Assembly: GCA_902562285.1 (NCBI GenBank)
Contig: CACESU010000016.1
Span: forward strand, 1 to 37,911
Direction of reading: 5' to 3'
Length of the DNA: 37,911 nt
Origin: an uncultured Alphaproteobacteria bacterium
GTDB taxonomy: Bacteria; Pseudomonadota; Alphaproteobacteria; Rhodobacterales; Rhodobacteraceae
Shown here in pieces: positions 1 to 37,911 of this stretch. Each line of letters begins with the position of its first letter. Position 1 is the first letter of the stretch. The notes below the pieces were generated by a model. The model did not search any database and was not told the origin of the DNA. It saw only the letters and a list, made by a program, of their open reading frames with translations. The position numbers were made by a program, and so were the translations under genes.

Positions 1-1
1 A

Positions 2-274
2 AGGGGAAAGGCAGACGTGGGAGAAAAAACTATGCTTGATGTCTTAATTCCAGTTTCTCTATCATTGAATGAACTCAAAAATGAAAAAAATATAAAAACA
101 GTTGCTGAAAAAATTAAAATGGTTGCAGAAGATGGTATGTTATCTACCAAAGATATAATGGCGACTAAAGGGAGAGCATCCTTTTTAGGAGAAAGAGCAA
201 TAGGTCATATAGATCCTGGAGCTAGATCTTCTCAACTTGCTATAAGTGCAATATGTGACGAATATATAAATTAG
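2..274 (+). CDS. dhaL: Dihydroxyacetone kinase subunit DhaL (C-terminal part)
   Basis: This is the C-terminal end of the nucleotide-binding subunit of a dihydroxyacetone-type kinase; the 5' part lies outside the window. The reading frame is open from base 2, so the GTG at 17 is an internal valine and not a start. Visible family signatures are GEKTMLD, matching the family's GDKTMxD motif, and KGRASFLGERAIGHIDPGA near the C-terminus. The protein would pair with the DhaK encoded 9 bases downstream. Bacterial DhaL either uses ATP directly or is recharged by the PTS protein DhaM. No DhaM is visible here, so the phosphoryl donor is undetermined. DhaK/DhaL pairs also act on erythrulose-like ketoses, so the substrate is not certain. 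Confidence 0.9.
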   Translation, partial: RGKADVGEKTMLDVLIPVSLSLNELKNEKNIKTVAEKIKMVAEDGMLSTKDIMATKGRASFLGERAIGHIDPGARSSQLAISAICDEYIN

Positions 275-283
275 AGGAACAAA

Positions 284-1276
284 ATGAAAAAATTTATTAA
301 CAATGTTGAAGAAATTCTTACTGAGAGTTTATCAGGTTTTCAAAAAGCCCATCCAGAGATCATTAAAGTTCACTTTTCTCCAGACTTTATATTCAGAGCT
401 AAAAAACCAGCTGGTGATAAAGTATCCTTAATATCTGGAGGTGGGTCAGGTCATGAACCACTCCATGGAGGATTTGTTGGTCAAGGAATGCTCGATGCCG
501 CATGTCCCGGTCAAGTATTTAGTGCCCCCACACCAGACCAAATGGAAGCTGCTGCTAGTAAAGTTCATAATGGAAAAGGTATTTTATTTATAGTGAAAAA
601 TTATTCAGGGGATATCATGAATTTTGAAATGGGTGCTGATATGATCGATTTTGATCATGAGACTATCCTCGTAAATGATGATGTAGCAGTTGAAGACTCA
701 ACTTTTACTACTGGAAGAAGAGGTGTTGCTGGCACCATGATAGTTGAAAAAACAGTAGGTAGCCTTGCTGAAACTGGAGCATCTTTAGAAGAATGCAAAT
801 TATTTGGTGACCAAGTGAATAATGTTACAGCGTCAATGGGAGTTGCATTTACAAGTTGTACTGTTCCTGCAGCTGGAAAACCTACCTTTGAAATTGGAGC
901 AGACGAAATGGAATTGGGGGTAGGAATACACGGAGAACCGGGTAGAAAAAGAGAGAAAATTAAAACGGCGAATGAACTAACTAATGATATAATAAGTAGT
1001 ATCCTTGAAGATCTTAAACCAGACAGAAATGAAGAAGTTTTGATGCATGTAAATGGATTTGGCGGCACACCTTTAATGGAACTTTATCTATTATTTGACG
1101 TCGGTCAAAAGATTTTGGAGAAAAAAGGAATTAATGTTAGTCGGTCTCTAGTTGGTAATTATACAACTTCACTTGATATGGCCGGAGCATCTTTTTCAAT
1201 TACAAAACTCAATGAAAAAATAACTAAGCATTGGGACTCTGCAGTACACACAGCAGCATTGAGATGGAAAATTTAG
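284..1276 (+). CDS. dhaK: Dihydroxyacetone kinase subunit DhaK
   Basis: This is the substrate-binding subunit of a cytoplasmic dihydroxyacetone (or related ketose) kinase, making dihydroxyacetone phosphate for glycolysis. At 330 residues it has the usual DhaK length. The SGGGSGHEPLHGG block is at about residues 51-63. The histidine that covalently binds the ketone as a hemiaminal is His216 in GVGIHGEPG. The SD sequence (gagga) overlaps the stop of the preceding dhaL, so the two are translated together. The order L-K is the reverse of E. coli dhaKLM. A DMT-type transporter follows 122 bases downstream on the same strand. The family is certain; the exact substrate (dihydroxyacetone, erythrulose or another short ketose) is inferred. 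Confidence 0.93.
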   Translation: MKKFINNVEEILTESLSGFQKAHPEIIKVHFSPDFIFRAKKPAGDKVSLISGGGSGHEPLHGGFVGQGMLDAACPGQVFSAPTPDQMEAAASKVHNGKGILFIVKNYSGDIMNFEMGADMIDFDHETILVNDDVAVEDSTFTTGRRGVAGTMIVEKTVGSLAETGASLEECKLFGDQVNNVTASMGVAFTSCTVPAAGKPTFEIGADEMELGVGIHGEPGRKREKIKTANELTNDIISSILEDLKPDRNEEVLMHVNGFGGTPLMELYLLFDVGQKILEKKGINVSRSLVGNYTTSLDMAGASFSITKLNEKITKHWDSAVHTAALRWKI

Positions 1277-1291
1277 TTTATTATTTTGTTC

Positions 1292-1311
1292 AATTTTATT
1301 GAAATAAAATT
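1292..1311 (+). terminator. AT-only hairpin after dhaK (weak)
   Basis: A perfect 8-bp inverted repeat (aattttat/ataaaatt) with a TGAA loop begins 15 bases after the dhaK stop. It contains no G or C and has no clear T tract after it, so it is at best a weak terminator or a processing signal. Confidence 0.25.
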
Positions 1312-1398
1312 CCTCATAAACCAAGATTTAATTTTCTGTTGACTTGAGAAAATTTTATAGTAAATGGTGGCCTTAAATAAGTATAATGGATCATCAGT

Positions 1399-2331
1399 AT
1401 GGAAAACGAGCGTCTAGGTATTTTGTTAATACTTTTGGGAATGAGCTTGTTTTGTGTACAAGATATTTTTATAAAACTTATAATAACAAATACTTCAATA
1501 CTTCAAATACTGGTTTTTAGAGCAATCCTAGGTTTTATTCTTTTGACTGGATTTCTTTATTTAAATCAAAAGAGAATATCTTATAAATCCAATTATCCCT
1601 TTATTGCTTTAATACGTGGTACTTTTTTTTTTCTAGGTTTTGTTTGTTTCTACATATCCCTTACAAAAATACCATTAGCGGAAGCCAATGCTTTATTTTT
1701 TACAAATCCAATCATGGTGACAATTCTTTCAGTCTTTATACTCAAAAATCCAATTGGATATCATAGAATTTTAGCAATTGTAATTTGTTGTGTTGGAACT
1801 TTACTAATCGTCAAACCATCTATTCATAACTTCAACTGGTACATTCTATTACCAATTTTTACTGCATTTTCTTATTCTATTAGTATGATATTATCAAAAA
1901 TAACCAGCGATAAAGATAATTCCTTTCAGCAATCATTTCATATCTATTTGGGGGGAGTTATTCTAGGATCTTCACTTTCAATTATTTTAATTAATCAATC
2001 TGTATCTAGTTCACCTCTATTTAGTATTTTATCCATAAAGTGGAACTTAACAGATATAAATATAATATATATATTAATTATAATAGCTGTCGTTGGTACT
2101 GCAGGTATTTTTTGTTTAGTTTCAGCTTATAGGATAGGATCACCTTCCGCAAATGCACCATTTGAGTATGTTTTGCTAATATATTCATTAATTTCTGGAT
2201 ATATAATATTTAACGAAATACCAGATATTTTTTCTTTGACAGGAATGGGGCTCATTATAATTAGTGGCATTTACGTATTTGTAAGAGAGAGCCTAAAGAA
2301 AAGATTGATTGCAACAATTAAATCACGGTGA
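1399..2331 (+). CDS. DMT superfamily (EamA-type) membrane transporter
   Basis: This is a 310-residue integral membrane protein with about ten hydrophobic helices arranged as two EamA repeats, the normal drug/metabolite transporter topology. The first repeat opens with ILLILLGMSLFCVQDIFIK, and FFTNPIMVTILSVFIL and LIVKPS match conserved EamA segments. Members export or import small metabolites such as amino acids, sugars or nucleotide precursors; substrate cannot be assigned from sequence. It follows dhaK on the same strand with a 122-base gap, so co-transcription is possible but not shown. It ends convergent with the glutaminyl cyclase gene. Confidence 0.85.
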   Translation: MENERLGILLILLGMSLFCVQDIFIKLIITNTSILQILVFRAILGFILLTGFLYLNQKRISYKSNYPFIALIRGTFFFLGFVCFYISLTKIPLAEANALFFTNPIMVTILSVFILKNPIGYHRILAIVICCVGTLLIVKPSIHNFNWYILLPIFTAFSYSISMILSKITSDKDNSFQQSFHIYLGGVILGSSLSIILINQSVSSSPLFSILSIKWNLTDINIIYILIIIAVVGTAGIFCLVSAYRIGSPSANAPFEYVLLIYSLISGYIIFNEIPDIFSLTGMGLIIISGIYVFVRESLKKRLIATIKSR

Positions 2332-2337
2332 AAATAA

Positions 2338-2362
2338 AATATTAATAAAAACCCTTAATATT
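2338..2362. terminator. Candidate bidirectional AT-rich hairpin
   Basis: A perfect 8-bp inverted repeat (aatattaa/ttaatatt, 9-base loop) lies in the convergent gap between the DMT transporter gene and the glutaminyl cyclase gene. Its position fits a shared transcription end, but the arms are AT only, so chance occurrence is possible. Confidence 0.3.
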
Positions 2363-2378
2363 AGGTAATTTAATTGCA

Positions 2379-3149
2379 TTAAATATCTAATAAGTAAATA
2401 AAATTCCAGTTTTTTCCTGTAATAAAAATCTTATCATTTACTTTATCCCAAGCAATTCCATTGGGCACATCTTCAGTTTCTTTTTGCTCACTAATTTTGC
2501 TTATATCAAAAATACTAGTTACATTCCCCGATATTGGATTGATTGTAATAATCTCATTACTTTGCCAAATATTAGCCCAAATCTCCCCTCTAATAAATTC
2601 TAATTCATTTATAAATATTTGTTTGTTTCCATATAAGGAAACAGAAATAGTTTTTTCAACTTCAAAATTCTTCGGATTTAAAAAATAAATTTTTTCAGAA
2701 CCATCACTTAATATTAATGATTTCCCATCATTAGCTAGTCCCCAACCCTGTCCATATATTTTAAATTCATCTAGTAATGTGAAATTATTAATATCATATA
2801 CAAATCCTTTTTTAGATTTCCATGTGACTTGAAAGATTTTATCATCATGAATGGTTATACCTTCACCAAAATATTTAGGTAGTAATTTGTTAAAATTTGT
2901 AACTTTACCAGTGTTTTTATTAATTTTTTTGATTTCGGAAGTACCCCAACCTCCTGTACTTTCAAAAAAATGTTCATTTTGATAAACTAGACCTTGTGTA
3001 AATGCACTTGGATCATGATTATACTTTTCAATAATATTAGCTTGAGTTAATTCTTTTTTTTTAACTATTAAAACACCCATTGAGTAAGTAGGTATCAAGA
3101 AAAAAATAAGAAAATTAAAGAAAGTTATATTTATTAACTTAAAGATCAT
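2379..3149 (-). CDS. Glutaminyl-peptide cyclotransferase (glutamine cyclotransferase)
   Basis: This secreted five-bladed beta-propeller enzyme is predicted to cyclise N-terminal glutamine to pyroglutamate on exported proteins or peptides (Glu_cyclase_2 family). The 256-residue product starts with a hydrophobic signal or anchor segment (about residues 4-25). It then shows the plant/bacterial-type QC signatures HDPSAFTQGL, STGGWGTS, FGEGIT, QVTW, GQGWGLANDG, LILSDGS, NELEF, ANIW and DVPNGIAWD. It stands alone, convergent with the upstream transporter gene and divergent from the ABC operon at 3323. The assignment rests on clear motif order; the physiological substrate is unknown. Confidence 0.88.
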   Translation of the reverse strand: MIFKLINITFFNFLIFFLIPTYSMGVLIVKKKELTQANIIEKYNHDPSAFTQGLVYQNEHFFESTGGWGTSEIKKINKNTGKVTNFNKLLPKYFGEGITIHDDKIFQVTWKSKKGFVYDINNFTLLDEFKIYGQGWGLANDGKSLILSDGSEKIYFLNPKNFEVEKTISVSLYGNKQIFINELEFIRGEIWANIWQSNEIITINPISGNVTSIFDISKISEQKETEDVPNGIAWDKVNDKIFITGKNWNFIYLLDI

Positions 3150-3208
3150 AATAATGATAGACTAAAACAAACTCAAATCTGATTAAAGTCTAAACATATT
3201 TAAAAAAG

Positions 3209-3236
3209 TTTACGTAAGGAAAAGTAACTGTATACT
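3209..3236 (+). promoter_or_regulatory. Candidate sigma-70 promoter for the NMT1-type ABC operon
   Basis: A -35-like TTTACG (3209-3214) and a -10-like TATACT (3231-3236) are separated by 16 bases, placing transcription start near 3243, about 80 bases before the binding-protein start codon. The -10 match is good and the -35 moderate. The palindrome at 3265-3287 lies just downstream. Confidence 0.45.
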
Positions 3237-3264
3237 TTAATATGTTTTTAAATAAAATATATTG

Positions 3265-3287
3265 AGTTTGTAAAATTTTTACAAACT
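3265..3287. promoter_or_regulatory. 23-bp perfect palindrome, operator candidate
   Basis: Two 11-base arms (agtttgtaaaa and its exact reverse complement) flank a single central base. A one-base centre suits a dimeric repressor site better than an RNA hairpin. It lies 36 bases before the start of the NMT1-type binding protein and downstream of the candidate promoter. The TTGTA-N-TACAA type core resembles sites of some GntR-family regulators, but no regulator gene is visible nearby. Confidence 0.5.
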
Positions 3288-3322
3288 GACAAAAATATTT
3301 TTAATACGAGAAAGGAAAACAA

Positions 3323-4327
3323 ATGCGTAATTTTCTTTTAGGAGCTATTATATTCTTTTGTTCCTCAATTAATAGTTTTGCTGAAACTAAAATGTCTTTT
3401 GCGTTAGATTGGAAATTTGAAGGGCCAAGTGCACCGTATTTTTATGCAATTGATCAAGGTTTCTTCAAAGCAGAAGGTATAGATGTAGAAATATCACCAG
3501 GGAAAGGTTCATTAGATGCAATTCCTAAAGTTGCAACTGGTGCTTTCCCAATAGGATTTGCTGATATAAATAGCATTGTAAAATTCATTGATAAAAATCC
3601 AGGAGCTCCTGTTATAGGCATTATGATGGTTTATGATAAACCACCATTCGCAATAGCTGGAAGAAAAAGTCTTGGTACCAGTACTCCAAAAGATTTAGAG
3701 GGAAAAATTTTAGGCGCACCACCTCCAGATGGAGCTTGGGCTCAATTTCCTGCATTTGCGTCCGCAAATAATCTTGATGTTAGTAAAATTAAAGTTGAAC
3801 CTGTTGGCTTCCCAACACGTGAACCAATGTTAGCAGAAAGTAAAGTTGACGCAATTACTGGATTTTCATTTTCTATGTTTTTAAACTTAGTAAGGTTAGG
3901 AGTTCCTGAAGATGATATTACTATAATGTTGATGGCAAATAATGGCTTAGAACTTTATGGAAACTCTATTATAGTAAATACAGATTTTGCAGAAAAAAAT
4001 TCAGATTTGGTTACTGGATTTTTAAGAGCTATTGCAAAAGGCTGGAAAGCTGCAATTGAAAATCCAGAAGATGCAGTTAAAAGCATGTTAAAAAGAAACC
4101 CCGCAGCAGACTTGGCATTAGAAACAAGACGTTTAAAACTAGCCATAGAAGGAAATGTTATTACAACGAACACAGCATCGAATGGTATGGGAAATATTGA
4201 CCCAGAGAGAATGAAAAAGGCTTTAGTTCAATTAGCTGAAAATTATAAATTTGAGAATTCTCCTAATATGTCACTATATTTCACAGATAAATATCTACCA
4301 AGTGATGGTAGTTTAATGATAAAATAA
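3323..4327 (+). CDS. NMT1/THI5-type ABC transporter substrate-binding protein
   Basis: This is a periplasmic binding protein of the NMT1/THI5/SsuA class, which captures small organic ligands such as pyrimidine vitamin precursors, sulfonates or aromatic acids for import. A Sec signal peptide spans residues 1-20 (cleavage near SFA|ET). The mature protein begins with the hallmark FALDWKFEGPSAPYFYAIDQG and FFKAEGIDVEI, then SGFADINSI-like positions and EPMLAESKVDAITGF. Length 334 is normal. A modest SD (aaagg) precedes the ATG. It heads an operon with ATPase (4377) and permease (5152), and a stem-loop follows its stop. Ligand unknown; no thiamine or sulfonate gene is adjacent. Confidence 0.88.
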   Translation: MRNFLLGAIIFFCSSINSFAETKMSFALDWKFEGPSAPYFYAIDQGFFKAEGIDVEISPGKGSLDAIPKVATGAFPIGFADINSIVKFIDKNPGAPVIGIMMVYDKPPFAIAGRKSLGTSTPKDLEGKILGAPPPDGAWAQFPAFASANNLDVSKIKVEPVGFPTREPMLAESKVDAITGFSFSMFLNLVRLGVPEDDITIMLMANNGLELYGNSIIVNTDFAEKNSDLVTGFLRAIAKGWKAAIENPEDAVKSMLKRNPAADLALETRRLKLAIEGNVITTNTASNGMGNIDPERMKKALVQLAENYKFENSPNMSLYFTDKYLPSDGSLMIK

Positions 4328-4332
4328 CAGAT

Positions 4333-4358
4333 TAGTAGGTGGATAATTTCACCTACTA
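4333..4358 (+). promoter_or_regulatory. Intercistronic stem-loop after the binding-protein gene
   Basis: A perfect 9-bp stem (tagtaggtg/cacctacta) with an 8-base loop starts 6 bases after the binding-protein stop and ends before the ATPase start. It contains four G-C pairs. There is only a short pyrimidine-rich stretch after it, so it is more likely an mRNA 3' end stabiliser or partial attenuator than a full terminator. Confidence 0.6.
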
Positions 4359-4376
4359 CTACCTTTACTCTTTATT

Positions 4377-5150
4377 ATGCATATAGAACTTAGAAATGTT
4401 TCTCATGAATTCACTTTAGAAGCAGGTTCTCTTCCTGTTTTAAAAGATTTATCTTTTTCAGTACCTAAAGGTAGGTTTACAGCTATAGTTGGTCCTTCAG
4501 GTTGCGGTAAATCTACAATAACTAGATTAGTGAGTGGCCTTTTAAAATCAAAAAAGGGTGAAGTTCTTATTTCTAAGGAGGTTGTAAAATCACCAAGATC
4601 TACAGTGGGAATGGCTTTTCAAAATCCCGTCCTTTTGGAATGGCGAAATATCTTAGATAATGTAATCCTTCCACTTGAAATAGTGTCAAAAAATATCTCA
4701 AGAGAAACAAAAATCAAACGTGCTAGAGAGCTTTTGAACCTAGTTGGCTTAGCTGAATTTGAGAAAAGCAAACCGTCAGAATTGTCAGGAGGAATGAAGC
4801 AAAGAGCATCCCTTTGTAGGTCTTTAGTCCATAAACCTGAAGTATTAATATTAGATGAGCCATTTGGAGCTCTGGATGCTTTCACAAGAGAAGACTTATG
4901 GCAAACAATGTTGACGTTAAAGAAACAAGAAAGCTTTACCTGCATACTTATTACTCACGACCTGCGAGAGGCAATTTTTTTAGCAGATCAAGTTTTAGTA
5001 CTGTCAGGAAGACCTGCAAGTTTACAATTCCAATTAGACGTAAAACTTGGTGACGATAGAAAATTGGATGATTTATATACAAATGAAACTACAAAATCTT
5101 TAGCTATACTTAGAAAACAAATAGAGATTGCACAGAAATCAATGATGTAA
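4377..5150 (+). CDS. ABC transporter ATP-binding protein (nitrate/taurine class)
   Basis: This cytoplasmic ATPase powers the NMT1-type importer. In the 257-residue protein the Walker A GPSGCGKST is at residues 39-47, the Q-loop in AFQNPVLL at about 81, the ABC signature LSGGMKQR at 136-143, Walker B LILDEP at 157-162 and the H-loop His194. This resembles SsuB, TauB and ThiZ proteins, as expected beside an NMT1-class binding protein. There is no clear SD before the ATG, and the upstream stem-loop may limit its expression. One base separates its stop from the permease ATG at 5152, implying coupled translation. Confidence 0.92.
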   Translation: MHIELRNVSHEFTLEAGSLPVLKDLSFSVPKGRFTAIVGPSGCGKSTITRLVSGLLKSKKGEVLISKEVVKSPRSTVGMAFQNPVLLEWRNILDNVILPLEIVSKNISRETKIKRARELLNLVGLAEFEKSKPSELSGGMKQRASLCRSLVHKPEVLILDEPFGALDAFTREDLWQTMLTLKKQESFTCILITHDLREAIFLADQVLVLSGRPASLQFQLDVKLGDDRKLDDLYTNETTKSLAILRKQIEIAQKSMM

Positions 5151-5151
5151 A

Positions 5152-5907
5152 ATGAATTATAATAAGATAACAATTCCATTAATAAGTCTTTTAATTTTTT
5201 GTCTGTTCTGGGAATGGATTGTTTGGTTTAATGGATGGCCAAATTATAAAATGGCATCTCCTTCAGATTTATGGCCAGCATTTTGGAAATTTCGTTGGTT
5301 ATTCCTAAGTTATGGATGGGATACACTTTGGAGAACTGTTATCGGACTATCTTTGTCAATTGTAGTTGGACTTGGTTTTGGTGTCATTATGGGATTTTCA
5401 AAAACAATGCGGATAGCTCTTTATCCCTTACTTGTAGGATTTAATGCCATACCTAAAGCTACAGTAGTACCTGTAATTGCACTTATGTTTGTCGGATTTC
5501 ATGATATGAATACTATTTTGATAGTTATACTTATTTCATTTTTTCCAATTGCGGTCTCGATTTCTATTGGGTTATCAACGCTAGAACCCGAATATAAAGA
5601 TATTTTATTATCATTAGGAGCTACTAAATTTGAAATTTTTTATAAGATAGCATTACCTAAAACATTACCCGAATTTTTTGGTGCTCTAAAGGTATCTGCA
5701 ACTTTAGCATTTATTGGTACAAATTTAATGGAAATAATTGAACCACATGGTAAAGGGTTAGGGCACCTATTTGATAGTGGTAAAATTAGTGCTGACTATC
5801 CACTAATGTTTGCCGTGCTAATCGCGTTAGCTTTGCTGGGTATTTTCCTTTATTACATCGTGGTTATGTTTGAAAGCATTTTTGCAGGTTGGGCAGAACG
5901 AAATTAG
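5152..5907 (+). CDS. ABC transporter permease (SsuC/TauC class)
   Basis: This 251-residue inner-membrane permease of the BPD_transp_1 family has about six transmembrane segments and forms the channel of the NMT1-type importer. The ATPase-coupling EAA-like loop is visible around LSLGATKFEIFYKIALPKTLPEF (written here as LSLGATKFEIFYKIALPK). It begins one base after the ATPase stop and completes the three-gene operon. It ends convergent with the amidohydrolase gene. Family and role are clear; the substrate is not. Confidence 0.9.
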   Translation: MNYNKITIPLISLLIFCLFWEWIVWFNGWPNYKMASPSDLWPAFWKFRWLFLSYGWDTLWRTVIGLSLSIVVGLGFGVIMGFSKTMRIALYPLLVGFNAIPKATVVPVIALMFVGFHDMNTILIVILISFFPIAVSISIGLSTLEPEYKDILLSLGATKFEIFYKIALPKTLPEFFGALKVSATLAFIGTNLMEIIEPHGKGLGHLFDSGKISADYPLMFAVLIALALLGIFLYYIVVMFESIFAGWAERN

Positions 5908-5929
5908 TATTTTAAATTTAAAAAAATAC
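5907..5929. terminator. Candidate bidirectional AT-rich hairpin
   Basis: A 7-bp inverted repeat (gtatttt/aaaatac) with a 9-base loop begins at the last base of the permease stop codon, in the convergent gap with the amidohydrolase gene. It has one G-C pair, so support is weak. Confidence 0.25.
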
Positions 5930-5962
5930 ATTCTGCTGATATTAATTTTACAAATAAATTTT

Positions 5963-6802
5963 TTACTTTAAATCCCAAAGATCAAAGGCATTAGACCAAA
6001 AAAAGTTTTTCTTTTCTTCATAAGACCAGTCTTGAGTCATCAGATAAGTGGCAGCAACCCAAGTTTCTAGACCACCACCAAGATTACATACTGGACTATC
6101 ACTACCCCAAATAATTCTTTTAAATCCAAAAGAATTTACCACATGTTCAAAATAAGGTTTTATATCATCTAAAGTCCATATCTTATTATCACCATAAGCA
6201 ATAATACCTGAAATCTTGCAAAATAAATTATCACGCTGAGCTAATTTATTAATACTTCTTTTCCAGTCATTAAAATCACCTTCTTTTATATTAGGAACTC
6301 CACAGTGATCTAGAATAAATGTGACTTTTGGACAAAAATCAATTAGTTCCATTATTTCTGGGTGTTGATGTGGAAAAGCACATAAATCAAAAGTAAACAT
6401 TGTATCAGATAATAACTTGATATTATTTTTAAATTGATCACTTCCTACAGTATTATCTGGTGCAACATGTAATACCCTACGAAAACCCTTAATTAATTGT
6501 TGTGCGTCTGCATATTGAATCATATCTTGGAAATCATTTTTTTCTGGTCTACAGGAAGATATAACTCCTTTTATTATAGTATCATTATTTTCAATCAAAT
6601 TATGTATCATCTTCGTTTCTTCTTTAATTTGATTTTCTCCAACGTCTACTTCCATATGCAAACATGCACTTATTCCTAAACGACTAGCTTTAATGTGATA
6701 GTCTTCATAACGACTTGGTTTATTGAGTAAATCTACTTTATCTAACCATGGATATCTCAAAATTTCTGGATAAATTAAATGGAGGTGGGTATCAAATAGC
6801 AT
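5963..6802 (-). CDS. Amidohydrolase-superfamily lactonase (COG3618, L-fuconolactonase-like)
   Basis: This predicted cytoplasmic metal hydrolase of the amidohydrolase_2 type most resembles the COG3618 group, which includes L-fucono- and L-rhamnono-lactonases. Metal-site residues visible in the 279-residue protein are His6 and His8 (DTHLHL), His166 (LDHCG) and Asp235 (WGSDSPV). It lies 84 bases downstream of the SMP-30-type lactonase gene on the same strand, so two unrelated lactonase folds are probably co-transcribed. With the aldo/keto reductase at 9819-10871 this would allow aldose to lactone to aldonate. An alternative is a 4-sulfomuconolactone-type or other cyclic-ester hydrolase. Confidence 0.8.
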   Translation of the reverse strand: MLFDTHLHLIYPEILRYPWLDKVDLLNKPSRYEDYHIKASRLGISACLHMEVDVGENQIKEETKMIHNLIENNDTIIKGVISSCRPEKNDFQDMIQYADAQQLIKGFRRVLHVAPDNTVGSDQFKNNIKLLSDTMFTFDLCAFPHQHPEIMELIDFCPKVTFILDHCGVPNIKEGDFNDWKRSINKLAQRDNLFCKISGIIAYGDNKIWTLDDIKPYFEHVVNSFGFKRIIWGSDSPVCNLGGGLETWVAATYLMTQDWSYEEKKNFFWSNAFDLWDLK

Positions 6803-6886
6803 ATTTAAACCTTAAGATTGATAAAATTAATGAAAATTTATGGTAACATTAAATTGAATTAGTTAAAGAAAATTGATTAAAATATT

Positions 6887-7828
6887 CTAAATAATGCAAG
6901 ATTTTCCATTTACTGCTAAATAGGTTGAATAAATAGAAGTTGTTCCAGCAATAAAAAGTCTGTTTAAAGAACTACCTCCAAAACAGACATTTGCAACCAT
7001 CTCAGGGATATGGATTTTTCCAATGAGCTTTCCATCTTTGGCAAAGCAATGAACACCATCTGCAGCTGATGACCATAACCTATCTTCACTATCAAATCGA
7101 AACCCATCAAAAAGACCTGCATTGCATTCTGCAAATACTTTACTTTCACCTAATGAACTTCCATCTTCATTTAATTTCATTTTCCTTATATGTTTGGGAC
7201 CATTTTTCTTATGAGATAAACCAGTATCAGAGATATAAAGTGAAGTCTCATCAAGGTTAAAAGCTAAACCATTCGGTTTAATAAAATCTCTTGCTACAAC
7301 TGAAATATCTTTTAATTTCTCATCTACTCGATAGACAAAGCAACCTTCTTGTTCAGAAATAGATTTTATCCCTTCATAATCACTAATAATTCCATATGTA
7401 GGATCAGTAAACCAAATTGAGCCATCTGATTTAACAACAACATCATTAGGAGAATTTAATTGTTTATTATTAAAATTATCAGCAACTATTGAAATTGAAC
7501 CATCATGTTCTGTCCTTGTCACTCTTCTACTTTTATGCTCACAAGTGATCAATCTACCTTGATGATCAATAGTATTCCCATTAGAACAATTTGAAGGTTC
7601 TCTGAAGATTGAAACACTACCATCAGTTTCATCCCAGCGAAGAATTCTATTATTAGGTATATCCGAAATTAACAAATATTTGCCAGCAGGAAACCAAACT
7701 GGTCCCTCTAACCATCTTGCTCCTGTCCATAGCCGCTCTACTCTTCCATGACCTGTCAAACAATTTGCAAATTCTGAAGAAATAATTTCAAAACCTGTAC
7801 CTTCTATCTCACCAAACAAATAAGCCAC
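6887..7828 (-). CDS. SMP-30/gluconolactonase family protein
   Basis: This six-bladed beta-propeller lactonase (SGL family) opens sugar-acid lactones such as gluconolactone in a metal-dependent way. Expected metal ligands are visible: Glu41 in LEGPVW, Asn128 in SPNDVV, Asn186 in KPNGLAFN and Asp201 in ISDTG. Length 313 is typical, and no signal peptide is seen, so it should be cytoplasmic. The start is a GTG; no in-frame ATG with a better SD was found. It is the first gene of a minus-strand pair with the COG3618 lactonase and is divergent from the isomerase/kinase pair at 7946. Confidence 0.88.
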   Translation of the reverse strand: MAYLFGEIEGTGFEIISSEFANCLTGHGRVERLWTGARWLEGPVWFPAGKYLLISDIPNNRILRWDETDGSVSIFREPSNCSNGNTIDHQGRLITCEHKSRRVTRTEHDGSISIVADNFNNKQLNSPNDVVVKSDGSIWFTDPTYGIISDYEGIKSISEQEGCFVYRVDEKLKDISVVARDFIKPNGLAFNLDETSLYISDTGLSHKKNGPKHIRKMKLNEDGSSLGESKVFAECNAGLFDGFRFDSEDRLWSSAADGVHCFAKDGKLIGKIHIPEMVANVCFGGSSLNRLFIAGTTSIYSTYLAVNGKSCII

Positions 7829-7945
7829 CCTATGTTTATATTTTCAATTATTAAACTTAGGATACAGTAAACCAAATATATATTCTAAAAAAGTTATATT
7901 TTGAAAAAAAATATGCTAATGGTTATATTAAATAATCTTATTGTC

Positions 7946-8932
7946 TTGAAGGTGAACATTCTGGATAAATTTGCAGCTAGACTTAATTCATTTAAAATTG
8001 GCTATCGAGATTATTGGCCTGGAAAAAATGATATAAACACCATTGATTTACTTACTAGGGCTTCGAAAGCAGGCGTTAACGCTGCTGACTTAAATTTCCC
8101 TGACCATTTTGAAAATATTAAGGTACAAGAATTAAAAGAAACGCTAAAGCAATTAAATATCCATTTAAATGGTTTAGCTATGCGATATTATTCTGAAGAA
8201 AAATTTAAATTAGGTGCCTTTACTAATCCAGAAAAGAAAATAAGGGAAAAAGCAATAGAAGAAACTAAAAAAGGTATTGATGTTTTATCAGAACTTAATG
8301 GTGATTTATTAACTTTATGGATGGGGCAAGATGGTTTTGACTATTCTTTCCAAGCTGATTATCGTCAGTTATGGGATTGGACCATAGATGCACTAAGAGA
8401 AATAACTGAATATAATCCTAAAATAAAAATTGCTTTAGAATATAAGCCTAATGAACCACGTTCATTTTCTTTAATTCCTGATGTATCTACAACTCTAATG
8501 GCAATAAAAGAGGTAGGCAACAAAAATATGGGGGTTGTATTAGATTTTGCACATGTATTGTATGCAGACGAAATGCCTGCTTATTCTGCTAACTTAATAG
8601 GTCGATATTCAAAAATTTTAGGGGTACATCTCAATGATGGATATGGAAAATGGGATAATGGATTAATGGTAGGTTCTGTACACCCGATACAAATTATTGA
8701 ATTATTAGTAGAACTTAAGAAACTAAATTATAAGAGAGCCATTTATTTTGATACTTTTCCTGATCATTCTGGCTTAGATCCCATAAAAGAAACTTCAACT
8801 AATATTAAAACCTTTAAAAAATTAAACAGAATTGCTGATAAATTAATTAGTAATTCTGATTTAAACAATGCTATTTCTCATCAAAATGCCTCTCAAACTT
8901 TTAATATAATCCAAGAATATCTTTTTAAATGA
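7946..8932 (+). CDS. Xylose-isomerase-like TIM-barrel sugar isomerase/epimerase
   Basis: This predicted cytoplasmic TIM-barrel enzyme of the AP_endonuc_2 family interconverts aldose/ketose or epimeric sugars. Metal-site segments expected for the fold are present: ALEYKP (Glu), VLDFAH (Asp, His), GVHLND (His) and YFDTFP (Asp). I place the start at TTG 7946, giving MKVNILDKFAARL, because the frame upstream to 7901 encodes an atypical hydrophobic leader; GTG 7952 and ATG 7913 are alternatives. Its TGA overlaps the ATG of the next kinase gene by four bases (ATGA), so isomerase and kinase are translationally coupled, as in ketose pathways. Substrate unknown. Confidence 0.8.
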   Translation: MKVNILDKFAARLNSFKIGYRDYWPGKNDINTIDLLTRASKAGVNAADLNFPDHFENIKVQELKETLKQLNIHLNGLAMRYYSEEKFKLGAFTNPEKKIREKAIEETKKGIDVLSELNGDLLTLWMGQDGFDYSFQADYRQLWDWTIDALREITEYNPKIKIALEYKPNEPRSFSLIPDVSTTLMAIKEVGNKNMGVVLDFAHVLYADEMPAYSANLIGRYSKILGVHLNDGYGKWDNGLMVGSVHPIQIIELLVELKKLNYKRAIYFDTFPDHSGLDPIKETSTNIKTFKKLNRIADKLISNSDLNNAISHQNASQTFNIIQEYLFK

Positions 8933-9804
8933 AAAAAATATGTATTACAGGATCTTTGCACTGGGACATTGTAGTAGAAACAAATAATATTCCAAAAAAA
9001 GATGAGACTGTTAAAGGTTCAAAAGTTAATTACCTATTTGGAGGTAAAGGGGGTAATCAAGCTTTATCGGCAAATCGATATGGATCTAATACTTACTTTA
9101 TTGGGAGAATTGGAAAGGACAATTTTGGGGGAAAAATTTTTAATATATTGAAAAAAAGCACAGTAAATATAAAACAATTACAAGTAGGCCCTGAAAAAAC
9201 TGGGATGAGTGTTGCTATTGTAGATAAAAAAGGAAATTACAATGCAACTATAGTTTCAGGTGCAAACCTAAATATAGATCATAAAGAAATTGTCATAAAA
9301 AAAGATACCGGAATTTTACTATTACAAAACGAAATCCCTGAAAAAATAAATTTAATAGCAGCGAAAAAAGCTAAAGAAAAAAATTGTGAAGTATGGATAA
9401 ATGCTGCACCAGCGAGAAAAATAAACCCAAAACTGTTAGAACTTACTGATATTATCATTATGAATAAAGTTGAAGCAGAGTTTTATGAAAAATCTCTACC
9501 TAAAAGCAAATTAAACAAAATAACTAAAATAATAACTTTAGGATCTAAAGGGTTAAAGGCTGAGTTTTCAGATGGAATTCATAAAAAAATTCGAGCGTTT
9601 AAAGTAAAAGTAGTATCAACACATGGTGCTGGAGATGCTTTCATAGGAGCCATGGCCTCATATAGGTTAAAAGGCAATAATATTATTTCTTGCTTACATT
9701 ATGGTCAAGCCGCAGCAGCTTTACATATTTCAAGTAAAATTAGACACAGAGATACAATCACAGAAAAGGATGTCCTTGATTTAATTATCAAAAATAAAAG
9801 GTAA
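8929..9804 (+). CDS. PfkB-family carbohydrate kinase (ribokinase-like)
   Basis: This 291-residue ribokinase-fold kinase is predicted to phosphorylate the sugar made by the overlapping TIM-barrel isomerase. The N-terminal PfkB signature GGKGGNQALSANRYG is at residues 38-52. The catalytic THGAGDAFIGA block is at 231-241, with Asp236 as the base. Lysine content is high, as is common in AT-rich genomes. It starts inside the stop codon of the upstream gene (ATGA overlap) and ends convergent with the aldo/keto reductase gene. It differs clearly from the ribokinase at 18335 and the fructokinase-like protein at 23084, so it probably has its own substrate. Confidence 0.9.
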   Translation: MKKICITGSLHWDIVVETNNIPKKDETVKGSKVNYLFGGKGGNQALSANRYGSNTYFIGRIGKDNFGGKIFNILKKSTVNIKQLQVGPEKTGMSVAIVDKKGNYNATIVSGANLNIDHKEIVIKKDTGILLLQNEIPEKINLIAAKKAKEKNCEVWINAAPARKINPKLLELTDIIIMNKVEAEFYEKSLPKSKLNKITKIITLGSKGLKAEFSDGIHKKIRAFKVKVVSTHGAGDAFIGAMASYRLKGNNIISCLHYGQAAAALHISSKIRHRDTITEKDVLDLIIKNKR

Positions 9805-9817
9805 AAAAACTTTTATT
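9793..9817. terminator. Candidate bidirectional AT-rich hairpin
   Basis: A perfect 8-bp inverted repeat (aataaaag/cttttatt, 9-base loop) spans the end of the PfkB gene and the convergent gap. One G-C pair only; runs of A and T on both sides are compatible with bidirectional termination. Confidence 0.35.
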
Positions 9818-9818
9818 G

Positions 9819-10871
9819 TTATTCTATTTGAGCTTCTGGATCCATTAACTTTTTGGACTTCAAATCAAACCAAAGTTCTTTTGGAATATTGTACTGCATA
9901 CACTCATAATTATTATCCATTTCATCTTTACTTTGTCCCCCCGGTATTACAGAAAGGTGTGTACAATGAAGTAGTGGAAATTGGAGCGCAGCTGCTTTTA
10001 GAGGAATTTCATATTCTCGGCAAACTAATTCAATTTTATTAACTTTTTCTATTATTTCTTTTGGAGCAATATCATAATTATAATACGCTCCCTGAATACC
10101 TCCAGTAGCAAGAATACCAGAGTTATATGGTCCACCGGTAATGATTCCAATTCCTCTTTTTTCACAAAGTGGTAAAAAAGATTTTAATGCCTTTTGTTCT
10201 AAAAGAGTATATCTACCTGCTAATAAAAATAAATCAAAGTCTCCTCTTTCAGCCAAATACTGACAAACTTCCCATTCATTTATACCACCACCAATTGCAG
10301 ATATTACATTTTGATCTCTTAAGGATAGCATAGCTTCATACCCTCTTTTATCAAAAAATTCTGAAATTCTTTCATCAGATGCAGCCTTACTACCATGAGT
10401 AAATATACATAAATCATGAACATAAAGGATATCAATTTTACTTACTCCTAACCTTTCAAAGGAAAACTCAAAAGAACGCATAATTCCATCGTAACTATAA
10501 TCGTATTGCTCTTTACGGAGAGGAACATCAAACCATTTACCAATCCCGGTTTGTTCTTCAGCTTTACAAGGTTTCATTAATCTACCCACTTTAGAAGATA
10601 AAATATAATCATTTTCATTTTTTGACCTTAAGAATTTGTTCAATCTAGTTTCACTTAAGCCTAAACCGTACAATGGTGCTGTATCATAATATCTAACCCC
10701 TAAATCCCATGCTCTGTTCAACGTAGCATTAGCTTCTTCATCTAAAATACTTTTATATAAATTACCAAGTGGGGCAGATCCAAAACCAAGCTCAGTAAAA
10801 TTTAACTCACCTTTTTTATGACGATCCCATTTTCTATTTTTAAGCATATTTAAAACCATAAAATAATTCAC
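9819..10871 (-). CDS. Aldo/keto reductase, L-fucose / D-threo-aldose 1-dehydrogenase type
   Basis: This NAD(P)-dependent cytoplasmic oxidoreductase is predicted to oxidise an aldose at C1 to its lactone. Reading from the first ATG, the AKR catalytic tetrad is Asp63, Tyr68 (YYDTAPLYG), Lys94 (SSKVGR) and His152 (LYVHD). The opening FTELGFGSAPLGNLY is typical of the D-threo-aldose/L-fucose dehydrogenase subgroup. No SD is visible; the true start may be the third in-frame ATG (10847), since family members begin close to that point. Two lactonase genes at 5963-7828 and FucU-like mutarotases at 17882 and 27648 would fit an oxidative L-fucose-like pathway. The dehydratase and aldolase for that route are not in the window. 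Confidence 0.85.
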   Translation of the reverse strand: MNYFMVLNMLKNRKWDRHKKGELNFTELGFGSAPLGNLYKSILDEEANATLNRAWDLGVRYYDTAPLYGLGLSETRLNKFLRSKNENDYILSSKVGRLMKPCKAEEQTGIGKWFDVPLRKEQYDYSYDGIMRSFEFSFERLGVSKIDILYVHDLCIFTHGSKAASDERISEFFDKRGYEAMLSLRDQNVISAIGGGINEWEVCQYLAERGDFDLFLLAGRYTLLEQKALKSFLPLCEKRGIGIITGGPYNSGILATGGIQGAYYNYDIAPKEIIEKVNKIELVCREYEIPLKAAALQFPLLHCTHLSVIPGGQSKDEMDNNYECMQYNIPKELWFDLKSKKLMDPEAQIE

Positions 10872-10948
10872 ATATCTGAATGCTAATCATTTTTCCTTTA
10901 CCTGACCAGAATTAAATAGTTAAATTATATTTGTAAGGGAGTTCTTTT

Positions 10949-11758
10949 TTGAAAGATAGATTCTATAAACTTTTTGGAACAAAAAAGCCTATAATCGCAA
11001 TGGTGCATTTAGGTGCGTTACCAGGCTCTCCTCTTTATAATAAAGAAAGTGGCATTACTGGATTAATAAAAGAGGCCAAAAAAGATTTAGAAGCACTACA
11101 AACAGCTAAATTTGATGCAATAATGTTTGGAAATGAAAATGACCGTCCCTATCAACTGACTGTGGACACCGCATCAACTGCTGCTGCTGCATATATTATT
11201 GGTGAATTGAAAAAAGAGATTCAAATACCTTTTGGTGTAGATATGCTTTGGGATCCAATGGCAACAATTGCCTTAGGTACTGCAACAAAAGCTAATTTCG
11301 TCCGAGAGATTTTTACAGGCACTTATTCTTCAGATATGGGTATTTGGGTACCAGATGCAGGAAAAGCGCTAAGATATAGAAAAAATTTGGGTAGTGAAGA
11401 AATGCTTTTATTTTTTAATATTTCTGCAGAATTTGCATACTCCCAAGATAGAAGGTCTTTATCAGACAGAGCAAGAAGTGTTGTATTTTCTTCATTACCT
11501 GATGCAATTTTAGTAAGTGGCCAAATAACTGGGGAAGCAGCTTCAATAAATGACTTATTATCTGTAAAAAAAGCATTACCAAATACACCTGTTTTAGCTA
11601 ATACTGGTGTTAAGCATGATACAGTAAATCAAGTATTAACAACTGCGGATGGGTGTATTGTTGGGTCATCTTTAAAAGAGGATGGTGATACTTGGAAACC
11701 TGTTAATCCTGAACGTGCTATAGAGTTTATGAATATAGTAAATAAATTTAGAAGTTAA
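10949..11758 (+). CDS. BtpA/SgcQ family protein
   Basis: This 269-residue predicted TIM-barrel protein of the BtpA family (named for a cyanobacterial photosystem I factor; the E. coli member is SgcQ) has no settled activity. Recognisable blocks are IIAMVHLGALPGSPLY, DAIMFGNENDRPY, IPFGVDMLWDP, NFVREIFTGTY, ILVSGQITG and a C-terminal phosphate-loop-like PVLANTGVK and DGCIVGSSLK. The start is TTG with an SD (aaggga) about eight bases upstream, which decides the choice. Its stop overlaps the ATG of the M42 peptidase by one base. The sgcQ/sgcX pairing of E. coli has the same two families, so a shared step is inferred, perhaps processing of a modified sugar. Confidence 0.85.
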   Translation: MKDRFYKLFGTKKPIIAMVHLGALPGSPLYNKESGITGLIKEAKKDLEALQTAKFDAIMFGNENDRPYQLTVDTASTAAAAYIIGELKKEIQIPFGVDMLWDPMATIALGTATKANFVREIFTGTYSSDMGIWVPDAGKALRYRKNLGSEEMLLFFNISAEFAYSQDRRSLSDRARSVVFSSLPDAILVSGQITGEAASINDLLSVKKALPNTPVLANTGVKHDTVNQVLTTADGCIVGSSLKEDGDTWKPVNPERAIEFMNIVNKFRS

Positions 11759-12840
11759 TGAAAAATAAAATCTACAATAATTTAATTGAGTTAATGATGC
11801 TGCCAGGCTTATCTGGACATGAAAATAGAGTTTGTAACCATATTTCAAATAAGCTGAAAGAATTAGGATTATTTCCAAAAAAAGACGTAATGGGAAATTT
11901 ATGGGTAAGTTTCCCAGGGGAAGGACCTAACATTATGTTATTTACGCATATGGACCAAATTGGTTTCGTAGTTCGTAAAATTGAAAAAAATGGGTTTATA
12001 AGAATTGAAAGATTAGGAGGAGTACCAGAGAAAGCCCTTGCTTCTCAAGCTGTAATATTCCCTTTAGAAAATGGAAGTGAAATTTTTGGAATTATAGCTA
12101 ATAAAAGTCACCATGCCACCCAACAGGATGAAAAATATAATGTTGTGCATTATAAAGATTTATACATTGATGTTGGCGTTGATACTTTTGAAGAGGTAAT
12201 AAACCTAGGAATAAATATTGGTTCTGCTGTTGTTTATAAACCAACAGTTGAGGAGTTAAGCAATGAAAGAATTGCTGGTACAAGCATTGATGACAGAGCA
12301 GGTTGTGCCATAGCAATAGAAATTGCAGAAAGGTTATCGCTAAGAGAAAAAGGTCCACCTATAAACTTAGTATTCAGTGTACAAGAAGAGTTTAATTTAA
12401 GGGGAGTAATACCTCTTGCCCAGCAATTATTGCCTGATATTGCTATTCAATTAGATTTAATTTTAGCAACTGATACCCCTGATATGAGAGATAGAGGAAA
12501 TATAAGCTTAGGTAAAGGACCCGCAATTAGTTTATTTTCATTTCATGGTAGAGGTACTTTAAATGGTGTAATCCCACACCCTACCCTTGTGAAACTTTTT
12601 GAAAAAACTGCACTTCGAAATAAAATTCCTCTTCAAAAAAGCGCTCATAATGGCGCACTTACAGATCTATCTTACGTACAATTAGTTGGGAAGGGTGTTG
12701 CATGTATAGATGTAGGGTTTCCTCTGCGTTATTCTCATTCTTCACTTGAGATTTGCGATTTAAATGATTTGGTACAACTTACGAAATTGTTAGGAGAGGT
12801 TTTAGATAATATAGATGGCAAAATAGATTTGAATAGATAA
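11758..12840 (+). CDS. M42-family metallopeptidase (FrvX/SgcX-like)
   Basis: This 360-residue protein belongs to the tetrahedral M42 aminopeptidase/glutamyl-aminopeptidase family, whose sugar-operon members include SgcX and FrvX. The two-zinc site is intact: His64 and Asp66 (FTHMDQIG), Asp179 region (SIDDRAG), Glu210-Glu211 (VQEE), Asp239 (ATDTP) and His327 (RYSHSS). It is cytoplasmic (no signal peptide). Its ATG overlaps the stop of the BtpA-family gene by one base. True activity could be peptide hydrolysis or deblocking of an amino-acid-conjugated sugar; sequence alone does not decide. It ends convergent with a permease of the MalEFGK-like importer. Confidence 0.87.
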   Translation: MKNKIYNNLIELMMLPGLSGHENRVCNHISNKLKELGLFPKKDVMGNLWVSFPGEGPNIMLFTHMDQIGFVVRKIEKNGFIRIERLGGVPEKALASQAVIFPLENGSEIFGIIANKSHHATQQDEKYNVVHYKDLYIDVGVDTFEEVINLGINIGSAVVYKPTVEELSNERIAGTSIDDRAGCAIAIEIAERLSLREKGPPINLVFSVQEEFNLRGVIPLAQQLLPDIAIQLDLILATDTPDMRDRGNISLGKGPAISLFSFHGRGTLNGVIPHPTLVKLFEKTALRNKIPLQKSAHNGALTDLSYVQLVGKGVACIDVGFPLRYSHSSLEICDLNDLVQLTKLLGEVLDNIDGKIDLNR

Positions 12841-12862
12841 TTTTCTTAATTAAAGTACTAAT

Positions 12863-13780
12863 TTATTTGACAGCACCAGCAGCCATCCCTTTTATTATAA
12901 ATTTTTCTAAAATTATTCCAATTATAACCAGTGGCAAGATAGCAGCAAATGATAAAGCAGCCATTGACCACCAAGCAATACCTTGAGAACCAGTTTGGCT
13001 AGCAACCATGACAGGTAAAGTTTTGGCATGTGAAGAGGTTAGTAGAGCCGCAAAAAAATACTCATTCCAAGTTAATACTAGTGAAATTATAAAAGCAGCT
13101 ATTATACCAGGTAGAGCAATTGGCAAAATAATTGTAATAAAAGCCTTCCATAATGAAAGACCATCTACAAGAGCTGCTTCCTCTAATTCAACTGGTATTG
13201 ATCCAAATTGGTCACGCATAATCCATATAACTATTGGTAAAACTGTTAAAGTATAAAGAGCAATTAATCCTATTCTGGTGTCTAAAAGAGCTAACTCTTT
13301 ATATAAAACCAAAAAAGGTAAAGCTAAGACAACAGGAGGTAAAATTAATTGAGATAAAAAGAAAAAAGAAATATCTGAGTTTCGCATGAATCCAAACCGA
13401 TAACTAAACCTACTTAAACCATAAGCAGTACAACTCCCTAAAGCCACTGCAATTGTGGATGAACTAAAAGCAATAATGGTTGAATTCCAAAATCTTTTTA
13501 AAAATTCTTCACGAACAGTATTTTCAACAAATATAGTATTTGGTGATAATCCCAAGGATTTTAAACCTAACCACTTAGGTGTAAAATCCCACCAAGGTAC
13601 AATATTACCTTTCATAACGTCTGGTGCTGCTTTAAAAGTTGTAGTTATCGTCCAATATATTGGAAATAAACAAATAAAAGCCCATATAATTAATATCCCA
13701 TATATTATTAATCTATTAAACATCCAATTTGGTTTAAAAGATAAATCTTTAGCGGTATCATGGAAAATCTGTTTATTCAT
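12863..13780 (-). CDS. Carbohydrate ABC permease, MalG/UgpE type
   Basis: This 305-residue inner-membrane permease has six predicted helices and is the second channel subunit of a family-1 sugar importer. The EAA loop is visible as LEEAALVDGLSLWKAFITII followed by LP, the ATPase contact. The C-terminal IIKGMAAGAVK is typical for MalG-like proteins. It lies 3 bases after the partner permease gene (13784-14893), third in the minus-strand operon behind the Tat-exported binding protein. The ATPase is encoded divergently at 16782. Family 1 (CUT1) importers carry oligosaccharides, polyols or sugar phosphates; the exact cargo is unknown. Confidence 0.93.
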   Translation of the reverse strand: MNKQIFHDTAKDLSFKPNWMFNRLIIYGILIIWAFICLFPIYWTITTTFKAAPDVMKGNIVPWWDFTPKWLGLKSLGLSPNTIFVENTVREEFLKRFWNSTIIAFSSSTIAVALGSCTAYGLSRFSYRFGFMRNSDISFFFLSQLILPPVVLALPFLVLYKELALLDTRIGLIALYTLTVLPIVIWIMRDQFGSIPVELEEAALVDGLSLWKAFITIILPIALPGIIAAFIISLVLTWNEYFFAALLTSSHAKTLPVMVASQTGSQGIAWWSMAALSFAAILPLVIIGIILEKFIIKGMAAGAVK

Positions 13781-13783
13781 GCT

Positions 13784-14893
13784 TTAATACCTGGGTTTCA
13801 TCCATTTATCAGCAATTTTGATCAAAATTGTCATTAAAATTACTATTATGATTAAATAAAAAATAGCTAAAAAAGTTCCATAACCTACATTCGAACGATC
13901 TCTGTATTCTCTAAATATAAAACTAGTCACACTATCAGTAGCTCCTCCAGGACCTCCTGAAGTGACATTGATTATAATATCCGCTAATTTCAGCTTAAAA
14001 ATAATCCTAATTAAAATTGCAGTTATTGACACAGGTAACATTAAAGGAAAAGTAATTTCCCAAAATTTTTTCCAAGGTGGAGCTCCATCAACGTCTGCTG
14101 CTTCATGCATCTCTTTTGGAATAGCCTGTAAACCTGCTAAAATCATAATCATCATTAAAGGTATAAAAGTCCATGCATCCATCATCATAATTACTGAGCG
14201 TGCCATTTCATGGCTTCCAAAAAAGGAGGGGTTTTCCCAACCTAACTCTCTAGCAAGACGAGAAATAGGGCCAAACCTCGCCTCAAGCATTGATTTTCCT
14301 ATCATCCAACTAACTGCAACTGGGGAAAGCATTAAAGGCATTAAAAAAGCTACACGAAAAAATTTACGAGCTTTGATTTGAGTGTTCAAAAGAAGTGCTA
14401 AACCAAAGGCAATGACATACTCTACTAGAATTGCAAGAGTATAATAGATCATATTTTTTAAGGCATTCCAATAGAATGGATCAGCCCACATTTGATAAAC
14501 ATTAGCCAGGCCATTGAACTGCCTCCCATCAGGAGAGGAAAGATTCCAACTTGAAAAAGCTATACCTAGTGCAAATATCAAGGGAAAAATAACAACAGAA
14601 ACTACAAAAAGAACTGCGGGTAAAATAAATAGTCGTCTTTTACCTTGTTCACCATATAATATTACCTGCCCCAGACATAAACAAAATGCCCAAAGTAAAT
14701 ACGAATATAGTGTAGGACGCCAATTTTCAAAACCAAAAGTTAAAAAATTTGTTTGATCAAGGGATTGTAATAAAACAGTTAATATCAGGAATATCGCTGA
14801 GCCCCAAATGATAAAACGACCAAAATTTCTTCTCCCAAGAGATATTTGGTCTGGCATAACAATGTGGAGGTAATTACCTTCAGATGAGCTCAA
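13784..14893 (-). CDS. Carbohydrate ABC permease, MalF/UgpA type
   Basis: This 369-residue integral membrane protein is the first channel subunit of the CUT1-type importer. It is longer than the common ~300 residues because two additional hydrophobic helices (about residues 25-50 and 60-80) precede the usual six. The EAA loop is MHEAADVDGAPPWKKFWEI. The start is TTG, supported by an AAGGA about ten bases upstream; ATG at 14857 (MPDQISL) is an alternative. A strong stem-loop separates it from the upstream binding-protein gene. It makes a complete importer with 12863, 14966 and the divergent ATPase at 16782. Confidence 0.92.
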   Translation of the reverse strand: MSSSEGNYLHIVMPDQISLGRRNFGRFIIWGSAIFLILTVLLQSLDQTNFLTFGFENWRPTLYSYLLWAFCLCLGQVILYGEQGKRRLFILPAVLFVVSVVIFPLIFALGIAFSSWNLSSPDGRQFNGLANVYQMWADPFYWNALKNMIYYTLAILVEYVIAFGLALLLNTQIKARKFFRVAFLMPLMLSPVAVSWMIGKSMLEARFGPISRLARELGWENPSFFGSHEMARSVIMMMDAWTFIPLMMIMILAGLQAIPKEMHEAADVDGAPPWKKFWEITFPLMLPVSITAILIRIIFKLKLADIIINVTSGGPGGATDSVTSFIFREYRDRSNVGYGTFLAIFYLIIIVILMTILIKIADKWMKPRY

Positions 14894-14918
14894 AGATGAC
14901 TTTTCCTTATAAAAATAA

Positions 14919-14944
14919 GGACCGGTATGTTTCCATACCGATCC
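14919..14944 (-). promoter_or_regulatory. GC-rich intercistronic stem-loop after the sugar-binding protein gene
   Basis: On the minus strand an 11-bp stem with one U-G wobble (ggatcggtatg pairing with cataccggtcc) closes a GAAA loop, followed by a T-rich stretch (ttattttta). It sits between the binding-protein stop and the permease start. It is one of the most GC-rich hairpins in the window and looks like an intrinsic attenuator or 3'-end stabiliser that lets binding protein exceed permease. The U-G wobble makes the stem continuous only in RNA of the minus strand, supporting that orientation. Confidence 0.75.
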
Positions 14945-14965
14945 AACTAGTTATTTTGGTCAAAT

Positions 14966-16600
14966 TTAGAGACCCATTGAAGCTTTATAAAGCTTAATTT
15001 GACTTTCTCGACCAATTGAGTCTGTAATTTTTTCCCATGCTGCAGCAATAGCATCTGCAGTTTCCTGAGCTGAACTATATTGGCCAGCAAAGCCCTTTGC
15101 TAACTCATCCTCAGCTACAGAATAGTACTGAAAAATTCCAGGTATTCTTGGTTCATTTAGAGAATTTGGATGATTATATGTATCAAGATTTGATCCAAGA
15201 TAATCTTCTATAAATGCTCGGTCATATCCGGCAGCTTCCCACTCATCATAAACAAAGTGTGAATTTCTGTATGGCTGAAAACCAGACGGATAGGCTGATG
15301 TCCATAATGAAATATCTTTTCCTCCAATATGTGCAGCAGCAGACCATGCAGCTTTACGCTTTTTGCTATCACCTTCAACCCGGTTAGTCACGTAAACACC
15401 CCATCCAAGGTAAGCATTGTTTGGAGCTTCATTATAGTTATTTTCCCAGGCACCTTTTTTAGAGTTATAGACCTTATCCGATCCAGGTATCATGCTAAAA
15501 CCTACAACGTCGCCAATTACAGATGAATCATTAGTTCTAGCATTAGACCCAATATCACCCCACCAAGTAAGCATAGAACCTGTTCCTGCTAAAAACTGTT
15601 GGAAACCAGTAGTACCTGGATCTGCGTTAATTTGATCTGCAGGGTAAGCTCCGTCAATTTTTATAAGATCCATGACATCTTGTATTGCTTGAACCCAACC
15701 AGGGTTGTTGATCCTAGGCTTCATAGTATCTATATCAAATAAGAATGCTGGATCATCTGGATGTTTTACATATGGACCAGCTCTATCAGTAAGAAAGTAC
15801 ATACCAAAACCGCCCCAACCCTTTAATGGATCTAAAAATCCATGTGCCGGAAGCCCAGTTAAAGGATCAGTTTTTCCTACAACATCTTTTGATATTTGAT
15901 TTACTTCTTGCCAGGTTTTAGGAGGATTTGCTCTTCCTGTTATTGATCCAGACCCGAAATAATCAGTTCTATAACAAAATGTATGACAATCACCATCAAT
16001 GTTGATTCGATAGGCTTTACCATCCCATGTTCCTACAGGAGGTTGTAAGTAACCAACCAAATCATCATAATCAATCTGGTCTTTTACCCAATCTGGCATT
16101 TCATTTAAAAGGCCCTGGCCAGCTGTATCGCCTTCAAATGGTGCCCCCATTTCAATTATATCAAAATCAACAGTTTTTGTAGCTATTGATTGCTGTAATC
16201 TAGGATTATAATCAGCTTGTGCTAAATCTATCCAGTTAATCTTAGCACCTGTGTAAGCTTCCCAAGGTTTTAAAAATCCCCTAAATAAAAAATTATGAAG
16301 GTTTTGATTGTTTAAACCCATAAAAGTGAGTTCTACTCCTTTAAATTCACCTGGTTTTACACGATCTTTAACAGGACCTAGACACATTTCTCCAACTTTT
16401 TGCCACTCAGCATCACCTGGGGATCCCATTCCGACGCCAGGAATTTTCATAATAGCAGCACGTAATGCAGAGTGACCATCTGCTAGTGCTGGTACGGCAC
16501 CTCCCATAGCTGCTAAGGCAGCGGTACTGGCAGCACCTTTAAGCATAGTTCTTCTTGTTAATCCGTTTCGAACTATGTGATTATAAAGTTCAACTTTCAT
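14966..16600 (-). CDS. Tat-exported sugar ABC substrate-binding protein (SBP_bac_1)
   Basis: This 544-residue periplasmic binding protein of the CUT1 class is longer than the usual 400-450. Residues 1-40 form a Tat signal: the twin arginines Arg16-Arg17 in LTRRTMLKG, an alanine-rich hydrophobic core and cleavage near ALA|DG. Tat export implies folding before secretion. The mature part has many Trp, Tyr and Asp residues (for example TWWGDIG, WGGFGMYFL) as expected for sugar stacking. It leads the minus-strand operon with two permeases, with an SD (gggag) before the ATG and a hairpin after the stop. The ATPase is divergent at 16782. The ligand is a carbohydrate or polyol, not further resolved. 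Confidence 0.88.
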   Translation of the reverse strand: MKVELYNHIVRNGLTRRTMLKGAASTAALAAMGGAVPALADGHSALRAAIMKIPGVGMGSPGDAEWQKVGEMCLGPVKDRVKPGEFKGVELTFMGLNNQNLHNFLFRGFLKPWEAYTGAKINWIDLAQADYNPRLQQSIATKTVDFDIIEMGAPFEGDTAGQGLLNEMPDWVKDQIDYDDLVGYLQPPVGTWDGKAYRINIDGDCHTFCYRTDYFGSGSITGRANPPKTWQEVNQISKDVVGKTDPLTGLPAHGFLDPLKGWGGFGMYFLTDRAGPYVKHPDDPAFLFDIDTMKPRINNPGWVQAIQDVMDLIKIDGAYPADQINADPGTTGFQQFLAGTGSMLTWWGDIGSNARTNDSSVIGDVVGFSMIPGSDKVYNSKKGAWENNYNEAPNNAYLGWGVYVTNRVEGDSKKRKAAWSAAAHIGGKDISLWTSAYPSGFQPYRNSHFVYDEWEAAGYDRAFIEDYLGSNLDTYNHPNSLNEPRIPGIFQYYSVAEDELAKGFAGQYSSAQETADAIAAAWEKITDSIGRESQIKLYKASMGL

Positions 16601-16626
16601 ACAGTTTTTCTCCCAAATTATGTTAA

Positions 16627-16660
16627 ATCAGGAAATAAAAGGAATATTTAATTTCCTGAT
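16627..16660. promoter_or_regulatory. 10-bp inverted repeat in the divergent promoter region of the sugar importer
   Basis: Perfect 10-base arms (atcaggaaat/atttcctgat) separated by 14 bases lie 27-60 bases before the binding-protein ATG on the minus strand. The position is just downstream of the predicted minus-strand transcription start. It may be a repressor operator controlling both divergent units or a 5'-leader stem-loop of the binding-protein mRNA. A further aggaa/ttcct half-site pair is nested inside. Confidence 0.5.
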
Positions 16661-16677
16661 GATACCTTAATAGTAAA

Positions 16678-16706
16678 ATAATTTCAGTGTAGATCTGTTT
16701 TGTCAA
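16678..16706 (-). promoter_or_regulatory. Candidate sigma-70 promoter of the sugar-binding protein operon
   Basis: On the minus strand a perfect -35 box TTGACA (16706-16701) is followed after 17 bases by AATTAT (16683-16678), a 4/6 match to the -10 consensus. Transcription would start near 16671, about 70 bases before the binding-protein ATG and just upstream of the inverted repeat at 16627-16660. Confidence 0.5.
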
Positions 16707-16781
16707 GCTTATCAATAAATAGAATTTTCATATATAGACAGTATTGATTAGTTAGGTTATTTTTTACTAGGAGAATTTATT

Positions 16782-17846
16782 ATGGCAGAAGTAAAAATAC
16801 GCAACCTTTTTAAATCCTATGGTAATACAGAAGTAATCCATGGTTTAGATGTAGATATTGAAGATGGTGAGTTTGTTGTTCTAGTAGGACCTTCTGGGTG
16901 TGGTAAATCAACTCTCTTGAGGATGATTGCTGGTTTAGAAGGGATTTCCTCAGGAGACATAATGATTGGTAAAAGTATAGTAAATAATCTACCACCTTCT
17001 CAAAGAGACATAGCAATGGTATTTCAAAATTATGCTCTTTATCCTCATAAAACTGTAAATGATAACATGGCTTTTTCTCTTAAAATGAAAGGTTTGAGTA
17101 AAAAAGATATCTCTAATAGAGTAAATCAAGCCGCAGAAATATTAGGCTTGACCCCCTATCTCAAAAGATATCCACGTGCTTTATCTGGTGGCCAAAGACA
17201 AAGGGTAGCTATGGGGCGTGCTATTGTACGTGACCCTCAAGTTTTTTTGTTTGACGAACCACTATCTAATCTGGATGCAAAATTGCGTGTACAGATGCGT
17301 GCAGAAATTAGAGAATTACAACAGAGACTGAACTCTACTACAATTTATGTTACCCATGATCAGATAGAAGCTATGACAATGGCAGATAAAATTGTAGTCA
17401 TGAAAGATGGTTATATCGAACAAACCGGAAGTCCTTTGGAAGTTTATGACAAACCCGCTAATACTTTCGTAGCAAGTTTTATTGGATCACCTGCCATGAA
17501 TATGATTGAAGGGACTGTGGAAATAAAAAATAATAGTTATAAGTTACAAGTTGCTGGTACAAAAATTAATTTACCAAATGTTAAAGAATTAAAAAATGGC
17601 CAAAAAATAATCATTGGCATAAGACCAGAATATCTATTTCCTTCTAACAATGGAATTCCTGCAAAAATTGCAGTTGTTGAACCAACTGGTTCTGAAACAC
17701 ACCTTTTGCTTCGTGCAAACGATCAAGATTTAACCTGCGTCATTAGAGAAAGAGAAAACTACAGTCCTGGGCAAGAAGTTAAACTAACCACTGATCAAAA
17801 TTCAATTCATATTTTTAATTATGAAAATAAGTTACGTATATTCTAA
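16782..17846 (+). CDS. Carbohydrate ABC ATP-binding protein (MalK/UgpC/MsmK type)
   Basis: This 354-residue cytoplasmic ATPase is predicted to drive the divergent MalEFG-like permease. Walker A GPSGCGKST is at residues 36-44, the signature LSGGQRQR at 134-141, Walker B FLFDEP at 155-160 and H-loop His192. A C-terminal OB-fold/TOBE region starts near residue 235, as in MalK and UgpC. An SD-like aggag precedes the ATG. It opens a plus-strand unit running into fucU, a ribokinase and a Gfo/Idh oxidoreductase, with the FucU start 35 bases after its stop. ATPases of this type can serve several importers, so the assignment to the divergent permease rests on location. Confidence 0.93.
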   Translation: MAEVKIRNLFKSYGNTEVIHGLDVDIEDGEFVVLVGPSGCGKSTLLRMIAGLEGISSGDIMIGKSIVNNLPPSQRDIAMVFQNYALYPHKTVNDNMAFSLKMKGLSKKDISNRVNQAAEILGLTPYLKRYPRALSGGQRQRVAMGRAIVRDPQVFLFDEPLSNLDAKLRVQMRAEIRELQQRLNSTTIYVTHDQIEAMTMADKIVVMKDGYIEQTGSPLEVYDKPANTFVASFIGSPAMNMIEGTVEIKNNSYKLQVAGTKINLPNVKELKNGQKIIIGIRPEYLFPSNNGIPAKIAVVEPTGSETHLLLRANDQDLTCVIRERENYSPGQEVKLTTDQNSIHIFNYENKLRIF

Positions 17847-17881
17847 TATAAATAAATTTAATTTTGGAAGGATAATTTAAT

Positions 17882-18331
17882 ATGTTAAAAGGGATAAATA
17901 GTCTTTTGAATGCTGATGTTCTTTATACGCTAAGAGCAATGGGACATGGTGATGATTTAATTATTGCTGATACCAATTTCCCATCTGATAGTATTGCAAG
18001 AGAAACTGTGTTGGGTGATCTTTTGAGAATAGACGCACCTGCTGCTGAAGTTGTGAAAGCTGTTTTATCTGTTTACCCTTTAGATACTTTTGTTGATGAT
18101 GCTGCTGGCAGAATGGAAGTAGTTGGAGAGCCTAATTCAATTCTTCCAGTTATGAGTGAGGTACAGTCAGAAGTAAGTAGAGCAGGTGGACCAAATCCAA
18201 TGATATCAATTGAACGTTATGCATTTTATGAAAGAGCTAAAAAAGCATACGCTGTTATACAAACTGGTGAGCGTCGTTTTTATGGATGCTTTGCTTTTCG
18301 AAAAGGAGTAATTGGTCCTGAGGAAAATTAA
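17882..18331 (+). CDS. fucU: RbsD/FucU-family sugar mutarotase (copy 1)
   Basis: This 149-residue decameric-type mutarotase interconverts anomers of L-fucose, ribose or a similar pyranose before phosphorylation or oxidation. Family features are LRAMGHGDDLIIAD (His22 and Asp24), a central PLDTFVDD block, and ERYAFYERAKKAYAVIQTGE plus RFYGCFAFRKG near the C-terminus, closer to FucU than to RbsD. A good SD (ggaagga) lies nine bases upstream. It follows the ABC ATPase and precedes the ribokinase by 3 bases. A second, clearly different copy sits at 27648 in the same position relative to another ATPase. Sugar specificity is inferred, not shown. Confidence 0.9.
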   Translation: MLKGINSLLNADVLYTLRAMGHGDDLIIADTNFPSDSIARETVLGDLLRIDAPAAEVVKAVLSVYPLDTFVDDAAGRMEVVGEPNSILPVMSEVQSEVSRAGGPNPMISIERYAFYERAKKAYAVIQTGERRFYGCFAFRKGVIGPEEN

Positions 18332-18334
18332 TAA

Positions 18335-19237
18335 ATGAGTCATGTAGTAATACTAGGCGTTTTTGTAGCGGATACAGCTTATCGTGCTGATAGAATGCCT
18401 GTTATGGGTGAGACAGTTTTGGGGAATTCATTTTCCTTAGGACCTGGAGGTAAGGGCTCTAACCAAGCTGTAGCAGCCGGCAGATTAGGTGTCAAAGTTT
18501 CTATGATAAGCCGTTTAGGGAAGGATGACTTTGGTCAAATGGCAATAGACACATGGAAATCATCAGGAGTCACTCCTTATATTGAAGAAGATCTTAGTAG
18601 TTATACAGGGGCGGCTTATATTTTTATTGAGGAAAATTCAGGAGATAATGCAATAATTATTTCACCTGGTGCAGCTGCAAACATAAGCCCAAAAGATCTA
18701 GAAAAAAGAAAAGATCTAATTGCTAATGCAGATGTTTTCATAACTCAACTTGAACAACCATTAGAAGCTGCTAAAAAAGGTTTAGAAATAGCTAAATCTG
18801 CAAATGTAAAAACTATTTTAAACCCTGCTCCAGCTGCAAAATTACCTGATGGATTTTTAAAATTATGTGATTTTATAACTCCTAATGAAACAGAAACTGA
18901 AACTCTTACTGGAGTAAAAGTTTCAACATTAGATGATGCAAAAATAGCGTGTGAAAAATTTAAAGAAATGGGCGTTGAAACTCCTATAATTACGCTGGGA
19001 GAGAAAGGTGCCTATTTGCATGAACATGGACTAATACAAAGCTATAAAGTTGGACAAGTTTTAGAAACAACTGGTGCAGGCGATGCATTTAATGGAGGTT
19101 TTGCTGCTGCTTTGTCTGAAGGCAGAAGTACATTAGAATCAATTAATTTTGGTTGTGCAACTGCAGGTATTTCAGTTACAAGAGCTGGAACAGCTCCCTC
19201 TATGCCAACGAGAGATGAAGTAGAGAAGATTTTATAA
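18335..19237 (+). CDS. rbsK: Ribokinase (PfkB family)
   Basis: This 300-residue cytoplasmic kinase most resembles ribokinase. N-terminal GPGGKGSNQAVAAGRLG (about residues 36-52) contains the substrate-binding GG, ILNPAPAAKLP and TPNETETETLTG are ribokinase hallmarks, and the catalytic block is TTGAGDAFNGGFAAAL near residues 246-261. It starts 3 bases after the FucU-like mutarotase, matching the classical mutarotase-kinase pairing. It is followed by a Gfo/Idh oxidoreductase 54 bases on. Ribose is the default substrate, but the neighbouring CUT1-type importer is not the usual RbsABC, so another pentose or related sugar is possible. Confidence 0.88.
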   Translation: MSHVVILGVFVADTAYRADRMPVMGETVLGNSFSLGPGGKGSNQAVAAGRLGVKVSMISRLGKDDFGQMAIDTWKSSGVTPYIEEDLSSYTGAAYIFIEENSGDNAIIISPGAAANISPKDLEKRKDLIANADVFITQLEQPLEAAKKGLEIAKSANVKTILNPAPAAKLPDGFLKLCDFITPNETETETLTGVKVSTLDDAKIACEKFKEMGVETPIITLGEKGAYLHEHGLIQSYKVGQVLETTGAGDAFNGGFAAALSEGRSTLESINFGCATAGISVTRAGTAPSMPTRDEVEKIL

Positions 19238-19291
19238 ATAAAGTTTAAAAATAATTTAAATTGATTAATATCTTGAAAATTAAAGCTTAAA

Positions 19292-20347
19292 ATGATCAAT
19301 CTTAATCAAAAATGGAGAAAACCCAAAAAGCAAAGTCCGATTGTCATTTTTGGAGCTGGATCTATTGTGAATGATGCGCATTTACCAGCCTATAAACAAG
19401 CAGGTTTTAAAGTTCAGGGTATTTATGATCCAGATATTAAAAAAGCACAAAAATTAGCAAGTAAATTTAATGTCAGCATTTTCAATACTGCAGAAGAAGC
19501 GTCTAACCAGCAAAATGTAATATTTGATTTAGCTACTCCACCAAAGGATCATGCAAGCATTCTAGAAATATTACCAGAAAATGCTGGTGTTTTAATTCAA
19601 AAACCTATGGGTAGTAATCTTCATGAAGCCACTAAAATATTAGAAATTTGTAATGCTAGATCACTAAGGGCTGCATTAAATTTTCAACTTAGATTTGCTC
19701 CGATGATGATAGCTTTAAAAGATGCCATCAGCTCCGGTTTATTAGGTAAAATTGTAGATTTTGATGCTTGGCTAGCGTTAGATACTCCCTGGTCATTATG
19801 GAAGTTTTTAGAAAATTTACCAAGAGTTGAAATCCTTTTGCACTCAATTCACTATTTCGATTTTATAAGATCAATACTAGGTGACCCCAATGGTGTAAAA
19901 GCAAAAACACTTGGTTTCCCTGGGGAAAAAACTTCAAATACTAGAACTACAGCTATATTAGATTATGGAAGTGATATAAGATGTGCTCTAACCATAAATC
20001 ATAATCATAATTTTGGTAGAAAATTTCAAGCTTGTGAATTCCGAATTTGTGGGACCAAAGGAGCAGCTTATGTTCAACTTGGGGTAAATCTTAATTATCC
20101 AAAAGGAGAACCTGATATATTAGAAATAAACTTAGGAAAAAAATGGGTAAATATTCCTTTAAGAGGATCTTGGTTTATTGAAAGTTTTGGATACAGAATG
20201 TCTCAATTACAGCGATATATAAATGGAGAAGAAAGTGAACTCATTTCATCAGTAAAGGATTCTTGGAATACCATGGCATTAGTTGAAGCAGCATATAAGA
20301 ACAGTGAAGATCCAGGAACATTAATTCCAAAATATATTGATAGATAA
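19292..20347 (+). CDS. Gfo/Idh/MocA-family oxidoreductase
   Basis: This 351-residue predicted NAD(P)-dependent sugar or polyol dehydrogenase has an N-terminal Rossmann fold with VIFGAGSIVNDAHLPAYK (about residues 17-34). A catalytic-lysine motif is seen as IQKPMG instead of the common EKP. Helix segment LLHSIHYFDFIRS carries the expected active-site His, and the rest forms the C-terminal alpha/beta domain. The Glu-to-Gln change in the EKP motif is unusual but Lys is kept. It is last in the plus-strand unit ATPase-FucU-ribokinase-oxidoreductase and ends convergent with the lipoyl protein gene. Substrate is probably the imported sugar or a derivative. Confidence 0.85.
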   Translation: MINLNQKWRKPKKQSPIVIFGAGSIVNDAHLPAYKQAGFKVQGIYDPDIKKAQKLASKFNVSIFNTAEEASNQQNVIFDLATPPKDHASILEILPENAGVLIQKPMGSNLHEATKILEICNARSLRAALNFQLRFAPMMIALKDAISSGLLGKIVDFDAWLALDTPWSLWKFLENLPRVEILLHSIHYFDFIRSILGDPNGVKAKTLGFPGEKTSNTRTTAILDYGSDIRCALTINHNHNFGRKFQACEFRICGTKGAAYVQLGVNLNYPKGEPDILEINLGKKWVNIPLRGSWFIESFGYRMSQLQRYINGEESELISSVKDSWNTMALVEAAYKNSEDPGTLIPKYIDR

Positions 20348-20366
20348 TTTTTTTAATAAAAAATTA
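20345..20366. terminator. Candidate bidirectional AT-only hairpin
   Basis: A perfect 9-bp inverted repeat (taatttttt/aaaaaatta) with a 4-base loop spans the 16-base convergent gap between the Gfo/Idh gene and the lipoyl-protein gene and overlaps both stop codons. T runs on both strands suit bidirectional termination, although there is no G-C pair. Confidence 0.4.
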
Positions 20367-20594
20367 CTCTATTCGACCAACAACATCTCCTACCTGAACT
20401 AAATCTCCATCACTAAAATTGATTTGAGAAATTTTCCCACTGACCGGAGCTTCAATTTCTAACGCAGTTTTAGTAGTCGATATTAAGAGTACAACATCAC
20501 CCTCTTCTACTTCTTCACCAGCACCCACTAGCCACTCTGTTATTTCAGCCTCTGATATTTCGTTACCTAAATTTGGTATTATTATATCTGTCAT
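20364..20594 (-). CDS. Free-standing lipoyl/biotinyl carrier domain protein
   Basis: This 76-residue protein is a complete single lipoyl domain and nothing more: IIIPNLGNEISEAEITEW opens the fold and VLLISTTKTALEIEAPVSG contains the swinging-arm lysine, Lys42, in STTKTA (the E2 family norm is ETDKA). It begins 18 bases after the fused E1 stop, so it is the last gene of that minus-strand operon. In normal 2-oxoacid dehydrogenases this domain is the N-terminus of E2. Here the peripheral-binding and acyltransferase domains are absent, and no E2 core or E3 is encoded in the window. Biotin rather than lipoate attachment is less likely given the E1 neighbour. Confidence 0.88.
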   Translation of the reverse strand: MTDIIIPNLGNEISEAEITEWLVGAGEEVEEGDVVLLISTTKTALEIEAPVSGKISQINFSDGDLVQVGDVVGRIE

Positions 20595-20612
20595 TTGATT
20601 TATCCTTTTTGG

Positions 20613-23075
20613 TTATAATCCCTTTTTGGCCAATTCTAAAAAATTCCAATCTTTTCGGAGACCTTTTTTGTTCACTCTTTTTTCTGGAAAAAAATCTCTA
20701 AAAACTGAATCTAAAATATCATCTGTCTGTGGTGAGTATGTTTTTTCCATGTCGGCGCCAGGGGCTATCCAATTAGGTGCACCAATTACTATAGCGGGTG
20801 CCTTAAGATTATTAAAAGCAAACCTTGATATATTTGTAGCAATAGTATTTGCAAAACTTCCTCTTTCAACTGCTTCAGAAACAATAAGTAAGCGTCCAGT
20901 CAAATTTACAGAACTTATCAACATATCATAATCAAATGGAACAAGTGATCTTGCATCAATAATTTCAGCATCAATTTTGTGGTTTATTAACTCTTCACTT
21001 GCATCCAAAACTGGATATAACGATGCCCCTATTGTTAAAATAGTTATATCTCTACCTTTTTTTCTTTTAACTGCTTTACCTATAGGTATAGTATAATACT
21101 CTTCTGGAACACCTTTATCATTAAAAATCTCAACTTTTTCGTATAAACGTTGGCTTTCAAAAAAAATAGTTGGATCATTAGATTTTAATGAGCTTGCTAG
21201 TAAGCCTTTTGCATCATATGGAGTTGCTGGATATACAATTGAAAGTCCTGGAATATGTGTAAGTAATGACGACCAATCCTGTGAGTGTTGAGCTCCATAC
21301 TTAGATCCAATAGAAGCTCTTAAAACAATAGGTAACTTTAATTCTCCCGCAGACATTGCTTGCCATTTTGCTAATTGGTTAAATATTTCATCTCCAGCTC
21401 GGCCAATAAAATCTGAATACATAAGTTCAATAATAGCTCTACCACCAGATATAGCGTAACCAATTGCGGTGGAAACTATAGCTGCTTCTGAAATGGGTGC
21501 ATTAAATAACCTATTCATTGGAATAATATCAGCAAATCCCCTGTATACACCAAATGCTCCACCCCAATCACGACATTCTTCTCCATAAGCAATAAGTGAT
21601 TTGTCATTAGACAAATGATAAATGATGGCTTCAGCCAGGCTATCTCTAAGGGTAATTGCTCTCATTCCAGATAATAAAGAACCATCAATAGTTTTTCCAT
21701 ATCGAGACTTTTTTTTCATATTTTTTATCTGATTAACTTGATTAATATCCATTAACAAATCGTTTGCAGTTTTAGAAATTCTGTTAACTTGTTTATTAAA
21801 AGTAAAATCTCCAATAATTGTAGGTTTTTTTGTTATATCAATACTTGGAGTCAATTCTCTATCTACAACTTTACTTGTTAAAATCTCTATTTGATTTTGT
21901 ACTTTTTCAATTATGTTATCTAAATTCTTTTTGTCTATAATATCAGCTTCAAGTAACTTTTGAGAATAGAGCTCAATAGGATCAAAAGATTTCCAATCTT
22001 TGATCTCTTCTCTAGATCTATAAGCATTTGTATCAGTTGTTGAATGTCCAGAAAATCGATAGCATTCAATATCTAATAATGCAGGACCAGTTCCTTCTAA
22101 CAATATATTTCTTTTTCTGATAACTGCATCAGCAACTGATAAAGGGTCAGAACCATTGACAGTTTCAGCATGCAACTGCTCAGGATTAACTCCACTAGCT
22201 ATCCTTGAAAGGCGGTCCCAAGACATTGTTTCTCCCAATGTTTGACCCCCCATAGCATAAAAATTATTCATAAAACAAAATAACATTGGTGGATTATTAT
22301 TAAATGGTTTGGGCCATAGGTTTTTGTATTGTCCCATGGCAGCAAAATTCATCGCTTCCCATACTAATCCACAGCCAGTACTTCCATCGCCTAAATTTGC
22401 AACACAAATAGATTTATTTTGTTTTAAATGTGCATGTAAAGCAGCACCCACAGCAATACCTGAAGATCCCCCAACAATTGCATTATTTGGAAAGGCACCA
22501 AAAGGTGTAAAAAATGCATGCATTGACCCACCCATACCTTTATTAAAACCAAGTTCACGCATAAAAATTTCTGCTAATACTCCAGTTAATAAAAACATTT
22601 CTGCATCATTAAATTCTTTATTATTAAAATTTTTATGGATATATGAAATTAATTTACCATCATGATGTGTATCCATTATTGAGTTTAATTTATTCCTGCT
22701 CAAATTATTAATAGCTGAAAGTCCTTTAGCTATCATTTCACCATGGCTCCTATGCGAACCAAAAATTTTATCCTCAGTTTTCAAAGCAAATGCAGATCCA
22801 ACAGCTGCAGCCTCTTGACCAATAGAAAGATGAGCTGGCCCGTTATAAATATATTCGATATTTTTATAAGAACCCTTTGTTTTGAATGAGTTTAGCATGG
22901 TTTCAAACTCACGAACTATATACATATGCCGCAATAACTCTATTAAATTTTCTTTACCATATATCTTTAATTCTTCCTGAATTGATTTCTGATATTGATG
23001 AATAGGAATTCCTGAACTTTTAAGTACACTTTTGCTGAAAGTTTTTATTGGATCTATTGGTATATTTTTTGGCAT
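20613..23075 (-). CDS. Fused 2-oxoacid dehydrogenase E1 (alpha-beta fusion, ThDP-dependent)
   Basis: This 820-residue protein carries E1-alpha and E1-beta on one chain, as in some branched-chain or acetoin-type dehydrogenases. Alpha part: GSHRSHGEMIAKG (about 107-118), ThDP site GDG at 229-231 with NN at 270-271, and YRFSGHSTTD near 339-348. Beta part from about residue 460: YGEECRDWGGAFGVYRG, PISEAAIVSTAIGYA, QLAKW and SKYGAQHSQDW. About 45 extra residues (roughly 122-168) interrupt the alpha part before GFNKGMGGSMHAF. It decarboxylates a 2-oxoacid and transfers the acyl group to lipoate, plausibly on the adjacent lipoyl protein. It is 8 bases after a PfkB kinase gene in a sugar-importer operon, so a sugar-derived 2-oxoacid is a reasonable guess. 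Confidence 0.9.
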   Translation of the reverse strand: MPKNIPIDPIKTFSKSVLKSSGIPIHQYQKSIQEELKIYGKENLIELLRHMYIVREFETMLNSFKTKGSYKNIEYIYNGPAHLSIGQEAAAVGSAFALKTEDKIFGSHRSHGEMIAKGLSAINNLSRNKLNSIMDTHHDGKLISYIHKNFNNKEFNDAEMFLLTGVLAEIFMRELGFNKGMGGSMHAFFTPFGAFPNNAIVGGSSGIAVGAALHAHLKQNKSICVANLGDGSTGCGLVWEAMNFAAMGQYKNLWPKPFNNNPPMLFCFMNNFYAMGGQTLGETMSWDRLSRIASGVNPEQLHAETVNGSDPLSVADAVIRKRNILLEGTGPALLDIECYRFSGHSTTDTNAYRSREEIKDWKSFDPIELYSQKLLEADIIDKKNLDNIIEKVQNQIEILTSKVVDRELTPSIDITKKPTIIGDFTFNKQVNRISKTANDLLMDINQVNQIKNMKKKSRYGKTIDGSLLSGMRAITLRDSLAEAIIYHLSNDKSLIAYGEECRDWGGAFGVYRGFADIIPMNRLFNAPISEAAIVSTAIGYAISGGRAIIELMYSDFIGRAGDEIFNQLAKWQAMSAGELKLPIVLRASIGSKYGAQHSQDWSSLLTHIPGLSIVYPATPYDAKGLLASSLKSNDPTIFFESQRLYEKVEIFNDKGVPEEYYTIPIGKAVKRKKGRDITILTIGASLYPVLDASEELINHKIDAEIIDARSLVPFDYDMLISSVNLTGRLLIVSEAVERGSFANTIATNISRFAFNNLKAPAIVIGAPNWIAPGADMEKTYSPQTDDILDSVFRDFFPEKRVNKKGLRKDWNFLELAKKGL

Positions 23076-23083
23076 TTATTTAT

Positions 23084-24040
23084 TTAATTTTTATTCTTTT
23101 TAAAAGTTTCAATATCTACTTTTGAAGGCGGATTACAACCTATTTTTTTACAATTTAATGCTGCAGCAATGGAGGCTTTATTCATCATTAATGATAGATC
23201 TGTTTTTTTTAAATTTTCTATCAAATTAATATCAAAAATTTTATTATCTATAAACCAAGTCAATATACTTGCCATGTAAGTGTCTCCTGCACCAACTGTA
23301 TCTTTCAAATCAGAAATCTTTACCGAGGGCATATTTATTTTAAAGTGAGAAGTTTTTCCAATAGAACCTTTTTCCCCAAATGTTAGAATAAGTAGTTTGG
23401 CATTAGTTTTTGATTGAAGAATTTCAAAGGAATGATCAATCGAATTGTTTGGATAAATCCAATTTAAATCTTCATCACTTAGCTTTAAGATATCCACATC
23501 CAAAAACATTCTTTCTAATCTTTTAATATATGATTCACGGTCATTTATAAGTATTGGCCTCACATTTGGATCTAAACTAGTAATAAAACCTTTTTGTTTG
23601 CATTTCTTAAAAAATATTTCCCAAATTTCAGCATCTTTTCCTTCGACAAGGCCTAGGGAACCAACATGGAAAATTTTAGTAGTCATTGGTATTATATCCA
23701 ATAAATTTTCTAAATTTACTTTTCTTTCAGCTGTTTCATTTCTATGAAAACTATAGGACGGAATGCCCTCACTTATAGATACTACAGCTAAAGAAGTGGG
23801 GTTTGAAATACTTTTTGACAAAATTTTAACACCATTTTCTTTTAGCCTGGACGAAAGTAATACTCCCAGTGTATCTTTAGACAGTGGTGTTAAATATGAT
23901 ACATTTCCACCCTGCTTACTTGCAGCTATTGCGACGTTATATGGTGATCCGCCAGGATTTGCTAAATAAATTGGTAGTCCTTCAGGGTTAAAACTTGAAG
24001 AAACTAAATCAATAAGATTCTCTCCCCCAATTGCTATCAT
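23084..24040 (-). CDS. PfkB-family kinase, fructokinase-like
   Basis: This 318-residue ribokinase-fold kinase is closest in style to fructokinases and 2-keto-3-deoxygluconate kinases. It begins IAIGGENLIDLV, has NPGGSPYNVAIAASKQGG in the sugar-binding region and the catalytic TVGAGDTYMASILTW block (about residues 251-265), with Asp as the base. It lies 32 bases after the permease and 8 bases before the fused E1 gene, so it belongs to the minus-strand FrcBC-like operon. This parallels rhizobial frcBCAK, where a kinase accompanies the fructose importer. Fructose or a related ketose is inferred. Confidence 0.88.
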   Translation of the reverse strand: MIAIGGENLIDLVSSSFNPEGLPIYLANPGGSPYNVAIAASKQGGNVSYLTPLSKDTLGVLLSSRLKENGVKILSKSISNPTSLAVVSISEGIPSYSFHRNETAERKVNLENLLDIIPMTTKIFHVGSLGLVEGKDAEIWEIFFKKCKQKGFITSLDPNVRPILINDRESYIKRLERMFLDVDILKLSDEDLNWIYPNNSIDHSFEILQSKTNAKLLILTFGEKGSIGKTSHFKINMPSVKISDLKDTVGAGDTYMASILTWFIDNKIFDINLIENLKKTDLSLMMNKASIAAALNCKKIGCNPPSKVDIETFKKNKN

Positions 24041-24072
24041 CCAATTACTCCATTAAAAATAAATGCATATTA

Positions 24073-25605
24073 TTAAACAGAATTATCAAGCTTGCGAGCT
24101 CTTTCAAAAATTATATCAATAAATAAACTTATTATGAGTATAATTGCTCCAAAAATTAAAAAAGGGGAAGTCACAGAATAACCAATTTTAATTAATGGTA
24201 AAATAATGAAAATAAAAAAGGTGGCAATTATTACTGTTAAAAGTTTATTTGGAGTATATAAAGGTATTAATGAAATAATAAATAATGAAAGACATAGTAC
24301 TGAAATCCAAGTATTTGAAGAAATAATTTGTTGAAAGTAATCTATCTCTTTCGGTCCTAATAACCTAGCCGTTTGGCCATTAGCCAATTTTTCTCCAGCC
24401 TCTTGAATGCTTTTTGATGAATTATGCTCTAAAATAGAAATTTGTGCTTTTAAAAAAAGACTTGCAGGAGTCATAAGGGTTAAGAAAGCCATGAATGAAC
24501 TCACTGAGACCAATAACCTCCTTACATTCTTTGGATTTTTTGACTGACGAACTAAATCTATACCTACTGCTAAAAGAATTATTACACCCGTAACAACCAT
24601 TTGCCAAAAAGTATCTAATTGTGCCAATGTTAATCCATTGTTGATAAGTTTTAAAAGTATAACACCCATAAACGTGCCCCATAAGGAACCTCTTCCTCCA
24701 AATAATGAAGTACCACCAATAACAACAGCTGCAATTGCGTCTAATTCCCACATTTGCCCATAATCAGATTTTGCATAAGGAGCTCTTCCAAGAAATAATA
24801 ACGCACCAAATGCCGCTGAAAGTGAGCAAAGCATATAAGTCATCATTGTATAAAGGGAAGTATTAATACCTGACTGTCTTGCACCCACAGCATTTGATCC
24901 TATAGCGTATATATATCGTCCATATCTAGTATTAGTAATAATTATGCTTAGTGTAAGAAAAAATAGAATAAAAATCAGCATCGACATTTGAAAAGTTCGA
25001 AAGAAATTTAACCAATTACTATCAATAAAACTACCAAATGTTTCCCAATAACCTTCAAGATTACCCTCTTTATATTCATTTCTTAAGTTTGCAAATGGAT
25101 TGAATCTTCCAAATAAATCAAAATTTATTGGAAGTTTTGGAGTAGCTTGCGCACCAGTACTAAGATGACCTGTTCCACGCCATATAGACAATCCAGCAAG
25201 AGTTGCAATAAAAGCAGGCATTCCAAAATAAGCCACTAATGTCCCTTGAAATGCACCTACTAATAATCCTAAAGAAAGGCCAGTAAGAATTGCCATCCAA
25301 GGTGGAAATCCCCAAAAACTACAAACGTAACCTGTTAGAGCAGCAGTCATACCCATTACAGAACCTACCGATAAGTCAATACCTGAAGTTATAATTACAA
25401 GCGTCATCCCCCCAGCTACTATTCCTATGGCTGCAGAATTATTTAAGATGGTCATAAGATTTGTTGGATGAAAAAAAGGACGTCCTGAAGTTGAAAATTC
25501 TATAGCTAAAGCAAGAATTAAAATTGCCACAAAAGCACCAGACCATTCCGCTTTAAAAAACCTGACTAAAGCCCTTATTATCGTATCTGTAAATTTTTCT
25601 GGCAT
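24073..25605 (-). CDS. Sugar ABC permease (RbsC/FrcC/XylH type) with C-terminal extension
   Basis: This inner-membrane permease of the BPD_transp_2 family is predicted to import a monosaccharide with the binding protein at 25724 and ATPase at 26842. The core has about eight to ten helices. Family blocks are TLVIITSGIDLSVGSVMG, GMPAFIATLAGLSIWRG, YAIGSNAVGARQSGI, and AIAAVVIGGTSLFGGRGS with GTFMGV. At 510 residues it is far longer than RbsC (~320). There is an insertion of about 55 residues after GTGHLSTGAQ, and after residue ~365 an added C-terminal region of about 140 residues with a soluble loop and roughly four more hydrophobic helices. It is separated from the binding-protein gene by a stem-loop. 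Confidence 0.9.
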   Translation of the reverse strand: MPEKFTDTIIRALVRFFKAEWSGAFVAILILALAIEFSTSGRPFFHPTNLMTILNNSAAIGIVAGGMTLVIITSGIDLSVGSVMGMTAALTGYVCSFWGFPPWMAILTGLSLGLLVGAFQGTLVAYFGMPAFIATLAGLSIWRGTGHLSTGAQATPKLPINFDLFGRFNPFANLRNEYKEGNLEGYWETFGSFIDSNWLNFFRTFQMSMLIFILFFLTLSIIITNTRYGRYIYAIGSNAVGARQSGINTSLYTMMTYMLCSLSAAFGALLFLGRAPYAKSDYGQMWELDAIAAVVIGGTSLFGGRGSLWGTFMGVILLKLINNGLTLAQLDTFWQMVVTGVIILLAVGIDLVRQSKNPKNVRRLLVSVSSFMAFLTLMTPASLFLKAQISILEHNSSKSIQEAGEKLANGQTARLLGPKEIDYFQQIISSNTWISVLCLSLFIISLIPLYTPNKLLTVIIATFFIFIILPLIKIGYSVTSPFLIFGAIILIISLFIDIIFERARKLDNSV

Positions 25606-25673
25606 AATTTTTTATGAAATAAAATGATATAAATATCAAAAAAATTTATTTTTAAATAAATATAGAAATCCAA

Positions 25674-25705
25674 AGGGCACAAATTATATCACAAATTTGT
25701 ACCCT
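25674..25705 (-). promoter_or_regulatory. Intercistronic stem-loop after the RbsB-type binding-protein gene
   Basis: On the minus strand a 12-bp stem with one U-G wobble (agggtacaaatt pairing with aatttgtgccct) closes an 8-base loop, 18 bases after the binding-protein stop and before the permease gene, followed by T-rich sequence. As at 14919-14944, the wobble is only compatible with pairing in minus-strand RNA. Likely mRNA 3' end protection or partial termination that raises binding protein over permease. Confidence 0.7.
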
Positions 25706-25723
25706 ATTATTTTTTGATATGAA

Positions 25724-26662
25724 TTAATTGATACCTACCATTTGTTTATAAACACCAGAAGTAGAAGGTGTTACAAGAAAAAATCCTGTATCTATTCTTG
25801 AGGATACTGTTTCACCTCTTGCAGCTGCGGCAGCAGCCTTGATTCCTTGATAGCCCATTTGATATAACATTTGAGCAGTATCTGCATGAACCCATCCTTC
25901 ATCCATTGCAGCTATAGCATCACTTGCACCATCGAAACCAACTAGCTTAACATCACCTGCACCATATCCAAGGTTTTCTAATGCAGCTTTTGCACCCATG
26001 GTACCGCCGTCCCATGCATTCACAACCATTTTGACGTCGCTATTTGAATTTAATACAGCCTCAACTCCCTCTTGAGCTTGTTGACTGTTCCATTCTGTAG
26101 GAACCTCTAAAATTTTTGAACCAGGCCTAGCAGCTGAAAAAGCTTCCATAAAACCATTACGGCGCTCTTGACCAGTAGATTGTGCTTGATTCCCTGTAAC
26201 ATAAATTACAGTATCACCATCGTTAACTAAGGTAGCAGCAACTGCACCTTGAACTTTTGCAACAGCATAATTGTCGGTAGCTACAAAAGAGGTAACTTCA
26301 GCGCCTGAAACACCAGTATCAATAGCAATAATTGGAATACCAGATGACATTGCATCAGTAACAGCAGGTGCTACACCAGCACTATCAACTGGAGCAATCC
26401 CAATTGCTTTTGCTCCTTGAGCCACTAGATTTTCGAAAACCTCCAATTGACTAGATAAATCACCTTGAAAAGCTGGTCCAACTGATACTAGTTTCACGCC
26501 TTCTTCAGCTGCAGCATCTTCTGCCCCCTGATTGATCATCATCCACCCTGCATTGGTTGCTGATTTTGTAATGTAGCCAATAACATCTTGTGCATTGATA
26601 GCAGCATTCGAAGTTATGGCAAAAAATGCAACAAGTGCAAATTTTGGTAATAAATTTTTCAT
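25724..26662 (-). CDS. Monosaccharide ABC substrate-binding protein (RbsB/FrcB type)
   Basis: This 312-residue periplasmic protein of Peripla_BP_4 type has a Sec signal peptide (residues 1 to about 24, ending NAAINAQ). Typical segments are GYITKSATNAGWMMINQGAED, QLEVFENLVAQGAKAIGIAPVDSAG, GIPIIAIDTG, VIYVTGNQAQSTGQERRNGF, VVNAWDGGTMGAKAALEN and LVGFDGASDAI. It leads the minus-strand operon permease-kinase-E1-lipoyl protein. A strong SD (aaggag, minus strand, 26677-26672) precedes its ATG, in keeping with high expression. The ATPase is divergent at 26842. The ligand is most likely a single hexose or pentose; fructose is suggested by the FrcBCAK-like gene set. Confidence 0.9.
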   Translation of the reverse strand: MKNLLPKFALVAFFAITSNAAINAQDVIGYITKSATNAGWMMINQGAEDAAAEEGVKLVSVGPAFQGDLSSQLEVFENLVAQGAKAIGIAPVDSAGVAPAVTDAMSSGIPIIAIDTGVSGAEVTSFVATDNYAVAKVQGAVAATLVNDGDTVIYVTGNQAQSTGQERRNGFMEAFSAARPGSKILEVPTEWNSQQAQEGVEAVLNSNSDVKMVVNAWDGGTMGAKAALENLGYGAGDVKLVGFDGASDAIAAMDEGWVHADTAQMLYQMGYQGIKAAAAAARGETVSSRIDTGFFLVTPSTSGVYKQMVGIN

Positions 26663-26749
26663 ATTTTCTCTCTCCTTAAATTTATTTTACAAATAAAGTT
26701 CTACATATTTGTAATTAGTAATAACATTAAGGTCTAAAAAATTCATGAC

Positions 26750-26755
26750 TGTCAA
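26750..26755 (-). promoter_or_regulatory. Candidate -35 box for the RbsB-type operon
   Basis: A perfect TTGACA on the minus strand lies in the 179-base divergent region, with CTTAAT as a weak -10 match 18 bases further. The other large importer operon (16706-16701) also has an exact TTGACA at a comparable place. The -10 is poor, so support is modest. Confidence 0.35.
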
Positions 26756-26841
26756 TAAGGATTTATGCTTGAGATTTTTATATTAATTATAAAGTACATG
26801 TCTTATAGTTATCTTATAGAAATTATTAATTAGAAAATTAA

Positions 26842-27627
26842 ATGAATGATTTGAATAAAGAAGTTATACTTAAAACAGTTGGTTTAACGAAACATTATGG
26901 AGGAGTAAGAGCTCTTGAAGACGCAAATTTTTCTATTTCTTCTCATGAACATATTGCCATAGTAGGTGATAATGGTGCTGGGAAATCAACTTTTGTAAGA
27001 AGTATTACAGGAGTTGAAAGACCAACTTTTGGAAAAATCTTTTTTAATGGTAAAGAAGTTAATTTTAGATCACCTACTGATGCAAGAGAAAGTGGTATTG
27101 AGACAGTTTATCAAAATCTTGCACTCGCTGATGATCTTGATGTTACTTCAAATATTTTTCTTGGTAGGGAAATTGAATATTTCAAATTAGGACCATTATC
27201 ATGGTTGAATAAATCAGCTATGAAAAAAAAATCATCTGAACTTCTAGCTCAAACAGGAATAAAAATAGGTAACTTAAGCCAAGCTGTAGCAAGTATGTCT
27301 GGAGGGCAAAGGCAATGCGTTGCCATTAGTAGAGCAGCTGGTTGGGGATCAAAATTAATAGTTATGGATGAACCGACAGCTGCCTTAGGAATACAAGAGA
27401 CAAAGAAAGTGGAAGAAATAATTAAAAATCTTAAAGAACGTAATATACCAGTCATTATAATTTCTCATAATCTACGCCAAGTATTTGATTTAGTTGATAA
27501 AATAGCTGTATTCAGGCAAGGTAGAATAATCGATGTTGTAAAAACCAGTGAAGTCACAGGCAACGATGTTGTTGCTTTGATTACAGGTTTGGATAAAAAA
27601 AACAGGGCAGTTGGAGAATATATTTAA
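26842..27627 (+). CDS. Monosaccharide ABC ATP-binding protein, single-domain (FrcA type)
   Basis: This 261-residue ATPase has a single nucleotide-binding domain, unlike the duplicated RbsA/XylG (~500), matching FrcA of fructose importers. Walker A GDNGAGKST is at residues 42-50, the signature MSGGQRQCV at 152-160 (Cys where Arg is common), Walker B LIVMDEP at 172-178 and H-loop His209. It is divergent from its predicted binding protein and permease, and its stop lies 20 bases before the second FucU-like mutarotase, with which it should be co-transcribed. No clear SD precedes the ATG. Confidence 0.92.
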   Translation: MNDLNKEVILKTVGLTKHYGGVRALEDANFSISSHEHIAIVGDNGAGKSTFVRSITGVERPTFGKIFFNGKEVNFRSPTDARESGIETVYQNLALADDLDVTSNIFLGREIEYFKLGPLSWLNKSAMKKKSSELLAQTGIKIGNLSQAVASMSGGQRQCVAISRAAGWGSKLIVMDEPTAALGIQETKKVEEIIKNLKERNIPVIIISHNLRQVFDLVDKIAVFRQGRIIDVVKTSEVTGNDVVALITGLDKKNRAVGEYI

Positions 27628-27647
27628 ACTTTAGGGAGTTTTACGAA

Positions 27648-28070
27648 ATGTTAAAAAAAATAAACCCAATTTTAGGACCAGAAGTATTATTTGTACTTCG
27701 TGAAATGGGCCATGGTGATCAGATAGCACTAGTAGATGGAAACTATCCGGCATCAGCACACGCAAATAAATTAATTAGAGCAGATGGCATTGAACTTATT
27801 CCTTTGTTAGATTCTATACTAGATATACTCCCTATTGATAACAAGACTGATGCAATTGTAAGAGCTATAAATGTTACCAAAAGTGATGGAATTGATCCAA
27901 TTCACAACGATATTGAAAAAACCTGCAGTTATTATAACTTTAAAGCAGTCCAGCTGGACGCTGAAAGTTTTTATAAAAGGGTTAAAAATGCATTTGCAGT
28001 TATAGCAACCACCGAGCGTTGTTTATACGCTAATGTAATTCTAACCAAAGGCATTATACTTCCAAATTAA
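27648..28070 (+). CDS. fucU: RbsD/FucU-family sugar mutarotase (copy 2)
   Basis: This 140-residue mutarotase is predicted to interconvert anomers of the sugar imported by the FrcBCA-like system. Family features are LREMGHGDQIALVDGNYP (His22, Asp24), LPIDNKTDAI, and SFYKRVKNAFAVIATTE followed by YANVILTKGI. It has an SD (agggag) and follows the ATPase by 20 bases. It is a diverged relative of the protein at 17882: the ends align well, but the middle section does not, so they probably prefer different sugars. FucU-like rather than RbsD-like by the GHGD-VDGNYP block and C-terminus. Confidence 0.88.
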   Translation: MLKKINPILGPEVLFVLREMGHGDQIALVDGNYPASAHANKLIRADGIELIPLLDSILDILPIDNKTDAIVRAINVTKSDGIDPIHNDIEKTCSYYNFKAVQLDAESFYKRVKNAFAVIATTERCLYANVILTKGIILPN

Positions 28071-28158
28071 ATTTCAGTGATAATTCTATTTATTGTAAAT
28101 TTGGATTTAAGATCTATAATTGTAAATTCTGGCAAATATTATTGATTTGGAGTAGATT

Positions 28159-28980
28159 TTGTCATTTATTGCATCACCAATTCCTGAAAATGAAGAGAGT
28201 AGACTTCAAGCTGTTGAAAAAGCAGGAGTTTTGGACAATTTAAATGAAGAAATTTACAATGTTTATTGTCATCTCTCTAGACAAATAACTAAATGTCCTG
28301 AAAGTTGGGCAAATGTTATTGATAAAAATAGACAATATAACTTTGTTCTTGATGGAAAAAATATTAATGATGAAAGAAAAGAAGAGCTAAGAAGTCATCC
28401 AAGGGTATTAACATTTTGTCAATACGCTTTAAATAGCCCAAATCCTATTATAGCTAATGATTTAACTAAAAATAAAATTTTTAAAAATCATCCATCAGTT
28501 TTAAAAAAAGATGGACCAAGATTTTATGCAGCATTCCCCATAGTTAATTCAGAAGGTTATATTCTTGGATCTTTATGTGTCCGTGACTATAGGGTAAGAA
28601 GACTATCAAAAAATATAATAATGTTAATGAAAGGACTTGCAAAAAAACTTTCTCATCAATTGGATATTCAAGCAGAACAGAGGCAAATGTCAGTTGAAAA
28701 AATTACTAGAACAATAGAAAAACTTAATGAAGAAATTAAGAATCTTTCTTTAGATGATGCAATAACTGTATTAAAATGCCTTTCAAACAATTTAGTAAAT
28801 TCTGAACAACAAATTAAACTTATAGAAATAGGTCTTTTAGATAAAGATTTAAAGTTGACTAGAAAATCAAAACAATTAATTCAATTTCTAAAATTAGATG
28901 CTGCAGTCTTAAAAAGAATTAAAATGCCTACTTTAAAAACAAATGAAATAGACGAATTATTTAAGGTTTTAGAAAAATAA
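28159..28980 (+). CDS. GAF-domain protein without output domain
   Basis: This 273-residue cytoplasmic sensor-like protein has an N-terminal GAF domain (about residues 1-172). The opening PIPENEESRLQAVEKAGVLD and later TFCQYAL, RFYAAFPIV and LGSLCVRD are the hallmark of GAF domains usually joined to kinases or GGDEF domains. The C-terminal 100 residues are helical, probably coiled coil, with no kinase, cyclase or DNA-binding signature. The start is TTG; the in-frame sequence fits the family N-terminus from that codon. Its TAA overlaps the ATG of the following small gene by one base. It may sense a metabolite and act through that partner; this is inference. Confidence 0.8.
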   Translation: MSFIASPIPENEESRLQAVEKAGVLDNLNEEIYNVYCHLSRQITKCPESWANVIDKNRQYNFVLDGKNINDERKEELRSHPRVLTFCQYALNSPNPIIANDLTKNKIFKNHPSVLKKDGPRFYAAFPIVNSEGYILGSLCVRDYRVRRLSKNIIMLMKGLAKKLSHQLDIQAEQRQMSVEKITRTIEKLNEEIKNLSLDDAITVLKCLSNNLVNSEQQIKLIEIGLLDKDLKLTRKSKQLIQFLKLDAAVLKRIKMPTLKTNEIDELFKVLEK

Positions 28981-29291
28981 TGTATGGAAAAGTAGTTAAT
29001 TTAAAATTTGCTAATATGGAGGAAGCTAAATTAGCTGCATCATTTTTTACTGAAAATATTGCTTCAAAAATTTCTGCACTAAAAATAATAGGATTTAATG
29101 TTTTTATTGGTAAACAAGGTGACCTTAATTTATTAATTAAATTTGAAGACGTATCTTCCATTAACTTGTTCGAACAAAAATATCCGCGAATAATTGAATC
29201 ATTAAGAAAAAGCCTTGTATTTAAAGAATCTGTTTTTGTAGGTGTATGCGCATTTACCTTTGAACAAGAAGCAGCACTCACTGAAAAATAA
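28980..29291 (+). CDS. Small protein of unknown function coupled to the GAF protein
   Basis: I do not recognise this 103-residue protein. It has no signal peptide or membrane helix. Predicted pattern is strand-helix-strand-strand-helix-strand (KVVNLKFA, EEAKLAASFFTE, LKIIGFNVFIG, LNLLIKFED, VFVGVCAFTF), compatible with a ferredoxin-like or dimeric alpha/beta-barrel fold of the ABM kind, but no active-site motif is clear. Its ATG overlaps the stop of the GAF-protein gene, so the two are made together and may interact. It ends convergent with the PhyH gene. Confidence 0.7.
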   Translation: MYGKVVNLKFANMEEAKLAASFFTENIASKISALKIIGFNVFIGKQGDLNLLIKFEDVSSINLFEQKYPRIIESLRKSLVFKESVFVGVCAFTFEQEAALTEK

Positions 29292-29315
29292 TTATAATAT
29301 TAAATTTGATAATTA
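29289..29315. terminator. Candidate AT-only hairpin in a convergent gap
   Basis: A 7-bp inverted repeat (taattat/ataatta, 13-base loop) fills the gap between the small protein gene and the PhyH gene. There is no G-C pair, so evidence is weak. Confidence 0.2.
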
Positions 29316-30113
29316 AGAACCTGATGGCAATAAAATTGGAAACCAATCCGATCTTAATTTATCCCCCTCATTCATATTATGATTAGGAAAAGGTGGAGAA
29401 GTTTTTCCTGGTCTCTCTGTATAACAGACGTCATCTCCAACAAGTCTTAATGAAAATGCTCTTCTTCTATTAGTTGTATTATTACCCCTAGCTCCATGCA
29501 AAATTTCGAAATGAAAAGCAACCGCATCACCTGGCTCCATTTGAAATTCAAGTACATGCATGTCTTCCATATCAGGGTCAGGAATAGGTAAATATTGATC
29601 TACCTTCCCGTAAAAATTTTCTTGTGAAAGCCATTTAGTGGGTAATACTTGTTTCCCCCATTTGTGAGACCTAGCTACCATCCTTAATGAAGCTTCTTTA
29701 ACAGGATCTAAAGGAACCCAAAAACTAATAGTTTTTTTTCCATTAATAAAATAATAAGGACCATCAGAATGCCATGGTGTATCTTTTGAAGTACCTGGTT
29801 CCTTTACTAAGACGTGATCATGGAATAGTTGTACTGACTGAGATTGCATCAATTTAGCGGCAGCGGTAATGATTTCGTTATCAAATATAGTTTTTCTAAA
29901 TTCTGGGATTCTTTCCCAGTTGCAGTAGTCATCAAAAAAGCGACCATTTTCTTTCTTACGCAAATTTTCCGCTGCATAAGGACCAGGATTATTCAAATTA
30001 AATTCAATTCCTTTTTTTAGATTACTAACATGCTTTTTAAAGAGATTAGGAATATATACTACTCCTAATTCCTGATAATCTTTAATCATTTTTTTGGTTA
30101 TTATTTTACTCAT
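29313..30113 (-). CDS. Phytanoyl-CoA dioxygenase (PhyH) family protein
   Basis: This 266-residue Fe(II)/2-oxoglutarate-dependent oxygenase of the PhyH family hydroxylates a small-molecule substrate. The iron triad is visible: His115 and Asp117 in WHSDGPYYF and His206 in FEILHGARGNN, with Arg216-218 (NRRRAFSLR) likely binding 2-oxoglutarate. The protein is cytoplasmic and of typical length. It stands alone, divergent from the VOC-cupin-cupin gene at 30234. PhyH proteins act on many compounds (quaternary amines, phosphonates, lipids, secondary metabolites), so the substrate cannot be named. Confidence 0.88.
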   Translation of the reverse strand: MSKIITKKMIKDYQELGVVYIPNLFKKHVSNLKKGIEFNLNNPGPYAAENLRKKENGRFFDDYCNWERIPEFRKTIFDNEIITAAAKLMQSQSVQLFHDHVLVKEPGTSKDTPWHSDGPYYFINGKKTISFWVPLDPVKEASLRMVARSHKWGKQVLPTKWLSQENFYGKVDQYLPIPDPDMEDMHVLEFQMEPGDAVAFHFEILHGARGNNTTNRRRAFSLRLVGDDVCYTERPGKTSPPFPNHNMNEGDKLRSDWFPILLPSGS

Positions 30114-30233
30114 GTTAACAAAGTAATTTTTAAATCAAAATAAATATTTTTTTCTTTACCTTTTAAATTATAGTTTTTATTTTTTATCTACTAGCATAAA
30201 ATTAATATAATTTTAAATAATCTAGATTAAAAA

Positions 30234-31313
30234 ATGGAAATTAAAGCTGAAATTGTATTACCTACAAAAGAATTAAGAGAAGATATTCCTTTTTTTACTA
30301 ATACTTTAAAAATGAAAATGGATATGATTTATCCAGCTGATAATCCAACTGTTGCAGTTTTTTCAGGGCATGGTATCCGTGTAAGAATTGATAAAGACGC
30401 TGATATTCCTCCTGGTAAATTAAGAATACTCTGTGAAGACCCTGAAAGGTTTTGTAAAGGAAAAAAGCATCTTAAAGCACCTAATGATACAATTGTTGAG
30501 TTTGATGAATTAAACCCACCTATCGTTTTACCCACAACAAAACATAGTTTTGTAGTTAGAAAATTAGCTGACCAAGCTCCATGGATTATTGGAAGAGCTG
30601 GCATGCAATATAGAGATCTAATTCCTGATAGATTGGGAGGGTCAATAATTGCTAGTCATATAAGAATACCTGATGGTGGACCAGTCCCCGATATGGTTCA
30701 TTACCATTCTGTAGGTTTTCAACTTATTTTTTGTTATAAAGGGTGGGTAGATTTAGTTTATGAAGATCAAGGGGAACCTTTAAGATTAATTGCAGGCAAT
30801 TGTGTGATTCAACCACCAGAAATAAGACATCAAGTTTTGTATGCCAGCGATAATATTGAGGTAATAGAAATTGGTGTTCCTGCAGATCATATTACAACTA
30901 TTGATCATGAAATGAAATTACCAAATGAAGTAATAAATAAAGATAGAAAGTTTAAAGGACAAAAATTTGTTCATCACAAGGAAAATGAAGCAGTATGGGA
31001 TGAGTTTAGAATTCCTGGCTTTAAATCAAGAGATACTGGAATTGCGAGAAATACAAATGATGTTGCGAGTGTTCATATAATACGTCCTAATGAAAAGAAA
31101 AGTCCTGTAACTTATCATGACTCTGATATTCTTTTTAATTTTGTGATGGAAGGAAGCATGATACTTCATGGGGAAGGAAAAAAACCTTTTAAATTATCTC
31201 CTGGGGATGCATTTGTAATACCACCTAAAATGAAAACTCAATACACAGAATACACTCCAGAGTTGGAGCTACTAGAAGTTTCATTACCCGGAAAGTTTAA
31301 TACTTACTACTAA
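30234..31313 (+). CDS. VOC-cupin-cupin fusion protein
   Basis: This 359-residue protein combines three beta-rich modules. Residues 1-60 look like half of a vicinal-oxygen-chelate (glyoxalase/dioxygenase) domain (IVLPTKELREDIPFFTNTL, AVFSGHGIRVRI). Residues about 140-220 form a cupin with HYHSVGFQLIFCYKGWVDLVYED and HQVLYASDNIEVIEIG. Residues about 265-355 form a second cupin with YHDSDILFNFVMEGSMILHGEG and LSPGDAFVIPPK. The first cupin keeps His ligands, while the second lacks the usual HxH. The function is not known; metal-dependent oxygenase, isomerase or ligand sensor are options. It is divergent from PhyH (120-base gap) and convergent with the pirin gene, with one base between stops. Confidence 0.75.
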   Translation: MEIKAEIVLPTKELREDIPFFTNTLKMKMDMIYPADNPTVAVFSGHGIRVRIDKDADIPPGKLRILCEDPERFCKGKKHLKAPNDTIVEFDELNPPIVLPTTKHSFVVRKLADQAPWIIGRAGMQYRDLIPDRLGGSIIASHIRIPDGGPVPDMVHYHSVGFQLIFCYKGWVDLVYEDQGEPLRLIAGNCVIQPPEIRHQVLYASDNIEVIEIGVPADHITTIDHEMKLPNEVINKDRKFKGQKFVHHKENEAVWDEFRIPGFKSRDTGIARNTNDVASVHIIRPNEKKSPVTYHDSDILFNFVMEGSMILHGEGKKPFKLSPGDAFVIPPKMKTQYTEYTPELELLEVSLPGKFNTYY

Positions 31314-31314
31314 T

Positions 31315-32253
31315 TTAATAGTTTGGATTTATAAAAGTTCCATTTTGTAATTCAGAAAAGGCTTTGATTAACTCTTCTCTAGTATTCATTACAATTGGAC
31401 CGTGCCAAGCGACTGGTTCTTTGATGGGTTTTCCTGAAACTAAGAGAAATCTCACACCATCTTCTCCACTCCTAACAGATATGGTATTTCCAGTATCAAA
31501 TCTTATTAAGGTTCTATTTCCTGACATATCTCTAATGTTTACTTCTTTTCCATTTATTTCTTTTTCAACAAGAACTCCTATTGGATCTGATGCATAATCA
31601 AAGTTTCCTGATCCTTCAAATATGTAAGCAAAAGTGTTCTTATAGGTCTCAACTTTGATATATTTGTGAATATTAGGTGGAATGTAGATATCAAGATATT
31701 GTGGTTCACATGCAATGCCATCAACTGGACCTCTCTTCCCATGATAATCTCCTACAATTACTTTGATTTTTGAACCGTCATCATCCTCTAGAAAAGTTAT
31801 ATCTTTAGCCTGTATATCTTGATATCTAGGCTTCACCAATTTTTGACAAGACGGAAGATTTGCCCAAAGTTGGAAACCATGCATTAATCCTTGAGTATTA
31901 CCAGAAGGCATTTCTTGATGCATTATTCCAGATCCTGCAGTCATCCATTGAACGTCTCCTCCTAATAAGTTTCCTTCATTACCTAGACTATCTTTATGTT
32001 CAACACATCCTTCCAGAACATAAGTTATAGTTTCAATGCCCCTATGAGGATGCCATGGAAATCCCGCCTTATAGTCTTCAGGGTTATTATTTCTAAAGTC
32101 GTCTAGCATTAAAAATGGATCACTTTCCTCTGGATCAGTAAAGCCAAATGCCCTATATAAATTAACACCTGCACCTTCCATTGTTGGCTTAGCTAGAGAT
32201 TTAGTTTTAATAGGTTTAAAAGTCACAATAACCTCGAGATTCATAGATTTCAT
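31315..32253 (-). CDS. Pirin family protein (bicupin)
   Basis: This 312-residue cytoplasmic bicupin of the pirin/YhhW family includes members with quercetinase activity or redox-sensor roles. Metal ligands in the N-terminal cupin are conserved: His68 and His70 (WHPHRGIETI), His112 and Glu114 (GIMHQEMP). The C-terminal half holds LFANLPSCQK-like WANLPSCQKL and a degenerate second cupin, with WHGPIVMNTREEL near the end. Start may be Met1 or Met4. It is the downstream end of a minus-strand run with 32332, 32719 and 33658, with no regulator beside it. Confidence 0.88.
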   Translation of the reverse strand: MKSMNLEVIVTFKPIKTKSLAKPTMEGAGVNLYRAFGFTDPEESDPFLMLDDFRNNNPEDYKAGFPWHPHRGIETITYVLEGCVEHKDSLGNEGNLLGGDVQWMTAGSGIMHQEMPSGNTQGLMHGFQLWANLPSCQKLVKPRYQDIQAKDITFLEDDDGSKIKVIVGDYHGKRGPVDGIACEPQYLDIYIPPNIHKYIKVETYKNTFAYIFEGSGNFDYASDPIGVLVEKEINGKEVNIRDMSGNRTLIRFDTGNTISVRSGEDGVRFLLVSGKPIKEPVAWHGPIVMNTREELIKAFSELQNGTFINPNY

Positions 32254-32331
32254 GTTTACTCAGATTTGTATCTAATTAAAAAAACTGATTATACAAGGTA
32301 TAAGGTGTATATGTGGTATTGAAATTTTAAA

Positions 32332-32652
32332 TTAATCCTCTAAAGTTTCATGTAATACTACAATCCCTCTATCAGCATTAACTATAGAAGGATTATCTTC
32401 ATCTTCTGGTATACCGTTTAGTAATTTTTGACAGGCAACAAATGCTTTTTCATCTTTATAAGAATAGTAAATTCCAAGCCGATTATTCCCTTGTTTATTC
32501 CATATTTGAGTAACAGTAAAAGAGAGCAATCCTGCTTTTTTAAACTGATCTTTCATTTTCTCAACATTATTTTCGATTCTCTTGATCTCAGCTTCTAAAT
32601 GAAATTTTGATTGTAAATCAATCTGATTATAACTCATTAATTTTGGTGCCAT
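32332..32652 (-). CDS. Small alpha/beta protein of unknown function
   Basis: I do not recognise this 106-residue protein. It has no signal or membrane segment. The pattern (helix KRIENNVEKMKDQFKKA, strand LSFTVTQIWNK, strand LGIYYSYKD, helix EKAFVACQKLLNG, strand GIVVLHETLE) could form a dimeric alpha/beta-barrel (ABM/EthD-like) subunit. It lies between a haloalkane-dehalogenase-like gene (66 bases upstream) and the pirin gene (78 bases downstream), all on the minus strand. It may be a small-molecule monooxygenase-like or detoxification protein; this is only a context guess. Confidence 0.65.
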   Translation of the reverse strand: MAPKLMSYNQIDLQSKFHLEAEIKRIENNVEKMKDQFKKAGLLSFTVTQIWNKQGNNRLGIYYSYKDEKAFVACQKLLNGIPEDEDNPSIVNADRGIVVLHETLED

Positions 32653-32718
32653 TGGTTCCTCATGTAGTTTTAATTATAAAAAATAATTTTTTTAAGTCAT
32701 CTAAACTCAAAATAAATA

Positions 32719-33624
32719 TTAATTCTTGGTAAATTTTATTAATCGACTAGCTAAAAAGATACCTTCATCCTCCTGAAAAAAATGCCCAGCATTTTTTGTA
32801 ATAAAATGATCCTGGCCAGAAGCACCTGGTATCTTCTGAATAAAAACTTTTTCTAAACCTTTCATAATAGGGTCCTTATCAGAAAAACAAGTTAAAATTG
32901 GTTTTCTCAGTTTTATTAATTTTTCCCATGCTTTTTTTTGATCATGATGAGCTGGGTCCTCAATAGAATCTGGAACTAATAAAGGAAATTGACGTGCTCC
33001 AGATTTGTATTCTTCATCAGGAAAAGGAGCATCGTATGCATTTATTTCATCGCTAGAAAGACCTTTAAATGTACCTCTATGAATTACATTTCCAATTTTA
33101 AAAGTTTCTGAATTTTGACTATAGTTTCTCCACTTATAAAATTCGGGACCCAAATTCTCGACTCCAGTTGGGAAAACTGTATTACCTATCATTACTTTAT
33201 TAAAAATTTTTGGTGTCTCTACTAGTATTCTTAAACCAATCAATCCTCCCCAATCCTGCCCGAATAATGCTGAATTCTTAATTTTCAATTGATTAAGAAA
33301 TGAAGTTAGCCAACTTACATGAGATTTATAGGTATAATTATTTCTATTCTTTGGTTTATCACTTTTCCCAAAACCTATTAGATCAGGAGCTATCACTCTA
33401 AAACCATTATTTGAAAGAATAGGTATCATATGCCTATAAATATAGGACCACGATGGTTCACCATGCAAAAGAATGATAGCTGGATCATTTTTTTTTCCTT
33501 CATCAACGTAATGAATACGTAGAATGCCTATTTCCATATCGCGAATAGTAATATAGTTAGGCTTAAAATTATAGTCTTTAAGAGATTTAAACCTAAATTC
33601 CTGAGTTCTTAAAAATAAGCTCAT
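32719..33624 (-). CDS. Haloalkane dehalogenase-like alpha/beta hydrolase
   Basis: This 301-residue alpha/beta hydrolase has strong likeness to haloalkane dehalogenases of the HLD-I (DhlA) group. HGEPSWSYIYRHM spans residues 54-66. Nucleophile Asp124 with halide-binding Trp125 are in FGQDWGG, a candidate acid Asp is in CFSDKDP (249-251), and catalytic His281 is in NAGHFFQEDEG. An Asp nucleophile (not Ser) argues for dehalogenase or epoxide hydrolase chemistry; HGEP plus DW favours the dehalogenase. It is cytoplasmic and sits in a minus-strand run between the GYD protein and the unknown 106-residue protein. Natural substrates of marine members are mostly unknown. Confidence 0.85.
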   Translation of the reverse strand: MSLFLRTQEFRFKSLKDYNFKPNYITIRDMEIGILRIHYVDEGKKNDPAIILLHGEPSWSYIYRHMIPILSNNGFRVIAPDLIGFGKSDKPKNRNNYTYKSHVSWLTSFLNQLKIKNSALFGQDWGGLIGLRILVETPKIFNKVMIGNTVFPTGVENLGPEFYKWRNYSQNSETFKIGNVIHRGTFKGLSSDEINAYDAPFPDEEYKSGARQFPLLVPDSIEDPAHHDQKKAWEKLIKLRKPILTCFSDKDPIMKGLEKVFIQKIPGASGQDHFITKNAGHFFQEDEGIFLASRLIKFTKN

Positions 33625-33657
33625 AATTCATTTTTTTTGTTTTATTAAAATTTAAAA

Positions 33658-33975
33658 TTAAGGTTTAGGTGGTTGAAAATTTACATTTTTGGCAATTTTT
33701 CTTACCTCATCAATATCTAATGACTCTAACACATCCAACTTACTTACAGTTCCAGCAGCTTTTGCCTTTAGATTCATTGCTGCAATCTGATTAAAGTTTT
33801 CTGCCTCTGTTTGCATAGTAAAATCATAAATACCTCTAGTAATATGATAATTAATTAACTTTACTCCAACACTTGAAGTAAGAATTTCCATAGCTTTTCT
33901 TCTGTCTGAGCTTCCTTCTACTAAACCTTCAGAACCTTTATTAGAATAGGTACCTAGAATGATATATAATGCCAT
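33658..33975 (-). CDS. GYD-domain protein
   Basis: This small cytoplasmic protein of the GYD family is about 105 residues long. The family has a ferredoxin-like fold and no established activity. The family pattern MALYIILGTYSNKG, ITRGIYDFTMQTEA, and a C-terminal KAAGTVSKLDVLESL is visible; the family's G-Y-D triplet appears as GIYDF. I place the start at the second of two adjacent ATGs because AAGGA lies six bases before it and would fall inside any longer product (an upstream ATG at 34017 would add 14 residues). It is first in the minus-strand run leading to the dehalogenase-like gene. Confidence 0.8.
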   Translation of the reverse strand: MALYIILGTYSNKGSEGLVEGSSDRRKAMEILTSSVGVKLINYHITRGIYDFTMQTEAENFNQIAAMNLKAKAAGTVSKLDVLESLDIDEVRKIAKNVNFQPPKP

Positions 33976-34109
33976 CATATTTCCTTTCAAAAATTTAAGA
34001 TATTTGTAATCTTTCAATTATTATTCTTCAGTCAATAATAATATTATCTTTTATTTTATAATGTTTCAATTAAAGTAAGTTAAGGTTATGTTACGTAAGG
34101 TTGATTTAA

Positions 34110-34859
34110 ATGAAAATTGATAAAGGATTTATTGTTGTAGTAGATATAAGCGGTTATACTTCATTTATTAAAGCACATAACGTCTCAAAAAATTCTAATT
34201 TATTTAAAAAATTTCTTGATAAAATTAATGATGGCCATGGTGAACTTATTATAAGTGATCTATTAGAAACAGTCATAAATGAGTTAGATGGAACCCTAAC
34301 TATCAATAAACTTGAAGGAGATGCAGCATTATTTTATGCTTTACCAAAAAATACTAATGAATTTTCAATTAAACTAATAAAAAAATTATTAACAAGTATT
34401 GAGATATTTAATAATAGAATTGAAGAACTTTTATTTGTTCAATCTTGTCCATGTACTCCTTGTAATAACATGATAAATTTAAAACTAAAGTGTTTTGTTC
34501 ATTATGGAGAATTCCTTATAAAAAAAATCAGAAATTTTGAAGAGATAGCAGGACAAGATGTAATTATTCTTCATAGATTAATGAAAAATTCTATCAATAG
34601 TAATGAATATATTTTATTTACTGAAAAAGCCTATAAAGTAAGTAGTCTTAAAAATTTAGAAAATTTAGAAAAAAGAAAAGAAATTATAGATGATTTTGGA
34701 AAAATAAATATCCAAGTTTTCTATCCCTCAGGTGATCCAATTGAATTTAGAAAACCCGATTTAAAATTTAAAATTAAGAATTTTTTTAAGATGCAGAAGT
34801 ACTTTTGGAATAGAAAAAAAGAAAAAAACTTAATAGAAAAATACCTGGAAAATAATTAA
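34110..34859 (+). CDS. DUF2652 protein, class III cyclase-like
   Basis: This 249-residue protein of the DUF2652 family is related to class III nucleotidyl cyclases. It has the two metal-binding aspartates in FIVVVDISGYTSF (Asp12) and KLEGDAALFYAL (Asp71), and a Cys-rich SCPCTPC (Cys113, 115, 118) in the middle. A basic C-terminal tail follows FKIKNFFKMQKYFWNRKKEKN. Catalytic activity is unproven in this family: purine-specifying residues of true cyclases are not recognisable by eye. It stands alone between the divergent GYD gene and the convergent 34910 gene. It could make or sense a nucleotide second messenger; no cNMP-binding protein was seen in the window. Confidence 0.75.
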   Translation: MKIDKGFIVVVDISGYTSFIKAHNVSKNSNLFKKFLDKINDGHGELIISDLLETVINELDGTLTINKLEGDAALFYALPKNTNEFSIKLIKKLLTSIEIFNNRIEELLFVQSCPCTPCNNMINLKLKCFVHYGEFLIKKIRNFEEIAGQDVIILHRLMKNSINSNEYILFTEKAYKVSSLKNLENLEKRKEIIDDFGKINIQVFYPSGDPIEFRKPDLKFKIKNFFKMQKYFWNRKKEKNLIEKYLENN

Positions 34860-34878
34860 ATCCATATGAAATAAAAAT

Positions 34879-34910
34879 ATTAAAAATAATCAATTGTTAT
34901 GATTTTTAAT
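34879..34910. terminator. Candidate bidirectional AT-only hairpin
   Basis: A perfect 9-bp inverted repeat (attaaaaat/atttttaat) with a 14-base loop fills the convergent gap between the DUF2652 gene and the 34910 gene. It ends in T runs on both strands. No G-C pairs, so stability is low. Confidence 0.35.
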
Positions 34911-35233
34911 TAACCATCTGGATCTTGCATTTCCTCATTTGTAATATCATAAATACTAACAAATCTTGGCATTTCGTTTGGTAATGTCATCATTAAAGAA
35001 TTAAAGCCTGCTTTCTCAAGGTTTTCAAAAATTGCCTCCTCACTTTCAGCATACCAATGACAGAAAAAAAAATCATCTTTTCCCATCCAGTGTTGAAGTG
35101 TTTCTGCTTTTTCACTTTTCAAAACCTCAAAGAACATTCTGTCAGTCATTCCTTTAGTATTTTCTATTACAGTTTTTCTAGATTCAGGATTGTTCCAAGT
35201 ATGAGTACAAATGAAATGTTTTTTTTTGGACAT
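34910..35233 (-). CDS. Small protein of unknown function (ferredoxin-like fold candidate)
   Basis: I do not recognise this 107-residue protein. It has no signal or membrane segment. Notable features are FICTHTWNNPESR near the start, LQHWMGKDDFFFCHWYAESEEAIFENLEKAGF in the middle (given here only as LQHWMGKDDFFFCHWYAE), and FVSIYDITNEEM near the end. Two His/Cys pairs and a strand-helix-strand layout suggest a small metal-binding or ABM-like enzyme. It is isolated, convergent with the DUF2652 gene and followed on its upstream side by a 300-base gap. Confidence 0.65.
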   Translation of the reverse strand: MSKKKHFICTHTWNNPESRKTVIENTKGMTDRMFFEVLKSEKAETLQHWMGKDDFFFCHWYAESEEAIFENLEKAGFNSLMMTLPNEMPRFVSIYDITNEEMQDPDG

Positions 35234-35534
35234 GATATTTACCTTATAAATTAAAAAATAATTGTATGATTAAAGAGTGGGTTAAATACAAGCTTCAAAG
35301 AAATGTCTAGTATTTAAATTCTAAATCAATAATTAAATATTTTTATTATTTTATAAAATTTTCTTTTAGTCAAAATTAAAGCTTTTTTTTGTAATATAAC
35401 TCTTTAATCAAATGGTTGAGAATTCTTACGTTATATGCGACATTTTTTCAAAGTTTATAAAAAGATTTAGATGATAAAATTAAAAATATTTTGAGAAGTT
35501 AAAAGTAAAGTTTTAAAAATAAGGAGATTAAATT
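35234..35534. other. Intergenic region without recognisable gene
   Basis: About 300 AT-rich bases lie between two divergent genes. I see no tRNA, small ORF with a credible start or strong hairpin. Only A/T runs (for example eight T at 35392-35399) and the strong SD at 35521-35526 stand out. Both promoters of the flanking genes should lie here, but no clear -35/-10 pair can be named. Confidence 0.6.
35521..35526 (+). promoter_or_regulatory. Strong ribosome binding site of the small membrane protein
   Basis: AAGGAG with an 8-base spacer to the ATG at 35535. Most other plus-strand genes here have weak or no SD, so this one suggests high translation. Confidence 0.7.
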
Positions 35535-35891
35535 ATGGATCAGAACTTAAGACAATCTATTCAAACTAATACCTTCTATTACTTTCTAATAGTAATGGTT
35601 CTCACCACCATAAGTCAATTATCAACAATGATGGTGATAGTATTTGGTAATGTCACTGGAAAAGAATTATTAGTCGCAGCTTCAGTTGTCGGACCAACAC
35701 TAATAGGTGCTTTTGGGATCATCCGTCTTTTAACAAATTTTATGGTACTGATTAAAGATATGGATGAAAAAATTGCTAGTACCAATTATGGAGAAGAAGT
35801 ACAAAATATCCCTATTCATATATTAAGATTTGTATTTTCAGGTATCTTTGTAATTGTTGCAATAATTCAATTAATTGCTATTTACAATTAA
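35535..35891 (+). CDS. Small inner-membrane protein of unknown function
   Basis: This 118-residue protein has three predicted transmembrane helices (about residues 14-36, 45-72 and 97-116) and a short charged cytosolic loop (DMDEKIASTNYGEEV). I do not recognise the family. Its translation signal is among the best in the window: AAGGAG eight bases before the ATG. It is followed by a GC-containing intrinsic terminator, so it is a self-contained, probably well-expressed single-gene unit. Confidence 0.75.
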   Translation: MDQNLRQSIQTNTFYYFLIVMVLTTISQLSTMMVIVFGNVTGKELLVAASVVGPTLIGAFGIIRLLTNFMVLIKDMDEKIASTNYGEEVQNIPIHILRFVFSGIFVIVAIIQLIAIYN

Positions 35892-35900
35892 ATTCAAACC

Positions 35901-35938
35901 GTGCGATCACTTCATCAGATCGCACTTATTTTTTATTT
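35901..35938 (+). terminator. Rho-independent terminator after the small membrane protein gene
   Basis: A perfect 8-bp stem (gtgcgatc/gatcgcac, five G-C pairs) with a 9-base loop starts 10 bases after the stop and is followed by a T-rich tail (ttattttttattt). It is the clearest intrinsic terminator in the window. Confidence 0.85.
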
Positions 35939-36000
35939 GAATTTTTTCTACAAACAAAGTCTAATTGAAATTAATCGAGTCAATTTTGAAGCAGGGTAAA

Positions 36001-36225
36001 ATGAAAAATTACACAAAATCTTATAATAATCATTATGAATATGAGGATATTTACTTAGAAAATCTCGATTCAAAAGAGTATTTTGAGTATTTGATTAAAT
36101 ATTATAATTCATGGAAAAAGTCTTCGCCATCGGAGTTTAGTTATTTATTTGGTGAAAACAGAGAACCTGAAGAACTGGCATATTGCCAAATGGATAAAGA
36201 GGATAGACAAAAAGTATCTCATTAA
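36001..36225 (+). CDS. Hypothetical small acidic/aromatic protein
   Basis: This predicted 74-residue soluble protein is rich in Tyr, Glu, Asp and Lys (NNHYEYEDIYLENLD, EYFEYLIKYYNSWKKS); no family is recognised. I chose ATG 36001, preceded by AGGG at a suitable distance, over TTG 35965, which would add 12 residues. It lies just after the terminator of the membrane-protein gene and 19 bases before the DUF411 gene, so it may be co-transcribed with it. Composition is plausible for a real protein but evidence is limited. Confidence 0.5.
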   Translation: MKNYTKSYNNHYEYEDIYLENLDSKEYFEYLIKYYNSWKKSSPSEFSYLFGENREPEELAYCQMDKEDRQKVSH

Positions 36226-36244
36226 ATACTCAAGTTAGATATAT

Positions 36245-36709
36245 ATGAAAAGAAGAACTTTTATATTAGCAACTATTTTTAGTCCTTTTTTAATTAATTC
36301 TAAATCTTACTCAATAGAATTAATTCCAATTCACGTATTTAAAGATCCTAATTGTGGGTGTTGTAATGAATGGATTAAAATTCTTAAGACTGAAGGATTT
36401 AATGTTACTTCAGAAAATATGTTTTCTGCTGATTTAGTGCAATTTAAAATTAAAAATAATATACCTATTAATATGGTTTCCTGCCATACTGCAAAAGTTG
36501 ATAATTATTTAATTGAAGGTCATGTGCCTTCTTCCGATATTAAATCTTTAGTCAACAAACAGATTGATGCAATTGGTCTTGCTGTTCCTGAAATGCCTTA
36601 TGGTTCACCTGGGATGGGTCCTGAGCATAAAAGAGAAGCATATGATGTTTTTCTCATTAATAAAGATGGAACAACAACCATATTTAATAGCTATGATGCA
36701 AATGTTTAA
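36245..36709 (+). CDS. DUF411 metal-binding exported protein
   Basis: This 154-residue protein of the DUF411 family is often linked to copper or other metal handling. A Sec signal or anchor covers about residues 1-22 (KRRTFILATIFSPFLINS). The mature thioredoxin-like part has CGCC-type cysteines (DPNCGCCNEW, Cys37, Cys39, Cys40). Other family blocks are SCHTA (Cys80, His81), EGHVP (His93), AVPEMPYGSPGMGPE and a C-terminal YDVFLINKDG. It is periplasmic or membrane-anchored. It starts 19 bases after the small hypothetical gene; no copper transporter is adjacent. The family is sure, the role inferred. Confidence 0.87.
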   Translation: MKRRTFILATIFSPFLINSKSYSIELIPIHVFKDPNCGCCNEWIKILKTEGFNVTSENMFSADLVQFKIKNNIPINMVSCHTAKVDNYLIEGHVPSSDIKSLVNKQIDAIGLAVPEMPYGSPGMGPEHKREAYDVFLINKDGTTTIFNSYDANV

Positions 36710-36774
36710 TTCCTATTTAACTTGCTAAAGTTTAGTTCAATTTGAAATTTGTTTTAATAAACCGGTAACTTAAA

Positions 36775-37911
36775 TTGAAAAATGAAAAATCATTCTCTTA
36801 CGAAAAGTTTCGTTCCTCATTTAGACTTAATTGTCCAGATAATTTCAATTTTGCATTTGATATTATATCAAATAAATATGGAAAATCTGCAAAAACTGCA
36901 CTCATAGCTGTAGACAAAAATGGAATTGACTTTAAAAAAATAAGCTATAAGGATCTTGATGAAAATTCATCAAGATTTGCTAATGCCTTAATAAATCTAG
37001 GTATTAAAAAAAAAGACAAGATATTAATTATCTTACCTAAAATTTCGGAGTGGTACTACTGTATTTTAGGCTGTGCTAAGGTTGGTGCAGTAGCTATACC
37101 AAGCACACCAATGTTGAAAGCTAATGATATTGAATATAGGATTCAAACTTCGGAAGCAAAAGTAATAATATCAACTTCCATGAATATAGCAGAAATTGAG
37201 AAAATAAAAAATTGTCAATCTCTTCAGCATAAAATTGTAGTTCGTAATAAAATAGATAATTGGTATAATTTTGCAGAAATTTGCGATAAATCAGATATTA
37301 ATTTTAATAGAGATATGGTGTCACCTACTAAATCTACTGACCCCATGTTAATTTATTTTACATCTGGAAGTACTGGAATGCCTAAAATGGTTGAACGTGA
37401 TAATGCTTATGCGTTTTCACATAATATTACTCAAAAGTTCTGGCAAGATTTAAAATCCGATGACATTCATTGGACATTAACAGATACTGGCTGGGCAAAA
37501 GCAGCATGGGGTTTACTCTATCCACCCCTTTTAGCAGGGTGCACGATTATTTTATATAATGGAGAAGGATTTGAATTAGAGCTTTTTTTAAAAATTATTA
37601 AAAAACATAAAGTATCAACTTTTTGTGCCCCACCCACAATTTATAGACTTATGGCCCAATCTGATTTATCTGATGGTGAATTCCAATCCCTTAGACATTG
37701 TTTTAGTGCAGGAGAACCCTTAAACCCTGAAGCTATGAGGTCGTGGAAAAAAGCAACTGGATGTGATGTTTATGATGGATATGGCCAAACAGAAACAATC
37801 AACGTGATTGCCAATTTCCCTGGTATGCCTATTAAGCAGGGTTCAATGGGTAGACCCTGCCCAGGCTTCGAAATTGAAATTATTGATAATGAAGCAAATA
37901 TATTAGAAATT
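36775..37911 (+). CDS. Acyl-CoA synthetase (AMP-forming, ACSM-like), N-terminal part
   Basis: This is an AMP-binding enzyme that activates a carboxylic acid to acyl-CoA; 379 codons are present and the 3' end lies beyond the window. The phosphate-binding motif YFTSGSTGMPKMV is near residues 193-205, TDTGWAKAAWG near 240 resembles medium-chain (ACSM) enzymes, and the A5 motif YDGYGQTE is at about 333-340. The frame opens after a TAA at 36766-36768. The only early start is TTG 36775, with no clear SD, so the start is tentative. Substrate could be acetate-like, medium-chain or aromatic acid. It follows the DUF411 gene by 65 bases. Confidence 0.88.
   Translation, partial: MKNEKSFSYEKFRSSFRLNCPDNFNFAFDIISNKYGKSAKTALIAVDKNGIDFKKISYKDLDENSSRFANALINLGIKKKDKILIILPKISEWYYCILGCAKVGAVAIPSTPMLKANDIEYRIQTSEAKVIISTSMNIAEIEKIKNCQSLQHKIVVRNKIDNWYNFAEICDKSDINFNRDMVSPTKSTDPMLIYFTSGSTGMPKMVERDNAYAFSHNITQKFWQDLKSDDIHWTLTDTGWAKAAWGLLYPPLLAGCTIILYNGEGFELELFLKIIKKHKVSTFCAPPTIYRLMAQSDLSDGEFQSLRHCFSAGEPLNPEAMRSWKKATGCDVYDGYGQTETINVIANFPGMPIKQGSMGRPCPGFEIEIIDNEANILEI

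Follow-up and report, generated by a model that had tools for sequence, protein, structure and literature searches.

A fused E1 and a free lipoyl carrier beside sugar genes in a marine Rhodobacteraceae genus: a candidate core-less relative of acetoin dehydrogenase

The window, i.e. the whole stretch of DNA that was analysed (37,911 nucleotides), encodes on its minus strand a fused E1 alpha-beta protein of 820 aa, predicted to be a ThDP-dependent dehydrogenase (20613..23075). After an 18-base gap (20595–20612) it is followed by a free-standing lipoyl protein of 76 aa (20364..20594), as an earlier sequence-only reading had claimed. On balance, we lean towards interpreting this unit as a core-less relative of acetoin dehydrogenase, with a sugar-linked E1, a free carrier and a hydrolase that was lost in the genus, relying on a shared E2 or thioester hydrolysis and on a shared E3. 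The E2 core is taught as the scaffold that makes such dehydrogenases work. Judged by gene content, a family found in Alpha-, Beta- and Gammaproteobacteria (taxa from record titles) manages with no scaffold of its own, and one marine lineage in which no dedicated acyl acceptor was found either appears to keep the E1 and the carrier under selection.

The E1 was recognized by its Pfam domains, fold and conserved residues. E1_dh (155 bits), Transket_pyr (105 bits) and Transketolase_C (94.5 bits) all matched within one chain, and its beta half matched solved E1 beta subunits in structure alignment (TM 0.93 on the target). H108, E530 and H597 showed no substitution across 35 aligned rows. Pairwise dN/dS within the genus was 0.08–0.14 for pairs with computable dS, several of them near saturation. 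By these features the protein qualifies as a ThDP enzyme of the alpha/beta type, as in 2-oxoacid dehydrogenase complexes. Blast of its halves gave a mixed answer as to the Aco or the PDH class: the alpha half scored higher with PdhA of the same genome (133 bits) than with AcoA (119 and 116 bits), and the beta half higher with one AcoB (214 bits) than with PdhB of the same genome (159 bits). Two AcoAB rows were distant from this E1 in the tree (branch 2.24), which counts against an acetoin-type reading.

The lipoyl protein matched Biotin_lipoyl (PF00364, 65.5 bits) over residues 2–74 of the 75 scanned, the Met being left off. The STTKTA motif described from the sequence was present, with K42 at its lysine (codon 20469..20471, minus strand). 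K42 is the predicted lipoylation site, based on the sequence, the conserved motif lysine and its position in a turn between model strands 33–38 and 43–47 (numbering without Met). The model had a pLDDT of 94.4, and E2 lipoyl domains were its top matches among solved structures. The motif lysine was invariant in 53 aligned rows and occurred in 68 of 68 lipoyl loci among the best 80 of 419 relatives of the fused E1, the sample used for all census counts below. For the eight computable genus pairs the lipoyl dN/dS was 0.05–0.12, and for the closest pair 0.29. A truncated or frameshifted E2 was rejected because the lone lipoyl gene is conserved across relatives, adjoining the fused E1 in 68 of the 80 loci. 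It ends at the same residue in all six genus loci.

Pfam matches and coordinates placed three sugar genes in the same minus-strand run, in agreement with the sequence-only reading. A PfkB sugar kinase (23084..24040; PF00294, 112.5 bits) lies upstream of the E1 across an 8-base gap, followed by an ABC permease of the ribose/monosaccharide type (24073..25605; PF02653, 115.5 bits) and a sugar-binding protein of the ribose/allose type (25724..26662; PF13407, 189 bits). The nearest NCBIfam model for the kinase was fructokinase, and the sugar-binding protein matched the allose and ribose models, all with scores under cut-off. At the other end, a convergent Gfo/Idh/MocA oxidoreductase (19292..20347, plus strand) is separated from the lipoyl gene by 16 bases and occupies the position of a hydrolase in relatives. 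It is fragmented in the sister loci L025 and L027 and is probably a boundary rather than part of the unit. The kinase, E1 and lipoyl genes were intact in sister loci L024 and L025 despite a decayed importer. The survey of relatives bore out that the fused E1 and free carrier recur beside sugar genes. A kinase and/or SorC-type regulator was found within 5 kb in 40 of the 43 loci that had 5 kb of sequence on either side, using profiles built partly from the loci counted. Neighbour families are reported only if profile-checked; clustering of ORFs by blast gave many antisense clusters.

An alpha/beta hydrolase was next in line in 57 of the 68 lipoyl-bearing loci. All 57 matched the AcoC model NF011457 (E 1e-10 or better), below its cut-off of 307 bits. 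The hydrolases of three relatives covered residues 127–370 of 372, the C-terminal part (144–202 bits), and the window's lipoyl protein covered residues 5–77 (58.7 bits); each spans part of the model and stays under the cut-off. The hydrolase residue S86 was invariant in 57 aligned rows, and D199 and H220 nearly so. Since the adjacent hydrolases correspond to the C-terminal half of AcoC, the module is most simply read as resembling the acetoin dehydrogenase system, except that its E1 is fused and its AcoC is split into two genes. With an AcoC-type hydrolase in so many lipoyl loci, the E2 of the family would be split rather than absent. The lipoyl protein matched the PDH and OGDH E2 models (55.4 and 54.6 bits) nearly as well as AcoC, so the notion of a split AcoC is drawn from the hydrolase and the gene order. 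A comparison of 52 of the 68 family lipoyl proteins plus that of the window, which left out rows with long N-terminal read-through and a few others by choice, likewise gave about equal matches to AcoC and to other E2 models.

Among known systems, acetoin dehydrogenase comes closest in gene content. Its substrate, cleaved to acetyl-CoA and acetaldehyde, is the alpha-hydroxyketone acetoin, so the 2-oxoacid proposed in the sequence-only reading is just one candidate substrate class. Its components (AcoA/AcoB/AcoC plus E3) include a likewise E1-type ThDP enzyme, and AcoC of Caballeronia combines a lipoyl domain and an alpha/beta hydrolase without a classical core. The hydrolases and lipoyl proteins of the family match opposite ends of the AcoC model. 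Unlike its separately encoded E1, the alpha and beta parts here form a single 820-aa chain. Further differences are the separate lipoyl and hydrolase genes, the sugar kinase and SorC-type regulator as neighbours, the sub-cut-off AcoC scores with a lipoyl protein that also fits other E2 models, and the genus in which no hydrolase was found. With the pyruvate, 2-oxoglutarate and branched-chain complexes, which decarboxylate 2-oxo acids oxidatively, the unit shares the E1 fold, the conserved residues and the lipoyl fold, but it contains neither a PF00198 E2 core nor an E3-binding domain, and its lipoyl domain is untethered. A classical E2 (PF00198 core) stood beside this E1 at four loci from distant phyla (L094, L095, L096 and L098) and likewise in one acetoin cluster. 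The sequence-only reading had named a matching E2 core next to an orthologous cluster in close relatives as evidence against itself, and this was borne out in part: the sister clade has an AcoC-type protein there, and classical cores occurred only in those distant phyla.

A 16-row hydrolase profile was searched against 12 genomes of the genus, three of them without an ortholog of this E1, and against the genomes of nine loci. No hydrolase ortholog was found in the 12 genus genomes, one of which is 97% complete (best score 62 bits; 50.8 bits in the 97%-complete genome). The adjacent hydrolases of relatives scored 305–330 bits, AcoC-type proteins elsewhere 170–205 bits, and the hydrolase of a control genome (L036), which was outside the profile rows, 312 bits. 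In Sulfitobacter algicola the profile likewise did not find the hydrolase (best 76.6 bits, partial). For two loci with a lipoyl gene and no adjacent hydrolase (L045, L077) and one without a lipoyl gene (L050), the genome contained matches of 170–205 bits away from the locus, in reading frames 370–573 aa long. From length alone, we take the frames near 370–388 aa to be full AcoC proteins. Because of these matches, L045 and L077 were not counted as being without an AcoC-type protein. The only alpha/beta hydrolase noticed in the window (32719–33624) matched haloalkane dehalogenase with 406 bits and AcoC with just 37.5 bits.

The E1 tree united the genus in a single clade (SH-aLRT 100), and the clade sister to it carries the hydrolase. 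Labelling of the tree gave four changes to the hydrolase-less state including L045 and L077, two of the cases being firm. The hydrolase-less form in the genus is most plausibly a derived loss, with a separate absence in S. algicola. Six genus sequences had intact E1 and lipoyl genes with low dN/dS, at synonymous distances up to saturation, which indicates purifying selection on both although no hydrolase ortholog was found there. Judged by isolate names, several of the six genus loci apparently come from single-cell genomes. A K-T-[A/S] lipoyl motif occurred in 7 of the 68 lipoyl loci (best 80 of 419), six of them in the genus and one in S. algicola, and in 0 of the 61 others. These are the lineages in which no AcoC-type protein was found, and the motif may mark a switch of partner to a shared E2.

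In a profile search of the genome, no PF00198 (E2 core) or TIGR01350 (E3) match lay on the window's contig (C16), upholding the view that the window encodes neither. The whole-genome search that had been proposed located both elsewhere: two E2 cores, on contigs C11 and C1, and 14 TIGR01350 matches of which one, on C11, exceeded the cut-off. This one clear E3 adjoins one of the two cores, which we read from their neighbours as AceF- and SucB-type. The metagenome-assembled genome, 68% complete, had no LipB match and no LipA match over cut-off, which counts against the favoured explanation. Its PF03099 match is presumably a biotin ligase rather than LipB, going by its motif. LipA and LipB were present in the 97%-complete congener, and lipA lies near the unit in Agrobacterium.

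In the core-less scheme that we favour, the PfkB-linked fused E1 would act with ThDP on a small alpha-hydroxyketone or 2-oxo compound derived from sugar, cleaving it and acylating the diffusible 76-aa carrier reductively. An AcoC-type hydrolase would take the acyl group in most Pseudomonadota relatives, either to CoA or by hydrolysis. With no dedicated transferase found in the genus, the acyl group would need to leave there via a shared enzyme or hydrolysis; the carrier would thus most probably give up its load to a housekeeping E2 core, or lose it through thioester hydrolysis, and be reoxidised by the shared E3 of the genome. The original proposal of a hand-off to a shared E2, or to something else, is supported in the genus by this lack of a dedicated transferase and needs amending for the family, where 57 of 68 loci point to a split E2. 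Only tentatively do we suggest its specific form, in which a substrate-specific E1 loads the free lipoyl protein, which then ferries the acyl group to an E2 core shared with the cell's pyruvate or 2-oxoglutarate complex, in trans and scaffold-free. In classical complexes a lipoyl domain that is free works less well as a partner than one that is tethered, which counts against the favoured explanation too. Whether a free lipoyl carrier can serve a shared E2 becomes a testable question with this unit.

It is unlikely that the AcoC-type protein is replaced in trans by another alpha/beta hydrolase whose gene lies at a different place in genomes of the genus. The window's own genome has four generic matches, the best with 60.8 bits over model positions 16–112 of 251, and matches in the genus reach at most 62 bits and are mostly partial, against 305–330 and 170–205 bits for the hydrolases named above. 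We give similarly little credence to the idea that the hydrolase is a lipoyl thioesterase and not a CoA acyltransferase, making a free acid, so that other thioesterases suffice in the genus and the gene is dispensable. It has a precedent in human ABHD11, an alpha/beta serine hydrolase reported to strip glutaryl from lipoyl and not to hydrolyse glutaryl-CoA (PMC12643935), and the catalytic serine is invariant in the 57 rows. However, the matched family is named acetyltransferase (though this is a name only), a free acid would waste energy, and AcoC-type proteins and classical E2s alternate beside this E1 and in acetoin clusters, which suggests equal function. Through this family, acyl-lipoyl hydrolases of the ABHD11 kind may gain a setting in bacteria. 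That the module is a decaying remnant, no longer working, seems highly improbable: the hydrolase is absent, and the importer (L024, L025) and the Gfo/Idh gene (L025, L027) are broken or missing, but in the six genus sequences the E1 and lipoyl genes are unbroken and their dN/dS is low, and the kinase is still adjacent.

A matching cluster of ten genes in Rhizobium leguminosarum includes orthologous E1 (58% identical to that of the window), lipoyl and hydrolase genes. It differs from the window in the presence of the hydrolase and in its importer. Vanderlinde et al. (2014) is reportedly the study tied to this cluster, pRL80079–pRL80088. Other products of the cluster are an isomerase resembling ketose epimerases, a kinase resembling fructokinase, an importer of the sugar type and a regulator of the DeoR/LsrR type. 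Tags anchored by passages in two papers were placed on it by our own mapping, and a table in a review lists pRL80079–pRL80088 as homoserine catabolism (PMC8416774). The published link, as given there, is thus to an amino acid, which counts against a sugar-derived substrate. The E1 in Rhizobium, and possibly here, might accordingly be a true 2-oxoacid dehydrogenase, e.g. for 4-hydroxy-2-oxobutanoate from homoserine. We consider this rather doubtful, given the sugar-type genes in the cluster and the lack of a homoserine enzyme among the window proteins scanned. The comparison does point out a likely E1, carrier and hydrolase in a Rhizobium plasmid cluster tied in print, by that table, to homoserine use.

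Free lipoyl proteins are known from other systems. The glycine cleavage H protein is a free lipoyl carrier for a separate decarboxylating enzyme and in this resembles the 76-aa carrier, whose best NCBIfam matches are E2 models, however, and whose partner is ThDP-dependent. LbpA of sHdr sulfur oxidation, likewise a protein of one lipoyl domain that belongs to none of the classical complexes, is described as GcvH-like, mostly with two conserved cysteines and encoded beside hdr genes (PMC6067878). In contrast, the window's carrier matches Biotin_lipoyl, has no cysteine in its 76 aa and lies beside an E1, and no hdr gene was found among the window proteins scanned. Among the matches listed in the open-licence literature, titles and abstract starts revealed no split or hydrolase-less form, which could be published elsewhere. 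The biotin carboxyl carrier motif is A/V-M-K-M, and a biotin carrier was ruled out for the window protein by its STTKTA motif. A second lone lipoyl-like domain in the genome (L009) was assigned to a biotin carrier by its EAMKM motif.

The unit lies on contig C16 of a genome that is 68% complete and 1.73 Mb in size. It belongs to a minus-strand run of genes encoding a sugar-binding protein (25724–26662), a ribose-type permease (24073–25605), a PfkB kinase (23084–24040), a fused E1 (ThDP-dependent dehydrogenase) of 820 aa (20613–23075) and a lipoyl protein of 76 aa (20364–20594), with gaps of 8 bases between kinase and E1 and 18 bases between E1 and lipoyl gene. The fused E1 was modelled with a pLDDT of 86.2 and a pTM of 0.89, and its beta half superposed with solved E1 beta subunits (TM 0.93 on the target). 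The lipoyl protein was modelled as a full lipoyl fold (mean pLDDT 94.4), with the predicted lipoylation site, K42 of the motif STTKTA, in a beta turn. Its closest solved folds were E2 lipoyl domains; biotin carriers, which share the fold, were also among the best matches. Across six sequences of the window's genus, with locus L024 left out, dN/dS was 0.08–0.14 for the E1 and 0.05–0.12 for the lipoyl gene, except for 0.29 in the closest pair, with few changes; several pairs were near or at saturation.

A genome collection was scanned using a five-row E1 alignment and two conserved peptides, which gave 478 matching stretches, 419 of them encoding a relative. A lone lipoyl gene adjoined the E1 in 68 of the best 80 of these 419 relatives, so the pairing noted in the sequence-only reading is real and recurrent. 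An alpha/beta hydrolase gene was located within 1.5 kb in 57 of the 68 lipoyl-bearing loci, and annotated Rhizobiaceae and Pleomorphomonas plasmids showed the order E1-lipoyl-hydrolase. At L016, the E1 was annotated as two genes. Of the 11 lipoyl loci lacking an adjacent hydrolase, six belong to the window's genus and two lie at the ends of contigs (L048, L086); the others are S. algicola (L037), L045 and L077. The lipoyl gene was missing in 12 relatives: L050, L087 (contig end) and ten deep loci, which come from the phyla Planctomycetota, Chloroflexota and Bacillota (L088, L093–L101). At four of these ten (L094, L095, L096, L098), the E1 adjoins a gene for a classical E2 that has both the core and the E3-binding domain, and at L094 and L099 an E3 is next to the E1. 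Neither was seen beside the E1 at L088 and L101, while the contigs of L093 and L100 end less than 1 kb past it.

All 57 adjacent hydrolases matched the model of AcoC, the acetoin-dehydrogenase E2 with lipoyl and alpha/beta hydrolase domains (NF011457; E-value 1e-10 or better), and no other family was matched by as many. Three hydrolases viewed singly covered residues 127–370 of the 372 in the model with 144–202 bits, below its cut-off of 307 bits. S86 was invariant in the 57-row hydrolase alignment, with D199 and H220 present in at least 90% of rows; all three were invariant in a 16-row set. The window's lipoyl protein matched AcoC best (5–77, 58.7 bits), with PDH E2 (55.4 bits) and OGDH E2 (54.6 bits) nearly equal, and the 53 lipoyl proteins scanned matched the AcoC and SucB models alike. 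Since the lipoyl matches are about equal, the reading of a split AcoC rests on the hydrolase and gene order. In an acetoin cluster of Caballeronia, the lipoyl and hydrolase domains form a single chain, whereas the relatives studied here have two genes; in one from Acinetobacter, the E2 is of the classical type. The exchange of AcoC-type and classical E2 in acetoin systems and within this E1 family suggests that the two are equivalent in function. Alternatively, the hydrolase may be a thioesterase, given that human ABHD11 cleaves the thioester of an acyl-lipoyl group but not that of the CoA form (PMC12643935). Judged from gene content, the module appears to be scaffold-free and acetoin-dehydrogenase-like. 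The sequence-only reading had proposed a free lipoyl carrier serving a shared E2 or something else; this interpretation proved half right, and in the relatives E2 function appears to be split over small proteins.

This last dedicated E2 part, the hydrolase, was not found in the window's genus. With the hydrolase profile, the best match over 12 genus genomes was 62 bits, and 50.8 bits in the 97%-complete congener G483. Control genomes gave 305–330 bits where their hydrolases were in the profile (three genomes) and 312 bits where it was not (L036). The E1 was present, whole or in part, in nine of the 12 genomes; the chance of an existing ortholog being missed in all nine, calculated from completeness values, is about 1e-6 if gene loss from assemblies is random. 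A quick E1 tree of 84 rows, with 24 open forks, was built after removal of L087, L039 and L056, which were truncated or duplicates. It groups the genus in a single clade whose sister clade, SAR116/Rhodobiaceae, bears the hydrolase; S. algicola falls elsewhere in the tree. Threonine directly follows the motif lysine in seven of the 68 lipoyl loci, exactly those of the genus and S. algicola; its correlation with the missing hydrolase is weak because only two lineages are involved.

The whole-genome search for E2 cores and E3 called for in the sequence-only reading revealed two E2 cores (C11, C1) and one E3 above cut-off, immediately adjoining the E2 core on C11; a second E3-like match on C12 was partial and below cut-off (165 bits). 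Six biotin/lipoyl domains were found besides the window's: one in each E2 protein (C11, C1), one each in a PdhB-type E1 subunit and a biotin carrier, and two more, at C71 and C35. The lipoylation enzymes LipA and LipB each exceeded the cut-off in six of 12 genus genomes, including G483, and neither did so in the window's own genome. Elsewhere in the genus, locus L113 (G483, C5) has another E1 alpha and beta pair; the gene after it encodes a lipoyl-domain protein of 325 aa in which Pfam recognised no E2 core, making this a possible second core-less E1 system. At L111 (G488, C19), an E1 alpha and beta pair lies between what we read as glyoxalase-like and SDR-like genes, and no E2 was seen in the 3.8 kb inspected.

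A PfkB or FGGY kinase was located within 5 kb in 46 of the 68 lipoyl loci; 34 of the 68 have a SorC-type regulator within that distance. Where the sequence extends 5 kb to either side (43 loci), the kinase occurs in 27 and the kinase and/or the regulator in 40. The adjoining kinases of the window, L013, L028, L037 and L078 scored best as fructokinase, below cut-off, and that of L014 as xylulokinase, above cut-off; two nearby regulators scored as DeoR/LsrR, below cut-off. In the sister loci L024 and L025 the ribose-type importer is decayed or gone but kinase, E1 and lipoyl genes are intact, which points to these three as the core unit, excluding the importer. At L025, a Gfo/Idh gene is also in pieces.

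By our tag mapping, the orthologous cluster in R. leguminosarum is pRL80079–pRL80088. Vanderlinde et al. in 2014 reportedly found a pRL80083 mutant unable to use homoserine. With pRL80081 ('hydrolase' in PMC5118466) and pRL80085 (substrate-binding protein in PMC7105596) as anchors, the fused E1 would correspond to pRL80083 and the lipoyl protein to pRL80082. Exactly pRL80079–pRL80088 is assigned to homoserine catabolism in a review table, with Vanderlinde et al. 2014 as the source (PMC8416774), and a homoserine cluster is also cited in PMC10228743.

Downstream of the S. algicola unit (3–9 kb), genes resembling acid-sugar dehydratase, 2,4-didehydro-3-deoxy-L-rhamnonate hydrolase and fuconolactonase were found, all below cut-off. 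Isomerase-like (7901–8932), PfkB-kinase-like (8929–9804), fuconolactonase-like (5963–6802) and aldo/keto reductase (9819–10871) genes in the window are of types also found near that unit. The window further encodes an RbsA-type ATPase of 261 aa (26842–27627) with a single ABC domain, matching the N-terminal half alone of two-domain sugar ATPases. RbsD/FucU mutarotase-like genes (17882–18331, 27648–28070) occur one per cluster in two adjacent sugar-import clusters. At the contig start (284–1276), a DhaK subunit scored above cut-off, and no partner subunit was noticed among the listed ORFs. Locus L022, on a contig titled Flavobacteriales, shares the window's gene order, and the two E1 proteins are 97% identical; this record is probably mis-named or mis-binned.
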